Origin: Roseateles sp.
GTDB taxonomy: Bacteria > Pseudomonadota > Gammaproteobacteria > Burkholderiales > Burkholderiaceae_C
Assembly: GCA_016790285.1 (NCBI GenBank)
Contig: JAEUPJ010000025.1
Span: forward strand, 124,001 to 188,000
DNA length: 64,000 nt
Reading direction: 5' to 3'
Shown here: positions 1 through 64,000 of the stretch, one piece after another
Layout: every line of letters starts with the position of its first letter
Numbering within the stretch: the first letter of the stretch is position 1
Made by a program: the position numbers and the translations under genes
Notes under the pieces: model-generated
Databases searched by the model: none
The model's input: the letters and a program-made list of their open reading frames with translations, nothing else
What the model was told of the DNA's origin: nothing

Positions 1-1361
1 CCGAACTGGGTGCGCCAGTCCTGGATGAGGCGCTTGAAAGTGCCTGCGTAGGCCTCGGCGCGCCACACATTGGACTCGCCCTGGTACCACAGCACGCCGC
101 GCACCGACAGGCCCTGCAGCGGTGCGATCAGCCCGTTATGGGCGAGCGTGGGTGCGTCGTTGGCCGTGGGCTGGTCTGCCACGCTGATCTTCTCGACGCG
201 GGCTTTCCAGGCGCCCGCCAGGGCCACGCTGCCGGCGGCCGTGTCCAGGCGCATCGCGGCGGCGTCGCCATGGAAACCGCCGCCGCCGCCCGTGTCGGTC
301 ACGCGCACGGCGATCCAGTTGGTGCCGGCCCGCAGCACGCCGGCGGGCAGGGCATAACGGCGTGGCTGGTCGTAGCCGCACTGGCCGCCCACACGCTGGC
401 CGTTCACCCAGACCTCGTCGCAGTCGTCCACCTTGGCCAGGTGCAGCTCGGCCGTGCCGGCGGCCTGCGCGGCACTGAGCTCCACGCGCTTGCGCAGCCA
501 GACGATGCCGTCCAGGTCCGCCAGGCCCTGCTCCTCCCACAGGCCCGGCGCCTTCAGCGTGGGCCAGGCGGCGTCGAGGTCGGTGGCGGCCGACCAGACC
601 GAGGCGTCCACGCCGTCCACGGCCAGGCCGGGTTGCCAGGCCGTGACGCGGGGCAGCAGGCGCTGGAGCTGCGCCGCGCCGAAGGCGCCCGGGTCGGTCG
701 GCAGGGCCCGCACGGCGGGCGCGAGGTCGGGGTCGGCGAGGGCAGCGTCGCGGCGCACCCAAGTCTCCAGCATGGAGCCGCCCCAGGCCGCGTTCACGAG
801 GCCGATGGGGATGCCCTGCACCGCCTGCAGGCGGCGTGCGAAGTGGTAGCCGATGGCGCTGAACTCGCCCACCCGGCCCGGCTCGGCCACGACCCACGGG
901 GCCGGGCCGATGTCGGCTTCAGGCTTCAGGCGCGCGCGCAGCGGCACGCGCAGGTGGCGCAGTTGCGGGTTCTGCGGCGAGGCGACGTCCTGCGGGCCGG
1001 TGTCGGTGGGCGCGAGCGGCCACTCCATGTTGGACTGGCCGCCCAGCAGCCAGACGTCGCCGATGAGCACGTCGTCGAGCTGCACGGTCGCGTCGCCCTT
1101 GACCGTGAGGCGGTGCGGGCCGCCGGCGGGCAGCGGCGGGAACTGCACCTGCCAGCGGCCGTCGGCCGCGACGGCGGCGCGGGCCGAGCGGCCGGCGAAG
1201 GCAATGTCCAGCGTCTGCCCCGGCGTGGCACGGCCCCAGAGCTTGAGCGGACGGTCTCGCTGCAGCACCATGTGCTCGCCGAAGACCTCGGCCAGGCGCA
1301 CTTCGGCATGGGCGGTGGCGGCCAGCAGGGCCAGGAGCAGGGGCAGGGCGGTCTTCTTCAT
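1..1361 (-). CDS. sialate O-acetylesterase-type carbohydrate esterase (3' end outside the window)
   Basis: The protein starts with MKKTALPLLLALLAATAHA, a clear Sec signal peptide, so it should act in the periplasm or outside the cell. The SGNH-hydrolase block I motif GGQSNMEW lies about 95-100 residues in, and WYQGESN, a hallmark of the sialate O-acetylesterase family, lies near the left window edge. About 453 residues are visible; family members usually have 500-650, so the C-terminus is missing. The start is 4 bases after the GH30 gene, so it is the distal gene of the same transcript. In xylan loci such esterases are thought to remove acetyl groups from xylan or its side chains. That role fits the neighbours but is inferred; the sialate name comes from the family only. 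Confidence 0.85.
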   Translation of the reverse strand, partial: MKKTALPLLLALLAATAHAEVRLAEVFGEHMVLQRDRPLKLWGRATPGQTLDIAFAGRSARAAVAADGRWQVQFPPLPAGGPHRLTVKGDATVQLDDVLIGDVWLLGGQSNMEWPLAPTDTGPQDVASPQNPQLRHLRVPLRARLKPEADIGPAPWVVAEPGRVGEFSAIGYHFARRLQAVQGIPIGLVNAAWGGSMLETWVRRDAALADPDLAPAVRALPTDPGAFGAAQLQRLLPRVTAWQPGLAVDGVDASVWSAATDLDAAWPTLKAPGLWEEQGLADLDGIVWLRKRVELSAAQAAGTAELHLAKVDDCDEVWVNGQRVGGQCGYDQPRRYALPAGVLRAGTNWIAVRVTDTGGGGGFHGDAAAMRLDTAAGSVALAGAWKARVEKISVADQPTANDAPTLAHNGLIAPLQGLSVRGVLWYQGESNVWRAEAYAGTFKRLIQDWRTQF

Positions 1362-1365
1362 GGCG

Positions 1366-3222
1366 CTAGGGTGAGACGAGGGTGGTCAGGCTGCGCGCCG
1401 GCAGCGTGAGGCTCAGGCGGGCGGCGGGCGCGCCCAGTGTCGCCTGCGCCTGGAAGCCGGCGGCTTCGGTGGTGACGTAGGGCGTCCACGTGGTGAACGA
1501 TCGCCCGGCGAGGGCGATGTCCAGCGCCTGAGGCTGGGCGTTGTCGTTGATGAGCACGAGCACCGCCTGGGCGGGTGTGGCGCCGGGCGGCGTTGCGAAG
1601 GCCGCGAGGCGCACGCCCGGCAGCGGCTGCGCGGTGGTGTCCACCCGCTGCATGCCCGGGCGCACGAAGCGGGCGTAGTGCTTGAGGGCCAGGCCGAAGT
1701 GGTTGGGCCGGTTCGCGTTGTCGATCAGGCCGGTGGGCTTGGCGTCGTTGGAGTTCACCAGCCACCAGTGGACATAGGCGTTGTACTGGCCCAGCGTGAG
1801 CCCTTCGTGCACTTCGCGCGCCAGCGCCAGAGCGTCGTCGATGCGGGTGGCCCAGGCCGTGGCCGTGTCGCTCTTGCCGACGGCGTCCAGGTAGTGCTCG
1901 GTCATCCACACGGGGCGCGTCGATGCCGGGTCCACCGCCAGCGGCACGCCGCCGTAGAGGTGGCCGCCGATGACGCCGATGCGCGCGGCTGCCGCGGGGT
2001 CGGCCAGCAGGGCTTCGGTCGTGGCGGGCGAAAAGTTGAGCGACTCCGGCGCCATCAGCATCGTGGAGGTGCCCGCCACGGCCGCCGCGCCGTGGTTGGC
2101 GATCCAGGCCTTGAGCTCGTCCACGCTCCACAGGCAGGACTCGTAGTCCGCCGGGTCCCAGTCGGGTTCGTTTTGCGGCGAGACGGCGTACAGGCTGACG
2201 CCGCGACTGCTGGCATAGCGCAGGTAGGCGTTGAGGTAGCGGGCGTAGTCGGCGTAGGCGGCGGGGTCGAGCCGGCCGCTCCACAGCGGGTCGCGCCGGT
2301 CGGGGTGGGCGATCTTCATCGAGGCCGGCGGCGACCAGGCGGAGGCAAAGACCGTGGCGCCACGCGCCTGGGCCTCGACGGCATTGCCCATCTCGGCGCG
2401 CCAGGCGGTGGTGTCGGCCGTCTGGGCCGTGGCGTCCCACGCTGCGGGTGCGATGCGCAGCCGAAGGATGCTCAGGCCCAGCGCATCGGGCCCCTGCGTG
2501 CCGAAGAGCACGTCGGCCCGGGCCGCGTCAAAGGGGGTGTAGTACCAGGCGGCCGAACCACCGAAGCCTTGGATCGTCTGGCGTACGGCGGCGAAGTCCA
2601 CACGGGCAGCCGTGGCGGCGGGCTTCACGCTCAGCAGCGTCTGCACCCAGCCGGGCTCGTAGTGGGCCGTGTCCTGCGGCGTGAAGCGCGCGCGCAGCAC
2701 GACGCTGCCGGCGCTGGCACTGGCCTGGCCCAGCGCACGGCCATCGAGCAGGCTGAAGGAGGCGGCGTCGGCGCTGCCCTGCACGCCGTAGAGGGCGCGC
2801 GGTGCGGTGCCCAGGCTGGCGGGCGTGACGGTGGCGCCCTCGGCCACCGCGGCCGGCGTGTCCCAGCGCAGTGCGGGCCGCGCCTTGTCGACGCGCAGCG
2901 GCCGGCTCAGCGTGACGCTGCGGTAGCGCGTGCCGTCCTGCGGGGTGAAGACGACGGTCAGCGTCTGCGTGCCGACCTCGGGCTTGCTGCCGGCGGCAGG
3001 GGTGTAGGTGTAGCTGCCGCTCACCGCCGAGCGCGCATTGAGCTGCGCGCCGCTCAACGTGCCGCCCCAGATGAGCGGCGCGGGCTCGGGCCAGCTCACC
3101 TCGGGCGTGAGCAACGTGGGGGCGGTCTCGACGGGGGCGCTCGGGGCGGCGCCACCGCCGCCCCCGCAGCCAGCCGCCAGCAGCGCCAGGCCGAGCGCGG
3201 CCAGCGCCATGCCGCGGCTCAC
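1366..3222 (-). CDS. GH30-family glucuronoxylanase-like lipoprotein
   Basis: This is a 618-residue GH30 enzyme. A GTG start at 3222 overlaps the xylB stop as GTGA and gives a signal peptide with an Arg before the hydrophobic core and a lipobox LLAAGC (Cys19). The internal ATG at 3210 would lose the positive charge. A poly-Gly linker follows. Residues about 55-200 hold two beta-sandwich repeats, each with a FTPQD motif, like MBG/Ig-type modules. The catalytic part starts at IQGFGGSAAW (about 217). The acid/base is Glu352 (SPQNEPDWD) and the nucleophile Glu442 (WMTEHYL). Bacterial GH30_8 enzymes cut glucuronoxylan at sites set by the MeGlcA side chain. The nearby alpha-glucuronidase and xylose genes support that use. 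Subfamily is a judgement from memory. Confidence 0.87.
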   Translation of the reverse strand: MSRGMALAALGLALLAAGCGGGGGAAPSAPVETAPTLLTPEVSWPEPAPLIWGGTLSGAQLNARSAVSGSYTYTPAAGSKPEVGTQTLTVVFTPQDGTRYRSVTLSRPLRVDKARPALRWDTPAAVAEGATVTPASLGTAPRALYGVQGSADAASFSLLDGRALGQASASAGSVVLRARFTPQDTAHYEPGWVQTLLSVKPAATAARVDFAAVRQTIQGFGGSAAWYYTPFDAARADVLFGTQGPDALGLSILRLRIAPAAWDATAQTADTTAWRAEMGNAVEAQARGATVFASAWSPPASMKIAHPDRRDPLWSGRLDPAAYADYARYLNAYLRYASSRGVSLYAVSPQNEPDWDPADYESCLWSVDELKAWIANHGAAAVAGTSTMLMAPESLNFSPATTEALLADPAAAARIGVIGGHLYGGVPLAVDPASTRPVWMTEHYLDAVGKSDTATAWATRIDDALALAREVHEGLTLGQYNAYVHWWLVNSNDAKPTGLIDNANRPNHFGLALKHYARFVRPGMQRVDTTAQPLPGVRLAAFATPPGATPAQAVLVLINDNAQPQALDIALAGRSFTTWTPYVTTEAAGFQAQATLGAPAARLSLTLPARSLTTLVSP

Positions 3223-4685
3223 GCGAACTCGCCGCGCAGCGCCTCGTACAGGCGCTGGAAGCGGGCGTGGCGGGCCTGCAGGCTGGCCGCGAGTGCCGGG
3301 TCGGGCTCGGCCACGCGGGCGATGTCGGGCGTGCGGCAGACCTCGTCCACCGCGCCGCCCACGGCCAGCCAGGCCAGGCGTGCGGCGCCGAGCGCCCCGC
3401 CGGCTTCGGCGCCGACGCCGGTCACGAGCCGCACGTTCAGCAGCGAGGCCAGCAGCCTGGCCCACCAGTCGCTGCGCGCGCCGCCGCCCACGAGCCAGAG
3501 CTGCTCGGCGGTGCCACCGCCGTCTCGCAAGGCTTGCCAGCCGTCCAGCAGGCCGAAGCCCACGCCTTCGAGCACGGCATAGCCCATCTCGGCCGCACCA
3601 TGCTCATGGGTGAGGCCGAAGAACACGCCCTGGGCGTTGGCGTTGTTGTGCGGCGTGCGCTCGCCGGAGAGATACGGCAGGAAGATCGGCGCCTGCTGGC
3701 GCTGCGTGTCGGTCAGCGCGGCGGCCTTGGCGATGAGGTCGGCCTCGCCGCCGGGCATGCCCAGCATCAGCGTCGCCCAACGCAACGCGCTGGCGGCGCT
3801 GAGCATGACGCTCATCTGGTGCCAGGTGCCGGGCAGCGCATGGCAGAACGCGTGCACCGCACGACCCGGGTTGGGGCTGAAAGCCTCGTTGCACAGGAAG
3901 ATGACGCCCGAGGTGCCGAGCGACAGGAAGCCGTCGCCCGGCTTGACCACCCCCATGCCCACGGCGCTCGCGGCGTTGTCGCCCCCGCCGCCCGCGATGA
4001 CGACGCCGGCGGGCAGGCCCCAGCGCGCGGCCAGCTCGGGCAGCAGCGTGGTGCTCGCTTCGCTGCCTTCGACGAGACGGGGCATGTGCGCTTCGGTCAA
4101 GCCGGTGAGCGCGAGCGCCTCGGGCGACCAGCGGCGCCGCGCCACGTCCAGCCACAGCGTGCCGGCGGCGTCGCTCATCTCGCTGACGGCCTCGCCACTG
4201 AGTTGCAGGCGCAGCCAGTCCTTGGGCAGCAGCACGAGGGCCACGCGGGCGAAGAGCTCGGGCTCGTGCTCACGCATCCAGGCGAGCTTGGGCGCCGTGA
4301 AGCCGGGCATCGCCAGGTTGCCGGTGATGGTGGGCAGGGCGGGGCAGTCGGCCATCATCCGGGCGCACTGCGGGCCGCTGCGGCCGTCGTTCCACAGGAT
4401 GGCCGGGCGCAGCACGGCGTGGTCACCGTCGAGCGTGACGGCGCCGTGCATCTGGCCCGACAGGCCGATGGCGCGCACCCGCGCCAGGGCGCTGGCGTGC
4501 GTCTGGCCGAGCGTGGCCATGCCGGTGTCGAGCGCCGCCCACCAGTCAGCGGGCTGCTGCTCGCTCCACAGCGGCTGCGGCCGCTGCACTGTGAGCGGCA
4601 CACCGGTGGTGGCGACGATGCGGTGCTGCGCGTCGAGCAGCAGCAGCTTCAGCTCGGACGTGCCGAGGTCGATGCCGAGGAACAT
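3219..4685 (-). CDS. xylB: xylulokinase
   Basis: This 488-residue FGGY-family kinase phosphorylates D-xylulose to xylulose 5-phosphate in the cytoplasm, the second step after XylA. The N-terminus MFLGIDLGTSELK holds the phosphate-1 ATP loop; GQMHGAV, NDGRS and GGGGDNAASAVG follow in the usual order, and LVGGGARSDWW marks the C-terminal lobe. Length matches the family. The start at 4685 is chosen because GGGAGA lies about 7 bases upstream; a longer reading frame to 4724 has no such site. It lies 137 bases after xylA, with a palindromic repeat in between, and its TGA overlaps the GTG of the GH30 gene, so the two are probably translationally coupled. Confidence 0.95.
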   Translation of the reverse strand: MFLGIDLGTSELKLLLLDAQHRIVATTGVPLTVQRPQPLWSEQQPADWWAALDTGMATLGQTHASALARVRAIGLSGQMHGAVTLDGDHAVLRPAILWNDGRSGPQCARMMADCPALPTITGNLAMPGFTAPKLAWMREHEPELFARVALVLLPKDWLRLQLSGEAVSEMSDAAGTLWLDVARRRWSPEALALTGLTEAHMPRLVEGSEASTTLLPELAARWGLPAGVVIAGGGGDNAASAVGMGVVKPGDGFLSLGTSGVIFLCNEAFSPNPGRAVHAFCHALPGTWHQMSVMLSAASALRWATLMLGMPGGEADLIAKAAALTDTQRQQAPIFLPYLSGERTPHNNANAQGVFFGLTHEHGAAEMGYAVLEGVGFGLLDGWQALRDGGGTAEQLWLVGGGARSDWWARLLASLLNVRLVTGVGAEAGGALGAARLAWLAVGGAVDEVCRTPDIARVAEPDPALAASLQARHARFQRLYEALRGEFA

Positions 4686-4710
4686 CTGTTGTCTCCCTGG
4701 GGTGCGGCTT

Positions 4711-4806
4711 GTGGCTGTGCTCAATCAACACAGCCACAGAGACACAGAGTCACAGAGAGATCGGGGCAGAGGCACCGTTGCCTCTGTGTCTCTGTGCCTC
4801 TGTGGC
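4711..4806. repeat. palindromic repeat without a gene, between xylA and xylB
   Basis: Two inverted arms face each other. The left arm (about 4729-4760) and the right arm (about 4780-4806) are each built of three 8-base CACAGAG-type units, and they match with few mismatches. An extra short dyad, TGTGGCTG/CAGCCACA, sits at 4710-4739. The same unit forms the ends of the GxxExxY element at 32816-33252, and even the CGGGG next to the left arm resembles that copy. It lies in the xylA-xylB gap, so as RNA it can fold into a strong hairpin and may alter xylB expression; that is inference. Confidence 0.85.
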
Positions 4807-4822
4807 GTCTTTTCGGGACAGG

Positions 4823-6139
4823 TCAGACGAACTGGTTGACGACGTTTTCCAGCCGTTCCTGGCGGCCCGAACGCGGCTGCGGCGAGATGCCTTGAGCGTG
4901 CACGATGGCCGACAGGTCATCCAGGCTCGCACCCGCGTGGATCTTCTGGCCCAGCTCGCCGTTCCAGCCGGCATAGCGGTCGCTGACGACCTTCTCCAGC
5001 TGACCGCTCTCGTACAGCGCGGCCGCGGCCAGGAAGGCGCGGGCCATGGTGTCCATGCCGCCGATGTGGCCCTCGAGCTGGTCGATGGGGTCGATGCTCT
5101 GGCGGCGCACCTTGGCGTCGAAGTTGGTGCCGCCGGTGGTGTAGCCGCCGGCGCGGATCATCTCCAGCATGGCCGGCACGAGGGCGGCGTGGTTGTTGGG
5201 GAACTGGTCGGTGTCCCAGCCCAGCTGCTCGTCGCCGCGGTTGGCGTCCAGCGAGCCGAAGATGCCCAGCGCACAGGCCGTGGCCACTTCGTGCTCGAAG
5301 CTGTGGCCGGCAAGCGTCGCGTGGTTGACCTCGATGTTGACCTTGACCTCGTTTTCCAGGCCGTAGGTCTTGAGGAAACCGTAGACCGTGGCGCTGTCGT
5401 AGTCGTACTGGTGCTTGGTGGGTTCCTGCGGCTTGGGCTCGATGAGGATGGTGCCCTTGAAGCCGATCTTGTGCTTGTGCTCGACAACGGCGGCGAGGAA
5501 GCGGCCGTACTGCGCGAGCTCACGCTTGAGGTCGGTGTTCAGCAGGGTTTCGTAGCCTTCGCGGCCGCCCCACAGCACGTAGTTGGCGCCGCCCAGGCGG
5601 TTCGTCCATTCGAGCACGTGCTTCACCTGCGCGGCGGCGTAGGCATAGACCTCGGGGTCGGGGTTGGTGGCCGCGCCGCTCATGAAGCGGCCGTGCGAGA
5701 ACAGGTTGGCCGTGCCCCAGAGCAGTTGCACCTTGCCGTCCTGCATCTTCTTGCCGGCGGCTTCCAGCAGGCCGTCGAGGATGCGGTTGGACTCGGCCAG
5801 CGTCGCGCCCTCGGGGGCCACGTCGCGGTCGTGGAAGCACCAGAACGGCAGGCCGAGCTTGCCGAAGAAGTCGAAGGCGGCGTCGAGCTTCAGGTGAGCG
5901 GCCTTGATGGGGTCGGCCTCGGCGAACCAGGGGCGCTGGAACACGGTGTTGCCCAGACCGAAGACGTCCTCGCCCTTCCAGCAGAAGTTGTGCCAGTAGC
6001 AGACGGCGGGGCGCAGGTGCTCGGCCAGGGTCTTGCCCAGCACGACGCGCTGGGCGTCGTACCAGCGGTAGGCCAGCGGGTTGGTGGACTGGGGGCCTTC
6101 GTAGGCGACGACGGGGAGGTCGGAGTAGACGGTGCTCAT
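4823..6139 (-). CDS. xylA: xylose isomerase
   Basis: This 438-residue enzyme converts D-xylose to D-xylulose in the cytoplasm. The length is that of class II xylose isomerases. [10 protein letters not shown] and [13 protein letters not shown] carry His103 and Asp106 of the active site. Glu234 ([15 protein letters not shown]), Glu270 and His273 ([12 protein letters not shown]) and the DANRGD block supply metal ligands. The start at 6139 has AAGGAC 8 bases upstream. It follows the GPH symporter by 58 bases and precedes xylB, so it belongs to the same minus-strand train. Nothing is missing. Confidence 0.97.
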
Positions 6140-6197
6140 GGCGGGGTCCTTACAGCGGGATCGGAAATGAAAGGGGTTGGAGAAGGTGGCAAAGGGG

Positions 6198-7718
6198 TCA
6201 GGCGGTGGCTGGCAGGACGCCGGCCTTGACGCGGCGCTGGGCGAGCTCGTCGGCCATGCGCAGCGTGGTCTGCTTGTTGAGCTTGTTGGCCAGCATGCAC
6301 AGCGTGCAGGCCGCGAACAGTGCGCCCACGCCGAAGCTGGACATGAAGCGGTAGCCGGCGATGGCGTTGGCGGTGCCGGGCTGCTGCGTGTCGTAGCCGA
6401 AGAAGCCGGCCAGCACCCACAGGAAGCAGGCTGAGCCAAGCGCCAGGCCGGACTTCAGCGAGAAGCCGATGGTGGCGAACACCATGCCGGTGAAGCGCCG
6501 GCCGGTCTGCCACTCGGAGTAGTCGGCCGCGTCGGCGTACATGGCCCACATGACGGCGATGGTGGGCGCGTAGAACACGGCGCCCAGCATGTGCAGCCAC
6601 AACATGCCCCAGACCGCGTCAGGCGGCATGAGGTAGAGCGCGCAGGCCTGCAGCGCCGACAGCGCAAAGCCCACCATGGCGACGTTGCGCTTGCCGAAGC
6701 GCGCCGAGAGCCCGGCGGACAGCATGATGACGACGATGGTCGTCGCGAAGCCCGCCATGTTGATGATGCTGTTGTAGACGTCGGCGACGTTGGAGCTGGC
6801 GAGCTGGTCGCGCGTGCCGTGCACGATGTAGCCCAGCGCGTCGGCGAGGCTGCCGGTGCCGCCCGGCTCGGGCGTGGTCAGGCCCAAAGCGGCGACGAAG
6901 TCGAACATCGCGGCCTTGTCGACGTAGTGGTGGTAGTAGTTGTAGTGGGCGCCGCCGCGCATCGCCAGCATGCCGAAGTTGAAGACGGTGTAGGCCACGA
7001 GCGCCACCCACGGGCCGTTCTTGAGCAGGTCCAGGAAGTCCTGCTTGGGCGAGGACTTCACCTCCACGAGCGGCTGGATGCGCTCCTTCGTCGTGAAGAA
7101 GGTGACCATGAAGAGCACCAGGCACAGCACGGCCCAGATCGTCATCGTGACCTGCCAGCCGTGCGCGCGGTCGTGCCCTTGCGCGAACTTGGCCACCAGC
7201 GGCAGCGTGAAGCCGCCCACGATGAACTGCGCCACGTTCACCGAGACGAAGCGGTAGGAGTTGAGCTTGGTGCGCTCGTTGAGGTCGCCCGTCATGACGC
7301 CGCCCAGGGCCGAGTAGGGCATGTTGTTCATGGAGTACAGCGTCATCAGCAGCGTGTTGGTGATGCCGGCATACGCGATGACCATGCCCGTGCTCCAGCC
7401 CCAGGCCGGGTCCGGCGTCGTGTAGGCCAGCACCATCACCACCGCCCAGGGCACGGCCGTCCAGAGCACCCAGGGGCGGAACTTGCCCCAGCGGGTGTTG
7501 GTGCGGTCGGCCAGCACGCCCATGACGGGGTCGAACACGGCGTCCCACAGGCGCGGCCACAGCAGGATGGCCGCGGCCGTGCCGGCCGACAGGCCGAAGA
7601 CGTCCGTGTAGAAGTTCAGCTGGAACAGCACCATCGACATGAAGACGAAGTTGGCGGCGGCGTCGCCCGCGCTGTAGCCGGCTTTCTCCAGGAAGGACAG
7701 GGGCGGATGGGTGGCCAT
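6198..7718 (-). CDS. GPH-family sugar:cation symporter
   Basis: This is a 506-residue inner-membrane carrier with about 12 hydrophobic segments. The N-terminal block [14 protein letters not shown] and the loop motif [26 protein letters not shown] are typical of the glycoside-pentoside-hexuronide:cation symporter family (MelB/XynB/XylP relatives). Compared with MelB it has a longer central loop around residues 230-310. It lies between the beta-xylosidase and xylA genes. Because the GH43 enzyme has no signal peptide, the likely cargo is xylobiose or short xylo-oligomers, with xylose possible. Substrate is inferred from context. Confidence 0.88.
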
Positions 7719-7755
7719 GGGGTTGTCTCGTGTCGTTGTTCTGGTCGGCGCCGGG

Positions 7756-9405
7756 TCAGGCCCGGGGCTCGTAGGTGAAGTGGTCGAAGTCCGCGGCCAG
7801 CCGCGTGCCCGACAGGTCCTGGCAGGCCAAGCCGATGAAGTTGCCGGTGAAGCCGAAGCTGCGCGCGAACTCGCCTTCGAAGTGCGTCACGTACTCGTCG
7901 CTGAGCATGGCGGTGTCCAGCAGCGGCCCGATGTCCTGCCAGGCCGCGCTGCCCTGGCGGCACTGGAACTGGTAGCCGTCGTGGCGGAACTCCACCGCCA
8001 GGTCCACCGGCCCGTCGGCCAGCTCGACGGGCGCGGCCGGCTCGCTCAGCGAGCCGCGGCGGTTGACCGTCAGGCGCACCACGCGCTGGCCGGAGTCGAC
8101 GTCCCGGCTGACGTGCAGGTAGGCGTGGTTGTTGGTGTTGTAGTACGCGACGAGCCCGGCCATCTGCTGGAAGTGCTCGGGCGCGAAGTCCAGGCGCGTC
8201 TCGACGCGGCAGTTGAAGTGCTGCTGGCGGCGCGCCACCAGGCTCTGCTCGAAGCAGCTCATCAGCGACTCGCGGCCCTTCAGGCGCAGCCAGCCCGGGC
8301 GCTCGGTGAGCGAGATCCAGCGCTCGTCGAAGGGCACGCGCAGCGAGTTGAGGTGCGGGCTGAGCGTGGGGCTGTCGAAGTCGTCCCGTGCGGGCTCGGG
8401 CGGGAAGGGGTGCTCGGGCAGGCCGCTCTCGGCCACCTGCAGGCGCGGGGCGTTGCCGCCGCCTTCGATCTCGGGCCAGTCGTCATCGCGCCAGGTGATG
8501 CGCTGCAGGCTGGTCTCGCGGCCCAGCGGGCAGTGCAGGCCCTGGTAGACGCCGTTCTGGCGGTCCGCGTGCGGGCCGCTCCATTCCAGCGGCCGGCCGC
8601 TGAGGTGGGCGAGGTACCAGTCGCCGCGCGCCGTCTCGACCAGGCTCGCGTGGCCGCTGCGCTGCAGGCCGTCGGTGGGCTGCTGCCAGGCGGTCAGCAG
8701 CGGGTTGCCGGGCAGGGTCTCGTAGGGGCCGTCGATGTTTCGCGAACGCGCCAGCGTGACGGCATGTTCGTAGAAGGTGCCGCCCTCGGCGGTCAGCAGG
8801 TAGTACCAGCCGTTGCGGCGGTACAGGTGCGGGCCTTCGACGACGCCCAGCGGCGTGCCGGCGTAGATGTTCTTGACCGGGCCCACCAGGCGGCGGGCTT
8901 GCGCGTCGTACTCCTGCAGCAGGATGCCGTTGAAGTTGTGCTTGCCCGGCTGGTGGATCCACTGCTGGTTGAGCAGCCAGTGGCGGCCGTCCGCGTCGTG
9001 GAAGAGCGAGGGGTCGAAGCCCGAGCTGTTCAGGTAGATCGGCTCGCTCCACGGGCCGTCGATGCTCGGCGCCGTGACGAGGTAGTTGTGCGCATCCTTG
9101 TAGGCGCCGTAGAGCGAGCGCACGTCGGAGTAGATGAGCCAGAACTGCCCGCCCGCATAGCTCAGGCAGGGTGCCCAGACGCCGGAGGAGTCGGGGTGGC
9201 CGATCAGGTCGAGCTGGCTCTTGCGCGTGACGGCGTAGCTGTGGTGGCGCCAGTGCTTGAGGTCGCGCGAGTGGTGGATGCGCACCGCCGGCCACCATTC
9301 GAAGGTGGAGGTGGCGATGTAGTAGTCGTCCACGCCGTCGGCGCCGGGCACGCGGCAGATCGAGGGGTCGGCATGGAAGCCCGGCAGGATGGGGTTGGTG
9401 ATCAT
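7756..9405 (-). CDS. GH43 beta-xylosidase, cytoplasmic
   Basis: This 549-residue GH43 enzyme releases xylose from the non-reducing ends of xylo-oligomers. The five-bladed propeller supplies the catalytic base Asp13 (GFHADPSIC), the pKa modulator Asp131 (GFDPSLFHD) and the general acid Glu190 (GVVEGPHLY). Residues about 340-549 form the beta-sandwich domain found in GH43_11 beta-xylosidases, which completes the active site. No signal peptide is visible, so substrate must be imported, probably by the GPH symporter 37 bases downstream. Some GH43 members also cleave arabinofuranosides, so minor arabinosidase activity is possible. Confidence 0.93.
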   Translation of the reverse strand: MITNPILPGFHADPSICRVPGADGVDDYYIATSTFEWWPAVRIHHSRDLKHWRHHSYAVTRKSQLDLIGHPDSSGVWAPCLSYAGGQFWLIYSDVRSLYGAYKDAHNYLVTAPSIDGPWSEPIYLNSSGFDPSLFHDADGRHWLLNQQWIHQPGKHNFNGILLQEYDAQARRLVGPVKNIYAGTPLGVVEGPHLYRRNGWYYLLTAEGGTFYEHAVTLARSRNIDGPYETLPGNPLLTAWQQPTDGLQRSGHASLVETARGDWYLAHLSGRPLEWSGPHADRQNGVYQGLHCPLGRETSLQRITWRDDDWPEIEGGGNAPRLQVAESGLPEHPFPPEPARDDFDSPTLSPHLNSLRVPFDERWISLTERPGWLRLKGRESLMSCFEQSLVARRQQHFNCRVETRLDFAPEHFQQMAGLVAYYNTNNHAYLHVSRDVDSGQRVVRLTVNRRGSLSEPAAPVELADGPVDLAVEFRHDGYQFQCRQGSAAWQDIGPLLDTAMLSDEYVTHFEGEFARSFGFTGNFIGLACQDLSGTRLAADFDHFTYEPRA

Positions 9406-9426
9406 GGAGAGGAACAGCGGTGGGTG

Positions 9427-10626
9427 TCAGGCCGCCACGGCCAGGCGGCGGGCGGTGATCAGGGGACGGGTGAGTCGGTAGCGCGCCAGGGCCGCGGCGC
9501 CCACGGGGACGGCGTCGGCGCCGAAGCGCGACAGGGTGACGGTGGGCGAGGCCTCGCCGGCGGCGCCGGCCAGCTCTTCCAGCGTCAGGAAGGCGTGCTG
9601 CAGGAAGGGCGCGCCGAGCGCCACGGCCGGGCCGCCGAGCACGATGCGCCCGGGGTCGTAGGCCGCGCAGAGGTTGCCCAGCAGCAAGCCGAGGTAGCGC
9701 CCGGCATTGGCCACGGCGGCGCTGCAGTCGGGCTGGCTGGCGTCCAGGCGCCGCTGCACCTCGGGCACGCCGCCGGCCTCGTCGGCGGCAGGCAGCATGG
9801 CGCGCAGGCCGATCAGCGTTTCGGCGCAGCCGCGGCGGCCGCAGCTGCAGCGTGGGCCGTCCAGCGCGAGCGTCATGTGGCCCACCTCGCCGGCCAGGCC
9901 GCGCGCGCCGGTGAGCAGCCGGTCCTCGACGATGACGCCGGCGCCCACGCCCACGCCCAGGCTCAGGTAGATGAGCGGGTCGGCGCGGCCGTCGCTGCCG
10001 AACTCCAGCTCGCCAAGCGCCGCGACGTCGGCCTCGTTCTGGATGAAGAGGGGCACGGACTGCAGCGGTGTGCCGCGCAGATGTTCGGTCAGCAGCTGGC
10101 CCACGGGCAGGTCGCGCCAGCCGAGGTTGGGGGCGAAGTGCAGGTGGCCGCTGGCCTCGTCCACGCCGCCGGGCAGGCCCACGCCGATGCCGATGACCTG
10201 CTGGTTGTCGGCGTCCAGCCGGCCCTGCAGCTGCACGAGAAGCTTGGCCGCGCGCACGAGCGCCAGCTGCGGGTCGCGCCCTGCGTCCAGCGGCGAGCGC
10301 AGGCGCGCGAGCACGTCGCCGGTGAGGGAGGTGGCGACGGCATGCACGCCGTCCACGCCCAGCTCGGCGCCCAGCAGCACGAGCCGGCCGGGGTCGATGA
10401 ACAGCGGCGTGGGGCGGCGGCCGAGCTCGCCGGTGGCGACGACCTCGCGCTCCAGCAGCCAGCCTTCGGTGATCAGCTCCTTGACGAGGGTGCTGACGGT
10501 GGACTTGGTGAGCTGCAGGGCCTCGGCCAGCGCGGCGCGGGACTGGCCCGGTTGCGCGCCCAGGTGCCGCACGATGGCCATGCGGTTGAGGTCCTTGAGC
10601 AGGTGCTGGTCGGCGGTGAACTGCAT
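9427..10626 (-). CDS. ROK-family transcriptional regulator (XylR-like)
   Basis: This is a 399-residue ROK repressor. Residues about 10-70 form a winged helix (RAALAEALQLTKSTVSTLVKEL). The sugar-kinase-like domain follows, with the ROK zinc motif CSCGRRGCAE and an ATPase-like GVGVGAGVI loop. In Gram-positive XylR proteins this architecture represses xylose genes and is released by xylose. The gene sits inside the cluster it probably controls, 8 bases after the MFS gene and 21 bases before the GH43 gene. The start MQFTADQHLL at 10626 is chosen; the open frame runs further upstream through the MFS gene but has no family character there. No operator for it was identified. Confidence 0.88.
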   Translation of the reverse strand: MQFTADQHLLKDLNRMAIVRHLGAQPGQSRAALAEALQLTKSTVSTLVKELITEGWLLEREVVATGELGRRPTPLFIDPGRLVLLGAELGVDGVHAVATSLTGDVLARLRSPLDAGRDPQLALVRAAKLLVQLQGRLDADNQQVIGIGVGLPGGVDEASGHLHFAPNLGWRDLPVGQLLTEHLRGTPLQSVPLFIQNEADVAALGELEFGSDGRADPLIYLSLGVGVGAGVIVEDRLLTGARGLAGEVGHMTLALDGPRCSCGRRGCAETLIGLRAMLPAADEAGGVPEVQRRLDASQPDCSAAVANAGRYLGLLLGNLCAAYDPGRIVLGGPAVALGAPFLQHAFLTLEELAGAAGEASPTVTLSRFGADAVPVGAAALARYRLTRPLITARRLAVAA

Positions 10627-10634
10627 GCCTGGCT

Positions 10635-12155
10635 TCAGAGCGGTTGGAGCACGCCCGCCGCGCGGGGCCGGCCGGCATGCAGGAGGGCGCCGCCGATCAG
10701 CACGAGGCCGGCGGCAGCGGTGAGGGCCTGGGCCGCGCCGGAAAAGCGCGCGGCGGCGACGCAGGCGTCCCAGTGCGTGGAGATCAGGGCCACGAGGGCC
10801 AGGCCCAGGGCCGCGAGCGCGCCGCCGGCCGTCAGCAGCGGGCCGTGGGCGGCGCCCAGGTCGATGCCGCGGCTCAGCTCCACACGCTCGAAGCGGCCGC
10901 GGAACCACAGCCAGAACACCGCCAGGCTCGTGAGGTGCATCAGCCCCGCGAAGATGAAGACACCCTGCTGCGTGCCCGTCCACTGCACGGCCAGGGCCGC
11001 CAGCAGCGCGATGAACATGCCGCCGATGCCGCCGGCCGTGGCCCCGAGGCCGATGACGGCACCGGACACGCGCGTGGGGAAGAGGTCGGTGGCCGAGGTG
11101 AGCAGGTTGGCCGACCACGCCTGGTGGCAGGCGGTGGCCAGCGTGATGAGGCCCACGCACAGCGCGAAGCTCTCGCTGTAGTAGGCCCCGATGGCGCCGG
11201 GCATGCAGGCCGCTGCCAGCCCCATGGCCGTCATGCGCGCCCGACCCACCGGCCAGCCGCGGCGCAGCAGCGTGCCCGACAGCCAGCCGCCGAAGATGGA
11301 GCCCACGCTCGAGCCCAGGTAGATGATGGCCACCAGCCCCGCGCTCTTGAGCGGGTTCTGGCCGCGCTCGCGCTCCAGGTAGGAGGGCAGCCAGAACAGG
11401 AAGAACCACCACACCGGGTCGGTCAGCAGCTTGGCGATCAGAAAAGGCCAGATGGCCTTGAAGCGCAGCAGCGCCGTCCAGGGCAGCTGCAGCGCGGCTT
11501 CCTGCGGCGGCTGGCCGGCGCGGATGTGGGCCAGCTCTTCGCTGGACACGCGGGCATGGCGCTCGGGCGCGTCAAAGCCCTTCTCCCAGAACACGAGCCA
11601 CGCCAGGCCCACCGCGCCGATGGCGATGAAGGCGACCTGCCACCCGAAGCTGACCGCCAGCCACACGGTGATGGGCGAGGCGATGACGCCCAGCGCCGTG
11701 CCGGCGTTGAAGAGGCCCGTGGCGAGCGCCCGCTCTTGCTGCGGGAACCACATCGCCACGGCCTTGATCGCGGCCGGGAAATGCGCGGCCTCGGCCATGC
11801 CGAGCAGGAAGCGCACGAGCACGAGTCCCAGCACCGAGGCCACCAGGCCATGCGCCGCGGCGGCGGCCGACCACAGCAGCAGCGCCGCCGCCAGGCTCTT
11901 CTTGACGCCGAAGCGGTCGATGCCGATGCCGATCAGCGGCGGAAAGGCGGCGTAGGCGGCCGTGAAGGCGAAGGTGATCCAGCCGTAGTCGGCGTCGGTC
12001 AGCGCCAGGCCGCCGGCCGCCAGCGGCTGCTGCAGGCTGGTCTTGAGCACCGACAGGGCGTTGCGGTCGACGTAGTTGATCGTCGTCGCCACAAACAGCA
12101 GCGCGCAGATGACCCAGCGCTGGCGGCCCAGCGGCGCAGCGGCTCGCAGCGTCAT
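10635..12155 (-). CDS. MFS transporter of the ACS (hexuronate/anion) family
   Basis: The 506-residue protein has about 12 membrane segments. The motif INYVDRNALS at residues 20-35 and the GMAEAAHFPAAIKAVAMWFP block are signatures of the anion:cation symporter family, which includes ExuT and GudP. It is first in the minus-strand cluster and diverges from the GH67 alpha-glucuronidase gene, so uptake of glucuronate or 4-O-methylglucuronate released in the periplasm is likely. The chosen start (MTLRAAAPL) gives a normal N-terminus; an upstream ATG at 12197 would add 14 residues. The C-terminal 60 residues are longer than usual and add hydrophobic segments. Confidence 0.85.
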   Translation of the reverse strand: MTLRAAAPLGRQRWVICALLFVATTINYVDRNALSVLKTSLQQPLAAGGLALTDADYGWITFAFTAAYAAFPPLIGIGIDRFGVKKSLAAALLLWSAAAAAHGLVASVLGLVLVRFLLGMAEAAHFPAAIKAVAMWFPQQERALATGLFNAGTALGVIASPITVWLAVSFGWQVAFIAIGAVGLAWLVFWEKGFDAPERHARVSSEELAHIRAGQPPQEAALQLPWTALLRFKAIWPFLIAKLLTDPVWWFFLFWLPSYLERERGQNPLKSAGLVAIIYLGSSVGSIFGGWLSGTLLRRGWPVGRARMTAMGLAAACMPGAIGAYYSESFALCVGLITLATACHQAWSANLLTSATDLFPTRVSGAVIGLGATAGGIGGMFIALLAALAVQWTGTQQGVFIFAGLMHLTSLAVFWLWFRGRFERVELSRGIDLGAAHGPLLTAGGALAALGLALVALISTHWDACVAAARFSGAAQALTAAAGLVLIGGALLHAGRPRAAGVLQPL

Positions 12156-12298
12156 CCCACCGCCTTCAGCGAAGCCAGCCGGGCCGGGCAGGCGCACAGG
12201 CGGGCGGCAGCAGCCGGGGTGGCGGAAGGGCGGTTCAACGGTGTCTCCAGGGGATGTGGCCCTTGCCGACGCGGGGCGACAAGGCTTGCTATGGGCTC

Positions 12299-12318
12299 AA
12301 ATGTAGCGCTACCATTTT
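12299..12318. promoter_or_regulatory. LacI-type operator (box 1) in the MFS/GH67 divergent region
   Basis: The core GTAGCGCTAC is a perfect 10-base palindrome, flanked by AAAT on the left and CATTTT on the right. It closely resembles the TGGTAGCGCTACCA type of box used by LacI-family regulators of xylan genes in Xanthomonas and relatives. Two weaker copies lie at 20892 and 21876. The likely binder is the LacI-family protein at 14580. It sits about 70 bases before the GH67 gene and could also affect the divergent MFS gene. Confidence 0.6.
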
Positions 12319-12345
12319 GCTTTGCGCAAGCGCGTTATCTCTAAC
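12317..12345 (+). promoter_or_regulatory. possible sigma-70 promoter of the GH67 gene
   Basis: TTGCTT at 12317-12322 and TCTAAC at 12340-12345 are 17 bases apart. Both are imperfect hexamers. The -35 overlaps the right side of operator box 1, the layout expected for repression. Weak evidence by sequence alone. Confidence 0.3.
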
Positions 12346-12386
12346 ATTCCCGCATGTCCGGGGTCGGGCCACCCGAAGGAGACTGA

Positions 12387-14525
12387 ATGAACACCTGGGC
12401 CCGTGCCCTGGCCGGCTGGATGCTGGCTGCCCTGTGCCTGCCGGTGTGGAGCACCCCCGTGGAAGACGGCTACGACCTGTGGCTGCGCTACCGGGCGCTG
12501 CCCGCGGCGCAGCAGGCCGCCGTGGCGGCGCGGGCGCGTCGCATCGTGGCCGTGGCGCCGGCCTCGCCCACGCTGCAGGCGGCCGTGGCCGAACTGCAGC
12601 GCGGCGTGGCCGGTCTCACCGGCCGCCAGCCCGACGTGGCCGCCCAGCCGGGCGATGGTGCCCTGGTGCTGGCCACGCCGGCCACTGCGCCTGCGGGGCT
12701 CGCGCTGCCGCGCCCGGCGCTGGCCGAACTGGGCCGCGAGGGCTACCTGCTGCGCAGCCTGCGCTGGCAGGGGCGGGCGGTGACGCTCATTGCCGCCAAC
12801 AGCGATGTCGGCCTGCTCTACGGCAGCTTCGCCTGGCTGCGCGCCGCGCAGACCGGGGCCGACCTCGCGCGTCTGGACCAGCGCTCGGCGCCGCGCCTGG
12901 CGCTGCGCCTGCTCAACCATTGGGACAACCTGGACCGCACGGTGGAGCGGGGCTACGCCGGGGCGTCGATCTGGGACTGGTGGAAGCTGCCCGACCTGCG
13001 CGACGCGCGCTACGTGGACTACGCGCGCGCCAACGCCTCGCTCGGCATCAATGGCACGGTGCTGAACAACGTCAACGCCAAGGCCGACTCGCTGACCGCG
13101 CCCTTCCTCGCCAAGGCCGCGGCGCTCGCGGACGTGCTGAGGCCGTACGGCATCCGCGTGTACCTGTCGGCGCGCTTCTCGGCGCCGGTGGAGCTGGGCG
13201 GGCTCAAGACGGCCGACCCGCTGGACCCCGCCGTGCGCGCCTGGTGGCAGGCCAAGGCTGGCGAGATCTACCGCGCCATTCCTGACTTCGGCGGCTTCCT
13301 CGTGAAGGCCAATTCCGAGGGGCAGCCAGGCCCGCAGGACTATGGCCGCAATCACGCGGACGGGGCCAACATGCTCGCCGCGGCGCTGGCCCCGCATGGC
13401 GGCGTGGTGATGTGGCGCGCCTTCGTCTACGCGCCGGATGCGAGCGACCGCGCCGCCCAGGGCTTTGCCGAGTTCCAGCCGCTGGATGGCCGCTTCGCGC
13501 CCAACGTCATCGTGCAGGTGAAGAACGGCGCCATCGACTTCCAGCCGCGCGAGCCCTTCCACCCGCTCTTCGGCGCCATGCCGCACACGCCGCTGGCGCT
13601 GGAGGTGCAGATCACCAAGGAGTACCTCGGCTTCTCGACCCACCTCGTCCACCTGGGCCCGCTGTTCGAGGAGGTGCTGCGCGCCGACACGCGCCGCCAG
13701 CCGCAGGGCGCCACCGTGGCCCGCCAGATCAAGGCCATGGCGGGCGTGGCCAACATCGGCACCGACCGCAACTGGTGCGGCTCGCATTTCGACTGCGCCA
13801 ACTGGTACGCCTTCGGGCGCCTGGCCTGGGACACCGACCTGGCCGCCGCGGCCGTGGCGCGCGAGTGGGTGCAGCAGACCTTCACGCGCGCGCCGGCCGC
13901 GGTGCAGGCCATCACCGCGCTGATGCTCGACTCGCGCGAGGCGGTCGTCGACTACATGACGCCCCTCGGCCTGCACCACCTCATGGGCACGGGCCACCAC
14001 CACGGCCCCGCGCCCTGGGTGGACAACCTGGAGCGCGCCGACTGGAACCCGGTGTACTTCCACCGCGCCGGGCGCGACGGCATCGGCTTCGACCGCTCGC
14101 CGCGCGGCAGCAACGCCGTGTCGCAGTACGCGCCGGAGCTGGCCGCGCTGTGGGCCAACCCGGCCACCACGCCCGAGCCGCTGCTGCTGTGGTTCCACCA
14201 CCTGCCGTGGAGCCACCGCATGGCCTCGGGCCGCACGCTGTGGGCCGAGCTGGTGGCGCACTACGACCGCGGCGTGGAGCGCGTGGCAACCATGCGCCGC
14301 GGCTGGGACGCGGTGCGCACCGACGTGGATGCGCAGCGCCATGCCGAGGTCGCGGCTTACCTCGCCGTGCAGGAGGCCGAAGCGCGCTGGTGGCGCGACG
14401 CCTGCCTGGCCTACTTCCAGTCGGTGTCGGGCCTGCCGTTGCCCGCGGGCAGCCGTGCGCCGGCCGAGACGCTGGAAGCCTACAAGGCGCGTCGATTCAA
14501 TTTCGCCCCAGGTCGCGGCGGCTGA
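12387..14525 (+). CDS. aguA: GH67 alpha-glucuronidase, secreted
   Basis: This 712-residue enzyme removes 4-O-methyl-glucuronic acid from the non-reducing end of glucurono-xylo-oligomers. A signal peptide (residues 1-23, ending near VWSTP) predicts a periplasmic location. The N-terminal beta-sandwich domain is followed by the TIM barrel with WDWWKLPDL. The general acid is Glu311 (KANSEGQPGP), and the pair Asp384/Glu412 (NGAIDFQPREP and TKEYLGFS) has the same 28-residue spacing as the catalytic Asp/Glu of characterised GH67 enzymes. Length is normal. It heads a plus-strand group with a LacI regulator and uronate genes, downstream of operator box 1. Confidence 0.95.
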   Translation: MNTWARALAGWMLAALCLPVWSTPVEDGYDLWLRYRALPAAQQAAVAARARRIVAVAPASPTLQAAVAELQRGVAGLTGRQPDVAAQPGDGALVLATPATAPAGLALPRPALAELGREGYLLRSLRWQGRAVTLIAANSDVGLLYGSFAWLRAAQTGADLARLDQRSAPRLALRLLNHWDNLDRTVERGYAGASIWDWWKLPDLRDARYVDYARANASLGINGTVLNNVNAKADSLTAPFLAKAAALADVLRPYGIRVYLSARFSAPVELGGLKTADPLDPAVRAWWQAKAGEIYRAIPDFGGFLVKANSEGQPGPQDYGRNHADGANMLAAALAPHGGVVMWRAFVYAPDASDRAAQGFAEFQPLDGRFAPNVIVQVKNGAIDFQPREPFHPLFGAMPHTPLALEVQITKEYLGFSTHLVHLGPLFEEVLRADTRRQPQGATVARQIKAMAGVANIGTDRNWCGSHFDCANWYAFGRLAWDTDLAAAAVAREWVQQTFTRAPAAVQAITALMLDSREAVVDYMTPLGLHHLMGTGHHHGPAPWVDNLERADWNPVYFHRAGRDGIGFDRSPRGSNAVSQYAPELAALWANPATTPEPLLLWFHHLPWSHRMASGRTLWAELVAHYDRGVERVATMRRGWDAVRTDVDAQRHAEVAAYLAVQEAEARWWRDACLAYFQSVSGLPLPAGSRAPAETLEAYKARRFNFAPGRGG

Positions 14526-14579
14526 GCCCCCCTCAAATATGATTGCGCGACCAAGCCCACCACCACCCGAAGGTCCCCT

Positions 14580-15668
14580 TTGAAGACAACCGTTCGTGCT
14601 GGCCGCAGCACCAAGGTCGCCACCATCGCCGATGTCGCCCGACTGGCCGGTGTGTCGCCGATGACGGTGTCACGGGTCATCAATGGCGAGCAGAACGTGC
14701 GCCCGGGCACCCGCGAGAAGGTGCAGGCGGCCGTGGCCGAGCTCAACTACCTGCCCAACCAGGCCGCGCGCCACCTCGCCGGCTCGGAGCCCATCCGCAT
14801 CGGCATGCTCTACATCGACCCGACGGCGGGCTACCTCAACGAGTTCCTGATCGGGCTGCTCAACAAGGCGACGCTGCGCCATGTGCAGCTCGTGGTGCAG
14901 CGCTGCGAGGCGGCCCGCGAGGGCGAGGAAAAGCCCGTGGCCGAGATGATCGCCAACGGCATCGACGGCCTCATCCTGCCGCCGCCTTTCTGCGACTCCC
15001 AGCCCCTGCTCAAGCTCGTGGCCGAGACCGACACGCCGGCCGTCGTCGTCTCCGCCGGCCAGCCGCCGGAGGACGTCTGCGCGGTGGGCATCGACGACTA
15101 CCAGGCCGCCTACGAGATGACGCGCCACCTGCTGAACCTGGGCCACCACCGCCTGGGCTTCATCATCGGCGACCCCTACCAGAGCAGCAGCTCGCGCCGC
15201 CTGGCGGGCTTTCACGCCGCGATGGCCGACGCGGGCCTGAACATCGAGGAAGAGGAAGTCGTCGCCCAGGGCATGTTCACCTACCGCTCGGGCCTGGACG
15301 CGGCCGAGTCCCTGCTGTCGCAGGAACGCCGCCCGACTGCCATCTTCGCGAGCAACGATGACATGGCCGCGGCCACGGTGGCCATTGCCCACCGCATGGG
15401 CCTGGACGTGCCCAGCGACCTCACCGTCGTCGGCTTCGACGACGCCCCCCTGGCCACCACCATCTGGCCCGAACTCACCACCGTGCGCCAGCCCATCATG
15501 GAGATGGCCGGCGCCGCGGTGGACCTGCTGGTGCGCCACATCAAGGCGCGCCGCTCCGGCGAGCCTCTGCCCTGCGAGCACGAGCTCAAGGATTTCGAAC
15601 TGGTCCGACGCCAGTCCGACGCTGCCCCGCGACTGCGCCCTCCCTTGCGCATCGGCGGCGGCGCCTGA
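14580..15668 (+). CDS. LacI-family transcriptional regulator
   Basis: This is a 362-residue LacI/GalR protein. Residues about 13-67 form the helix-turn-helix and hinge (TIADVARLAGVSPMTVSRVI and NYLPNQAARHLAG); the rest is a periplasmic-binding-protein-like effector domain ending with the usual GFDDAPLA block. The start is read as TTG: no ATG or GTG lies upstream in frame before the DNA-binding domain, and AAGG lies just ahead of it. It sits between the alpha-glucuronidase and uronate dehydrogenase genes, so it probably senses a uronate or xylo-oligomer and binds the boxes at 12299, 20892 and 21876. Regulon membership is inference. Confidence 0.9.
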   Translation: MKTTVRAGRSTKVATIADVARLAGVSPMTVSRVINGEQNVRPGTREKVQAAVAELNYLPNQAARHLAGSEPIRIGMLYIDPTAGYLNEFLIGLLNKATLRHVQLVVQRCEAAREGEEKPVAEMIANGIDGLILPPPFCDSQPLLKLVAETDTPAVVVSAGQPPEDVCAVGIDDYQAAYEMTRHLLNLGHHRLGFIIGDPYQSSSSRRLAGFHAAMADAGLNIEEEEVVAQGMFTYRSGLDAAESLLSQERRPTAIFASNDDMAAATVAIAHRMGLDVPSDLTVVGFDDAPLATTIWPELTTVRQPIMEMAGAAVDLLVRHIKARRSGEPLPCEHELKDFELVRRQSDAAPRLRPPLRIGGGA

Positions 15669-15695
15669 CCCCAGGCCCCGCGAGGGCCTTCTCTC

Positions 15696-16526
15696 ATGAC
15701 GCCCCTCTCCGCCCCGCGCTTCAAGCGCCTCCTGCTCACCGGCGCGGCCGGCAACCTCGGCCGCGTGCTGCGCCCGCGCATGAAGCACTACTGCGACGTG
15801 CTGCGCCTGTCCGACCTCGCCCCCATGGACCCGGCCGGCGCGGGCGAGGAGGTCGTGCAGGCGCCGCTGGAAGACCTGGCCGCGATGCAGTCGCTGCTGC
15901 AGGACGTGGACGCCGTGCTGCACTTCGGCGGCGTGTCCATCGAGAAGCCGTTTGACGTGGTGCTGCCGGCCAACATCGTCGGCGCCTACAACGTGTACGA
16001 GGCGGCGCGCCAGCGCGGCGTGAAGCGCATCGTGTTCGCGAGCTCCAACCACGTCATCGGCTTCTACAGCCAGGGCGAGACGATCACGCCGCAGGCCCTG
16101 CCGCGGCCGGACAGCTACTACGGCCTGTCCAAGGCCTTCGGCGAGAACCTCGCGCAGTTCTACTTCGACCGCTACGGCCTGGAGACGGTGTCGCTGCGCA
16201 TCGGCTCCTGCTGGCCCGAGCCCACCGACCGGCGCATGCTGGCCAGCTGGCTCAGCTACGACGACCTGGAGCGGCTGCTGGTGGCGGCACTCAGCGCGCC
16301 GGTCGTGGGCCACAGCGTCATCTACGGCGTGAGTGACAACCGCTCGACCTGGTGGGACAACAGTGCCGCCCGCCACATCGGCTACCGGCCCGAGGACAGC
16401 TCCGAGCCCTGGCGCGCCCAGGTCGAGGCCGCCCACCCCTATGTGGACCCGAGCAAGCCCGAGGTGCGCTGCCAGGGCGGCGGTTTCGTCGTGCTGGGCC
16501 CGTTCGAGAAAGACCCGGCCGCATGA
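15696..16526 (+). CDS. udh: uronate dehydrogenase
   Basis: This 276-residue short-chain NAD(P)-dependent enzyme has a Rossmann motif TGAAGNLGRVLRP (15-27), an SSN block (116-118) and the catalytic Tyr142-xxx-Lys146 in YYGLSKAFGEN. The C-terminal VSDNRSTWWDN segment is characteristic of uronate dehydrogenases, which oxidise D-glucuronate or D-galacturonate to the aldaro-lactone. The next gene is a lactonase starting inside its stop codon (ATGA). Fed by GH67 and the ACS carrier, it would start oxidative breakdown of the side-chain sugar. Whether it accepts the 4-O-methyl form is unknown. Confidence 0.88.
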   Translation: MTPLSAPRFKRLLLTGAAGNLGRVLRPRMKHYCDVLRLSDLAPMDPAGAGEEVVQAPLEDLAAMQSLLQDVDAVLHFGGVSIEKPFDVVLPANIVGAYNVYEAARQRGVKRIVFASSNHVIGFYSQGETITPQALPRPDSYYGLSKAFGENLAQFYFDRYGLETVSLRIGSCWPEPTDRRMLASWLSYDDLERLLVAALSAPVVGHSVIYGVSDNRSTWWDNSAARHIGYRPEDSSEPWRAQVEAAHPYVDPSKPEVRCQGGGFVVLGPFEKDPAA

Positions 16527-17485
16527 AGATCGACTTCACCCCTCACGCGCGCCGGCCCGACCCGGCCATCGAGGTGCTGGACGATGCCTTCCTGCCGCTG
16601 CGCCTCTTCGCCGCGGGCGTGGAGCAGCTCTTCACGGGCCTGGCCTGGGCCGAGGGCCCGGTGTGGTTCGGCGACGGGCGCTACCTGCTGGTGTCGGACA
16701 TCCCGAACAACCGCATCCTGCGCTGGGACGAGACCACGGGCGGCGTGAGCGACTTCCGCAACCCCAGCAACAACGCCAACGGCCATGTGCGTGACCGGCA
16801 GGGGCGGCTGGTGAGCTGCGAGCACCTCACGCGCCGCATCACCCGCACCGAGTACGACGGCCGCATCACCGTGCTGGCCGACCGGTACCAGGGCAAACGG
16901 CTCAACTCACCGAACGACATCACCTGCGGGCCCGACGGCAGCCTCTGGTTCAGCGACCCGAGCTTCGGCATCGCCAGCGACTTCGAGGGTGAGCGGGCCG
17001 AGCCGGAACTGCCCCACGGCGTCTACCGCATCGACGGCGCCACGGGCGCGCTCACGCTGCAGCTCGACGACCTGCAAGGCCCCAACGGCCTGGCCTTCAG
17101 CCCCGATGGGCGCGTGCTCTACGTCATCGAGAGCCGCGCGAGGCCGCACCGGCTGATCTGGGCCTACGACGTGGATGGCGCGCGGCTCACGAACAAGCGC
17201 CTGCTCATCGACGCCGGCGGCCCCGGCGCCTTCGACGGCATGGCCGTGGACGTGCAGGGCAACCTGTGGTGCGGCTTCGGCGGTGACGGCAGCAAGGCCG
17301 CCGACCCCGCGCAGCTCGACGGCGTGCGCGTCTACAGCGGCGAAGGCCGGCCGCTCGCGCACATCCACCTGCCCGAGCGCTGCGCCAACCTGTGCTTCGG
17401 TGGCGCCAAGGGCAACCGGCTCTTCATGGCGAGCACGCACTCGGTGTACGCGCTCTACGTGAACACGCGGGGCGCCGTGGCATGA
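16523..17485 (+). CDS. SMP-30/gluconolactonase/LRE-family lactonase
   Basis: The 320-residue protein is a six-bladed propeller hydrolase. Motifs for the divalent-metal site are visible: AEGPVWF (Glu), RLNSPNDITC (Asn, Asp) and GPGAFDGMAVD (Asp). It is expected to open the lactone made by uronate dehydrogenase to the aldarate. The start ATG overlaps the udh stop by one base step, indicating tight translational coupling, and its own stop overlaps the following lipoprotein gene in the same way. No signal peptide is visible, so it is cytoplasmic. Confidence 0.9.
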   Translation: MKIDFTPHARRPDPAIEVLDDAFLPLRLFAAGVEQLFTGLAWAEGPVWFGDGRYLLVSDIPNNRILRWDETTGGVSDFRNPSNNANGHVRDRQGRLVSCEHLTRRITRTEYDGRITVLADRYQGKRLNSPNDITCGPDGSLWFSDPSFGIASDFEGERAEPELPHGVYRIDGATGALTLQLDDLQGPNGLAFSPDGRVLYVIESRARPHRLIWAYDVDGARLTNKRLLIDAGGPGAFDGMAVDVQGNLWCGFGGDGSKAADPAQLDGVRVYSGEGRPLAHIHLPERCANLCFGGAKGNRLFMASTHSVYALYVNTRGAVA

Positions 17486-17907
17486 GGCTGGGCCGGCCCG
17501 CGGTGGCGGGTGGCGCCGTCCTGGCCTGCCTGCTTCTGGCCATGGCCTGGGGGTGTGCGCAGCGCAAGGCTGCCTCCGCCGTGGACGGGGGGCCGCCGTC
17601 TGCCGTGGTCAGCCTGCCCGCGGCCACGGTCGGCCAGGCGTATGCGCGCGCGCTGACCGTCCAGGGTGGGCACATGCCTTACCGCATCGCCGCGAGTGCC
17701 GGCCCGCTGCAGGCGGCGGGGATGGACGTGACGCCCGAGGGCCGGCTGGTGGGCGTGCCGACGCAGGCAGGTACGGTGGCGTTCTCGGTCGTGGCCACGG
17801 AGGCCGGCGGCGCCGTGCCGGTGGCGCAGCGGTACCGGCTGACCATCCGTCCCGCGGTGCTGAACGACGCGGCATCGTCGCCCGCCCGCGCTTCCTCGGG
17901 CGCCTGA
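17482..17907 (+). CDS. small lipoprotein with a putative Ig-like (He_PIG) domain
   Basis: This is a 141-residue protein. The N-terminus has Arg residues, a hydrophobic run and a Cys in AMAWGCAQRK, which reads as a lipoprotein signal with a non-standard lipobox. Residues about 45-125 follow the pattern of putative-Ig domains (LPAATVGQAYARALTVQGG, then GRLVGVPTQAGTVAFSVVA). Such domains usually occur inside large surface proteins; here one stands alone. The ATG overlaps the lactonase stop, so it is made from the uronate transcript. Its role is unknown; carbohydrate binding or a structural task at the envelope are guesses. Confidence 0.7.
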   Translation: MRLGRPAVAGGAVLACLLLAMAWGCAQRKAASAVDGGPPSAVVSLPAATVGQAYARALTVQGGHMPYRIAASAGPLQAAGMDVTPEGRLVGVPTQAGTVAFSVVATEAGGAVPVAQRYRLTIRPAVLNDAASSPARASSGA

Positions 17908-17937
17908 CGGCTGGCCTGTGCCGCGGGCGTCGCAGCG

Positions 17938-19689
17938 TCAGTGGTTGTGCCGCGGCGGCGTGTCCACCACGCCGCGGTAGGGCACGGCCAGCTCCAGGCA
18001 GGCGCCCGTGGACAGCGGCCCGACGGTGGCACGGTAGAGCTGCTGCCAGGGCGTCTGGCTGGCCGGCGCGGCCGGTGGCGCCTCGGCGCGGCGGCGGGCG
18101 AGTTCGTCGTCGGGCAGCAGCACGTCGCAGCGGCCGGCAGCCAGGTCCACGCGGATGACGTCGCCCGTGCGCAGCCAGGCCAGGCCGCCGCCAGCGGCGC
18201 TCTCCGGCGAGGCATGCACGATGGACGGGCTGTCGGAGGTGCCCGACTGCCGGCCGTCGCCGAGAGTGGGCAAGCTGGTGATGCCGCGGCGGATGAGGGC
18301 GTCGGGCGGCTGCATGTTCACGACCTCCGCCGAGCCCGGCCAGCCGATGGGGCCCGCGCCGCGCATGACGAGGATGCAGTGTTCGTCGATGCCCAGCGCC
18401 GGGTCGTTGATGCGGGCGTGGTAGTCGTCGGCGCCGTCGAAGACGATGGCGCGGGCCTCGAAGGCGCCGTCCTGCAGGTAGCGCGCGCGGAAGGCCGGCG
18501 AGATGACGCTGGCTTTCAGGATGGCGAAGTCGAACAGGTTGCCGCGCAGCACGACGAAGCCCGCGTCGGCCTTCAGTGGCGCGCTCACCGGGTAGATGAC
18601 CTCGCGGTCGCGCGTCTCGCGGCCCGCCAGGTTCTCCTGCATGCTGCGGCCCGTCACGGTGGGGCGCGCGGTGCGCAGCAGGCCGGCCTGCTGCAGCTCC
18701 CACATCACCGCCGGCACGCCGCCCGCCCGGTGGAAGCGCTCGCCGAGGAACTGCCCGGCCGGCTGCATGTTCAGCAACAGCGGCACGTGCTGCCCGACCT
18801 CGGTCCAGTCCTCGGCCGTGAGCGCGACCCCCGCGTGGCGCGCCATCGCGGTCAGGTGAGGCTGGGCGTTCGTGGAGCCGCCGATGGCGGCGTTCACGAC
18901 GATGGCATCCAGGAAGGCGTCGCGGCTGAGCAGGTGCGACGGTCGCACGTCCGCGCGCGCCAGCTCGACGATGCGCCGGCCGGTCTCGTAGGCCATCTGG
19001 CCGCGCTCGCGGTAGGGCGCCGGGATGGCCGCACAGCCGGTGAGCGACAGGCCGAGCGCCTCGGCCAGGGCATTCATCGTCGAGGCCGTGCCCATGGTGT
19101 TGCAGTGGCCCGCCGACGGGGCAGACGCGGCGGCGATCTGGATGAAGGTCTCCTCGTCGATCTCGCCGGCCGCCAGGCGCCGCCGGCCCGCCCAGATGGC
19201 CGCACCCGAGCCGACGAGCTGTCCCTCGAACCAGCCGTCCAGCATCGGCCCGCCCGAGAGCACGATGGCCGGCAGGTCCACGGTCGACGCGGCCATGACC
19301 TGGGCCGGCGTGGTCTTGTCGCAGCCGGTGGTGAGCACCACGCCGTCCAGTGGGTAGCCGTGCAGGATCTCCACCAGGCCCAGGTAGGCAAGGTTGCGGT
19401 CCAGCGCCGCGGTGGGCCGGCGGCAGTTCTCGAAGATGGGGTGCAGCGGGAACTCCATCGCGATGCCGCCGGCGTCGCGGATGCCGTCGCGCACGCGCTG
19501 GGCCAGCGCCAGGTGGATGCGGTTGCACGGGCTCAGGTCGCTGCCGCTCTGGGCGATGCCGATGATGGGGCGGCCCGAGCGCAATTCGGCGGGCGTCAGG
19601 CCGTAGTTCATGAAGCGCTCGAGGTAGAGCGCGGTCATGTCGACGTGGTCCGGGTTGTCGAACCAGTCCTGCGAGCGCAGCCGCTTCAT
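17938..19689 (-). CDS. IlvD/Edd-family sugar-acid dehydratase
   Basis: This 583-residue protein belongs to the iron-sulfur IlvD/Edd dehydratases. Three cluster-ligand Cys are visible: Cys55 (SPCNRIH), Cys123 (TTGCDKTTPA) and Cys196 (AGHCNTMGTAS). Their spacing matches pentonate dehydratases such as L-arabinonate or D-xylonate dehydratase better than dihydroxy-acid dehydratase. The ATG overlaps the stop of the FAH-family gene, so both come from one transcript. Together they could take an aldonate or aldarate to a 2-keto-3-deoxy acid and on to a 2-oxoglutarate-semialdehyde-type product. Xylonate, arabinonate and glucarate are all possible substrates; sequence alone cannot choose. Confidence 0.88.
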   Translation of the reverse strand: MKRLRSQDWFDNPDHVDMTALYLERFMNYGLTPAELRSGRPIIGIAQSGSDLSPCNRIHLALAQRVRDGIRDAGGIAMEFPLHPIFENCRRPTAALDRNLAYLGLVEILHGYPLDGVVLTTGCDKTTPAQVMAASTVDLPAIVLSGGPMLDGWFEGQLVGSGAAIWAGRRRLAAGEIDEETFIQIAAASAPSAGHCNTMGTASTMNALAEALGLSLTGCAAIPAPYRERGQMAYETGRRIVELARADVRPSHLLSRDAFLDAIVVNAAIGGSTNAQPHLTAMARHAGVALTAEDWTEVGQHVPLLLNMQPAGQFLGERFHRAGGVPAVMWELQQAGLLRTARPTVTGRSMQENLAGRETRDREVIYPVSAPLKADAGFVVLRGNLFDFAILKASVISPAFRARYLQDGAFEARAIVFDGADDYHARINDPALGIDEHCILVMRGAGPIGWPGSAEVVNMQPPDALIRRGITSLPTLGDGRQSGTSDSPSIVHASPESAAGGGLAWLRTGDVIRVDLAAGRCDVLLPDDELARRRAEAPPAAPASQTPWQQLYRATVGPLSTGACLELAVPYRGVVDTPPRHNH

Positions 19690-20852
19690 TGCGCGCGCAC
19701 CTGCAGGTGGCGCAGCAGGGCGCCGACGCCGTAGGTCCACGGCGGCAGCGCGTCGCTGCGCTGCACGGTGTTGATGAGCGCGCCGAGCGCGGAGCTGGCG
19801 ATGCTGACGCGGTCGCCCAGGTGGTGGGTGAAGCCCGCGCCCGGCGCGCCGCGGTCCTGGATGGGCGAGAACATGGTGCCCAGGAACAGCATGAAGCCGT
19901 CGGGGTACTGGTGGTGCGGGCCGCAGGCGTGTGCGACGAGTTCCAGCGGGTCGCGGCTGATCTGCGCCATGCGGCTGATGCCGTCGAGCCGGAAGCCGTC
20001 GTCGGCGCCTTCGATCGCGAGGCTGACCTCGGCCTGGCGCACGGTGTCGAGCGTGAAGTGCGCGTCGAACAGCCGGATGAAGGGACCGATGGCGCAGGAG
20101 GCGTTGTTGTCCTTGGCCTTGCCCAGCAGCAGCGCGCTGCGGCCTTCGATGTCGCGCAGGTTGACGTCGTTGCCGAGCGTGGCGCCCACCACTTCGGCGC
20201 GGCCGTTGACGGCGAGCACCACCTCTGGCTCCGGGTTGTTCCAGTGCGAGTCGGGGTGCAGGCCCACCGCCGCGCCGAAGCCCACGGCCGACATCGGCTG
20301 GGCCTTGGTGAACACCTCGGCGTCAGGCCCCAGGCCCACCTCCAGGTAGGGCGACCAGGCTCCGCGCGCGACGAACTCGGCTTTCAGGCGTTGCGCGGCG
20401 TCGGAGCCGGGGCGGATGGCGGAGAGGTCGCTGCCGATGCTGGCGTGCAGCTCGGCGCGCAGGGCCTGGGCACGCGCCGGGTCACCGCCGGCCTGGGCCT
20501 CGATGACGCGCTCCAGCAGGCTCACGGCGAACGTGACGCCGCAGGCCTTGATGGCCTGCAGGTCGCAGGGGGCGAGCAGCTGCAGCCCGGCCGGGTCGGG
20601 GCCTGCCAGGGCGTTGTCGAGCAGCTCGCTCACCGGCCCCAGCGCCTCGCCGATGCCGTGGCGGGCGATGCCGAGCAGGCTGGGGTGGTCGAGCAGCTCG
20701 GCCATCGTCGACGCATGGGCGCTGAGGTCCAGCACCTGGCCATGGCGCACCACGACCGGCACGGGGCCGCCCGCGTCGGGGCGCCAGACGCGGCCGAGCA
20801 GCAGGGCCCGCTCGGCATCGGCGGGGAGGAAGTCGGCGGGGTTGGGAGGCAT
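19686..20852 (-). CDS. FAH-family 2-keto-3-deoxy sugar-acid dehydratase-like protein
   Basis: The 388-residue protein has the C-terminal fumarylacetoacetate-hydrolase fold (about 150-370), with HPDSHWNNPEPEVVLAVN and GNDVNLRDIEGRSALLLGKAK carrying the metal-binding acidic residues. The length fits the long form seen in Caulobacter XylX, a 2-keto-3-deoxyxylonate dehydratase, rather than short FAH proteins. It lies upstream of and overlaps the IlvD/Edd gene, the pairing found in oxidative pentose and uronate routes. Operator box 2 lies about 40 bases before its start. The substrate is not fixed by the sequence. Confidence 0.8.
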   Translation of the reverse strand: MPPNPADFLPADAERALLLGRVWRPDAGGPVPVVVRHGQVLDLSAHASTMAELLDHPSLLGIARHGIGEALGPVSELLDNALAGPDPAGLQLLAPCDLQAIKACGVTFAVSLLERVIEAQAGGDPARAQALRAELHASIGSDLSAIRPGSDAAQRLKAEFVARGAWSPYLEVGLGPDAEVFTKAQPMSAVGFGAAVGLHPDSHWNNPEPEVVLAVNGRAEVVGATLGNDVNLRDIEGRSALLLGKAKDNNASCAIGPFIRLFDAHFTLDTVRQAEVSLAIEGADDGFRLDGISRMAQISRDPLELVAHACGPHHQYPDGFMLFLGTMFSPIQDRGAPGAGFTHHLGDRVSIASSALGALINTVQRSDALPPWTYGVGALLRHLQVRAQ

Positions 20853-20891
20853 GGCGCGCTACGCGGGACGGCAGGTCGGGACGGGCGCGAT

Positions 20892-20905
20892 TGTGAGCGC
20901 TACCT
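20892..20905. promoter_or_regulatory. LacI-type operator (box 2) upstream of the FAH-IlvD pair
   Basis: The sequence TTGTGAGCGCTACC shares AGCGCTACC with box 1 but has a poorer left half (GTGAGC for GGTAGC). It sits between the GntR stop and the start of the FAH-family gene, where a promoter for the pair would lie. Confidence 0.45.
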
Positions 20906-20938
20906 CCTGTGCTGCCAAGCGAGGCTGCCCGCGCGGGC

Positions 20939-21619
20939 TCAATCGAGGATGAGGTACTCGGGGTAGCGCTGCGCGATCTCGTCGACCGCGGCCAGCGTGC
21001 CGGTGAGGTGCTCGCGCACGGCCTGCTGGGCGGCGGGCGCGTCGCCGGTGGCGATGGCGCCGAGGATGGCCTGGTGGCCGTCCAGGATGGCGTCCGCCTT
21101 GCCCTGGGCCGGCACGTGCAGCAGGCGCAGCCGGTCGACGTGGCCGGACATGCGCGTCACCACGGCCCACAGCCGCGGCAGCCCGGCCGCCACGTACATC
21201 AGGCGGTGGAACTCCTTGTCGGCGGCGATGAAGGCCGGGTAGTCCTTGCGCTGGCCGAGTTCGGCCTGGCGGGCGAGCTGGGCGGTGAGCTCGTGGATGA
21301 CGCCGTCGTCGTGCGCCAGCGCCAGCTGCCGGGCGATCTCGATCTCGATGGACCGGCGCAGGAAGTGGGACTCGCGCGCCGCCGGCACGTCGATGCGGCT
21401 GACCTGCGTGGCCGACTGGGCGCGGACCACCACGAGCCCCTCTTCGCCCAGGCGGATGAGCGCATCGCGCACGGGGGTCTGGCTGACACCGAAGCGCTGG
21501 GCCAGCTCCGCGCGGTCCAGCGCCAGGCCGGGCGCAAGTTCGAGCGACACGATGGCAGCGCGCAGGGCTTCCAGGACCTGGGGGGCGGCATGGCGGGTAG
21601 GGTCGAGCGTGAAGTTCAT
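20939..21619 (-). CDS. GntR-family regulator with FCD effector domain
   Basis: This 226-residue protein (start MNFTLDPT) has a GntR winged helix at about 10-75 (LDRAELAQRFGVSQTPVRDALIRL) and a FadR-type all-helical FCD domain with the metal/ligand His pattern EFHRLMY, HVDRLR and HQAILGAI. FCD regulators of this kind usually control sugar-acid catabolism and answer to an acid intermediate. An upstream ATG at 21673 would add 18 residues; neither start has a good ribosome site. The 340-base gap upstream, shared with the TonB receptor, holds a perfect 14-base palindrome that may be its operator. Confidence 0.88.
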   Translation of the reverse strand: MNFTLDPTRHAAPQVLEALRAAIVSLELAPGLALDRAELAQRFGVSQTPVRDALIRLGEEGLVVVRAQSATQVSRIDVPAARESHFLRRSIEIEIARQLALAHDDGVIHELTAQLARQAELGQRKDYPAFIAADKEFHRLMYVAAGLPRLWAVVTRMSGHVDRLRLLHVPAQGKADAILDGHQAILGAIATGDAPAAQQAVREHLTGTLAAVDEIAQRYPEYLILD

Positions 21620-21817
21620 GAACGAGGAGTGCCATGGCGGCGTGGGGCCGCGCTGGCCAGCGGCGATTGTCATCGTGTGCCGGGCCGGTCAGCGGGCCTG
21701 GCCGCGGGTGTCCGTGCGGACTTCACCCTGGGCGCCAAGACGTTTGGGGGCCCTTCTGAGAGCGCTTTCGGCGGGTGAGCTGCCATGCACATGCCTCGAC
21801 TTTTGTGTCGCTGATCC

Positions 21818-21831
21818 ACTAATACATTAGT
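21818..21831. promoter_or_regulatory. perfect AT-rich palindrome, candidate GntR operator
   Basis: ACTAATACATTAGT has perfect 6-base arms around AC. It stands out in GC-rich DNA, lies between the divergent GntR and TonB-receptor genes, and has the size and symmetry of FCD-GntR operators. Assignment to this GntR protein is inferred from position. Confidence 0.5.
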
Positions 21832-21842
21832 ACACACCCTCG

Positions 21843-21869
21843 TTGACGATGGGTTTTGCGGGCCATAAA
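21843..21869 (+). promoter_or_regulatory. probable promoter of the TonB-dependent receptor gene
   Basis: TTGACG at 21843-21848 is a near-consensus -35. CATAAA at 21864-21869 is a weaker -10 with 15-base spacing (16 for the next register). Operator box 3 lies directly downstream, over the expected transcription start. Confidence 0.45.
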
Positions 21870-21875
21870 TTGCAA

Positions 21876-21891
21876 ATGTGCGCGCTACCAT
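21876..21891. promoter_or_regulatory. LacI-type operator (box 3) upstream of the TonB-dependent receptor
   Basis: The sequence ATGTGCGCGCTACCAT is an inverted repeat with outer ATG/CAT and inner GCGC; its right half GCGCTACCAT is identical to that of box 1. It lies about 70 bases before the receptor gene, just after the likely -10. A further imperfect dyad, GAGAGCGCTTTC, lies at 21758-21769. Confidence 0.55.
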
Positions 21892-21959
21892 CTGATGTGA
21901 GAGCTTAGCTTTTCGTCTCGGTCGCCGCGCTGGATCACCAAGAACACACGGAGACATCG

Positions 21960-24900
21960 ATGACCAAGACCCCCTCCCGGCGCGCGCGCCGCGCTGCCCG
22001 GCAGCTCTCACTGGGCACCAGCCTGCTTGCCGGCCTGATCGCGAGCGCCTACGCGCAAACGGCGCCAGCGGCCGACGCCGACAAGGCCAAGCAAGACAAG
22101 ACGTCGCTGGAAACCGTCGTCGTGAAGGGCTTTCGCAGCTCCTTGGCGTTGTCCGCCCAGGAAAAGCGCGACAACGTGGGCCTGAGTGACACCGTCTTCG
22201 CCGAGGACATCGGCAAGTTCCCCGACCCGAGCATCGCCGACGCCCTGGCGCGGGTGCCTGGTGTGGTCGTCAACCGCGCCACCATCGACGGCGAGGGGCT
22301 GAACATCTCCATCCGCGGCATGGGCGCGGCGTTCACGCGGGTGCTGCTCAATGGAGCGCCGATGGCATCGGCGTCGGCGGGCAGCTGGGGCGGCACGATC
22401 AGCGCCAACCGCGAAGTCGACATGGACTTCCTGCCGTCGGAGCTCTTCCGCAGCGCCACGGTCTACAAGAGCCAGCGCGCGGGCATTGTCGAGGGCGGCA
22501 TTGCCGGCACGGTCGACATGCGCAGCGTGCGGCCGTTCGACAAGCAGGGCTTCCGCTCGGCCTTCACACTCAGCGGCAACTACCGCGATGCCTCCGGCAA
22601 GTGGAGCAACACCGGCTCCGGGTTGATCAGCAACACCTGGCGCTCCAGCACCTTCGGTGAGTTCGGCGCCCTCGCGGGCGTGGCCTTCGGCAACTCCAAG
22701 TACAAGACCACAGGCTTCCAGACCGTGGACATGCGCAACTTCCAGCTCAAGTCCTTCCAGGCGCTGGCCAGCGACAACCCCAACAACACCGGCGGCGGCT
22801 CGCAGTCCACGCCCGACACCGTGCCCTCGGGCCTCGCGCTCAACGACCTGCCCGACTATGCACGCTCCATCCTCGTGCCCGGCAAGCAGATCGACCGCGC
22901 GATGCTGCTGGCATTGAACCCCGGCGCGAACATCAAGCAGATCGACAACGCCCTCATGGGCCGCTTGGGGCGTCACCTGTCCTACGAGGGCGAGCGCGAG
23001 CGCGCCAGCGCCATCGTCAGCCTGCAGTGGCGACCGAACGAGCAGCTCGACTACTACCTCGACATGATCGGGGCGCAGAAGAACAACCACATGGTCTACA
23101 ACGCCATGAACGCCGGCACGCGTGCGAACACGCCCATCCCGATCGGCATGGAGTTCGACCGCGCCGATTGCACGACGGGCTGCGTGCTGACCAAGGCCAC
23201 CTTCGCGAACACCTTCTGGTCGCTGGAGTTCCGGCCCATGGAGGAGAAGACCAAGTTCTGGAGCTTCAACCCCGGCATGGAGTACCGGGCCAACGATGAC
23301 CTGACCATCGACGCGCACTTCAACCTGACCTACAGCAACTTCTACCGCGACATGCCCACGGTGCTGCTGGCCACGAAGTCGCCGAACTCCGTCATCACCT
23401 ACGACAACACACGCTACGGCGAGCTGCCGCGCTACTCGGCCAACCTGAACATCAACGACCCCACCAACTTCGGCTGGTACCAGGCTGGCCAGGGCCTGTC
23501 GGGGCTGCGCATGGACCTCTACGAGCGCCGCAACACGACGGAGGGCGGGCGCCTGAACGTGAAGTGGGGTGACGACCGGTTCAACGTCCGCGCGGGCGCG
23601 GCCTACGACAACATCGAACGCCGCTACCGCAGCTACGCCACGGCTGACGCCTGGATGAACGTGGCCTGCGGCAACAACGTCAGCTACCGCTTCTTCGCGC
23701 CGAACACGCAGCTGCGCAGCCCCGGCTGCGATGGCCGCAGCACGCCGGGTCCGGTGACGGATGCCGCCACGGCGTACCCGGGCTATGGCACGGGCTCGAC
23801 AGCCGGACAGCCGGCGCTGACCTACCTCGGCTCCGTGGTGACGAACGCCCGGGTGCCGGAGTACGCCCATGCCTCCAGCCAGGGTTTCATCACCGTTGAC
23901 TGGAACAAGTTCGCCAAGGACACCGACTACCAGTACTTCCGCGACAACATCTACAAGGGCTTCAACAACGGTGGCGGTGGCTACATCCGCGAGGACGTGA
24001 CGGGCTTCTACACCGAGCTCAGCGGCAACGTGCCGGTGCTGGGTCGTGCGCTGCGCTACAACGCCGGCGTTCGCTACACCGACACCCGCCAGACCATCGG
24101 CGAGCTCACCATCGGCGCAGACCCGCGCAACGCCACGCTGCGCAACGGCGGCCTCTACGACAACCAGGGCATCTGGAGCTACGAGACGACGACCTACACG
24201 AACGTGCTGCCCTCCGGCACGGTCTCGTACAACGTCATGCCCAACCTGATCGCGCGGGCTTCGGCGTCCAAGTCGATGACGCGGGCCAACCCGGCGGACC
24301 TGCGCCAGACCCGCGTGACCATCGGCGACCAGGGCGCGCGCCAGGGCAACCTGACCAACCCCAAGCTGACGCCGTTCAAGGCCAACAACTTCGACGCCTC
24401 CCTGGAGTACTACATGAGCCGCGAGGCCTACGTGGCCATCAGCGGCTTTGGCAAGGACCTGATCGGCCGCCCCGCCAACCGCCTCACGACCTACACGCTC
24501 GCCCAGCTCGACGCGCTGTACGGCACCATCGGCCTGACCGACGCGCAACAGCAGGCCGTCAACGCCAGCGGGGGCCGCGACAAGCATCTCGTCGAGATCA
24601 CCGAGCCCTTCAACATCGACACCAAGCTCAAGGTGCGCGGTGTGGAGCTCACCTGGCAGCAGCCGCTGGACTTCCTGCCAGTGAAGGGCTTCGGCTTCAC
24701 GGCCAACTACACCTACAACAAGCAGACCGATGAACTGCCCAACGCGCTGCCGGTGGCAGGCGTGCCGCCGCGCACGAGCAACCTGACCGTCTACTACGAG
24801 CGCAATGGGCTGAGCCTGCGGGCCTCGCGCCAGCAGACGGCGGCCACCATCGTCAATGCGAGCGTGGGGCTGAGCTCGCCGTCCACCTACATGTGGACGA

Positions 24901-25100
24901 CGGACCGCACCCAGTGGGACCTGTCGGCCGGGCTGAACCTCAAGCAGGCCTTCGGCTTCACCTACGACACGAGCGTGAACCTCAGCGTGTGGAATGCCAC
25001 CGATGCGATCACCCGCACCTACGTGCAGTTCCCGAACGCGGTGTTCGACGAGTACCGCCCGGGTCGCAGCTACACGTTGTCCCTGCGCACGAGCTTCTGA
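21960..25100 (+). CDS. TonB-dependent receptor, Caulobacter/Xanthomonas carbohydrate type
   Basis: This 1046-residue outer-membrane receptor has a signal peptide (residues 1-32, ending ASAYAQ), a TonB-box-like ETVVVKGFR, and a plug domain with DIGKFPDPSIADALARVPGV and ISIRGMG. The barrel ends in the expected YTLSLRTSF with a C-terminal Phe. The plug wording is that of the TonB-dependent receptor subfamily expanded in Caulobacter and Xanthomonas for plant-polysaccharide fragments. With the xylan genes around it, uptake of glucurono-xylo-oligomers is likely. Promoter and LacI box 3 lie upstream. No SusD-like partner is present. Confidence 0.93.
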   Translation: MTKTPSRRARRAARQLSLGTSLLAGLIASAYAQTAPAADADKAKQDKTSLETVVVKGFRSSLALSAQEKRDNVGLSDTVFAEDIGKFPDPSIADALARVPGVVVNRATIDGEGLNISIRGMGAAFTRVLLNGAPMASASAGSWGGTISANREVDMDFLPSELFRSATVYKSQRAGIVEGGIAGTVDMRSVRPFDKQGFRSAFTLSGNYRDASGKWSNTGSGLISNTWRSSTFGEFGALAGVAFGNSKYKTTGFQTVDMRNFQLKSFQALASDNPNNTGGGSQSTPDTVPSGLALNDLPDYARSILVPGKQIDRAMLLALNPGANIKQIDNALMGRLGRHLSYEGERERASAIVSLQWRPNEQLDYYLDMIGAQKNNHMVYNAMNAGTRANTPIPIGMEFDRADCTTGCVLTKATFANTFWSLEFRPMEEKTKFWSFNPGMEYRANDDLTIDAHFNLTYSNFYRDMPTVLLATKSPNSVITYDNTRYGELPRYSANLNINDPTNFGWYQAGQGLSGLRMDLYERRNTTEGGRLNVKWGDDRFNVRAGAAYDNIERRYRSYATADAWMNVACGNNVSYRFFAPNTQLRSPGCDGRSTPGPVTDAATAYPGYGTGSTAGQPALTYLGSVVTNARVPEYAHASSQGFITVDWNKFAKDTDYQYFRDNIYKGFNNGGGGYIREDVTGFYTELSGNVPVLGRALRYNAGVRYTDTRQTIGELTIGADPRNATLRNGGLYDNQGIWSYETTTYTNVLPSGTVSYNVMPNLIARASASKSMTRANPADLRQTRVTIGDQGARQGNLTNPKLTPFKANNFDASLEYYMSREAYVAISGFGKDLIGRPANRLTTYTLAQLDALYGTIGLTDAQQQAVNASGGRDKHLVEITEPFNIDTKLKVRGVELTWQQPLDFLPVKGFGFTANYTYNKQTDELPNALPVAGVPPRTSNLTVYYERNGLSLRASRQQTAATIVNASVGLSSPSTYMWTTDRTQWDLSAGLNLKQAFGFTYDTSVNLSVWNATDAITRTYVQFPNAVFDEYRPGRSYTLSLRTSF

Positions 25101-25101
25101 A

Positions 25102-25169
25102 GCGGGAACCCGGGTGTCCCCGCCGGTGGACCGGGTGTGGCCCGCCGGCGTTTGGGTGGGGGTTCCCGC
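25102..25169. terminator. long inverted repeat between convergent genes
   Basis: GCGGGAACCC (25102-25111) and GGGTTCCCGC (25160-25169) are perfect 10-base arms. The interior is also GC-rich and partly self-complementary. It fills the 85-base gap between the receptor and the convergent MFS gene and may end transcription in both directions. No T-tract follows. Confidence 0.45.
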
Positions 25170-25185
25170 CGCGATGGCGGGGCCC

Positions 25186-26442
25186 TCACCGCTTTGTGTC
25201 GGCGCGCGCCGCCTGCTGGCGGGCCAGCGGCCCGATCAGCACGCACACCAGCAGCGTCGTGCCGATCAGCACATTGCCCACCCAGGGGAAGTGCTCCAGC
25301 CGGCCGTCGGCTGCAATGACGACGATGTGGCCAGACACCAGCGCCGCCAGGCCGCCGGCGAGCTGCTGCAGGGCCGCGTTGATGGCCGTGAACGCGCCGC
25401 GCTGCTCGGGCGCCGGGATGCCCGTGACGATGACCTGCCAGGGCACCATGCGCGAGAAGATGCCCGCGAACATGACCACGTTGATGACGATCAGCGCGAT
25501 CAGCGGCGAGGGGCCGAGTCGCGTGTAGATGGCCACCATCGTGATCGTGATGGCGCTGCCCGTGTAGAACACCGGCAGCGGGCCGAAGCGGTCGGTCAGC
25601 CGCCCCACGAAGGGCGCGACGAAGATCGTGCTGATGCCCGTGACGAGGTAGACGATGGGCAGGTGCTCCAGGTCGATGCCCACGTTGTGCACCGAAAAGG
25701 CGCTGGCGAACGGCATGATCATGAAGCCGCCGGTCGTCAGCAGCGCCGTGATCAGGAAGGCATGCAGATGCCGCCGCTGCGCCACCGTGTGCACGAGGTG
25801 GGCGAAGGCGCTGCGGTCGTTCTTCAGCTTCAGGTGGGCGTCCACAGGTTTCATGCGCCAGGCGATCAGCAGCCCGCCGACGACGCCGAAACCGACGAGG
25901 GCCAGGAACGGCGCGTGCCAGTCCCAGCGCGTGGCCAGGAACAAGCCGAAGGGCAGGCCCAGCACCTGGCTCGCCGCAAAGCCGCCCTGCAGCAGGCCCA
26001 TGACGCGCCCGCGCAGCGCGGGCTCGAAGATGTCGGCGGCAATGGCCATGACGATGGAGCCGATGACGCCGCCGAACAGCCCCGTCACGATGCGGGCGAG
26101 CAGCAGCGACTCGAAGCTCGTCGCCAGGCCGCACCACAGCGTGCCCAGCAGGAAGCCACCGTAGAAGAACAGCAGCAGCCGCTTGCGGTCGAACCGGTCG
26201 GCGAAGCCGGCCGTCAGCAGGCCCGACAGGCCCGCGCTGAAGGCGTAGGCCGACACCACCAGCCCGAACTGCTGGGCCGTCATGCCCATGGCCGGCATGA
26301 TCATCGCGCCCAGGGGCGACATGATCATGAAGTCCAGGATGACGGCGAACTGCAGCAGCGTGAGCAGGCCGGTCGCGAAGCGCTGGTAGGGCGTGAAGGC
26401 GGGTGCCGCGGCAGGCGGCGTCAGGGGCGGAGCGGCAGACAT
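25186..26442 (-). CDS. MFS transporter, drug/sugar efflux type
   Basis: The 418-residue protein has about 12 membrane segments. The loop-2 motif GFADRFDRKRLLLFFYGGF and the segment LGAMIMPAMGMTAQQFGLVVSAYAFSAG place it with 12-TMS efflux and sugar-export MFS proteins (AraJ/YdhP-like). It is convergent with the TonB receptor and has no visible link to the xylan genes. The start MSAAPPL at 26442 is the first ATG; no clear ribosome site is seen. Substrate unknown. Confidence 0.82.
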   Translation of the reverse strand: MSAAPPLTPPAAAPAFTPYQRFATGLLTLLQFAVILDFMIMSPLGAMIMPAMGMTAQQFGLVVSAYAFSAGLSGLLTAGFADRFDRKRLLLFFYGGFLLGTLWCGLATSFESLLLARIVTGLFGGVIGSIVMAIAADIFEPALRGRVMGLLQGGFAASQVLGLPFGLFLATRWDWHAPFLALVGFGVVGGLLIAWRMKPVDAHLKLKNDRSAFAHLVHTVAQRRHLHAFLITALLTTGGFMIMPFASAFSVHNVGIDLEHLPIVYLVTGISTIFVAPFVGRLTDRFGPLPVFYTGSAITITMVAIYTRLGPSPLIALIVINVVMFAGIFSRMVPWQVIVTGIPAPEQRGAFTAINAALQQLAGGLAALVSGHIVVIAADGRLEHFPWVGNVLIGTTLLVCVLIGPLARQQAARADTKR

Positions 26443-26576
26443 GGGCAAGCAGTGTGCGTGAGCGCAGGCTCGAACGTGGCAGCAGGGTCTCGTCCTACGC
26501 GGCGTCGCGCCGGTGGCTCATGGGCGCGCGCGGGCATCGCGACGAGAGTTTGAGCACCTCTCACTGGAACCCCGCC

Positions 26577-27047
26577 ATGGACACGACCGATTGCCCGACC
26601 GAACTGATGAAGAACCCCGGCCCGGCGCCCCATCCCGTGCTGATCTGCGTGATCGGCACGGCCGACGTCGTCCGAGCCAGCGAGGACGACCTCGCCGCGC
26701 TGGCGTCGCACAGCGGCGTGCACCGCATCGACTGGCGGCTGGACGACGAGTTCGGCGAGCCGCCGGTGGAGGCCGACTGGGCCGACGGGCTCATCGTGCT
26801 GAACTCCGACGCCTGGGCCGCCCCCACGGGTTGCGCGCGGCTGCAGGCGCTGCTGAAGATGGCCTGGCGGTGCGGGCGCACGGTGGCCCTGTGCGGCGAC
26901 GCCATGAATTGCCTGAGGGTGCTGGGTTTCCCGGCCGACGTGCCGGCAGAAGCGGAAGGGCTCTTCCTGTGCCCGCAGGCGCCGTGCTCGGGCACGTTGC
27001 GGGAGTTCCTGGATGCGGTGCAGGAGCAGCCGCACCGCGGACGTTGA
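26577..27047 (+). CDS. hypothetical protein, 156 residues
   Basis: I do not recognise the family. The protein reads MDTTDCPTELMKNPG and then alternates hydrophobic strands and helices: VLICVIGTADVV (about 21-32), DGLIVLNSDAWA and RTVALCGDAMNCLRVLGF. That pattern suggests a small cytosolic alpha/beta fold with several Cys near the C-terminus (CRLQ region, LCGDAMNC, LCPQAPC). There is no signal peptide or membrane segment. It stands alone, divergent from the MFS gene and convergent with the DUF1328 gene. Codon use resembles its neighbours, so it is probably a real gene. Confidence 0.6.
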   Translation: MDTTDCPTELMKNPGPAPHPVLICVIGTADVVRASEDDLAALASHSGVHRIDWRLDDEFGEPPVEADWADGLIVLNSDAWAAPTGCARLQALLKMAWRCGRTVALCGDAMNCLRVLGFPADVPAEAEGLFLCPQAPCSGTLREFLDAVQEQPHRGR

Positions 27048-27069
27048 GCTGACGAGGGTGTCAAGAGAT

Positions 27070-27100
27070 GCGCGCGGCGGCCGCAAGGCCGGCCGCGCGC
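27070..27100. terminator. GC-rich stem-loop between convergent genes
   Basis: A near-perfect hairpin with arms GCGCGCGGC..GGCC and GGCC..GCCGCGCGC around GCAA lies between the stop of the hypothetical gene and the stop of the DUF1328 gene. No U-tract follows on either strand, so termination efficiency is uncertain. Confidence 0.45.
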
Positions 27101-27110
27101 TGTGCCGTCG

Positions 27111-27272
27111 CTACCTGCGGATGAGGCCGACGACCAGGCTGATGATGGCCAGGATGATGAAGCCGTAGAACAGCAGCTGGGCAATGCCCGCGGCGCTGGC
27201 CGCGATGCCGCCGAAGCCGAACAGCGCGGCCACGAGGGCGATGACGAAAAAGATGATGGCGTAACGCAGCAT
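27111..27272 (-). CDS. DUF1328/UPF0391 small membrane protein
   Basis: This is a 53-residue protein, [19 protein letters not shown] onward, ending LVVGLIRR. Two hydrophobic helices are separated by a Gly/Ala-rich turn ([13 protein letters not shown]). Sequence and length match the DUF1328 (YtjA/UPF0391) family found in many Proteobacteria, often beside stress or BON-domain genes. AGGAG lies 6-7 bases before the ATG. The function is unknown; induction by envelope or general stress is common for relatives. It lies 39 bases downstream of the AsmA-like gene. Confidence 0.9.
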
Positions 27273-27311
27273 GGAAATCTCCTATGAGGAAGGGCTGAGG
27301 GCAGGGTGAAT

Positions 27312-29267
27312 CTAGGCCCCGGACGGGCGCCGGGGTGACGGCTGCTGCCGCGCTGCCGGGTAGGAGGGCGCCGACGCCGCAGCGGCGCCAGGCGCCGGGG
27401 CGGTGGCGGCGTCGCAGCTGATGTCGGGCAGGTCCACGCCGGGGTCGACGAAAGCCAGCAGTGCCGCCGGGGGCGCCAGGGCGCCGAGCGCGATGGCGGC
27501 AATGGCCTTGCCGCCCAGCGCCTTGCCCTCCAGCGCCACGCGCGGGTCGGCGAGCGTGCCCTGCACGCGAACGGGCGAGCGCAGCGTGAGCAGCGAGAAG
27601 TCCTTGGGGCGCGCCACCAGGCGCAGGTCCAGGGTCTCGTCCGCGAGGTTGACGCGGCCGTCGATGTCGATGCGGCTGTCGCGGTTGTCCACCACGGCGG
27701 TGCGCGGCCGCAGCAGGCCGGCCTTGAAGCGGCCCTCCAGCTGGGCGCAGTTGAGGGTGAGCTTGCGGTCGCCGCGCAGCCACACCGCCAGGCCCTGGGC
27801 CAGGTCCAGCCCGACCGCCTCGGTCAGCAGGTGGGAGATGCTGCCCTTGTCCAGCTGAAAGCGCACGGGGCCGTCCAGGCTGCCCAGCACCTCCGCCGGG
27901 CTGCGGCCGTGGCCCTTCACGTCGATGTCGCCGCGCAGGCGGCCGGTGACGGGGTCGTCGGCCAGCGCCTTGGTCGGGAGCTTGAGCCATTGCTCGATGG
28001 CCATGCCGCGCACGTTCAAGCCGATGTCCCAGGCCGGCGGGCTGGCGCGCGTGTCCAGCCGCGTGGCGCCGGTGACCTCGCCGCCAGCGATGCCGGCGTG
28101 CAGGTTGCGCAGGTCCAGCACGCCGTCTTCCAGCACGACGCTGGCGTTGACGGGCGCCAGCGGCGCGAGCCGCGCGGTGCCGAGGTCCAGCTGGCTGAGC
28201 GCCACGACGACGCGCGCGTCCATCGCACGCAGCGAGGGCAGGTCCCAGGGGCGGTCGGGCAGCACGCGCCCCGGCCGGCTCGGCCGGGTGTCGGCGCCCA
28301 CCGCGGGCCCGAGGTCCGCCAGCCGCAGCGGGCCGCCGCGCAGCAGCCCGGTGAGCTGCGGCGTGGCGGGCCGGGTGTCGAAGGCGAAGTCGCCGCCGAG
28401 CTGGCTTTCGCCCACGCGCGCCCGGGCGCCGCTGAGCTGCCAGACGTGGTCGGCGTGCCGCAGCCGGCCGGCCAGCGTGACCGCCGGCGTGCGGGGCAGG
28501 GTGATGCCGAAGGGGCGGCCGAGGTCGGCGAGCGAGCGGCCGCGCACCTGCAGCTGGCCGTCCAGCGCACGGGCGTCCAGCAGCGAGGCGGCCGTGCCGA
28601 CGAAGCTGATGCGGCCATCACGCTGCGTGAGTTCCGCGCTCAACTGCACCGGGGGCAGCGCGGCGTCGGCGGGTGCGAACAGCGCCAGGCCGGCGCCCGC
28701 ATCGGCCTTCAGCGCCAGGGCCTGGTCACGCAGCTGGCCCTGCAGGTCGGCCGTCCAGTGGCCGCCGGCCTGGGTGGCGAAGCGGGCGTTGCCGCTGAGT
28801 TGCAGCGGGGTGTCGTCGATGCGGGCCTGGCCCTGGCGGATGACGAGGTGGTCGATCTGCGGGGGCTCGGCCGGCTCTTCCTGCGCGCCGCGGGGCTGCA
28901 CGGGCCAGGCCGTGCGGCCGGCGGCGTCGCGCTGCCAGGTCAGCTGCAGGGTGTCGGCCTGCACGAGGCGCAGCCGCAGCGGCGCGCCGCGGTGCCAGGC
29001 CCACAGGTCGCCCCACTGCCAGTGCACGAGCACGTCGGTGGCGTCGGCCAGGGCTTCGCCGCCGCGGCCCGTGACGCGCAACCCGTTCGCCTGAAGTCGG
29101 GGCCGCCACAGCAGGTGCAGGCGGGCGCCGTCGGCCAGGCTCACGCCGCGGTCGGCGCGCTTGACCAGCCACGGCGCCAGGCCCGGCCAGCCGGCCCATT
29201 CCATGGCTGCCGTGGCAGCCACGGCCACCAGCACTGCGGCGCTCACGGCCTTGATGGCAAATCTCAT
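27312..29267 (-). CDS. AsmA-family protein
   Basis: The 651-residue protein starts with an uncleaved-looking N-terminal anchor (MRFAIKAVSAAVLVAVAATAAMEW) followed by long beta-rich repeats typical of AsmA-like lipid-transfer proteins. The C-terminal module (NLHAGIAGGEVTGATRLDTR, FQLDKGSISHLLTEAVGLDLAQ, RDSRIDIDGRVNLADETLDL) is the conserved AsmA C-terminal region. Such proteins bridge the inner and outer membranes and affect phospholipid balance. The tail is Pro/Ala-rich. An in-frame upstream extension to 29393 is not family-like. It is divergent from the BON lipoprotein gene. Confidence 0.87.
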   Translation of the reverse strand: MRFAIKAVSAAVLVAVAATAAMEWAGWPGLAPWLVKRADRGVSLADGARLHLLWRPRLQANGLRVTGRGGEALADATDVLVHWQWGDLWAWHRGAPLRLRLVQADTLQLTWQRDAAGRTAWPVQPRGAQEEPAEPPQIDHLVIRQGQARIDDTPLQLSGNARFATQAGGHWTADLQGQLRDQALALKADAGAGLALFAPADAALPPVQLSAELTQRDGRISFVGTAASLLDARALDGQLQVRGRSLADLGRPFGITLPRTPAVTLAGRLRHADHVWQLSGARARVGESQLGGDFAFDTRPATPQLTGLLRGGPLRLADLGPAVGADTRPSRPGRVLPDRPWDLPSLRAMDARVVVALSQLDLGTARLAPLAPVNASVVLEDGVLDLRNLHAGIAGGEVTGATRLDTRASPPAWDIGLNVRGMAIEQWLKLPTKALADDPVTGRLRGDIDVKGHGRSPAEVLGSLDGPVRFQLDKGSISHLLTEAVGLDLAQGLAVWLRGDRKLTLNCAQLEGRFKAGLLRPRTAVVDNRDSRIDIDGRVNLADETLDLRLVARPKDFSLLTLRSPVRVQGTLADPRVALEGKALGGKAIAAIALGALAPPAALLAFVDPGVDLPDISCDAATAPAPGAAAASAPSYPAARQQPSPRRPSGA

Positions 29268-29452
29268 GCGGTGATGCTCTGCGGGGCGTGCACGGCCCGG
29301 CGTGGGACGGACCCAGCCGGACCTGTAGGACGCGACCCCTGTCGGCGCGGTCCCACAGGCGATCGGCGTCAGGGCCGGGCGCACGAGCCTCATGCGCGGC
29401 GCACAGTGTGTTCATCGGGCCTTCGGGCTCATGACCTGAAATGGAGTTCCCC

Positions 29453-29833
29453 ATGCATCCCGTCTCGAAGATGTCCGCGCTGGCCGCCCTGGCTGCGCTG
29501 ACAGCCCTCACCGCCTGCAGCCGCCAGGCTGACGACGAACTGGGCACCGGCCCGCGCAACGGCAGCGTCGTGGCCGATGCACCCATGGCCGCGAGTCAGG
29601 CCGAGGCCAGTGCGGCGGGCGACATGGGCATCACCGCCAAGGTCAATGCCGCCCTCGTGGCCGACGACCAGCTCAAGGCCACGCAGATCAACGTCGACAC
29701 GCGCGACGGGCAAGTCACGCTGTCTGGCCAGGCGCCCGACGCCGCCGCACGTGAGCGGGCCACCACGCTGGCGGCAGCCGTGACCGGCGTGAAGCAGGTG
29801 AACAACCAGCTCGTGGTGGCGCAGTCCAGCTGA
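29453..29833 (+). CDS. BON-domain lipoprotein
   Basis: This 126-residue protein has a lipoprotein signal with the Cys in LTALTACSRQ, followed by one BON domain (about 58-125; ITAKVNAALVADDQLKATQI and ATTLAAAVTGVKQVNNQLVV). OsmY-type BON proteins bind the outer-membrane inner surface and rise under osmotic stress. The ATG at 29453 is chosen because GGAG lies 6 bases upstream; the ATG at 29441 would put that site inside the gene. A strong terminator follows 20 bases after the stop, so it is monocistronic. Confidence 0.92.
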   Translation: MHPVSKMSALAALAALTALTACSRQADDELGTGPRNGSVVADAPMAASQAEASAAGDMGITAKVNAALVADDQLKATQINVDTRDGQVTLSGQAPDAAARERATTLAAAVTGVKQVNNQLVVAQSS

Positions 29834-29852
29834 CAGCACCTCGCTCACTGGC

Positions 29853-29885
29853 AAAGGCGCCCTGGTTCAGGGCGCCTTTGCTTTG
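29853..29885 (+). terminator. Rho-independent terminator after the BON gene
   Basis: A perfect 12-base stem (AAAGGCGCCCTG and CAGGGCGCCTTT) with a 3-base loop is followed by GCTTTG. It sits between the BON gene and the ABC transporter gene. Confidence 0.85.
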
Positions 29886-29962
29886 CCCGTGGCGGCATGC
29901 CGTCCGACAGCCGAGCGGCGGGGCGCTGACTACGCTTTCTCACATCACTCACCGCTGCTCTC

Positions 29963-31654
29963 ATGGCCGCCAAAGCTCCTGCGCTGCAACGCTTCCTCAC
30001 CGTGGCCAAGCCCTACTGGGTGGGCGACCGCCGGGTCTGGGCCTGGACCTTCCTCGCCGGCATCGTGGTGCTCATGCTGGCCGACACCCAGCTCGCCGTC
30101 ATGCTCAACGACCAGACGGGTGAGCTCACCTCGGCGCTCGCAGCGCGCGACGCCGACCGCTTCTGGGCCGCCGTGCGGCAGATGCTGTGGGTGCTCGCGT
30201 TCGCGGTGCCGGTGTTCGCCACCTACTACTACGCCCGCGACGCCTATGCCAACGACTGGCGCCGCTGGCTGACCCACCGCTACCTCGACGGCTACCTGCG
30301 CGAGCGGCGCTACTTCCACATCGCGGCCGACGAGATCGACAACCCCGACCAGCGCATCGCCGACGACGTCAACACCTTCACCGGCCGCTCGCTGCACTTC
30401 CTGCTGATCCTGCTGGGCTCGCTGATGCAGCTGGTGGCCTTCAGTGCCGTGTTGTGGGGCCTGTCGCACACGCTGGTGGGCTTTCTTGTGGCCTATGCGC
30501 TGGCGGGCACGCTGCTCTCGCTCGGGCTCTTCGGGCGCCCGCTCATCAAGCTCAACCACTGGCAGCTCAAGCGCGAAGCGGACTTCCGCTTCCGGCTCAT
30601 GCGGGTGCGCGAGAACGCGGAGTCCATCGCCTTCTACGGCGGCGAGGCGCAGGAGCGCCACCAGCTGCAGCAGCGCCTGCGCGCCACGCTGCTCAACACC
30701 CGGCGCCTCATCCGCGCGCAGTTCGGGCTGAACCTCTTCCAGCGCGGTTTCAGCCAGCTGAGCCTGCTGGTGCCCGCCGTCGTGCTCGCGGGCGACGTGC
30801 TGTCGGGCCGGCTCGAGGTGGGCCAGGCGGTGCAGGCCGGCGGCGCGTTCGCGGCGGTGCTGGGCGCGGTCTCACTCATCATCGACAACTTCGAGAGCCT
30901 GTCGCGCTTTGTCGCGGGCATCGACCGCCTGCACGTGATGGCCGAGGTGCTGGAGGCCGCGCCCCCGCAGGCCGGCATTGCGCGCGAGGAGGGCCGCGAG
31001 CTGCACATCCGCGATCTGACGCTGCAGGCGCCTGGCAGCGACCGTGTGTTGGTGGAGAAGCTCTCCTTGCACGTTCCCGAAGGCGGCTCCCTGCTTATCA
31101 CCGGCGCGAGCGGCTGCGGCAAGAGTTCGCTATTGCGCGCCATCGCCGGCTTGTGGACGCAGGGCAGCGGCCAGGTATCGCACCCGCCGCGCGAGGACGT
31201 GTTCTTCCTGCCCCAGCGGCCCTACCTGCAGACCGGCTCGCTGCGCAGCCAGCTGATCTACCCCAGCCAGCAGTCGGACCTGGACGACGAGGCCCTGCTG
31301 ATGATCCTCGACGAGGTTCAGTTGCGCCACCTGGCGGAGGGCGACGGCGGCCTGGACCGCGTGCGCGACTGGGAGAAGGTGCTCAGCGGCGGCGAGCAGC
31401 AGCGCCTGGCCTTCGCGCGGCTGCTGGTGCACGAGCCGCGCCTGGCCATCCTCGACGAAGCCACCAGCGCCCTGGACGACGCCAACCAGAAGCGCCTCTA
31501 TGAGCGGCTGCGCGAGCGCGGCACCACCTTGATCAGCATCGCCCACCGCGCCGCGGTGGCGGGCTTTCACCGCCATGTGCTCAAGCTCACGGGCGGCGGG
31601 CGCTGGACGCTCGCGCGCACCGCGGCCGACGCGCCGAAGAAGTCAAGCGACTGA
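29963..31654 (+). CDS. ABC transporter of the SbmA/YddA (BacA-like) type, fused permease-ATPase
   Basis: This is a 563-residue half-transporter. Residues 1-330 hold the SbmA/BacA-like membrane domain with NDWRRWLTHRYLDGYL and DNPDQRIADDVNTFT, the signature of this family. Residues about 345-560 are an ATPase with Walker A GASGCGKSS, signature LSGGEQQRL and Walker B LAILDEATSAL. YddA-like proteins probably work as homodimers; relatives with peptide, bleomycin or vitamin B12 uptake roles are known, and substrate is open here. It lies 77 bases after a terminator and 112 bases before livH, so it is likely its own unit. Confidence 0.9.
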   Translation: MAAKAPALQRFLTVAKPYWVGDRRVWAWTFLAGIVVLMLADTQLAVMLNDQTGELTSALAARDADRFWAAVRQMLWVLAFAVPVFATYYYARDAYANDWRRWLTHRYLDGYLRERRYFHIAADEIDNPDQRIADDVNTFTGRSLHFLLILLGSLMQLVAFSAVLWGLSHTLVGFLVAYALAGTLLSLGLFGRPLIKLNHWQLKREADFRFRLMRVRENAESIAFYGGEAQERHQLQQRLRATLLNTRRLIRAQFGLNLFQRGFSQLSLLVPAVVLAGDVLSGRLEVGQAVQAGGAFAAVLGAVSLIIDNFESLSRFVAGIDRLHVMAEVLEAAPPQAGIAREEGRELHIRDLTLQAPGSDRVLVEKLSLHVPEGGSLLITGASGCGKSSLLRAIAGLWTQGSGQVSHPPREDVFFLPQRPYLQTGSLRSQLIYPSQQSDLDDEALLMILDEVQLRHLAEGDGGLDRVRDWEKVLSGGEQQRLAFARLLVHEPRLAILDEATSALDDANQKRLYERLRERGTTLISIAHRAAVAGFHRHVLKLTGGGRWTLARTAADAPKKSSD

Positions 31655-31766
31655 GCGACACCCGCCGCGCGGTGCTGCCGGTGCGGCAGGCGCCCTGGGT
31701 GAATTCCCGACCGTGCGGTCGAGCAATCGCCGATAGGATCGGCACCGCCTTCACGACGCGCTGCCC

Positions 31767-32804
31767 ATGGACTTCACGATTGCCGCCATCCTCGGGCTCG
31801 ACGGCCTCACCAACGGGGCCATCTACGCCCTGGTCGCCCTGGCCCTGGTGCTGGTGTTTTCCGTCACCCGCATCATCTTCATCCCGCAGGGCGAGTTCGT
31901 CGCCTTCGGCGCCCTCACGCTCGCGTCGCTGCAGATGGGCAAGGTGCCGGGTACGGTGTGGCTGCTGCTGATGATGGCGGTGGCGGCGGCGGTGCTGGAC
32001 CTCGTGCAGGGCCTGCGCGAGGCACGGCCGCCGGCCCGCATCGCCAAGGGGCTGCTCGCCACGCTGGCGCTGCCGGTGGGGCTGGCGCTGGTGGTGCCGG
32101 CGGTGCTGCCGAGCCAACCCGCGCTGTGGCTGCAGGTGCTGCTGACGCTGGCCATCGTCACGGCCATGGGCCCGCTGCTGTACCGGCTGGCCTACCGGGC
32201 CTTGTCGGGCGCCAGCGTGCTGACGCTGCTGATCGTGTCGGTCGGCGTGCACTTCGCGCTGACGGGCATCGGCCTCGTGTTCTTCGGCGCCGAGGGCTAC
32301 CGCACGCCGGCCTTCTGGGACGCCCGTTTCGACCTCGGCCCGCTGAGCCTCACGGGCCAGACCCTGATCATCTTCGGCGCCTCGGTGGTGCTGCTGGTGG
32401 CCATGTACCTCTTCTTCGAGCGCACGCTCACCGGCAAGGCCCTGCGCGCGACGTCGGTCAACCGCACGGGCGCGCGGCTCATGGGCATCTCGGGCGACGC
32501 CGCGGGCAGCCAGACGTTCACGATGGCCGCCTTCATCGGCGCGCTGTCGGGCCTGCTGATCTCGCCGTCCACGACCATCTATTACGACACCGGCTTTCTC
32601 ATCGGCCTCAAAGGCTTCGTGGCGGCGGTGTTCGGCGGCCTGGCCAGCTTCCCGATGGCGCTGGGTGGCGCCATCGGCGTGGGGCTCATCGAGAGCTTCG
32701 GCTCGTTCTACGCCAGCGCCTTCAAGGAGGTCATCGTGTTCACGGTGATCCTGCCGGTGCTGCTGTGGCGGTCGTTCGTGGACCCGCACCACGAGGAGCA
32801 CTGA
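31767..32804 (+). CDS. livH: branched-chain amino acid-type ABC permease (LivH)
   Basis: This 345-residue inner-membrane permease has [24 protein letters not shown] near the N-terminus and the EAA-like stretch [25 protein letters not shown]. About 55 extra residues between helices 3 and 4 ([10 protein letters not shown] region) make it longer than E. coli LivH. Partners are the LivM-LivG fusion and LivF downstream. No substrate-binding protein is in view, so leucine-type amino acids, urea or another amide remain possible. Its TGA overlaps the ATG of the inserted GxxExxY gene. Confidence 0.88.
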
Positions 32805-33211
32805 TGACGGCAGCAGAACACAGCCACAGAGGCACAGAGGCACAGAGATACCGGGTCAGTGACACGGTCATCGCTGCCGCCATCGAAGTCCACAAGGAAC
32901 TCGGGCCGGGCTTGTTCGAAAGCGTCTATGAAGCCGCCATGGACATCGAGCTGAAGTCCCGCGGCGTGACCGTGCAGCGTCAGCTGGAGGTGCCCATGGT
33001 CTACAAAGGGCAGCCCCTTGGCTCCGCCTATCGCGTGGATCTGGTCGTCGAGCATGAGTTGGTGGTCGAGCTGAAGGCGGTGGAGCGCCTGGCGCCCGTT
33101 CATACGGCCCAGGTCTTGACTTACCTGCGCTTGCTCAAGCTGCGGGCAGGCTTGCTGATCAACTTCAATCACGCCCAACTTCGCCAAGGCGTGAAGAGGA
33201 TCTCGCTTTGA
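32804..33211 (+). CDS. GxxExxY-family protein (PD-(D/E)xK nuclease-like)
   Basis: The 135-residue protein carries the family motif G36-LF-E39-SV-Y42 and a PD-(D/E)xK-like core, Asp79, Glu89 and Lys91 in RVDLVVEHELVVELKA. Function is unknown in the family; a nuclease fold is predicted from the motif and no activity is known to me. The ATG overlaps the livH stop, and residues 6-16 are encoded by the left inverted repeat itself. The stop codon abuts the right repeat. It interrupts the livH-livM junction, so it is very likely an insertion translated by coupling to livH. Third-position GC is lower than in the flanking liv genes. Confidence 0.88.
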   Translation: MTAAEHSHRGTEAQRYRVSDTVIAAAIEVHKELGPGLFESVYEAAMDIELKSRGVTVQRQLEVPMVYKGQPLGSAYRVDLVVEHELVVELKAVERLAPVHTAQVLTYLRLLKLRAGLLINFNHAQLRQGVKRISL

Positions 33212-33252
33212 ACCCGCTCTCTCTGTGTCTCTGTGCCTCTGTGGCTGTGTTC
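32816..33252 (+). mobile_element. inverted-repeat-bounded GxxExxY element inserted in the liv operon
   Basis: The left arm 32816-32856 and right arm 33212-33252 are 41-base inverted repeats that differ at three positions. Each arm contains three tandem 8-base CACAGAG-type units plus CACAGC outside and CGGGT inside. The interior is almost entirely the GxxExxY reading frame. A copy of the arms with no gene lies at 4711-4806. No transposase, reverse transcriptase or integrase is present, and no target duplication was evident. Element status is inferred from the symmetry, the second copy and the disruption of an otherwise tight operon. Confidence 0.7.
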
Positions 33253-33269
33253 ACGGCCTTTGCCGCACC

Positions 33270-35054
33270 ATGATCGCCTTCAAGCGCTCCCACCTCGCGG
33301 CCGCGGCCGCCGTCCTCGTGTTCGCACTGCCCTTCGCGCCCGTGCCGGACTTCTGGGTCACGCAGCTCAACTACATCGGCCTGTTCTCCCTCGTCGTGCT
33401 GGGCCTCGTGCTGCTCACGGGCGTGGGCGGGCTCACGTCGTTCGGGCAGGCGGCGTTCGCCGGCGTCGGGGCGTACGCCACGGGCTATCTCACGACGGTG
33501 CTGGGTCTGTCGCCCTGGCTCGGCCTCGTGGCGGGCGTGGCCGTCACGATGGTGCTGGCCCTCGTCATCGGGGCGCTGACGCTGCGCATGTCGGGTCACT
33601 ACCTGCCGCTGGCCACCATCTGCTGGTGCCTGGCCCTGTACTACCTCGTCGGCAACCTGGAGGCCCTGGGCAAGTACGACGGGCTGCTGGGCCTGCCGGC
33701 GCTGCAGATCGGGGACTTCAGCTTCCAGAGCGAGCGGCGCATCTACCTGCTGATCTGGCTGGCCGCGCTGCTGGCGGCGGTCGGCGTGACACGGCTGCTG
33801 GACTCGCGGCCCGGGCGCATCATGCGGGCCCTCAACAGCAACCGCGGTGGTGGCGCCACCATGCCCGAGGCCATGGGCGCCAGCACCTTCCGCTACAAGC
33901 TGACGATGTTCGTCGTGGCGGCCCTGCTGGCCAGCGTGTCGGGGTGGCTCTATGCCCACATGCAGCGCAGCGTGAACCCGTCGCCCTTCGGCATCAAGTT
34001 CGGCATCGAGTATTTGTTCATGGCCGTGCTCGGCGGCATCGGCACGGTGGGTGGTGCGTTCACCGGCGCGGCCCTCGTCAAGCTCGCGGAAGACCAGCTC
34101 AAGGTCTGGCTGCCGCTGGTGTTCGGCGGCTCGGGCAACTACGAGATCATCGTGTTCGGTGTCGTGCTCGTGCTGGTGCTGCGCTTCGCACCCGACGGCC
34201 TGTGGCCGCTTTTCGCGCGCTGGCTGCCCGCTCGCGGCCACAAGGCCGTCGACGAGAACGCCCCGCGCCTGAGCGCGCGCAGCCACCCGCCGCGCGGCGC
34301 GGCGTTGCTGGACGTGCGCAAGATCCGCAAGCAGTTCGGCGGCCTCACCGCGGTGAACGACATCAGCTTCACGATCCGGGCTGGCGACATCGTCGGCCTC
34401 ATCGGCCCCAACGGCGCGGGCAAGAGCACCACCTTCAACCTCGTCTCGGGCGTGCTGCCGCTCACGGCGGGCGAGGTCGAGCTGCTGGGCCAGCGCGTGG
34501 ACGGCCGCGGCAGCCGGGAGATCGCCCGCGCAGGGCTCTCGCGCACCTTCCAGCACGTCAAGCTCGTGCCCGACATGACGGTGCTCGACAACGTCGCGCT
34601 CGGCACCTACCTGCGCACCCGCACGGGCACGCTGCAGGCCATGCTCGGCCTGAACGCCGCCGAGGAGGCCCAGGCGCGCGCCGAGGCCCTGCGCCAGCTG
34701 CGCCGCATCGGCCTGGAGGGGCAGGCGCACGAGCTCGCGGGCAACCTGGCGCTGGGCCCGCAGCGGCTGGTGGAGATCGCCCGCGCGCTGGCCAGCGACC
34801 CCTCGCTGCTGCTGCTGGACGAACCCGCCGCCGGCCTGCGCCACAAGGAGAAGGCCGCGCTGGCCGAGGTGCTGCGCCAGCTCAAGGCCGAGGGCCTGTC
34901 CCTGCTGCTGGTGGAGCACGACATGGATTTCGTCATGAAGCTCACCGACCGCATCGTCGTCATGGAGTTCGGCCGCCACCTGATGGAGGGCACGCCCGCC
35001 GAGGTGCAGGCCAGCCCGGCGGTGCGCGCCGCCTACCTGGGAGCGGACGAATGA
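33270..35054 (+). CDS. LivM-LivG fusion: ABC permease joined to its ATPase
   Basis: This 594-residue protein joins two subunits. Residues 1-320 are a LivM permease (GVGGLTSFGQAAFAGVGAYA, then GRIMRALNSNRGGGATMPEA). Residues about 345-594 are a LivG ATPase with Walker A at 379-387 (GPNGAGKST), signature-like LALGPQRLVEIARAL, Walker B LLLLDEPAAGL and the C-terminal extension typical of LivG. The start is the ATG at 33270, 17 bases after the right repeat of the inserted element; the frame upstream is repeat sequence. Fusions of this kind occur in some proteobacterial Liv-type systems. The stop overlaps livF. Confidence 0.92.
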   Translation: MIAFKRSHLAAAAAVLVFALPFAPVPDFWVTQLNYIGLFSLVVLGLVLLTGVGGLTSFGQAAFAGVGAYATGYLTTVLGLSPWLGLVAGVAVTMVLALVIGALTLRMSGHYLPLATICWCLALYYLVGNLEALGKYDGLLGLPALQIGDFSFQSERRIYLLIWLAALLAAVGVTRLLDSRPGRIMRALNSNRGGGATMPEAMGASTFRYKLTMFVVAALLASVSGWLYAHMQRSVNPSPFGIKFGIEYLFMAVLGGIGTVGGAFTGAALVKLAEDQLKVWLPLVFGGSGNYEIIVFGVVLVLVLRFAPDGLWPLFARWLPARGHKAVDENAPRLSARSHPPRGAALLDVRKIRKQFGGLTAVNDISFTIRAGDIVGLIGPNGAGKSTTFNLVSGVLPLTAGEVELLGQRVDGRGSREIARAGLSRTFQHVKLVPDMTVLDNVALGTYLRTRTGTLQAMLGLNAAEEAQARAEALRQLRRIGLEGQAHELAGNLALGPQRLVEIARALASDPSLLLLDEPAAGLRHKEKAALAEVLRQLKAEGLSLLLVEHDMDFVMKLTDRIVVMEFGRHLMEGTPAEVQASPAVRAAYLGADE

Positions 35055-35782
35055 GCCTGTTGCTGGAAGTGCGTGACTTGCATGCCGGCTACGGCCGCGC
35101 TGAAGTGCTGCAGGGCCTGAGCTTCACGGCCGAGGCGAAGAGCGTCGTCACCGTCATCGGCCCGAACGGCGCGGGCAAGAGCACGCTGCTGGGCGCGTTG
35201 ATGGGCCTGATCCCCTCGCGCAGCACGGCGCTGCGCTTTGCTGGGGAAGACATCGCCCGGCTGACGCTCGAAGAACGCGTCATGGCCGGCCTGGCCCTGG
35301 TGCCCGAGAAGCGCGAGCTCTTCGGCACCATGACCGTGGAGGACAACCTGCTGCTGGGCGGCTGGCGGCCGAAGTCGCTGGGCGAGCGCCGCTGGCGCGA
35401 CGGCCTGGAGAGCGTCTATGCGCGCTTCCCGCGGCTCAAGGAAAGGCGCCAGCAGGCGGCCGGCACGCTGTCGGGCGGCGAGCGCCAGATGCTGGCCCTG
35501 GGCCGCGCGCTGATGGGCCAGCCCAAGCTGCTGATGCTGGACGAACCCAGCCTGGGCCTGGCGCCGCTGATCGTGCGCGAGATCTTCACCATCGTCGAGG
35601 ACCTGCGCGCCACCGGCGTGAGCATCCTGCTCGTGGAGCAGAACGCCCGCGCCGCGCTGCGCGTGGCCGACCACGGGCACGTGCTGGAGACCGGTGAGTT
35701 CGGGCTGAGTGGCCCGGCCGAGCAACTCGCGGCCGACCCGCGCGTGATCGAGACCTACCTGGGCGCGGGCGGCTCTCACTGA
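35051..35782 (+). CDS. livF: ABC transporter ATPase LivF
   Basis: This 243-residue ATPase has Walker A GPNGAGKSTL, signature LSGGERQMLALGRAL, Walker B LLMLDEPSLGL and the LivF marker GLAPLIVREIF. It would form the second nucleotide-binding subunit with the LivG half of the fusion. ATG and the preceding TGA overlap (ATGA), so the two are coupled. The operon in view, livH, livMG and livF, lacks only the binding protein. Confidence 0.93.
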   Translation: MSLLLEVRDLHAGYGRAEVLQGLSFTAEAKSVVTVIGPNGAGKSTLLGALMGLIPSRSTALRFAGEDIARLTLEERVMAGLALVPEKRELFGTMTVEDNLLLGGWRPKSLGERRWRDGLESVYARFPRLKERRQQAAGTLSGGERQMLALGRALMGQPKLLMLDEPSLGLAPLIVREIFTIVEDLRATGVSILLVEQNARAALRVADHGHVLETGEFGLSGPAEQLAADPRVIETYLGAGGSH

Positions 35783-35790
35783 GGTCGCGC

Positions 35791-36303
35791 ATGCCGCAGG
35801 TTGAACTGAGCGAGCACCAACCTGCCTGGCCGTCGCAGTTCGCCGACGTGGCCGCCTTGTTGCGCCCGGTGCTGGGGCCGGCGATGGCCATCGAGCACAT
35901 CGGCAGCACGGCGGTGCCGGGGCTGTGCGCCAAGCCCGTGCTGGACGTGCTGCTCGGGGCCGATGCGCTGCCGGCGTTCGACAGCCGGGTCGAGTCGCTG
36001 GCGCAACTCGGCTTTGTCTACCGGCCGGCCTACGAAGACGAGGTGCCCGACCGCCGCTACTTCGTGCGTGCGGCCGATGGCGCGCTGCCGCGTGTGCACG
36101 CGCACGGGGTCGTGCGGGGCGGCCCGCTGTGGCGCTCGCACCTGCAGTTCCGCGACCTGTTGCGGGCGGATGCGGCGGTCCGCGAGACCTATGCCGCGCT
36201 CAAACGCCAGCTGGCGCAGATGCATGCGGACGACAAGGCTGCCTACACGCTGGCGAAGGCGCCGTTCATCCGGCAGGCGCTCGAGGACGGTCCGGCCGCG
36301 TGA
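35791..36303 (+). CDS. GrpB/UPF0157-family protein
   Basis: The 170-residue protein belongs to the GrpB family, a branch of the nucleotidyltransferase fold. AIEHIGSTAVPGLCAKPVLDVLLG holds the GS and DxD-like motifs, and the pattern DRRYFVR...HAHGVVRGG...HLQFRDLLR follows. It ends near AKAPFIRQALE. Function is not settled; a few relatives are linked to CoA or tRNA metabolism by annotation only. It follows livF by 8 bases but its content does not suggest a shared task. Confidence 0.85.
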   Translation: MPQVELSEHQPAWPSQFADVAALLRPVLGPAMAIEHIGSTAVPGLCAKPVLDVLLGADALPAFDSRVESLAQLGFVYRPAYEDEVPDRRYFVRAADGALPRVHAHGVVRGGPLWRSHLQFRDLLRADAAVRETYAALKRQLAQMHADDKAAYTLAKAPFIRQALEDGPAA

Positions 36304-36307
36304 GGCG

Positions 36308-36916
36308 TCAGCTGGCGCGCTGCCACACCAGCAGCAGGTTGTTCGCCGGCATCGCCACGCGCTCGCGCAGCATGAGGCCGTGCCTGGCTGCGACCGCTGC
36401 CACATCCGCCAACCGGCGCACGCCCCAGCTCGGGTTGCGGCGCTGGAGGTCGGCGTCGAAGGCCAGGTTGCTGGGCGCCGTCTCCATGTCGTCTTCGAAG
36501 TAGGGCCCGTAAGTGAGCAACAGCCCGTGAGGCGCCAGGTGGCGTGCGGCGCCGCGCATCAGGCCGTCGGTGCAGGCCCACGGCGCGATGTGGATCATGT
36601 TGGCGCAGAACATCGCATCGACCTGCTCGGGCACGGCCGGCCAGGGGGCGCTCAGCACGTCCAGCTGCAGCGGTGGGCGCACGTTGGGCCGGCCCTCGCA
36701 CCAGGCGGCAATGGAGGGCAGGGCGCCGGCGTCGAAGTCGGTGGGCTGCCATTGCCAGCCGGGCAATGCCGCGCCGAAGGTGGCCGCATGCTGTCCCGTG
36801 CCACTGGCGATCTCCAACATGACACCTTGTGCCGGCAGCACGCGCCGCAGCTCGGCCAGGATTGGCGCGGCGTTGCGTTCGGACGCGGGGCTGTGGCGGC
36901 GCGCGGGTGGGTTCAT
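36308..36916 (-). CDS. DUF938 SAM-dependent methyltransferase-like protein
   Basis: This is a 202-residue class I methyltransferase-like protein. Motif I is MLEIASGTGQHAATF, followed by WQPTDFDAGALPSI and CANMIHIAPW. The N-terminal SPASERNAAPILAELRRVLP is diagnostic for DUF938. Substrate unknown. It is convergent with the GrpB gene, with 4 bases between the stops. Confidence 0.88.
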   Translation of the reverse strand: MNPPARRHSPASERNAAPILAELRRVLPAQGVMLEIASGTGQHAATFGAALPGWQWQPTDFDAGALPSIAAWCEGRPNVRPPLQLDVLSAPWPAVPEQVDAMFCANMIHIAPWACTDGLMRGAARHLAPHGLLLTYGPYFEDDMETAPSNLAFDADLQRRNPSWGVRRLADVAAVAARHGLMLRERVAMPANNLLLVWQRAS

Positions 36917-36971
36917 GGCTGCATCATCGCTCGGCCCCGGCGGGCGGGCGCGCGCGCAGGGGTCTTCGTGA

Positions 36972-37970
36972 TCAATTGAAGGTCAACGTCAGCTGCGCGA
37001 TGCCCTTCACATTGCCGCTGCCCGGGGAGCCGGGCGTCACGTACTGGGCGTAGTACCGCGCCGTGCCGGTGAGCTGTCCATCGGCGATGTTGGTCAGCGT
37101 TGTGGTGCTGCCGTTGCCAATGGGGTTGAACGAAGAGTCCAGCAACTGCACATAGACGTTGCTCGCCACCGGAGCGCTGGCGCTGTTGGCGATGAAGGTG
37201 GCCTGGGGCCCCGTCGAGAAAGACCAGGTGGCCGATGCGAGGTAGCCGGTACCGCCCGTGACGCACCCGGTCAAGCCGATGTCGAACGCGGTCCTGCCGG
37301 CCGTAGGGCTGTTCCCGGTCAGGGCGCTGACGCCGATCCGCGGCAAGGTCGCTGTGGTGTTGGCGGTGGTCAGTGTGCAGCCCAGGGCCGCGAAGACAGT
37401 TGTGAAGTTTGGGGTGTACCTGTACCCAAGACCGCCACCGTTGATCCAGGCAAGACCTGTTGACGTCAAAGGGGTTGAGGTGGCGGAGTTATAGGTGCCG
37501 CCGCTACCAGTACCGTCGGTGAAGATCCTGATGTCGACTGAGAAGACCATGGACGCACAAGTGCTCGCCGCGCCGAAAGAAAAATTGAAGCCGTAGTTGG
37601 AACCGTTAGGTTGCCACGTGCCCGACCAGTTGCAGCTCGTGCGGGTGAGTGTGTGATTGGACCCGACGATGTAAACGCCGGACGTACCGCCGAGCGGGGT
37701 GGCTGTCGGGTTGAAGATGGTTCGTTCAAACCAGCCAAACCCCGCAATCCTCGTGCAGTTGGTGTACGTCCAGGTCACGTTGCCAAGAAACAGATCCTGG
37801 GATGCCCCCTTGGGGTAGGTGTAGTTCGCGTTTGGCGTGGCGCTCAACGTGTAGGTGGGCGGTGAGGTGCATTGGATGGCTTGAGCGTGCGCCCAGCCGG
37901 GCACTCCCAGGCACAGCGCCAGCAGGACTCGCCACAGCCATTGGACGGAGAGGGTTCGCAGGGTTGTCAT
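36972..37970 (-). CDS. fimbrial-type secreted protein, possible two-domain adhesin
   Basis: This 332-residue protein has a signal peptide ending AHAQA. It is rich in Ser, Thr, Gly and Asn. The C-terminal half (about 200-332) follows the pilin pattern: a Cys pair (LGCTLTTANTTATLP and IGLTGCVTG) and the terminal beta-strand ending TLTFN. The N-terminal half has further Cys and aromatic residues and may be a receptor-binding domain, as in FimH-type tip adhesins. No usher, chaperone or other pilin lies nearby. GC content and codon use look lower than in the neighbours, which suggests transfer. Name is tentative. Confidence 0.65.
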   Translation of the reverse strand: MTTLRTLSVQWLWRVLLALCLGVPGWAHAQAIQCTSPPTYTLSATPNANYTYPKGASQDLFLGNVTWTYTNCTRIAGFGWFERTIFNPTATPLGGTSGVYIVGSNHTLTRTSCNWSGTWQPNGSNYGFNFSFGAASTCASMVFSVDIRIFTDGTGSGGTYNSATSTPLTSTGLAWINGGGLGYRYTPNFTTVFAALGCTLTTANTTATLPRIGVSALTGNSPTAGRTAFDIGLTGCVTGGTGYLASATWSFSTGPQATFIANSASAPVASNVYVQLLDSSFNPIGNGSTTTLTNIADGQLTGTARYYAQYVTPGSPGSGNVKGIAQLTLTFN

Positions 37971-38123
37971 GGCGTTCGTTGCGCATTTGTGGCGAATCAG
38001 GGGAGGGAATCGTTGCGTGAATGCCCTCCTGCCCTGGCGTTTTCCGACGAAGCGGCGCCGGCTGGCAATGAATGGCGGCAGGCGCGCCGCTGGCGAGCCG
38101 GGTCGGTGCTGCGGCCTGCCGGG

Positions 38124-38864
38124 TCAGATCGGTCGCAGGAAGAGCCCGACCGTCAACGCCACCCCGAGCGCGACGATGGCCAGCCGCAGGGCCTGCTCAT
38201 TGACGCGGTGCAGGGCCCAGGCGCCCGCGAGGCCGCCGAGCAGTGCGGCGGAGCCCAGCACCGCGGCCTGTGCCCAGTGCACCTCCGGCGATGTCACGAA
38301 CAGCGCCACGGCCGATGCGTTCATGATGCCGGCCAGCACGTTCTTGGTCGCGCCCGCGTGCCGCGTCGGCATGCCGGCGACGGTGAGTGCGGCCAGCATC
38401 AGGAAGCCGATGCCGCCGCCGAAGTAGCCGCCGTAGATGGCGATGAGGAACTGCATGAGGGCCGTCGGGGCAGCGCCCAGGTGCCCGCCTTCGGCCACGG
38501 GCTTGCGCAGGAAGCTGCCCCAGGCGAACACGCTGGTGGCGAACAGCACCAGCCACGGCACCAGCCGCGCGAAGACCGACGACGGCGTGTTCAGCAGCAG
38601 CCACGCGCCGACCGCGCCGCCCGCCAGGCTCAGCGCGACGAGGGCGCGCACCGAGAGCGCAGGCGTGCCCGTCACGAGCCGCCGGCCGGCCCAGCCCGAG
38701 GTGAGCTGGCCCGGAAACAGGGCGACGGTGGAGGTGATGTTGGCCGCCAGCGGCGACATGCCCGACAGGATGAGGGCCGGCAGCGTGACGAAGGAGCCAC
38801 CGCCGGCGAGGGCGTTCTGCAAGCCGGCCCAGAGGCCGGCCAGCACGAGCAGTGCGTAGACCAT
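38124..38864 (-). CDS. TSUP (TauE/SafE) family permease
   Basis: The 246-residue membrane protein has about 7-8 helices and the two family repeats, LWAGLQNALAGGGSFVTLPAL and GGYFGGGIGFLMLAAL. TSUP proteins move sulfite, sulfoacetate, thiosulfate or other organosulfur and C2 compounds, in either direction. The start MVYALLVLAG at 38864 begins directly with the first helix; an upstream frame to 38966 contains a short tandem repeat (TTTGGCCA units, about 38905-38930) and is unlikely to be coding. No sulfur gene is adjacent, so substrate is open. Confidence 0.85.
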   Translation of the reverse strand: MVYALLVLAGLWAGLQNALAGGGSFVTLPALILSGMSPLAANITSTVALFPGQLTSGWAGRRLVTGTPALSVRALVALSLAGGAVGAWLLLNTPSSVFARLVPWLVLFATSVFAWGSFLRKPVAEGGHLGAAPTALMQFLIAIYGGYFGGGIGFLMLAALTVAGMPTRHAGATKNVLAGIMNASAVALFVTSPEVHWAQAAVLGSAALLGGLAGAWALHRVNEQALRLAIVALGVALTVGLFLRPI

Positions 38865-38990
38865 GGAGTGCGCAGCGACGGGGTGAGCCGCCCTGTGGTT
38901 GGGCCGTTTGGCCATTTGGCCATTTGGCCGGGCAGCATACGGCGCCCGCGCTGCGGCCCCTGTCACGCAGGCACCGCGCCGGGGCCGCGC

Positions 38991-39860
38991 TCAGGCCAGT
39001 CGCCCGCCCTGGAAGTCGCGCACGGCCTGCACGAGTTCGGCCTCGGTGTTCATCACGAACGGCCCGTACTGCGCGATGGGTTCGCCCAGCGGCTTGCCGG
39101 CGATGAGCAAGGCGCGCGTCGGCGCGTCACCCGCCTGCAGCCTGACGCCGTCGCTGCCGGGCGTGTTGGCGAGGATGGCCATGCGGCCCGACAGCACCTG
39201 GCAGCCGGTGTCAAAGCGCAGCGCCCCCTGGTAGACGTACACGAAGGCGTTGTGCGTGGCCGGCAGCGGCTGCTCGAAGCGCGCGCCGGCGGGCAGCTGC
39301 AGGTCCAGGTACAGCGGCTCGGTCACCGCGCGCTGCACGGCGCCCGTCACGCCGTGGCTCTCGCCCGCGATCACGCGCGCGGTCACGCCGTCATGCTCGA
39401 ACTGCGGCACGTCGGCGCCCTGCACGTCGAGGTAGCCCGGCTCGCGCATCTTGTCGCGCGCGGGCAGGTTCAGCCACAGCTGGAAACCGGCCATGCGGCC
39501 GTCGCGCTGCTCGGGCATCTCGCTGTGGATGACGCCGCGCCCGGCCGTCATCCACTGCACGCCGCCGTCTGCCACCAGGCCCTCGTTGCCCGCCGAGTCA
39601 CGGTGGCGGATGCGCCCGCGCAGCATGTAGGTGACGGTCTCGAAGCCGCGGTGCGGGTGGTCGGGGAAGCCGGCGACGTAGTCCTCGGGGTTGTCCGAGG
39701 AGAAATGATCCAGCATCAGGAAAGGGTCGAGCCGGCGCTGCAGTTGCTGCGTCAGCACGCGCTCCAGGCGGACGCCGGCACCGTCGCTCGTCGGCTGGCC
39801 GGCGACAAGGCGCTCGACCTCGCGCGGTTGGCTCAGCAGGGTGGTCGCGACGGTGTCCAT
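38991..39860 (-). CDS. pirin-family protein
   Basis: This is a 289-residue bicupin. The N-terminal metal site is visible as HPHRGFETVTY together with GRGVIHSEMPE. Bacterial pirins act as quercetinase-like dioxygenases or as regulators of metabolic enzymes. The gene lies 32 bases after the azoreductase gene on the same strand, a pairing often seen with quinone or aromatic stress genes, and a LysR regulator diverges from them. Exact role unknown. Confidence 0.9.
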   Translation of the reverse strand: MDTVATTLLSQPREVERLVAGQPTSDGAGVRLERVLTQQLQRRLDPFLMLDHFSSDNPEDYVAGFPDHPHRGFETVTYMLRGRIRHRDSAGNEGLVADGGVQWMTAGRGVIHSEMPEQRDGRMAGFQLWLNLPARDKMREPGYLDVQGADVPQFEHDGVTARVIAGESHGVTGAVQRAVTEPLYLDLQLPAGARFEQPLPATHNAFVYVYQGALRFDTGCQVLSGRMAILANTPGSDGVRLQAGDAPTRALLIAGKPLGEPIAQYGPFVMNTEAELVQAVRDFQGGRLA

Positions 39861-39892
39861 GGTGTGTCCTTTGCGTGATGGGATGTGCAGGT

Positions 39893-40498
39893 TCAGGCGG
39901 CGAGCAGCTCGTCGATCTGCGCCCGTGCCTGGGTGAGGCCCTGCTCGGCGGCGAAGGCCATGCCCTCGGCGTAGACGAAGCTCACGTCCGTCATGCCGAG
40001 GAAGGCGAGCACGGTGCGCAGGTAGGGCGTCATCTGGTCGCTCGGCTGGTCGCGGTGGATGCCGCCGCGGCTGGTCACGACATAGACCTTCTTGCCGGTG
40101 ACCAGGCCGACGGGGCCCTTCTCCGAGTACTTGAAGGTGACGCCGGCACGGGCGACCGCGTCGATCCAGTTCTTGAACTGGGCGGTGACGTTGAAGTTGT
40201 ACATGGGCACGCCGATGACGATGGTGTCGGCGGCCTGCAGTTCGGCGATCAGGGCGTCGTCCAGGGCCACGCGGGCAGCCTGCTCGGGGGTGCGCTTGTC
40301 GGCCGGCGTGAAGAGGGCGCCGAGCGCGGTTTCGTCGAGGACCGGCTGGGGCGTCAGGGCCAGGTCACGCACGGTCACCGTCGCAGCCGGTTGGGCGGCG
40401 CGCAGGCGGGCGGTGAGTTCGTTGGCCAGGCGGGTGGACACGGAGCCTTGGTCGTCGGTGGCACGGCGGGCGCTGGCGTTGATCTGCAGGATGTTCAT
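39893..40498 (-). CDS. azoR: FMN-dependent NADH:azo/quinone oxidoreductase
   Basis: The 201-residue flavodoxin-like enzyme reduces azo compounds and quinones by two-electron transfer. [12 protein letters not shown] and [10 protein letters not shown] form the FMN phosphate loop, [20 protein letters not shown] is the family core, and [21 protein letters not shown] holds the flavin-contacting Gly-rich loop. Length is that of E. coli AzoR. It is the first gene of a pair with pirin and faces a LysR-family gene across 120 bases. Confidence 0.93.
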
Positions 40499-40589
40499 CT
40501 GGGGTCTCCGGGAGGAGGGGTTGCGATGGGATGAACTCTAGGATTGCGCTCTCAGCATCGGAAGTCGCTGAATTGCATAAGATTGTTCC

Positions 40590-40603
40590 ATTGACGGATC
40601 AAT
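40590..40603. promoter_or_regulatory. possible LysR-type operator
   Basis: ATTGACGGATCAAT has 5-base inverted arms (ATTGA/TCAAT) with a 4-base spacer. It lies in the azoR-LysR divergent region, 15 bases before the LysR start. LysR sites are usually T-N11-A, so the match is only suggestive. Confidence 0.3.
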
Positions 40604-40618
40604 GAAAGGCGCAACCCC

Positions 40619-41533
40619 ATGGAACCGGATGCCGACGACCTGCTGCTGTTCGCCCGGGTGATGGAGTCCGGCAGCTTCAGCCGCGCGGCGGAGCGCGTGC
40701 ACTGGCCCAAGAGCACGGTGTCGCGCCGCATTGCGGCCCTGGAGGCGCGGCTGGGCGAGAAGCTGCTGCTGCGCAGCACGCGCAAGCTCTCGCTGACGGA
40801 CTTCGGCGCCGGCGTGCTGGAGCACGCCCGGGCGGTGGCCGCGGAGGTGGACGGGGCGCTGGCCCTGGCCCTGCACCGGCAGAGCAAGCCCAGCGGGCGG
40901 CTGCGGGTGAGCATGCCGGCGGACTTTGCGCAGAACGTGGCGCGCCGGATGCTGTCGGAGTTCGCGCTGGCCTACCGGGAGGTGCAGCTGGAGCTGGACC
41001 TGACGCCGCGGCGCGTGGACCTGATCGGCGAGGGGTTCGATCTCGCCATCCGCATGGGCGAGTTGTCGGACGACAGCCAGCTCGCCGCGCGGCGGCTGGC
41101 CACGACCCACTGGGGGCTCTACGCGTCGCCGGCCTACCTGGCGCGCGCGGGCGAGCCCTTGCTGCCCGAGGCGCTGGAATCGATGCACGGCCTGATGCTG
41201 CTCACGCGCAATGGCGACGTGCTGCCCTGGCGGCTGAGCCGCGAGGGGGGTGAGCCCGTGGTGGTGCGGCCCGTGCAGCGCACCGTGGCCAACGCGCCGA
41301 GCCTGCTGGCGGAGTTCGCCATCGAGGGCGTGGGCATCGCGGGCATCGACCGCCTGATGGTGACCGATGCCCTGCGGGACGGCCGCTTGCAGCGGCTGCT
41401 GCCCGGCTGGGAGCTGCCGGGCTCGGTGTGCTGGGCCGTCTTCCCGGAGCGCCGGCTCATGCCGCTGCGCACCCGGGTGTTTCTGGAGGCGATGTCAGCC
41501 TTGCTGGAGACCTGCCCGACGCCGACGGGCTGA
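40619..41533 (+). CDS. LysR-family transcriptional regulator
   Basis: This 304-residue regulator has the HTH in residues 1-60 (LLLFARVMESGSFSRAAERV, STVSRRIAALEARLGEKLLLRSTRKLSLT) and a periplasmic-binding-like effector domain starting near GRLRVSMPADFAQNVA. That wording belongs to the CrgA/AaeR-like branch. It diverges from azoR-pirin and probably controls them in response to quinones or electrophiles. Its 3' end overlaps the convergent SGNH hydrolase gene by 39 bases. Confidence 0.92.
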   Translation: MEPDADDLLLFARVMESGSFSRAAERVHWPKSTVSRRIAALEARLGEKLLLRSTRKLSLTDFGAGVLEHARAVAAEVDGALALALHRQSKPSGRLRVSMPADFAQNVARRMLSEFALAYREVQLELDLTPRRVDLIGEGFDLAIRMGELSDDSQLAARRLATTHWGLYASPAYLARAGEPLLPEALESMHGLMLLTRNGDVLPWRLSREGGEPVVVRPVQRTVANAPSLLAEFAIEGVGIAGIDRLMVTDALRDGRLQRLLPGWELPGSVCWAVFPERRLMPLRTRVFLEAMSALLETCPTPTG

Positions 41534-42514
41534 AACCGAAATGACCATCAGGCCCAGCGCCATCAGTGCGGCGATCTCGGGCTCGGGCACGGCGACGGCC
41601 AGCACGGCGTTGGCGAGCTGCTGGTGGGCGAGCGTCGTCGGGTGGATGCCGTCCCAGAACAGCGAGGTGTTCACGTCGCACGCATTCACCGCCGCAGCGC
41701 AGGCATTCGTCCAGTTGCTGAAGCCCGAGGCCGGGCCGGCGGACACGACGCCGGTCATGAAGCTGAACATGTCGAAGGTCTTCGCGCCACTGCCGGCCAG
41801 GGCACCGGCGAGCTGGGCGTCCATCGCGAAGCTCAGGTTCGTGGCCAGGGCGCTCACGCCCAGCGCGTTGGCCAGCGGCGTGAGGCCGAAGTTCGGCGTG
41901 TTGAGCACCAGCACGTGCTGGGCGCCGGCCAGCTTCAGGCTGGCGACCATGCCGGCCATGTCGGAGGCATAGCTCGCGACCGTGGCGGCTGCCGTGGCGT
42001 TGGGGTCGGCACCGCCCGCAATGGCTTCGAGCGCGGCGCGGATGTTGTTGCCGCCACCCGCCACGATGTAGAGCGCGTTCGGGTCGGCCAGGTTGCCCGT
42101 GGCGCCCAGGTAGGTGCTGACCTGCGTGCGCATGCTGAACGGGAAGCCAGGCACGGCCGGCACGTCGTTGCCGTCGATGCCCGTCTGTGCGCCACCGAAG
42201 GCGAAGTTGGTGCCGCCGGCCAGCGACGGCGACAGGCTCACGCCCAGCGACTGCGCCAGGTACTGCGTCCACACCATGCCGTTGGAGTAGGTGTTGGCGG
42301 CCGACGGGATGCGGCTGTAGGACGCATCGTTGGGGATCACGACGGGCGGCAGCGGCACCGTCCCGAAGTTGCTCAGCAGCAGGGCGTTGTTGCCGCTGTC
42401 GGAGATGCTGTCGCCGAAGACGACGAGGCTGGAATAGGGGCCGGCCGAGGCGGACAGCGCCGCGGCACAAAGACCAAGACCCGCGAGAGCGCGGGTGATC
42501 GAACGAATGGACAT
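41495..42514 (-). CDS. SGNH/GDSL hydrolase with PEP-CTERM sorting signal
   Basis: The 339-residue protein has a signal peptide (ending ALSASA), GDSL block I (VVFGDSISDSGNN), block III-like GGGNNI and the catalytic DGIHPTT near residue 295. The C-terminus is VPEPEIAALMALGLMVISV followed by SARRRRAG: a PEP motif, a hydrophobic helix and a basic tail, the signal read by exosortase in EPS-producing Burkholderiales. A secreted esterase or lipase role at the cell surface is likely. GGGAG lies upstream of the ATG. The 3' end overlaps the LysR gene. Confidence 0.9.
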   Translation of the reverse strand: MSIRSITRALAGLGLCAAALSASAGPYSSLVVFGDSISDSGNNALLLSNFGTVPLPPVVIPNDASYSRIPSAANTYSNGMVWTQYLAQSLGVSLSPSLAGGTNFAFGGAQTGIDGNDVPAVPGFPFSMRTQVSTYLGATGNLADPNALYIVAGGGNNIRAALEAIAGGADPNATAAATVASYASDMAGMVASLKLAGAQHVLVLNTPNFGLTPLANALGVSALATNLSFAMDAQLAGALAGSGAKTFDMFSFMTGVVSAGPASGFSNWTNACAAAVNACDVNTSLFWDGIHPTTLAHQQLANAVLAVAVPEPEIAALMALGLMVISVSARRRRAGLQQG

Positions 42515-42671
42515 GGATACTCCCTGAAGGCTGCCGCTGGACTGCTGGCGGCGCGCGAGAGCATCCGTGGCCTGGGCGGCCGCGTCAATGGGGGGCGCTA
42601 CGAGACTGGAATCGGCTCTACCCGCCGGCGCTGCGCGATGGCCGTCCACCGACGCGGGGCCTGCGTCGGGG

Positions 42672-43427
42672 TTACTCGGCCTCGTTGCTGAACGCCACTT
42701 CCACCGCCGCTTCGCGGGCCTTGCGCACCGGCGCGAACCGCCACTGCTTGACGGCATCGACCGCCGCCGTCCCCAGCCGGCTGTGCGTGGCCTTGATGAC
42801 CGAGGCCTGCTGGACGGAACCGTCAGGGGCCACCACGAACTGCACCTGCGCGAAGCCGCTGCGGAAGTTGCCCTGCTGCATCTGGCGGGGCAGCGTGGGG
42901 TTGACCTTGGACAGGAGCTTGAGGGGCTCTTCGGCCTCCTCCGCCGGGGGCGGTGGCGGCTGCACGGCCTGGGCGGCCGCCGCCATGGGCGCGGCGGGTG
43001 CGGGCGTGGGGGCGGCCGAAGCCAGGACGACCGGCGTGCGCTCGGGCTCGGGCTCGGGCTGGGCCGCAGCCGTCACGACGGCCGGCTCGGCAGCGGCCGG
43101 GACTGTGGACGTGGCCGGCGTGGGCGGCGTGGGCGCCGGCGCGGGCTTGGGCGCGGCGGCCACCGGCGCGGGCGCCGGGGCGGCCTTCTTCGCCACGGGC
43201 GCGGGTGCCGGCGCGGGAGCCGGTGCTGGTGCCTGACGGTTGGCACCCTTGTCGGCGTTCAGCTTGATCCAGTGGAACACCGCGTCAGCCGCCTTTTGCG
43301 CGCGCTCCAGGTCGGCGCTCTTGGCGGGCGCGGCTTGTTGGGCGATGGCTGGCTGGGCCAGCAGCAGCAGGGCTCCCGCAATGGCGGGCAGGGCGAGCGC
43401 CAGGGGCGGGCGCGGTCCACGTGTCAT
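42672..43427 (-). CDS. TonB-like energy transducer with Pro/Ala-rich spacer
   Basis: This is a 251-residue protein. Residues 1-29 form a signal or anchor helix ending PAIAQQA. Residues about 65-165 are rich in Pro-Ala and Pro-Glu repeats, as in TonB spacers that cross the periplasm. Residues about 170-251 form a TonB C-terminal domain (FRSGFAQVQFVVAPDGSVQQASVIKATH, VDAVKQWRFAPVR). ExbB/ExbD are not nearby. The N-terminus looks cleavable, which would make it a periplasmic TonB-domain protein rather than a classical TonB. A link to the receptor at 21960 is possible but unproven. Confidence 0.82.
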   Translation of the reverse strand: MTRGPRPPLALALPAIAGALLLLAQPAIAQQAAPAKSADLERAQKAADAVFHWIKLNADKGANRQAPAPAPAPAPAPVAKKAAPAPAPVAAAPKPAPAPTPPTPATSTVPAAAEPAVVTAAAQPEPEPERTPVVLASAAPTPAPAAPMAAAAQAVQPPPPPAEEAEEPLKLLSKVNPTLPRQMQQGNFRSGFAQVQFVVAPDGSVQQASVIKATHSRLGTAAVDAVKQWRFAPVRKAREAAVEVAFSNEAE

Positions 43428-43595
43428 GACGGCTCCACAAAGACGGTTCCAACCCGGCGAAATCGCACGGTGGTTGAGGGGCGGACTCTAGTCAGCCTTG
43501 AGGATGGCGTCAGCGGGGTTTGTCCCTTTTGAGACAGAAATCGGGGGCCTGCCGGCAAACCGTCACGCTCGGCCGGCCGCCTCGGGTGCCCTCGA

Positions 43596-44006
43596 TCAGG
43601 TGCCTAGCAATGCGCGGCAGCGCTTCTCGTGCTGCTGGATTTCCGCGAGCGTTACCTCGATGTCGTGGCGTTGCTGCTCCAGTTGCTGGCGGTGCTGCGC
43701 GAGGATGGCCAGGAAGGCGCGCAGCTGCGGCGCGGCGCTGGCCTGGCTGTCGTACATGTCCACGAGCTGCTTGATCTCCTGCAGCGCCAGCCCGAGCCGC
43801 TTGCCTCGCAGCGTCAGCTTGAGCCGCGTGCGGTCGCGCGGTGTGTAGACGCGGTTGCGGCCCTTGCGGCCGGGTTCCAGCAGGCCCATGTCCTCATAGA
43901 AGCGGATGGCGCGCGGCGTGATGTCGAACTCCGCGGCGAGCTCGGTGATGGTGTACGTCGGCTGTGGGGCTTCGGTCGCGGGCGGGACAGACTTGCGAGG
44001 GGGCAT
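43596..44006 (-). CDS. MerR-family regulator, LiuR-like
   Basis: The 136-residue protein has the MerR HTH (TITELAAEFDITPRAIRFYEDMGLLEP, about 18-45) and the RNRVYTPRDRTRLKLTLRGKRLGL helix, then a coiled-coil (LAQHRQQLEQQRHDIEVTL). No Cys cluster is present, so it is not a metal sensor. Wording matches LiuR, which in beta- and gammaproteobacteria controls branched-chain amino acid and acyl-CoA breakdown. A perfect TGACGT-AA-ACGTCA operator-like dyad lies 14 bases upstream of the start. No liu genes are next to it; the divergent gene is an MBL-fold hydrolase. Confidence 0.88.
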   Translation of the reverse strand: MPPRKSVPPATEAPQPTYTITELAAEFDITPRAIRFYEDMGLLEPGRKGRNRVYTPRDRTRLKLTLRGKRLGLALQEIKQLVDMYDSQASAAPQLRAFLAILAQHRQQLEQQRHDIEVTLAEIQQHEKRCRALLGT

Positions 44007-44019
44007 GGCTACACTCGAT

Positions 44020-44033
44020 TGACGTAAACGTCA
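44020..44033. promoter_or_regulatory. MerR/LiuR-type operator
   Basis: The dyad TGACGTAAACGTCA has perfect 6-base arms with a 2-base centre and lies between the divergent regulator (44006) and hydrolase (44072) genes. It resembles the palindromes described for LiuR regulators as I recall them. Confidence 0.6.
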
Positions 44034-44071
44034 GTCTAATGGGGTCTGCTCACCAGGCCCCGCCCCCTGCC

Positions 44072-45139
44072 ATGGCCAACGCACGCGAATCCGAACTCCA
44101 CTACCCCTTGGGCGACACCCTGCCCGGACCCGGCGAGGCCCTGGACCTCGCCCCCGGCGTGCGCTGGGTGCGCATGGGCCTGCCCTTTGCGCTGGACCAC
44201 ATCAACCTGTGGCTGCTGCGCGACCGCCAGGACGGCCGCGAGGGCTGGACCATCGTGGACTGCGGCATTGCCAGCGACGACACGCGCACCAATTGGGAGC
44301 GCGTCTTCGCCGAGCGTCTGGACGGGCTGCCCGTGCTGCGGGTGATGGCCACGCATTTCCACCCCGACCACCTCGGCCTGGCCGATTGGCTGACGCAGAA
44401 GTGGGGTTGCCGGCTCTGGATGAGCGCGACGGACTTCAACCTCGCGCGCCTGGCCAGCAGTTCCACCGTCGGCATGGGTGGCGCGGCGGCGGCAGCCTTC
44501 TTCGGCAGCCATGGGCTGACCGACCCCGAGTCGCTGCAGAAGATCCGCGACCGCGCCGACTACTACCCCAAGATGGTGCCCGTGGTGCCGGCGAGCTACC
44601 GCCGGCTGATGGACGGCACCGAAGTCGAGATTGGCGGGCGCACCTGGTACTGCATCGCCGGCTATGGCCATGCGCCCGAGCACATCAGCCTGTTCTGCCC
44701 CGACGCCGACGGCGCGCCGCTGCTGATCAGCGGCGACATGGTGCTGCCGCGCATCTCCACCAACGTGTCGGTCGTGGACGTCGAGCCCGAGGCCGACCCG
44801 CTGACGCTCTATCTCAACTCATTGGCGCGCTACCTGGCCTTGCCGGCCGAGACGCTCGTGCTGCCTTCGCATGGCAAGCCCTTCACGGGGCTGCACGAGC
44901 GCATCGACCAGCTGCGCGAGCACCACGACGAGCGCCTGACCGACGTGATGAGCGCCTGCGCCACCGAGCCCGCGCATGCCGCCGGGCTGTTGTCGGTGCT
45001 CTTCAAGCGCAAGCTGGACCTGCACCAGACCACGTTCGCGATGGGCGAGGCGATCGCCCACCTCAACGCGCTTTGGCTGCAGGGCGACCTGGTGCGCGAG
45101 CTGGGGGCGGACGGCGTCTATCGCTTCCGGCCCGCCTGA
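44072..45139 (+). CDS. MBL-fold metallo-hydrolase
   Basis: This is a 355-residue metallo-beta-lactamase-fold protein. The metal motif THFHPDHLG (about residues 92-100) is clear, with later ligands in GYGHAPEH and SGDMVLP and a final SHGKPF. A C-terminal helical domain of about 90 residues (LREHHDERLTDVMSACA onward) is the extension seen in hydrolases of the glyoxalase II/LACTB2 type. Given the LiuR-like operator, it may act on acyl-CoA or a related thioester; that is inference. A further upstream in-frame ATG exists near 44041; the ATG at 44072 is chosen. A strong terminator follows. Confidence 0.87.
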   Translation: MANARESELHYPLGDTLPGPGEALDLAPGVRWVRMGLPFALDHINLWLLRDRQDGREGWTIVDCGIASDDTRTNWERVFAERLDGLPVLRVMATHFHPDHLGLADWLTQKWGCRLWMSATDFNLARLASSSTVGMGGAAAAAFFGSHGLTDPESLQKIRDRADYYPKMVPVVPASYRRLMDGTEVEIGGRTWYCIAGYGHAPEHISLFCPDADGAPLLISGDMVLPRISTNVSVVDVEPEADPLTLYLNSLARYLALPAETLVLPSHGKPFTGLHERIDQLREHHDERLTDVMSACATEPAHAAGLLSVLFKRKLDLHQTTFAMGEAIAHLNALWLQGDLVRELGADGVYRFRPA

Positions 45140-45170
45140 ACAGGGCGCCAGGGCGCGCCCCAAAGAGAAA

Positions 45171-45213
45171 CGCCGCCCCCGATGCAGCATCGGCGGGCGG
45201 CGACTCATTTTTT
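45171..45213 (+). terminator. Rho-independent terminator after the MBL-fold gene
   Basis: A stem of about 13 pairs (CGCCGCCC..CGATG and CATCG..GGGCGGCG, 45171-45202) is followed within 5 bases by six T residues. Confidence 0.85.
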
Positions 45214-45218
45214 GCCTT

Positions 45219-45259
45219 GGTACCTTCGCTCCCACCGGCTGGAGCCGGTCCGGGGTACC
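45219..45259. other. nested inverted repeats in the 221-base gap
   Basis: Outer arms GGTACC (45219-45224 and 45254-45259) enclose a perfect stem ACCGGCT-GG-AGCCGGT (45234-45249). The element lies just after the terminator and before the stop of the convergent metallopeptidase gene. The rest of the gap (45260-45360) shows nothing clear. It could be a structured RNA, a processing site or a DNA-binding site. Confidence 0.5.
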
Positions 45260-45360
45260 TGTGGTGACAGCGTCGGGCGGAGTGTTGCTGAACGTGAAGG
45301 CCGCGGGGTGGCAATATTCACAAGTCGGGTTTCGCTCCCGAATTCCGTTCACTGACCGCG

Positions 45361-46170
45361 TTACTGGACGACGATGGATTCCTCGCGCAGCGCATCGCGC
45401 GAGCGCTCGAAGTCGGGCAGCACGGAGCGCACCGTGTCCCAGAAGGCGGGGCTGTGGTTCATCTCGCGCAGGTGGGCCAGCTCGTGGGCCACGACGTAGT
45501 CGATGATGGCCGGCGCGAAGTGGATGAGCCGCCAATTGAGGCGGATGCTGCCGTCCGCACTTGCGCTGCCCCAGCGGGTCTGGGCGGACGACAGGCGCAG
45601 CGTCTTCATCGTGACGCCGAGCAGTTCGGCGAAGCGGTGGCAGCGGGGCAGGAAGTCCTCGCGGGCGCGCGCCTGCAGCCAGGCCTGGGTCAGGTCGCGG
45701 ATCTGCTCGGCCGAGGCGCCGGGCGACAGCGGCAGTCGCAGCTGGCGCACGGCGTCATCCCACACCACCTCGCGTTCGGCAGGGGCCAGCACCAGCGTCA
45801 GCGGCGCACCCAGGTAGGGCAGGCTGCCGCCATCGAGCCACTCGATGCGCGAGGCCTGGATGCGCTGCTGGCGCTCGCGCTGCTCCACGAGCTTGCGCAG
45901 GATCCACTCGCCCTTGTGGTGCAGGGCGCGCTCGATCTCCGTCACCGGCACCCAGCGCGGCGCGCTGACGCGCAGGCCCTGTGGACCGACCACGAAGCCG
46001 ATGCTGCGCCGCCGAGCGCGCTTGAGCTCGTAGCCGATGCGGTGCTGGCCCAGCACCAGCTCGCGGCGCGCGCGTGGCGTACCTGGCTCGGCGGGCGTGA
46101 TCTCCGGCGCCATGTCGAACAGCGACAGCTGGCTGTCCTGCAGGAGCGGGGCCGGGCGCTTGGGCGGCAT
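45361..46170 (-). CDS. YgjP/DUF45-type zinc metallopeptidase domain protein
   Basis: The 269-residue protein carries VAHELAHLREMNHSPAFW, a zinc HExxH motif with a distal His, typical of the M48-like YgjP/SprT-related group. RWGSASADGSIRLNWRL just ahead is the other family marker. The N-terminal region (ELKRARRRSIGFVVGPQGLRVSAPRW) is the usual beta-rich segment. Substrate is unknown. The gene lies 5 bases downstream of plsC on the same strand and is probably cotranscribed. Confidence 0.9.
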   Translation of the reverse strand: MPPKRPAPLLQDSQLSLFDMAPEITPAEPGTPRARRELVLGQHRIGYELKRARRRSIGFVVGPQGLRVSAPRWVPVTEIERALHHKGEWILRKLVEQRERQQRIQASRIEWLDGGSLPYLGAPLTLVLAPAEREVVWDDAVRQLRLPLSPGASAEQIRDLTQAWLQARAREDFLPRCHRFAELLGVTMKTLRLSSAQTRWGSASADGSIRLNWRLIHFAPAIIDYVVAHELAHLREMNHSPAFWDTVRSVLPDFERSRDALREESIVVQ

Positions 46171-46175
46171 GGCGT

Positions 46176-46976
46176 TCAGCGTTGGGTGGGAGCGGGCTCG
46201 CCGGCGACGCCGGCGGGCCGAGGGTCCTGGTAGGCGTCCGGGTCCAGGCGGCGCATCTCGGATTCGATCCAGGTCTTGACCTCGGTCATCAGCTCGGCCG
46301 GCTCGCGGCCTTCCGGGCGGATCTGGCGGCCGATGGAGATGTCCACGACGCCCGGGCGCAGCAGGAAGCTCTTGCGCGGCCAGCAGCGCGCGGCCGTGGC
46401 GGCGATGGGCACGACGGGCAGGCCGGCCTCGATGGCCAGCCGCGTGCCACCGGTCTTGTACTCGCCCACCTGGCCGCGCGGGATGCGCGTGCCCTCGGGG
46501 AACATGATGACCCAGTTGCCCATGCCGCCCAGGCGCTTGCCCTGCGTCAGCACCTTGTTCCAGGCCTCGGTGCGGCGGCCGCGGTCGATGTGGATCATGT
46601 CCATGCGCGCCATGGCCCAGCCGAAGAAGGGCACGTAGAGCAGCTCGCGCTTGAACACATAGGCCAGCGGGTGGCTCAGCAGCGCGGGGTAGGCGAAGGT
46701 CTCCCACGTGCTCTGGTGCTTGGACAGCAGCACGACGCCTGCGCGGCGGTCGGAGGCCGGCGGTAGGTTCTCCATGCCCTGGATGCGCCAGCGCACGCCG
46801 CAGATCCAGCGTGCGCTCCAGATGGCCACCTTGAGCCAGCCGGCACAGGCCCAGTAGACCGGGTCGCCGCGGCGGAAGATCGACAGCAGCAGCACGCCCA
46901 GGGCCCAGGGGATGACCGTCACGATCAGGACGATGACGAAGATCAGCGATCGAAGTGCACTGAAGAACGTTGCCAT
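46176..46976 (-). CDS. plsC: 1-acyl-sn-glycerol-3-phosphate acyltransferase
   Basis: This is a 266-residue inner-membrane acyltransferase that makes phosphatidic acid. An N-terminal membrane helix is followed by the catalytic block SKHQSTWE (the HX4D motif with Glu in place of Asp), MARMDMIHIDRG, and FPEGTRIPRG for glycerol-phosphate binding. HX4E is common in betaproteobacterial PlsC. The gene order glyQ-glyS-gmhB-plsC is the usual one in this group. A 68-base repeat separates it from the gmhB homologue. Confidence 0.93.
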   Translation of the reverse strand: MATFFSALRSLIFVIVLIVTVIPWALGVLLLSIFRRGDPVYWACAGWLKVAIWSARWICGVRWRIQGMENLPPASDRRAGVVLLSKHQSTWETFAYPALLSHPLAYVFKRELLYVPFFGWAMARMDMIHIDRGRRTEAWNKVLTQGKRLGGMGNWVIMFPEGTRIPRGQVGEYKTGGTRLAIEAGLPVVPIAATAARCWPRKSFLLRPGVVDISIGRQIRPEGREPAELMTEVKTWIESEMRRLDPDAYQDPRPAGVAGEPAPTQR

Positions 46977-47037
46977 CAGTTCACCTGTCCCGGCAAAGCG
47001 ACACGGGTGGAATCAGAGTGCATGGCCAAGCGGATGC

Positions 47038-47106
47038 AGCGGAGCCGGCTTTGCCGGGCCGCTCGCGTCGCCCCCTTGAGGGGGCCGGCGCAGCCGGTAC
47101 GGGGTG
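47038..47106 (-). repeat. 68-base multi-hairpin intergenic repeat, copy 1
   Basis: On the minus strand this reads through three short hairpins: ACCGGC..GCCGG, CCCCCTCAAGGGGG and CCGGC..GCCGG. It matches 56947-57014 over its whole length with a few differences, in opposite orientation. It fills the gap between the gmhB homologue and plsC. Confidence 0.85.
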
Positions 47107-47109
47107 GGG

Positions 47110-47730
47110 TCAATTCAGGTCTCCGGCCTGGGTGTCGGGGGCCAGGGCCTGGCCGCGGGCTTCGGCCACGCGGCGGCGTTCTTCCTGGATCAGGGTCTCG
47201 GCAAAGCTGCCCAGGTCGTCGTGCACGCGGGCCGTGGGCACCTGCACGAGCAGCTTGGCCAGCTCCTCGGCGCCGAGGTTGCCGAAGGGGCCGGTCAGCA
47301 CGAGGTGAGGCATGCAGCCGGCGTTCTGGGCCGTCAGCAGGTCGGTCAGCGATGCGCCCACCATGTGCACGGCGCTCAGCTCCACGTCGAAGCGCTCGCC
47401 GATCTGCTTGACCAGGCCCGGCAGCGGCTTGCGGCAGTCGCAGCCTTCTTCCGGGGTGTGGGGGCAGAAGAAGGCCGCGTCCAGCCGCCCGCCCTTCTCG
47501 GCGAGCAACTGGTTGAGCCGGATGTGCACGGCGTTCAGCGACGCCATGTCCAGCAGCCCGCGCCCGATGCCGGCCTGGTTGGTGGCCAGCACCGTGTGCC
47601 AGCCGGCGTGGTTGAGCCGCGCGACGGCCTCCATGGCGCCGGGCAGCGGGTCGAGCTCTTCCGGCGCCTTGACGTGGTCGTCGCGGTAGCGGTTGAGCGT
47701 GCCGTCCCGGCCCAGGATGACGAGCTTCAT
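47110..47730 (-). CDS. GmhB-like HAD protein lacking key catalytic aspartates
   Basis: This 206-residue protein lies where betaproteobacteria carry gmhB, the phosphatase for D-glycero-D-manno-heptose 1,7-bisphosphate in LPS core synthesis. The zinc site is intact (CPHTPEEGCDCRKP; Cys89, His91, Cys97, Cys99), as are Asp9 and Lys101. The nucleophile position in motif I is Gly7 (VILGRDGTLN where LDRDG is expected) and the Mg ligand in VGDxxxD is Ala126 (VGASLTD). On family knowledge such a protein should not dephosphorylate. It may be a pseudoenzyme, or the real GmhB may be elsewhere. Start is uncertain: ATG at 47757 would add 9 residues. Confidence 0.82.
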   Translation of the reverse strand: MKLVILGRDGTLNRYRDDHVKAPEELDPLPGAMEAVARLNHAGWHTVLATNQAGIGRGLLDMASLNAVHIRLNQLLAEKGGRLDAAFFCPHTPEEGCDCRKPLPGLVKQIGERFDVELSAVHMVGASLTDLLTAQNAGCMPHLVLTGPFGNLGAEELAKLLVQVPTARVHDDLGSFAETLIQEERRRVAEARGQALAPDTQAGDLN

Positions 47731-47764
47731 GCCGTGGGCGTGGTGGTCGGCGCGCATGGGGGAT

Positions 47765-49912
47765 TTAGGCAAGGCGTGAGAGGTCCGCGACCCGGTTCAT
47801 CGCCGCATGCAGGCGGCCCAGCAGCGCCAGCCGGTTGGCCCGCAGCGCGGGGTCCTCGGCGTTGACCATCACGTCGTCGAAGAAGGCGTCCACCGGGCCC
47901 TTGAGCGCGGCCAGCACCTGCAGCGAGCCGGTGTAGTCGTGCTGCTCGAACAGGCGGTCAGCTGCGGGCTGCACTTCGGCGATGGCCGTGGCCAGGGCCT
48001 GCTCGGCGGCCTCCTGCAGCAGCTCGGCCTTCACGTCCGTGGGCAGCTCGCCCTCGACCTTCTTGAGGATGTTGCCCACGCGCTTGTTGGCCGCGGCCAG
48101 CGACGCGGCCTCGGGCAGCGCGTTGAAGGCCCGCACGGCGGCCAGCCGCTTGGGCATGGAGCCCCAGCCGCCGGTGCGCACGGCGGTCGCGGCCTCGACC
48201 TCCTGGCTGCTGTAGCCCAGCTCGCGCAGGTAGCCCACGAGACGCTCGTAGACGAAGTGCAGCAGCGCCTCGCGCGCCTTGGGGATGTCGGCCAGCATGC
48301 CCTCGGGGAAGGTGGCGAACGCGGCGTCCACCATGTCGGGCAGCGACAGCGGCAGGTTCTTCTCGACGAGGATGCGGATGATGCCCAGCGCGTGGCGGCG
48401 AAGGGCGAAGGGGTCCTTGTCGCCGGTGGGCAGCTGGCCGATGCCGAACAGGCCCACGAGGGTTTCCAGCTTGTCGGCCAGGGCCACGACGGTGCCGGTG
48501 TGGTTGCGCGGCAGCGCGTCGCCGGCGAAGCGGGGCTTGTAGTGGTCTTCGATGGCGATGGCGACGCCGTCGCGCAGGCCTTCGTGGCGGGCGTAGTAGC
48601 CGCCCATGATGCCCTGCAGCTCGGGGAACTCGCCCACCATGTCGGTCAGCAGGTCGCACTTGGCCAGCTGCGCGGCCTGCTGCACCTTGCTGTCGAGCAC
48701 CTTGAACTCGTCGTCGGCCTCCACCGTGTAGGGCAGGGTGGCCATGCTGAGCTGCTTGACGATGGCGTGGCCGATGCCGCGCACGCGCTCGGTGCGCTCG
48801 CCTTGTGAGCCCAGCTTGCCGTGGTACACGACCTTGGCCAGGCCCGGCAGGCGGTCGGCGAGCTTCTTCTTGCGGTCCTGGTCGTAGAAGAACTTGGCGT
48901 CGGCCAGGCGCGGGCGCACGACGCGCTCGTTGCCGCCGGTCACCGCCGACGCGTCGGCCGGCGCGATGTTGCTCACTACGAGGAAGTGGCGCGTGAGCTT
49001 GCCCGCGGCGTCGAGCAGCGGGAAGTACTTCTGGTTGGCCTTCATCGTCAGGATGAGGCACTCCTGCGGCACGGCCAGGAACTCCGGCTCGAAGGCGCAG
49101 GTCAGCACATTGGGGCGCTCGACGAGGGCGGTGACTTCGTCCAGCAGCGCATCGTCATCGATGGGCGTGAGGCTGAGCGCGTCGGCCGCGCCCTTGAGCT
49201 GGCGCGAGATCTCGGCGCGGCGCTCGGCGAAGCTGGCGATGACGGCGCCCTGCTCGCGCAGTTGCTCGGCGTAGCTGTCGGCAGATGTGAGGCTGACGGC
49301 GGCCTGCGCGGCCTCGAAGCGGTGGCCGGTGGTCGTGCGGCCGGAGCTCAGGCCCAGGGCCTGGATCGGCACGACATCGCTGCCATGCAGCGCGACGAGG
49401 CCGTGCGCCGGGCGCACGAACTTCACGTCCGTCCAGCCGTCGGCGAGCTGGTAGGTCATGACCTTGGGGATGGGCAGCTTGGCCAGTGTCTCGTCCAGCG
49501 CCTTTTGCAGGCCCTGCGCCAGCGTGGCGCCGGGCTGGATGCTGTCCCAGAACAGGGCTTCGGCCTTGCCGTCGGGGGCGCGCTTGAGCTGGGGCACGAC
49601 CTCCGGGCCGGCGCCCACCGAGGCGAGCTTCTTGAGCAGTGCAGGCGTGGCCTGGCCGTCGGCGGTGAGGGCCACGGCCACCGGCATGAGCTTTTGCTGC
49701 ACGGCCTTGTCGGCAGCCTTCGGCGCCACGCCAGCCACGTGCACGCCCAGTCGCCGCGGGGACGCGAACGACGTGACCGCCGCGTCGGCCGCCGCCAGGC
49801 CCTGGGCCTTGAGGCTGTCGGCCAGCACGCTGGCGAAGGATTCGCCCAGCTTCTTCAGCGCCTTGGGCGGCAGTTCTTCGACAAAGAGTTCAACGAGGAG
49901 GTTTGCGCTCAT
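47765..49912 (-). CDS. glyS: glycyl-tRNA synthetase, beta subunit
   Basis: This is a 715-residue protein starting MSANLLVELFVEELPPKALKKLGESF, the conserved GlyS N-terminus. It contains the HD-like domain (YHGKLGSQGERTERV, DLLTDMVGEFPELQGIMGGYYA) and a C-terminal anticodon-binding domain with PVDAFFDDVMVNAEDPALRANRL. With GlyQ it forms the bacterial alpha2beta2 enzyme that charges tRNA-Gly. The gap to glyQ is 3 bases. Length is normal. Confidence 0.97.
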   Translation of the reverse strand: MSANLLVELFVEELPPKALKKLGESFASVLADSLKAQGLAAADAAVTSFASPRRLGVHVAGVAPKAADKAVQQKLMPVAVALTADGQATPALLKKLASVGAGPEVVPQLKRAPDGKAEALFWDSIQPGATLAQGLQKALDETLAKLPIPKVMTYQLADGWTDVKFVRPAHGLVALHGSDVVPIQALGLSSGRTTTGHRFEAAQAAVSLTSADSYAEQLREQGAVIASFAERRAEISRQLKGAADALSLTPIDDDALLDEVTALVERPNVLTCAFEPEFLAVPQECLILTMKANQKYFPLLDAAGKLTRHFLVVSNIAPADASAVTGGNERVVRPRLADAKFFYDQDRKKKLADRLPGLAKVVYHGKLGSQGERTERVRGIGHAIVKQLSMATLPYTVEADDEFKVLDSKVQQAAQLAKCDLLTDMVGEFPELQGIMGGYYARHEGLRDGVAIAIEDHYKPRFAGDALPRNHTGTVVALADKLETLVGLFGIGQLPTGDKDPFALRRHALGIIRILVEKNLPLSLPDMVDAAFATFPEGMLADIPKAREALLHFVYERLVGYLRELGYSSQEVEAATAVRTGGWGSMPKRLAAVRAFNALPEAASLAAANKRVGNILKKVEGELPTDVKAELLQEAAEQALATAIAEVQPAADRLFEQHDYTGSLQVLAALKGPVDAFFDDVMVNAEDPALRANRLALLGRLHAAMNRVADLSRLA

Positions 49913-49915
49913 CGA

Positions 49916-50842
49916 TCAGGCCGCCTTCTTGTTCTTCAGTTCGATCTGGGCGACGACTTCGTCAGCCCAGGCCTTGGGCGCCATCGGGAACCCGAGGCGG
50001 GCGCGGCTGTCGACATAGCTCTGCGCCACGGCGCGGGCCAGGTTGCGGATGCGGCCGATGTAGGCGGCGCGCTCGGTCACCGAGATGGCACCGCGGGCGT
50101 CCAGCAGGTTGAAGGTGTGGCCGGCCTTGAGCAGCTGCTCGTAGGCGGGCAGCGCCAGCTGCTGCTCCATCAGGTGCTTGGACTGGCGCTCGTGCGCGGC
50201 AAACGCGCCGAGCAGGAAATCCACATCGCTGTGCTCGAAGTTGTAGGTGCTTTGCTCGACTTCGTTCTGGTGGAACACGTCGCCATAGGTGAGGCCATCG
50301 GTGAACACCAGGTCGTACACCGACTCCTTGCCCTGCAGGTACATCGCCAGGCGTTCCAGCCCGTAGGTGATCTCGCCGGTGATGGGCTTGCAGTCGATGC
50401 CGCCGACCTGCTGGAAGTAGGTGAACTGCGTCACTTCCATGCCGTTGAGCCAGACCTCCCAGCCCAGGCCCCAGCAGCCGAGCGTGGGGTTCTCCCAGTC
50501 GTCCTCGACGAAGCGCACGTCGTTCTTCTTGAGGTCGAAGCCGAGGGCTTCCAGCGAGCCGAGGTAGAGCTCCAGGATGTTGGCCGGCGCGGGCTTGAGC
50601 ACGACCTGGTACTGGTAGTAGTGCTGCAGGCGGTTGGGGTTGTCGCCGTAGCGGCCGTCCTTGGGGCGGCGGCTGGGCTGGACGTAGGCGGCCTTCCAGG
50701 GCTCGGGGCCGAGGGCGCGCAGGAAGGTGGCGGTGTGGCTCGTGCCGGCGCCGACTTCCATGTCGTAGGGCTGGAGGAGCGCGCAGCCCTGCTTGGACCA
50801 GTAGTCCTGCAGGGTCAGGATGATTTGCTGGAAGGTCAGCAT
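49916..50842 (-). CDS. glyQ: glycyl-tRNA synthetase, alpha subunit
   Basis: This is the 308-residue catalytic subunit. [56 protein letters not shown] and [14 protein letters not shown] are invariant class II synthetase blocks of GlyQ. It makes glycyl-adenylate and transfers glycine with GlyS. The start at 50842 gives the family N-terminus. It lies 29 bases downstream of lnt and is probably part of the same transcript. Confidence 0.97.
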
Positions 50843-50871
50843 GAGACTCGATCGAGAGGGGGTGGCCGATT

Positions 50872-52329
50872 CTATGGGGCCGCCCTGCGCCGCCCGGCGA
50901 GGGCCAGCCCGGTCAGCGCCAGCAGCGCCGCGGCCCACAGCGGCCACAGGCCGAGCGCGGCCAGCCAGCTCGCGTAGGGCGTGGTGCCGGTGCGGCCTTC
51001 CACGCGTGCCTCGAGCACGCCGCGCGCGAGCGGCGGCAGGCGGGCCGTCACCTGGCCGTGGTGGTCGACGGCCGCGGTGGCGCCGGTGTTCGTGGAGCGC
51101 ACGACCGGCCGCTGGAACTCCAGCGCGCGCATCTGCGAGAACTGCAAGTGCTGGTCCTGGATCATGACGGTGCCGAACCAGGCGAGGTTGCTGACGTTGA
51201 CGAAGGCCGTGGCGGCCTCGGGCCCGGTCACGCTCTCCACGATGTCCTCGCCGAACAGGTCTTCGTAGCAGATGAGCGGGCGCAGCCGCTGGCCGGCCAC
51301 GACCCAGGGGCGCTGGTGACTGCCGCGGGCCTGGTCGTCCAGCGGGATGTTCATCGCGTGCACGAACCACGCGAAGCCCGGCGGGATGAACTCGCCGAAG
51401 GGCAGCAGGTGGCGCTTGCCGTAGTGGTAGTCCGCGCCCAGGGCCACGACGGAGTTGACGAAGCCCTCGTCCACGTTCCCCAGGAAGCTGCCGAGCAGCA
51501 CCGGCCGCTGCGGGCGGGCCAGGTGGGCGAGGGTGTCGCGGTCGAGCTCGGCCAGCGGCAGCGGCACGACCGACTCAGGCGTGATGACGACCTGGCCCTG
51601 GGCCGAGTCCACCAGCTGCGCGAGCGTGGCCAGGTTGGCGGCGAAGCGGGCGGGGTCGAACTTCTGGTCCTGCGGGATGCTGGGCTGCACCAGCGACACG
51701 GCCAGCTCCCCGGCTGGTGCGGTGAAGCCCTGCGGCAGCAGCAGCCCGGCCAGCGGCAGCACCAGGGCCGGTGCCGCCCACGCCCAGGCGCGCTGGCGCG
51801 CCAGCACGAGGCCTGCGGCCGCGAGCGCCGCCAGGGCGCAGATGCCGTACACGCCGACCCACGGCGCCCAGCCGGCCAGCGGCCCGACCGTGTGCGCGTA
51901 GCCCGAGGCGATCCACGGGAAGCCGCTGAACCAGGTGGCCCGCGCGAGTTCGGCCAGCAGCCAGGCCGGCACCAGCGCCAGCAGCCGCCAGCGCCCCGGC
52001 GCGACCCAGCGGGCCATGAGCCCGAGGGCCAGTGCGTAGTAGCCCCCCAGGAAGGCTGCGAGCAGCCCCACGGCCAGCGCCGCCAGCACCCACGGGATGC
52101 CGCCGAACTGGTGCATGCTGATGTGCAGCCACCACAGGCCCGAGGCCAGCCACGCGAAGCCGAACAGCCCGCCGGCCAGTGCGGCGCGCCGCGGCGAGGC
52201 GCGCTCGACCAGGCCGAACAGCAGGGCCAGGGCCCCGATCTGCAGGAACCACGCGCCGGTCGGGGCGAAGGCCGCCGTGTGCAGCACACCCGCGGCCAGC
52301 GCGAGGGCTGCCGCCCGGGCGCGCGTCAC
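50872..52329 (-). CDS. lnt: apolipoprotein N-acyltransferase
   Basis: This 485-residue inner-membrane enzyme adds the third acyl chain to lipoproteins. Several N-terminal helices precede a nitrilase-like domain with Glu in [12 protein letters not shown], Lys in [12 protein letters not shown] and the nucleophile Cys in [11 protein letters not shown] final helix closes the protein. The start is GTG at 52329, overlapping the corC stop as GTGA. The corC-lnt pairing is classical in Proteobacteria. Length is normal. Confidence 0.95.
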
Positions 52330-53207
52330 GCTTCGGTCTCGTCGTCGGGCGCGCGGGTCACCTTGAACCAGCGCACCGCGCCACCGCGCGTGAGCATGAC
52401 GGCGAAGTTCAGCCCCGCCACCCGCACCGTCTCGCCGCGGCGCGGCACGCGCCCATGCTCGTGGGCGACGAGGCCGCCGATGGTGTCGAAGTCGTTGTCG
52501 GGCAAGGCCAGGGCGAAGGCGCCGTTGACGGCGGCGATGGTAGCGTCTCCCGCCACGCGCTGGCTGCCGTCGGCCAGGGTGTAGATGCCGGTGTCGGAGC
52601 GTTCGTCGTCGAACTCGTCCTCGATCTCGCCGACGATCTCCTCCAGCACGTCCTCGATGGTGATGAGGCCGGCGGTGTTGCCGAACTCATCGATGACGAT
52701 CGCCAGGTGGTTGCGGTTGGAGCGGAAGTCGCGCAGCAGCTCGTTGAGCCCTTTGCTCTCGGGCACGAAGACCGTCGGGCGCAGCAGGGCGCGCAGGTTC
52801 AGCTCGGGCGCGCGCTGCATCTTGAGCAGGTCTTTCGCGAGCAGGATGCCGATGATGTTGTCGCGCGTGCCCTCGTAGACCGGGAAGCGCGAGTGGCCGG
52901 TGTCGATGACCACGGCCAGCAGCTCGTCGTAAGGCGCGTCGATGTCCAGGAGGTCCATGCGTGGCGCGGCCACCATGGCGTCGCCCGCCGAGAGCTCGGC
53001 CATGCGCAGCACGCCCTCCAGCATCTGGCGCGACTCGGGCTCGATCAGCTCGCGCTGCTCGGCGTCGGCCAGGGTCTCGATCAGTTCGGTCTTGGAGTCA
53101 GGGCCGGGGTGCAGGAACTCCAGCATGCGCTCCAGCAGGCCGCGGGCCTCGGGCGGGTGTTTGGCGGCCCCGCGACTTGGGGGCCTGCCTGAATGCGGTT
53201 CGCTCAA
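52326..53207 (-). CDS. corC: CorC/HlyC-family CBS-domain protein
   Basis: The 293-residue protein holds two CBS domains (about 70-200; MVAAPRMDLLDIDAPYDELL, AIVIDEFGNTAGLITIEDVLEEIVGEIEDE) and a C-terminal CorC_HlyC domain (LPDNDFDTIGGLV, GETVRVAGLNFAVMLTRGG). It lacks the membrane DUF21 domain, so it is the soluble form linked to Mg/Co efflux or, by genomic context, to Lnt function. It precedes lnt with an overlap. Confidence 0.93.
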   Translation of the reverse strand: MSEPHSGRPPSRGAAKHPPEARGLLERMLEFLHPGPDSKTELIETLADAEQRELIEPESRQMLEGVLRMAELSAGDAMVAAPRMDLLDIDAPYDELLAVVIDTGHSRFPVYEGTRDNIIGILLAKDLLKMQRAPELNLRALLRPTVFVPESKGLNELLRDFRSNRNHLAIVIDEFGNTAGLITIEDVLEEIVGEIEDEFDDERSDTGIYTLADGSQRVAGDATIAAVNGAFALALPDNDFDTIGGLVAHEHGRVPRRGETVRVAGLNFAVMLTRGGAVRWFKVTRAPDDETEA

Positions 53208-53321
53208 GGGGAGCTGTCAAGGTATTGCGGAGGGGACAGAATAGCCGATTGGAGTGACAAACCCTTGTCCTTTGGCGCCGAGCCCCTATCTTGGTTGCCT
53301 TCTTTCGAAACGGTCCCCGCC

Positions 53322-54383
53322 ATGTCCACTGCCCCAGGCCTCATCCCGGCAACCATCCTCACCGGCTTCCTCGGCGCCGGCAAGACGACCCTGCTCAAGC
53401 GCGTGCTCACCGAGGCCCATGGCCAGAAGATCGCCGTCATCGAGAACGAGTTCGGCGAGGAGAACATCGACACCGACATCCTCGTGTCCGACACCAACGA
53501 GCAGATCATCCAGATGAGCAACGGCTGCGTCTGCTGCACCATCCGCGAGGACCTGCGCACGACGCTGTCCGACCTGGCCGCCAAGCGCCGCCGCGGCGAG
53601 CTGGATTTCGAGCGTGTCGTCATCGAGACCACCGGCCTGGCCGACCCCGGCCCCGTCGCGCAGACCTTCTTCATGGACGACGAGATCGCCGAGGCCTACC
53701 TGCTGGACTCGGTGCTGACGCTGGTGGACGCCAAGCACGCCGACGAGCAGCTCAACACCCGCCAGGAAGCCCGCATGCAGGTGGGTTTTGCCGACCAGAT
53801 CTTCATCAGCAAGAGCGACCTGGTCGAGCCGGCCGCCGTCGAGGCGCTGGTGCACCGCATCAAGCACATGAACCCGCGCGCGCCCATCCAGACGGCGCAT
53901 TTCGGCGAGGTGTCGCTGTCCAAGGTGTTCGACCTGCGCGGCTTCAACCTGAATGCCAAGCTCGAGATCGACCCCGACTTCCTCAAGGCCGACGACCACG
54001 GTCACCATCACCACGACCATGCGCACGATCACCACGATCACGAGCACGGCGAGCACTGCGACCACCCGCACCATCACCATCACGATGACGACGTGAAGAG
54101 CTTCGTCTTCCGGGCCGAGAAGCCGTTCAACCCGGCCAAGCTCGAAGACTTCCTGGGCGCCATCGTGCAGGTCTACGGCCCCAAGATGCTCAGATACAAG
54201 GGTGTCCTACACATGAAAGGCACCGACAAGAAGGTGATCTTCCAGGGTGTTCACCAGATGATGGGTTCCGATCTCGGCCCGAAATGGATGCCGGGAGAGA
54301 AAAAGCAGAGCAAGATGGTGTTCATTGGGATCGACCTGCCCAAGGATGTTTTGATGCAAGGTTTGGAAGGCTGTCTGGCGTGA
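53322..54383 (+). CDS. G3E-family GTPase (COG0523) with His-rich metal loop
   Basis: This is a 353-residue metal-chaperone GTPase. Walker A is GFLGAGKTTLLK (15-26), the metal motif GCVCC is at 68-72, Walker B-like IETTGLADP at 101-109 and the base motif SKSD at 163-166. Residues 224-257 are a loop dense in His and Asp, followed by the CobW C-terminal domain. Related proteins deliver zinc or cobalt to target enzymes, and the loop suggests binding of zinc, nickel or cobalt. No Zur box or client gene is adjacent. The ATG at 53322 gives a normal N-terminus. A hairpin (54392-54418) lies just after the stop. Confidence 0.92.
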   Translation: MSTAPGLIPATILTGFLGAGKTTLLKRVLTEAHGQKIAVIENEFGEENIDTDILVSDTNEQIIQMSNGCVCCTIREDLRTTLSDLAAKRRRGELDFERVVIETTGLADPGPVAQTFFMDDEIAEAYLLDSVLTLVDAKHADEQLNTRQEARMQVGFADQIFISKSDLVEPAAVEALVHRIKHMNPRAPIQTAHFGEVSLSKVFDLRGFNLNAKLEIDPDFLKADDHGHHHHDHAHDHHDHEHGEHCDHPHHHHHDDDVKSFVFRAEKPFNPAKLEDFLGAIVQVYGPKMLRYKGVLHMKGTDKKVIFQGVHQMMGSDLGPKWMPGEKKQSKMVFIGIDLPKDVLMQGLEGCLA

Positions 54384-54443
54384 TGTTTTTTTGCCCCCGA
54401 GACACCGATTTCGGGGGCTGGCGGGCGCAAGATTCCTCGTGGC

Positions 54444-54449
54444 TACAAT
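54444..54449 (+). promoter_or_regulatory. probable -10 element of dksA
   Basis: TACAAT lies about 95 bases ahead of the chosen dksA start, in an otherwise GC-rich gap. No good -35 was found at 16-18 bases upstream. Confidence 0.35.
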
Positions 54450-54540
54450 CCGCCGCGCTCAAAATTGGGCTGCCGGCTGAAAAGCAGTGGGATCAAGGTC
54501 TGACACCGCGCCGATGCACGCCCTGAGCGAGGAGATGACT

Positions 54541-55182
54541 GTGAGCAAGACCCCGGCCCCCAAAACCGCCGCTGCGCCCAAGGGCGCGAAGAAGACTGAC
54601 ATCGGCGCAGACGTCGCGACACTCGAGGTGCCCGCGCCGGCCAACCGGTTTGCTGACCGTTTCGCTCCGCCGAAACCGCCCGCACGCGGTGCCAGCCAGG
54701 TCGACGAGGCGCCCCGCGTGGCTGCCAAGGGCGACCCCAAGCTGGCCAACGCCTGGAAAACCAAGCCCGGCGCTGAGCTGACCGACGCCGAAGTGCTGGC
54801 CATGCCGGACTCGGAGTACATGAACGCCAAGCAGATCGAGTTCTTCCGCGCGAAGCTGACCGAGCTGAAGGACGGCGTGCTGTCCAACGCGGGCGAGACG
54901 ACCGAGCATCTGCGCGAGGACACCACCATCGTCCCCGACCCGGCCGACCGCGCCACGATCGAGGAAGAGCACGCCCTGGAGCTGCGCACCCGCGACCGCG
55001 AGCGCAAGCTGCTCAAGAAAATCGTGCAATCCATCGCACGTCTGGACAGCGGCGAATACGGCTACTGCGACGAAACCGGCGAACCTATCGGTCTGGGCCG
55101 CCTCATCGCCCGGCCGACGGCCACGCTGTCGCTCGAAGCGCAGCAACGCCGCGAACTCAAGCAGAAGATGTTTGGTGATTAA
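54541..55182 (+). CDS. dksA: DksA-type RNA polymerase-binding regulator, single-Cys form
   Basis: This is a 213-residue DksA. The coiled-coil tip carries DPADRA (Asp133, Asp136, Ala138), the DxxDxA motif needed for action with ppGpp. The globular end reads GEYGYCDETGEPIGLGRLIARPTATLSLEA: only Cys176 remains of the four zinc Cys; the other positions are Thr179, Ser197 and Ala200. It should fold without zinc, like DksA2-type proteins. About 85 N-terminal residues, low-complexity Lys/Ala/Pro, exceed the E. coli protein. The GTG at 54541 has GCGAGGAG 6 bases upstream; ATG at 54514 is an alternative. Confidence 0.88.
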   Translation: MSKTPAPKTAAAPKGAKKTDIGADVATLEVPAPANRFADRFAPPKPPARGASQVDEAPRVAAKGDPKLANAWKTKPGAELTDAEVLAMPDSEYMNAKQIEFFRAKLTELKDGVLSNAGETTEHLREDTTIVPDPADRATIEEEHALELRTRDRERKLLKKIVQSIARLDSGEYGYCDETGEPIGLGRLIARPTATLSLEAQQRRELKQKMFGD

Positions 55183-55191
55183 GCCTTGACC

Positions 55192-56949
55192 ATGTCCGAC
55201 TCCAAGCCCGCAGACCCGAAGGAAGGCGACAGCTTCTTCCGCAAGGTTGCGCGCTTCGTGGCCAACCCCACGACGGACTGGTCCGAGATCAATTCACGCC
55301 AGGACGACCCCGAAGGCGACCTGGCCAAGGCCGAACTGCGCGCCATGGTGGAGCGCAAGCGCCGCAACGACTTCGTGCGCAAGCGCGAGCTCGACATGCT
55401 GCGGCGCATCCGCCGCGAGGGCCTCACGCCCGAGCAGCTCGCCGCGCTGGCTTCCTCGCCCTCCCGCCTGGGCGACGACGAGCGCATCAGCGAGCCCAAT
55501 TCCAAGATCGACCTGGGCGTGAAGGCCAAGATCGACGAGATCGAGCAGCAGATGGTGGGCGAGAGCTTTGCGACGACGCAGGCCGTGCCCAAGCAGCAGC
55601 CCGGTTTCTTCGAGACGCCCACGCGCCCCGCCGCCTTCGCCTCCACCATCGCCAGCCCCCCGGGCGGCGAGGCACCCGGCGGGCGCGTGAGCGAGTTCTC
55701 CACGCCACGCGAGGTGCAGCGCCTGCAGGCGCCCACGCCGCCGGCCGCCGTCACCATGGGCGCGGCCATCCCGCCGCTGTCCGACTCGCCGCCCAGCCGC
55801 CTGCCCGACCTGCCGCCGCTGGACATGCCGCTGTCCTTCACGCTGGCCGAGTCCACGCCCGACGTCGAGGTGCAGGAGGTCGTGCACGACCCCGAGCTCG
55901 ACGAAGCCGTCATCGCCTTCGCCAACGCCGACTACGAAACCAGTGAGCGCGCGCTCACCGAACTCGTCCACCCGGGCGGCAGCCGCAACCTGCACGGCGA
56001 GACCTGGCTGGTGCTGTTCGACCACTACCGCGCCACCGGCACGCAGGGCAAGTTCGAGGCCCTGGCCGTGGAGTACGCGCAGCAGTTCGGCCTGTCCGCG
56101 CCGCAGTGGTTCTCCATGCCCAAGCTCGTGGCCGAGTCCACGCGCCAGTCCAACCGCTCGCCCATGGGCAAGTCGGGCCAGGTCAGCTGGACGGCGCCGT
56201 CCTCGCTGACGGCCGAAGACGTGACCACGCTGCAAAAGCGCAGCGAGACGCTGCCGCTGCCCTGGAACTTCGACTGGGGCTCGCTGGACGATGTCGAGAT
56301 CGATGCCGCCATCCAGCTGCGCCAGCTGTTTCGCCACTGGGCGACGCAACAGATCGACCAGCGCTGGCTCGGCGGCGACCGCTTCCTGAACCAGCTCAAG
56401 GAACTCGCCCCCGTCGGCGAGCGCGACACCGACCCGGCGCTGTGGATGCTGCGCCTGGAGGCCCTGCGCCTGGCCAACCGGCCCGACCAGTTCGACGAAG
56501 CCGCCATCGACTACTGCGTGACCTACGAGGTCTCCCCGCCGTCGTGGGAGCGCGCCAAGTGCCGCGTGCGCATCGGCAGCGAGGGTGCCTCGACCAACAG
56601 CCCGGCCATGAGCACCATGCAGTCGGAGGCGCAGTCCAGCTTCCTGGACACCAGCGTCGCCGAGCCGCAAATGGCCCAGGTCGAGCTCATGGGCCAGCTC
56701 AACGGCGACATCTCCGACAACCTGCGGGCGATGTCGTCCGAGGTGGGCGACGCCACCGTCATCAACATCTCCTGCACCAAGCTGATCCGGCTGGACTTCA
56801 TGGCCGCGGGCGACCTCCTGAACTGGGTGCTGCAGCGCCGCAGCGAGAACCGCACGGTCGTGTTCTCGGATGCACACCGGCTGGTCGCGCTGTTCTTTGG
56901 GGCCATGGGCATCAATGAGCACGCGAAGGTCAAGGTCCGGGTGAACTAG
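55192..56949 (+). CDS. STAS-domain protein with long helical and low-complexity N-terminus
   Basis: This is a 585-residue cytosolic protein. Residues 1-130 are charged and helical (RKVARFVANPTTDWSEINSR, many Arg/Glu). Residues about 135-235 are Pro-rich. Residues about 240-470 form a helical domain (ALTELVHPGGSRNLHGETW, FRHWATQQIDQRWL). The last 90 residues are a STAS domain (MAQVELMGQLNGDISDNL, ATVINISCTKLIRLDFMAAG). STAS domains act as partner-binding switches, but the usual phosphorylated Ser is not evident. Relatives occur beside hslVU in Burkholderiales as I recall. It follows dksA by 9 bases. Function unknown. Confidence 0.8.
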   Translation: MSDSKPADPKEGDSFFRKVARFVANPTTDWSEINSRQDDPEGDLAKAELRAMVERKRRNDFVRKRELDMLRRIRREGLTPEQLAALASSPSRLGDDERISEPNSKIDLGVKAKIDEIEQQMVGESFATTQAVPKQQPGFFETPTRPAAFASTIASPPGGEAPGGRVSEFSTPREVQRLQAPTPPAAVTMGAAIPPLSDSPPSRLPDLPPLDMPLSFTLAESTPDVEVQEVVHDPELDEAVIAFANADYETSERALTELVHPGGSRNLHGETWLVLFDHYRATGTQGKFEALAVEYAQQFGLSAPQWFSMPKLVAESTRQSNRSPMGKSGQVSWTAPSSLTAEDVTTLQKRSETLPLPWNFDWGSLDDVEIDAAIQLRQLFRHWATQQIDQRWLGGDRFLNQLKELAPVGERDTDPALWMLRLEALRLANRPDQFDEAAIDYCVTYEVSPPSWERAKCRVRIGSEGASTNSPAMSTMQSEAQSSFLDTSVAEPQMAQVELMGQLNGDISDNLRAMSSEVGDATVINISCTKLIRLDFMAAGDLLNWVLQRRSENRTVVFSDAHRLVALFFGAMGINEHAKVKVRVN

Positions 56950-57014
56950 ACCACCCCCTACCGGCTTCGCCGGCCCCCTCAAGGGGGCACTGCCGACGGC
57001 CCGGCAGAGCCGGT
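56947..57014 (+). repeat. 68-base multi-hairpin intergenic repeat, copy 2
   Basis: This copy has the same three hairpins as copy 1 at 47038-47106, but in the other orientation. It begins inside or directly after the stop of the STAS gene and ends about 95 bases before hslV, so it may shape transcription between the two genes. Confidence 0.85.
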
Positions 57015-57108
57015 TCCGTGGCAGTTGCTGGATTTGTCGCGGCGGGGCCGCTTCTTGTCGTGGGTGCAAACCTTGCGAAACTGGGGGGCGACCTTATCTG
57101 GGCGACTT

Positions 57109-57675
57109 ATGTCTTCTGATTCCTCTTCGGCCGTGTATCACGGCACCACCATCGTCTCGGTGCGGCGGCAGACGCCCGCCGGCTGGCAGGTCGCCATCGG
57201 GGGCGATGGCCAGGTCACACTGGGCAACACCGTCGTCAAGGCCAGCGCGCGCAAGGTGCGCAAGCTCTACCGGGACCAGGTGCTCGCCGGGTTTGCCGGT
57301 GCCACGGCCGATGCCTTCACGCTGTTCGAGCGCTTCGAGGCCAAGCTGGAGAAGCACCAGGGCCACCTCGTGCGTGCGGCCGTCGAGCTCACGCGTGACT
57401 GGCGCACCGACCGCGTGCTGCGCCGCCTGGAAGCCATGCTCGCCGTGGCCGACAAGAGCGCCTCGCTCATCATCACCGGCAACGGCGACGTGCTGGAGCC
57501 CGAGCAGGGCATCGTGGCCATCGGCTCCGGGGGGCCGTTTGCCCAGGCCGCTGCCAAGGCGCTGCTCAACAACACCGAACTGAGCGCCGCGGAGATCGTC
57601 AAGAAGTCGCTGGAGATCGCGGGCGAGATCTGCATCTACACCAACCAGAACCACACGCTGGAGGTGTTGGAATGA
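57109..57675 (+). CDS. hslV: ATP-dependent protease subunit HslV
   Basis: This is the 188-residue proteolytic subunit of the HslUV protease. The nucleophile Thr is exposed after removal of a 12-residue propeptide (HG before TTIVSVRR). Further markers are [38 protein letters not shown] and the C-terminal [14 protein letters not shown]. Length is normal. hslU follows after 82 bases. No heat-shock sigma promoter could be assigned with confidence. Confidence 0.96.
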
Positions 57676-57710
57676 GTCGCGCAGCGCCGGGCCGCCCCAA
57701 GCAAGCGACC

Positions 57711-57744
57711 ATCCCCTCGGGGGATCGGTCGATGTACTCATCGA
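57711..57744. repeat. tandem hairpins between hslV and hslU
   Basis: Two perfect short stems follow each other: ATCCCC-TCG-GGGGAT (57711-57725) and TCGATG-TACT-CATCGA (57729-57744). The preceding GCGCCGGGCCGCCCCAAGC resembles a dispersed intergenic repeat that I recall from Burkholderiales. It may adjust the hslV:hslU ratio. Confidence 0.55.
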
Positions 57745-57757
57745 ACGAGGGGCTCCA

Positions 57758-59071
57758 ATGAGCTCAATGACGCCCCAGGAGATCGTCTCCGAACTCGACC
57801 GCCACATCGTCGGCCAGCAGGCCGCCAAGCGTGCGGTCGCCATCGCCATGCGCAACCGCTGGCGCCGCCAGCGCGTGGACGACAAGCTGCGCGGCGAGAT
57901 CACGCCCAAGAACATCCTGATGATCGGCCCGACCGGCGTGGGCAAGACCGAGATCGCGCGCCGCCTGGCCAAGCTCGCCGGCGCGCCCTTCATCAAGGTC
58001 GAGGCCACCAAGTTCACCGAGGTGGGCTATGTCGGCAAGGACGTCGACTCCATCATCCGTGACCTCGTGGAAGTGGCCGTCAAGCAGGAGCGCGAAGTCG
58101 CCGTGCGCCGCTGCCAGACCCGCGCCGAGGACGCCGCCGAGGAGCGCATCCTGGGCGTGCTGCTGCCGGGCATGGAGGCCGACAACGCCACCCGCCAGAC
58201 CATGCGCAAGCGCCTGCGCGAGGGGCAGATGGACGACAAGGACATCGAGATCGACCTGCTCGCGCCCAAGCCCACCATGGAGGTCCTCGGCCCCTTCGGC
58301 AACCAGCCCGGCATGGAAGACGTGGCCGAGCAGCTCAAGGGCATGTTCAGCCAGTTCGGCGCGGGGCAGAAGAAGACGCGCAAGCTCAAGATCGCCGAGG
58401 CGATGAAGCTGCTGGTGGACGAAGAGGCCGCCAAGCTCGTCAACGAGGAGGAGATCCGCGCGACCGCCCTGGCCAACGCGCAGGAGATGGGCATCGTCTT
58501 CATCGACGAGATCGACAAGGTCGCCTCGCGCAACGAGCACGGCGGCGCGGAGGTCTCGCGCCAGGGCGTGCAGCGCGACCTGCTGCCGCTGGTGGAGGGC
58601 ACGACGGTGTCGACCAAGTACGGCCTCGTGAAGACCGACCACATCCTCTTCATCGCCAGCGGCGCCTTTCATCTGAGCAAGCCCAGCGACCTCATCCCCG
58701 AGCTGCAGGGCCGCCTGCCGATCCGCGTCGAGCTGGACTCGCTGTCGGTGAGCGATTTCGAAGCCATCCTCACGAGCACGCATGCCAGCCTCGTCAAGCA
58801 GTACCAGGCGCTGCTGGCGACCGAAGGCGTCACGCTGGACCTGCAGCCCGACGCCATCCGGCGCCTGGCGCAGATCGCCTTCGAGGTGAACGAGCGCACC
58901 GAGAACATCGGCGCGCGCCGCCTGGCCACGGTGATGGAGCGGCTGCTCGACGAGATCAGCTTCGACGCGCCGCACAAGTCCGGCCAGACGCTGGTGCTGG
59001 ACGCCGCGGCGGTGGACGCCAAGCTCGCCGCGCTGGCGGCCAACGAAGACCTGTCGCGCTTCATCCTCTGA
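57758..59071 (+). CDS. hslU: ATP-dependent protease ATPase subunit HslU
   Basis: This is a 437-residue AAA+ unfoldase. Markers are the N-terminal [21 protein letters not shown], Walker [10 protein letters not shown], pore motif GYVGKD, Walker [11 protein letters not shown], the I-domain insert at about 110-230, the sensor-2 region [16 protein letters not shown], and the C-terminal LSRFIL that docks into HslV. Length matches E. coli HslU. Confidence 0.98.
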
Positions 59072-59135
59072 GGCTTTCTCGGCGCGGCTTGCGCTGGCGC
59101 AAGCCCGCGGCGGCGCCCCGGCCTTAGGCTGGGGC

Positions 59136-59927
59136 ATGTCCATCCACCCGCCCTCGCGAACCTGGGGCCTGGCGCACCCGCCGGGCACCAGCGCGGCGGC
59201 CGTGCGTGAGCGCGCACGCTGGCGCTGGCCGGTGCTTGCGGCGCTCGTGGCCACCATCCCGGCCTTCTACATCGAGCTGCTGGAGCAGCTGCCCACGCCG
59301 CTGGCCACGGCCATCTACCTGTCGGCCGCGGGCCTGCTGGCGCTGGCCCTGTGGCGCGTGGCCGGCCACCTCGACCATCCGCGCCAGCACCTGCGCCGCA
59401 ACGTGCTGGACCTGGCGCTCATCGGCGGCTTCGTGCTGGCCGCACTGCTGCCGGCCAGCATGGACTCGCCCTTGAGCCTCGCGGTGCGCCTGGCGGTGGC
59501 GCTGCTGAGCCTCGTGCGCATGGTCTGGACGCTGCGGCCCTGGATCACCCGCGGCGGCCTGGGCTACCTGCTGCTGCTGGCCTTTGCCGTGCTGTGCTTC
59601 TGCGGCGTGGGCTTCTGGGCGCTGGAGCCGCGCGTGCACACGCTGGGCGACGGCCTGTGGCTGGCCTTCACCACCGCCGCCACCGTGGGCTATGGCGACA
59701 TCGTGCCCAGCACGCCGGCGGCCAAGATCTTTGCCGTGTTCGTCGTGTTGCTGGGTTATGCGGTGCTGTCGCTCGTCACCGCTGCCATCGCGGCGATGTG
59801 GGTGGAGACGACCGAACGCCGCATCGAGCACGACATCCTGCGCCAGATCCACGTGGAGGTCAGCACGCTGCGCGCCGAGGTGGCTGCGCTGCGCGAGGCG
59901 GTGCAGCCACCTGCGCCGCCGCCCTGA
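59136..59927 (+). CDS. two-pore-loop-free potassium channel, voltage-gated-like
   Basis: This 263-residue inner-membrane protein has about six helices: S1-S4-like segments (30-140) with few Arg residues (LVRMVWTLRPW), then S5, the pore loop with selectivity filter TVGYGD at 183-188, and S6 (FAVFVVLLGYAVLSLVTAAIA). A coiled-coil tail (IHVEVSTLRAEVAALREAV) may drive tetramer formation. No RCK or cyclic-nucleotide domain is present. K+ conduction follows from the filter; gating is not predictable. It stands alone 64 bases after hslU. Confidence 0.9.
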   Translation: MSIHPPSRTWGLAHPPGTSAAAVRERARWRWPVLAALVATIPAFYIELLEQLPTPLATAIYLSAAGLLALALWRVAGHLDHPRQHLRRNVLDLALIGGFVLAALLPASMDSPLSLAVRLAVALLSLVRMVWTLRPWITRGGLGYLLLLAFAVLCFCGVGFWALEPRVHTLGDGLWLAFTTAATVGYGDIVPSTPAAKIFAVFVVLLGYAVLSLVTAAIAAMWVETTERRIEHDILRQIHVEVSTLRAEVAALREAVQPPAPPP

Positions 59928-60007
59928 CCCACCGGCCGATGGCGCGCCCACGGGGCGAACGGACAACATGCCCGTATCGCCCAAGCCTGCCATCCTCAGG
60001 AATGGTG

Positions 60008-61102
60008 ATGGGCGGGCCGGCGAGGCTCGCGAGAATCGATCGCATGGCGCCCAAGAAGTCCCGCGAGCTGAGCCGTCTGCGCGAGCTGTGCGCGCTGGAG
60101 CTGCCCACGCCGCTGGTGATGCCCACCCTGCTGGCGGAGCTGCATGCCCTGGTGCCGTCCAGCCGCAACCTCTTCGACTGGTGCGACGGCGAGGGGGCCC
60201 TCACGCGCTACTGCATCGAGGGGCCGGTGGACGAGGCCGTGGCCCGGCTGTACTTCGACGAGTTCCACAACCGCCGCGAAGCCGAGGCCATGCCTTCGTT
60301 CGACCAGGCCCTGCGCTCGGGTGCCGTGCTGCACAGCGCCGCGGCGCTGGACACGCCGCGCTTCCTGAACTCGTCGCTGTATGCCGAGATCTGGCGGCCG
60401 CAGGGGTTCCGCTACCGGGTCGAGCTCATCGTGCGCTCGCCGCTCGGGCAGCCGCTGGGCTCGCTCGTGCTCTACCGCGGGCCGGGCGAGCCCTGTTTCA
60501 CGGCGGCCGAGGAGGCGCGGCTGCTGCCGCTGCTGCCCCACCTGGCCAAGGCCCTGCAGCGCGACGCCGTGCCGCGCTGCGCGCCCGCCGAGTGGCAGCC
60601 CGCGCCCGAGCGGGCGGAGTCGCTGCTGTTGGACGAGGCCGGGCAACTGCGCCACGCCAGCAGCGGGGCGCGCCGGTTGCTGATGCTGGCCGGGCCGGGG
60701 CCGGGGCCGCAGCGGGCCGATGCCACCGACACCGTGCTGGCCGCCCTGCATGTGGCGGCGCGCCAGGGCCCGTGCACCCGGCTCGTCGACAGCCCCTGGG
60801 GGCGCTTCGAGTTCCGTGCCCGGCGGCTCGACGCCCTGGACGGTGCCGCGCCGTGCTGGACCGAAGTCCAGCTGCGCCGCTTCGAGCCGCAGGCGCTGGC
60901 CGACGAGCGGCGCCTGCAGGCCTTCGAGCTGTCCACCGGCCAGGCGGCCGTGGCGCGGCTGCTGCTGCAGGGGCTGGCGCAGGCCGAGGTCGCCCAGCGG
61001 CTCGCGGTGGCGCCCAGCACGGTGGTCGACCACACCCGCAAGCTCTACCAGCGGCTGGGCGTTCGCTCGGCCCGGGAGCTGGCCGACAAGGTCAGGCGCT
61101 GA
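60008..61102 (+). CDS. LuxR-type helix-turn-helix regulator
   Basis: This is a 364-residue protein. Residues about 300-364 form a GerE/LuxR HTH (LSTGQAAVARLLLQGLAQAEVAQRLAVAPSTVVDHTRKLYQRLGV). The N-terminal 280 residues have no recognisable HSL-binding or receiver domain; a GAF/PAS-like fold is possible around 60-200. An AGGA 6 bases upstream supports the ATG at 60008; ATG at 60044 (MAPKKSREL) is an alternative. The 3' end overlaps the convergent PIN-like gene by 11 bases. Targets are unknown. Confidence 0.8.
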   Translation: MGGPARLARIDRMAPKKSRELSRLRELCALELPTPLVMPTLLAELHALVPSSRNLFDWCDGEGALTRYCIEGPVDEAVARLYFDEFHNRREAEAMPSFDQALRSGAVLHSAAALDTPRFLNSSLYAEIWRPQGFRYRVELIVRSPLGQPLGSLVLYRGPGEPCFTAAEEARLLPLLPHLAKALQRDAVPRCAPAEWQPAPERAESLLLDEAGQLRHASSGARRLLMLAGPGPGPQRADATDTVLAALHVAARQGPCTRLVDSPWGRFEFRARRLDALDGAAPCWTEVQLRRFEPQALADERRLQAFELSTGQAAVARLLLQGLAQAEVAQRLAVAPSTVVDHTRKLYQRLGVRSARELADKVRR

Positions 61103-63494
61103 CCTCGGCGGGCGCCGCGTCGCCCGGCTCGGGGGCCAGGCCCAGCAGGGCCAGCAGGCTGGCGCGTCGCTTGGCCTCCAGCGGCAGGGCGCCCTCGGGC
61201 GCTTCCCGGGCGGCCAGGGGCTCCAGCAGCTGGCGCGCTCGCAGGCGCAGGGCCTGCTCGCCGAAGTGGGCCGCGGCGGCCAGCCAGATGAAGTCGGACA
61301 CCTCGTCGGGGCAGGGGTGGGGCGGGTCGTCGGCGCTCAGGCCGGGCGCCAGGCCTTCACGGCTCAGGCGCAGCAGCAGGTCGCGGATCTGGCCTTGCTC
61401 GGCGGTCAGCCTTTGCTTGTGCAGGGCGGCCACCAGGCTGGCGATGAGGCCGTTGGTGATGGCCTGCCGGATGACCCAGTGGCGCACCGACTGGATCGGC
61501 TCGGCATCGACCCGGTCCACCAGCTCACGGGCGCGTGCCAGCGTGCCGGCCACGTCGACGCCACCCGCAAGTGCGCCGCGGAAATGCTGCATCTGCAGGG
61601 CCGTGACGTCCTGCGCCAGCGCCTCGGCGTCAAAGCGCGGGTCGCTGCCGGCGGCGCTGTCGTCCAGGCCTCGCGCCTGCTGCAAGACGGCGCGCGCGAT
61701 GGCGAGCTTTTCCTCGCTGTTGGACAGCCGCCGCTCGGCCACGGCCATGAGGTAGGCCGCCTCGCGCCCGAGCCGGCCCGCCCGCTCGGCCTCGGGGATG
61801 GCCCCGGCGACCGTCAGCGCCACACGGCACAGCGTGCGGGCCTGGAACCACTTGCCCGAGCTGGCGTAGACGAAGGCGTGCAGCACATGCGCGTGGTAGT
61901 TGCTGTCGTCTTCCTGGCGCAGCTCGGCGTAGAGCGCGGCCAGGTCGAAGTCCGGGCCACGGTCGGCGCGGAACATCAGCTCGCTGAGCCGTTCGGCCTG
62001 GGCCTGCGCCCCCGGGTAGCGATCGTCCAGCCGCAGCGCCGGCAGCCCGCGCACCTTGGCGTTGGCATCCAGCAGCTGCTCCACGCCGATGACGCCCATC
62101 GAGAGGTAGAGGTCGGCAAACGACTGCTGCACCCGCTTGACGAGCGCGGCCAGGAAGGCGTTCACGTCGATGCAATCGGCCTCCAGCCCGGGCCACGGGG
62201 GTTCGTGGCGCAGCTGGCGGCGCTCGACGACGAGCTGCTTGAGCGTGTCGGTGACGACGTTGCGCCACTTGGCGAGGTCGGCCGCCGGGAAGTTGCCGTC
62301 GAGCTTGGCGCGGTGCTGGGCCTCGATGAGCAGGTTCAGCGCGTCATCGAGTTCGCTGGACTCGGCCACCTGCTGCGCATCGTCGGCATTCACCTCCACG
62401 ACGACACCGCCCTGGGGCCGGGCGCTGCGCTCCTGCTGGACGGCGTTCGGGAACACCACCGACAGGAACTCCAGCATGCGGAACTGCGTCTCGGAGGTCG
62501 GTGCGGGCGCGAAGCAATGCTTGGTGCCGAGCAGGGCGCGGGCGTCGCGCAGGTAGGCGGCGGTGAAGTCCTTGAAGCCCTGGTGAGCCGCCGGCACGTG
62601 CCTGCCCGCCTTCAGCGTCAGCTCGTTGGTGGTGATGAGCACGACGCGCTGGCGCAGGCGGCGCGACGCGGCATCCGCGTTGACCCATTGAAGGTAGGCC
62701 AGGGCCCAGGCGTCGTCGCGCAGCTTGTTGGCAGCCCGTGGCGGGATGGCCGGCAAGCCTTCGCACAGGCGTTGGTACCAGGTGTCGGCATCGGGGCGCA
62801 GGGCTTCGAGCCGGTCGTCGCGCAGCTGCGGCGGCGGGCGCCGCAGCTGGCGCTCGCCGTCGCCGAACGCCGGGTGGAAGGCGGGCGGGACCAGGCGGCC
62901 ACGCGGCAGCAGGCGCAGCAGTTCCGTGGGCGCGGTGCAGTTCAGGTAGGCAGCGAGTGCCGGCGCGTCGGCCTCCAGCACCCCGAGCAGCCGGTGCAGC
63001 GCCTCCCCGGGGTCCTGCGTGCTGGCGACCGCATCAGCCAGGCGGGTGGCGAGGTCCTCGGTGCTCGCGCCGTCGCGCTCGAAATCGGCGGCCGCATCGC
63101 GCGAGATGGCCAGCACCACGCGCCGGTTCTCTTCGTCGTGGGGCGGCAATGCAATCAGCGGGCCGGGCGCCGCGCCGGCGATGGCGGCATCGGCGGTTGC
63201 GGGGTCCAGGCGCCGCATGACGAGGTCGCCCAGCAGGGCCACGACGCGTTCGTGCACGCTGCCCGCGCCCGCGAACGCGTGAGGCACGCGAACACTCGCG
63301 AGCCACGGCTCCGCATACATGACGATGAGGTCGGTGTCGACGGCGTAATGGATGCGCTCGCCGGGGGGCGCCTGCAGTGACTCCTCGTCCACCCAGTGGT
63401 CGGCGCACAGCGCGGCCAGCTGCGCGGCGTCCTCCAGCATCTGCCGGCCGTCCTCGAGGCGCTGCTGGAGTTCCGCGTCGGCGACGGGCTTCAC
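61092..63494 (-). CDS. large protein with N-terminal PIN-like motifs, unknown function
   Basis: I do not recognise this 800-residue protein. GERIHYAVDTDLIVMYAEPW (46-64) matches the first strand and Asp (Asp53/Asp55) of PIN ribonuclease domains, and RDDAWALAYLQWVN (259-272) with RVVLITTNELTL (283-294) matches the later acidic helix and the T/N/D strand. The 200-residue separation is longer than in a normal PIN domain. Residues about 540-700 are helical and TPR-like (AHVLHAFVYASSGKWFQARTLC, EAAYLMAVAERRLSNSEEKLAIA). No membrane segment is seen. The GTG start overlaps the upstream stop as GTGA. An RNase effector or sensor is a guess. Confidence 0.7.
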   Translation of the reverse strand: MKPVADAELQQRLEDGRQMLEDAAQLAALCADHWVDEESLQAPPGERIHYAVDTDLIVMYAEPWLASVRVPHAFAGAGSVHERVVALLGDLVMRRLDPATADAAIAGAAPGPLIALPPHDEENRRVVLAISRDAAADFERDGASTEDLATRLADAVASTQDPGEALHRLLGVLEADAPALAAYLNCTAPTELLRLLPRGRLVPPAFHPAFGDGERQLRRPPPQLRDDRLEALRPDADTWYQRLCEGLPAIPPRAANKLRDDAWALAYLQWVNADAASRRLRQRVVLITTNELTLKAGRHVPAAHQGFKDFTAAYLRDARALLGTKHCFAPAPTSETQFRMLEFLSVVFPNAVQQERSARPQGGVVVEVNADDAQQVAESSELDDALNLLIEAQHRAKLDGNFPAADLAKWRNVVTDTLKQLVVERRQLRHEPPWPGLEADCIDVNAFLAALVKRVQQSFADLYLSMGVIGVEQLLDANAKVRGLPALRLDDRYPGAQAQAERLSELMFRADRGPDFDLAALYAELRQEDDSNYHAHVLHAFVYASSGKWFQARTLCRVALTVAGAIPEAERAGRLGREAAYLMAVAERRLSNSEEKLAIARAVLQQARGLDDSAAGSDPRFDAEALAQDVTALQMQHFRGALAGGVDVAGTLARARELVDRVDAEPIQSVRHWVIRQAITNGLIASLVAALHKQRLTAEQGQIRDLLLRLSREGLAPGLSADDPPHPCPDEVSDFIWLAAAAHFGEQALRLRARQLLEPLAAREAPEGALPLEAKRRASLLALLGLAPEPGDAAPAEVSA

Positions 63495-64000
63495 GCGGCT
63501 GCCTCCAGGAAGGCCATGAGGTCGTCCGTGTCCGAGACCGACGGTGCGATCTCGACGTGAGGAACTGTCGCGCCAGCCGCCACCAGCGCCGAGACGAGCA
63601 GCGCCGTGACGTCGCCCCTTCGGTGCAGCGGGCGCCCGGCCAGCAGGTCGCGGTCGGTGTCCATCAGCCGCTGCAGGCCGGCGTTGACCGAGGCCCGCGG
63701 CAGTTGCATGAGCATCGCCGCCGTGTAGCCGATGCGTTCGCGCACGCGGCCCGGGTCGCGCGCATGGTCGACCTCCAGCCGGTCGCGCACGTCGATGAAG
63801 CAGTCTGCCCAGGGGTTGGATTCATCGGCCAGCAGGATCTCGAACGCGTCCGGCAGCAGGTCTGGCGGGAAGCCGGCGGCTGTGCACAACGCCCGCGTGG
63901 CTTCGAAGGCGGTGCCTTGCGCGCCGAAGCCCTTGAGCACCATGATGGCCGTGACGAAGAGCGCCCTCGGCGCGCCGCCATAGCGTGCGCGTGCGCATAC
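63491..64000 (-). CDS. unknown protein coupled to the PIN-like gene (5' end outside the window)
   Basis: The frame is open to the right edge, so only the C-terminal 169 residues are seen. It includes ARYGGAPRALFVTAIMVLKG, DLLPDAFEILLADESNPWADCF, RERIGYTAAMLMQLPRASVN and GDVTALLVSALVAAGATVPHVEI. The content is mostly helical with no signature I can name. The ATG at 63943 is internal and is unlikely to be the start. Its TGA overlaps the GTG of the PIN-like gene, so the two are translated together and probably act together. Confidence 0.65.
   Translation of the reverse strand, partial: VCARARYGGAPRALFVTAIMVLKGFGAQGTAFEATRALCTAAGFPPDLLPDAFEILLADESNPWADCFIDVRDRLEVDHARDPGRVRERIGYTAAMLMQLPRASVNAGLQRLMDTDRDLLAGRPLHRRGDVTALLVSALVAAGATVPHVEIAPSVSDTDDLMAFLEAAA

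Follow-up and report, generated by a model that had tools for sequence, protein, structure and literature searches.

A GxxExxY gene between apparently cognate inverted heptamer arrays in the liv operon of Roseateles suggests an overlooked, widespread mobile or self-serving DNA element

In a Roseateles genome, a nuclease-like gene of the GxxExxY family is enclosed, at the junction of livH and livM, by a short unit repeated in two inverted arrays. Most such genes in the genomes examined have arms, often with matching repeats dispersed elsewhere in the genome, and this pattern suggests an overlooked, widespread mobile or self-serving DNA element. We consider it probable (about 0.68) that the unit is a minimal propagating element, in which the gene for a RecB/Cas4-like PD-(D/E)XK nuclease is enclosed by inverted unit arrays recognised by the nuclease itself, and of which the gene-less palindromes dispersed in the genome (hereafter solos) would be dependants. 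By analogy with known systems, the best reading is an arrangement like that of REP sequences and RAYTs, run by an unrelated nuclease that would act on its own arms. What we observed comprises the arms, their generality in the sample, dispersed copies, co-variation of protein and arms, an insertion polymorphism, a second site in the genus, purifying selection and a conserved active site; we infer binding and cutting of the arrays by the protein, which would spread the palindromes by a route of copying proposed below. Tying the GxxExxY protein and the unit pairs together gives both a testable role, in which nuclease and array would form a pair whose sequence code can be read and which would be an independent counterpart of the role of RAYTs for REPs.

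The features of the window, that is, of the whole 64-kb stretch of DNA analysed, are collected in Table 1. The earlier note had described near-identical arms with three differences, and the two arms are indeed 41 nt each and 93% complementary, with 3 mismatches; each contains AACACAGC followed by three CACAGAG-type units spaced 8 nt. Its description of a frame that starts at the livH stop codon and uses the left arm as its N-terminus was also correct, since the start codon shares bases with that stop codon (TGATG) and part of the N-terminus is the translated left arm (EHSHRGTEAQRYRV). The space between the arms is, as had been proposed, almost exactly one frame for a PD-(D/E)xK-like protein, with matches to TIGR04256 and PF13366, and the unit contains no transposase. 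Both neighbours of the gene are BPD_transp_2 permeases. When CACAGAGGCACAGAG was searched with up to 3 mismatches, the window contained 11 matches versus 3.3 expected, a number reached by none of 100 shuffles; six of these lie at the gene and five at the gene-less palindrome.

Table 1. Coordinates of the features discussed. Positions refer to the window, except for the two Y1 transposase genes, which are given by locus.
Feature	Position	Strand	Remarks
livH	31767..32804	+	host gene 5' of the insertion; BPD_transp_2 match; name from the earlier note
GxxExxY / PDDEXK_3 gene	32804..33211	+	135 aa; ATG overlaps the livH stop codon
Left arm	32816..32856	+	GAACACAGC then three CACAGAG units at 8-nt spacing; encodes protein residues about 5-18
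Right arm	33212..33252	-	inverted copy of the left arm directly 3' of the gene's stop codon
livM plus ATPase part (presumably livG-like), single frame	33270..35054	+	host gene 3' of the insertion; BPD_transp_2 in 33270-34250
Gene-less (solo) palindrome, same arms	4727..4812	.	24 nt between arrays; DNA fold z = -6.7
Y1 transposase gene	L074 1415-2108		bounded by inverted repeats
Y1 transposase gene	L091 1171-1843		bounded by inverted repeats

To our knowledge, GxxExxY is a large family without known function. The window protein matches TIGR04256 (3.7e-44; 149.8 bits against a cut-off of 35; model positions 2-115 of 116) and PF13366, PDDEXK_3 (4.7e-44; 149.9 bits against a cut-off of 22), and at E <= 0.001 it matches no other Pfam family, hence no Y1 (HUH) transposase; nor was it identified as an S23/IVP four-helix protein. 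It is predicted to have the core fold of a RecB/Cas4-like PD-(D/E)XK nuclease, with E39, D79, E89, K91, Q103 and Y107 as putative catalytic residues, to which we assign what we take to be the RecB/Cas4-like catalytic motif, D...ExK...QxxxY. The alignment for these residues comprised 38 proteins and left out four loci, two with in-frame stops in the matched range (L063, L107) and two as a precaution (L079, L102). Among 134 domains examined, the residues are nearly invariant in the 131 with a residue at the position (D in 128, E in 131, K in 131, Q in 129 and Y in 123). The gene is under purifying selection, with dN/dS of 0.03-0.06 over six comparisons, of which five come close to synonymous saturation. 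Cas4, RecB-family and lambda-exonuclease PD-(D/E)XK nucleases have the fold predicted for GxxExxY and the D...ExK...QxxxY residues; unlike them, GxxExxY is, in the loci seen, a stand-alone protein of 115-135 aa with apparently cognate DNA arrays at its gene. If so small a nuclease does read spaced heptamers, sequence recognition of the Cas4/RecB type could usefully be modelled on it. Among the matches listed for the open-access literature (titles, abstracts and some passages), we found no description of these repeats or of a role for GxxExxY, which does not prove that none exists. The passages found to name GxxExxY or PF13366 give them as a pipeline label next to an RT gene, as a row in a gene table and within an expanded Pfam list; a cas4 gene labelled by a pipeline as GxxExxY domain is noted in PMC8934634.

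The junction itself is polymorphic. Among 20 genomes of the genus, including the source genome, 19 have this livH; four of these, the source included, carry the gene with its arms between livH and livM, 13 have a tight junction and two have an unrelated insert, one of which is only partly covered. The statement that livH and livM normally touch thus holds in the genus, where they lie 1-10 nt apart in 13 of 19 genomes (one, L132, seen on a contig fragment and another, L128, with two possible starts, one of them overlapping), and not all relatives carry the gene at this position. The whole arm-gene-arm unit is missing from the tight junctions, and the same arms are present in separately assembled congeners. 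A second site in the genus was found in G009, whose GxxExxY gene has CACAGAG arms and directly follows a stop codon; its neighbours are a POR gene and a gene for a pyridine-nucleotide/4Fe-4S oxidoreductase. On the livH tree, which has several weak forks, the carriers do not form one clade, a distribution that requires transfer or more than one loss or gain.

Three further observations concern the distribution. A contig titled as a Methylotenera sp. MAG (L033) contains a Roseateles-type liv operon with the element, near R. puraquae (pS 0.109), and is probably mis-binned or mis-named. In the family sample, the gene was found in 17 of 250 genomes, and the gap between trpE and trpG recurrently holds GxxExxY copies in several genera (L142-L157), mostly as judged by eye, with ORF listings of the neighbours for five loci and a Pfam check for L149; at three of the family copies (L155-L157), arms were not detectable. 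Finally, a different, GC-rich and palindromic-looking insert occupies livH-livM in two congeners (L124, L130) and the junction at 4.7 kb in G011; with other inserts at the same junctions, gaps between stop and start codons look like landing places common to unrelated repeats.

Both refuting conditions set by the earlier note turned out in favour of its mobile-element reading: besides the relatives that lack the gene at this position, most GxxExxY genes in the sample have arms, with paired units at 56 of 93 loci and a strong inverted repeat at 92 of 134. The 93 loci combine the best 80 of 337 relatives from one contig scan with loci found by the family HMM; L033, which nearly duplicates L032, was left out, as were three short-flanked family loci (L144, L154, L158). 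The unit was defined as C[AG]CN[ACG][AC]G at 8-12 nt spacing, in inverted tandem on both flanks. At least two units on both flanks were present at those 56 loci versus 1/556 offset placements and 9/93 on the wrong strand, the latter figure partly because some flanks contain complete palindromes; at least three units were present at 31/93 loci versus 0/556 and 2/93, respectively. At 57 of 76 loci (four of the 80 having less than 150 nt of flank), a motif-free inverted-repeat score lay above the 99th percentile set by 522 offsets, a threshold passed by 126 of 1,118 cross-paired flanks. Since part of the query was the N-terminus encoded by the arm, loci found without the N-terminus were scored as well: 12/15 family-HMM loci scored above 28 versus 43/169 cross-locus flank pairs, a figure probably raised by the kinship of copies at the same site, and 27/42 paralogue loci did so versus 12/491. 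The set of 134 loci remained after 35 of 169 ORF matches had been removed for an identical domain or less than 160 nt of flank, which left 42 of the 70 fetched paralogue loci. Complete palindromes, not just single arms, flank some GxxExxY genes (L104, L037), and in G305 the unit pairs often run reverse then forward, with units facing outward.

Protein and arms look cognate, as judged from sequence comparison. Unit pairs at 8-, 9- and 10-nt spacing were counted, with the own gene locus removed, in 40 gene-bearing genomes of several phyla, which contain 1-9 matches to GxxExxY paralogues each; in 27 of the 40, again from several phyla, the pairs were at least threefold more frequent than a reversed control. 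For 31 usable genomes (nine were dropped for lack of an arm class or for fewer than 10 genome-wide matches), the spacing class of the arms agreed with that of the dispersed repeats in 25, and the mean share in the matching class was 0.66 versus 0.35 when permuted, a value reached in 0 of 20,000 permutations that ignore kinship; three of the six genomes in disagreement have mixed 8/9 arms. The spacing class also clusters on a tree of 87 proteins, from which those with an in-frame stop were left out. Between genomes, the distance between arm k-mers correlates with protein distance (r = 0.39; the 92 strong-arm loci of 134). When arms were shuffled among paralogues within genomes (16 genomes, 40 loci), the observed value was reached in 1 of 2,000 shuffles, which removes genome composition as an explanation; no other single argument that the protein reads its arms is as strong as this within-genome test. 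The heptamer is not fixed, and its dialect varies between lineages and protein subfamilies: by eye, and in a modest number of loci, proteins of the GPGLLE type have CRCRRAG, whereas CACAGAT/CRCRAAT goes with several GxGFLE types and CAGGATT with a type that lacks this motif.

Repeat number follows the presence of the gene. Exact two-unit counts in the five carriers of the genus sample were 314 (G002), 166 (G000, the source genome), 144 (G017), 140 (G005) and 105 (G009), and those in the 15 congeners in which the gene was not found were 100, 52, 40, 32, 29, 23, 7 and eight times 0; carriers thus occupy the top five of 20 places, an outcome of 1 in 15,504 if the genomes were independent, which they are not. 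In the family sample, at least 10 matches occurred in 3/17 gene-positive versus 2/233 gene-negative genomes, and both of the latter are congeners; the other 14 of the 17 have no match of the CACAGAG dialect. G053, one of the three gene-positive genomes with at least 10 matches, departs from the cognate rule, as it has 67 CACAGAG-pair matches and the sole GxxExxY gene found in it has CGCAGAG/CGCGAAG arms.

In the source genome, 5.88 Mb in 107 contigs, a single GxxExxY gene was found, alongside many dispersed units. Genome-wide, the two-unit pattern occurs 240 times with up to one mismatch versus 69 for the reversed pattern, and 166 times versus 8 when exact. In the fetched part of the genome (loci L002-L031 and L159-L178 plus the window), where pairs up to 600 nt were sought, we found 37 forward-then-reverse array pairs; one of these encloses the gene, with 371 nt between its arrays, and in the remaining 36 the distance is 10-66 nt; eleven more rows are single reverse arrays, nine of which repeat right arrays already counted. 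Enough flank was available for 35 gene-less pairs; both neighbours were called for 31, and 25 of these lie between co-directional genes, by crude ORF calling and with no baseline; at cleanly called solos, the upstream stop codon is about 9-44 nt ahead of the first unit. In 25 registered solos, conservation is 97% in the units (95% in the third, which played no part in selecting the solos) and 80% and 46% in the two linkers, and the loops of 5-37 nt are unrelated, a 9-mer being common to 0 of 300 pairs. Left and right arms of one solo differ by 3.56 mismatches versus 3.03 for arms across different solos; together with the unrelated loops, this indicates that the unit is kept, and not the pairing partner or the loop. 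The palindromes form strong DNA and RNA folds. The solo in the window is common to G005 and absent in G011 and G013, in the latter of which the matching junction is tight. No signal of a target-site duplication was found at the 25 solos (3.96 versus 4.06 for mismatched flanks), and insertion sites were compared with empty sites at two places only.

The closest known arrangement is that of REP/RAYT, in which a gene lies between inverted palindromic repeats, gene-less pairs with variable, unrelated spacers are dispersed, and abundance follows the gene (PMC2817692, PMC3116915). The GxxExxY gene is likewise flanked by two inverted copies of a dispersed repeat, as in the REP/REPIN-RAYT system, and repeat abundance follows its presence, although seven non-carriers have 7-100 matches. 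The enzymes differ, being a Y1 HUH transposase (TnpA-REP) in REP/RAYT and of the PD-(D/E)XK type here. A REP is one GTAG-tagged hairpin (a GTAG or CGTC tag at one repeat end is described in PMC3733652), whereas each GxxExxY repeat is an array, mostly of 3-4 heptamers spaced 8-12 nt, and neither tag is present in the arm consensus AACACAGC-CACAGAG... The GxxExxY unit may work like REP/RAYT, but because it has no Y1 enzyme, no GTAG tag and array-type repeats, it is not a member. The solos also resemble MITEs in being short, dispersed, gene-less and bounded by inverted repeats; they differ in that the interiors of sampled solos are mutually unrelated, and no signal of a target-site duplication was found at the 25 solos.

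How such a propagating element might move can be sketched. The two arrays would pair into a hairpin in single-stranded or cruciform DNA, where the nuclease may recognise the regularly spaced heptamers and nick or trim the ends; host repair or replication could then leave an array pair at a new place. Often this place would lie after the stop codon of one gene and before the start codon of the next, a position in which little harm is done and the gene could be translated together with the host operon. Several findings count against the propagating-element reading: there is no duplication signal, no recent copy was caught, since the solo loops are unrelated, the two arms of one solo are no more alike than arms of different solos, 42 of 134 loci, L155-L157 among them, have no strong repeat, the carriers are scattered on the livH tree, and there are G053, the seven repeat-bearing non-carriers and the 6/31 disagreements in spacing. 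The cautious proposal of the earlier note, a minimal element, either selfish or regulatory, with a nuclease-like protein that may act on the element's own ends, was strengthened by the co-variation of protein and arms and by the dispersed gene-less copies; the protein would act on the arms directly, and the element may be of either kind.

The chief rival of the propagating-element reading is a host-serving, regulatory role, in which selection would maintain the dispersed units as sites of binding or processing, be it as hairpins in mRNA, as cruciforms or as landmarks for DNA repair; GxxExxY would be the nuclease that reads these sites, and the gene's own arms would serve autoregulation, not mobility. 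Unit conservation and the position after stop codons would fit this role, as would the freedom of linkers and loops, the preference of solos for co-directional neighbours (25/31, no baseline), the strong folds, and one solo shared by G000 and G005 whose units look better kept than its flanks. We think it unlikely all the same: even within the genus the system is patchy (gene in 5/20 genomes, any exact match in 12/20), the arm-gene-arm unit is wholly missing at the tight junctions, and polymorphic insertion into different operons is more like an element than a housekeeping system. It is rather improbable that GxxExxY is trapped cargo of palindromes moved by another enzyme, such as a Y1/RAYT or DDE transposase acting in trans. 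REP/RAYT is the established route for spreading palindromes (PMC2817692), and a blind scan of the fetched loci for inverted pairs found two IS200-like Y1 transposase genes (PF01797) between inverted repeats at sampled loci (L074, L091), on contigs that also carry GxxExxY. Cargo, however, should not co-vary with the dialect, and the arms follow GxxExxY similarity even within genomes; moreover, the only wide arm pair in the fetched part of the source genome encloses GxxExxY, the arms have no GTAG or CGTC tag, and four-helix-bundle genes of the same genomes carry GxxExxY units on both sides at 0/26 loci. Already disfavoured, and hardly credible, is a tandem-repeat artefact, in which slippage makes short repeats and inverted pairs arise by chance or assembly error: the units are short and tandem, and some loci pass the two-unit test on the wrong strand, but offset placements almost never do (1/556), separately assembled congeners have the same arms, and arms co-vary with the protein.

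We would give even odds to a broader proposition: that a general, undescribed class of minimal elements exists, each consisting of one small protein and the inverted short-unit arrays used by its family, with at least two unrelated families (GxxExxY with the CRCRRAG, CACAGAT and CAGGATT dialects, and 23S_rRNA_IVP with mostly 7-nt units), with gene-less palindromes making up a large anonymous share of the intergenic repeats across bacterial phyla, and with 23S rRNA intervening sequences being cases that landed in rRNA. This would offer a possible reason for the inverted repeats in these sequences. The Coxiella example measures 428 nt, has a terminal stem of 28 bp and encodes S23 in an ORF; it is called selfish, with mobility only hypothesised (PMC4990558). 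Intervening sequences with S23/IVP (PF05635, TIGR02436) resemble the GxxExxY unit in their size of about 0.4 kb, one small ORF and terminal inverted repeats (PMC4990558), and differ in their unrelated protein family and in another arm unit of mostly period 7. TIGR02436 (four-helix, Pfam 23S_rRNA_IVP), searched as a control, was present in 31 of the 40 genomes; after 4 of 30 loci (L201-L230) had been dropped for cut flanks, 25 of the remaining 26 had a strong locus-specific inverted repeat, versus 17/650 cross-paired flanks and 1/156 offsets. The best period of these arms is 7 or 14 nt at 21 of the 26 loci and 8 nt at three, with units such as AGTTGTC, GAGTGGC and AGTCGAT.
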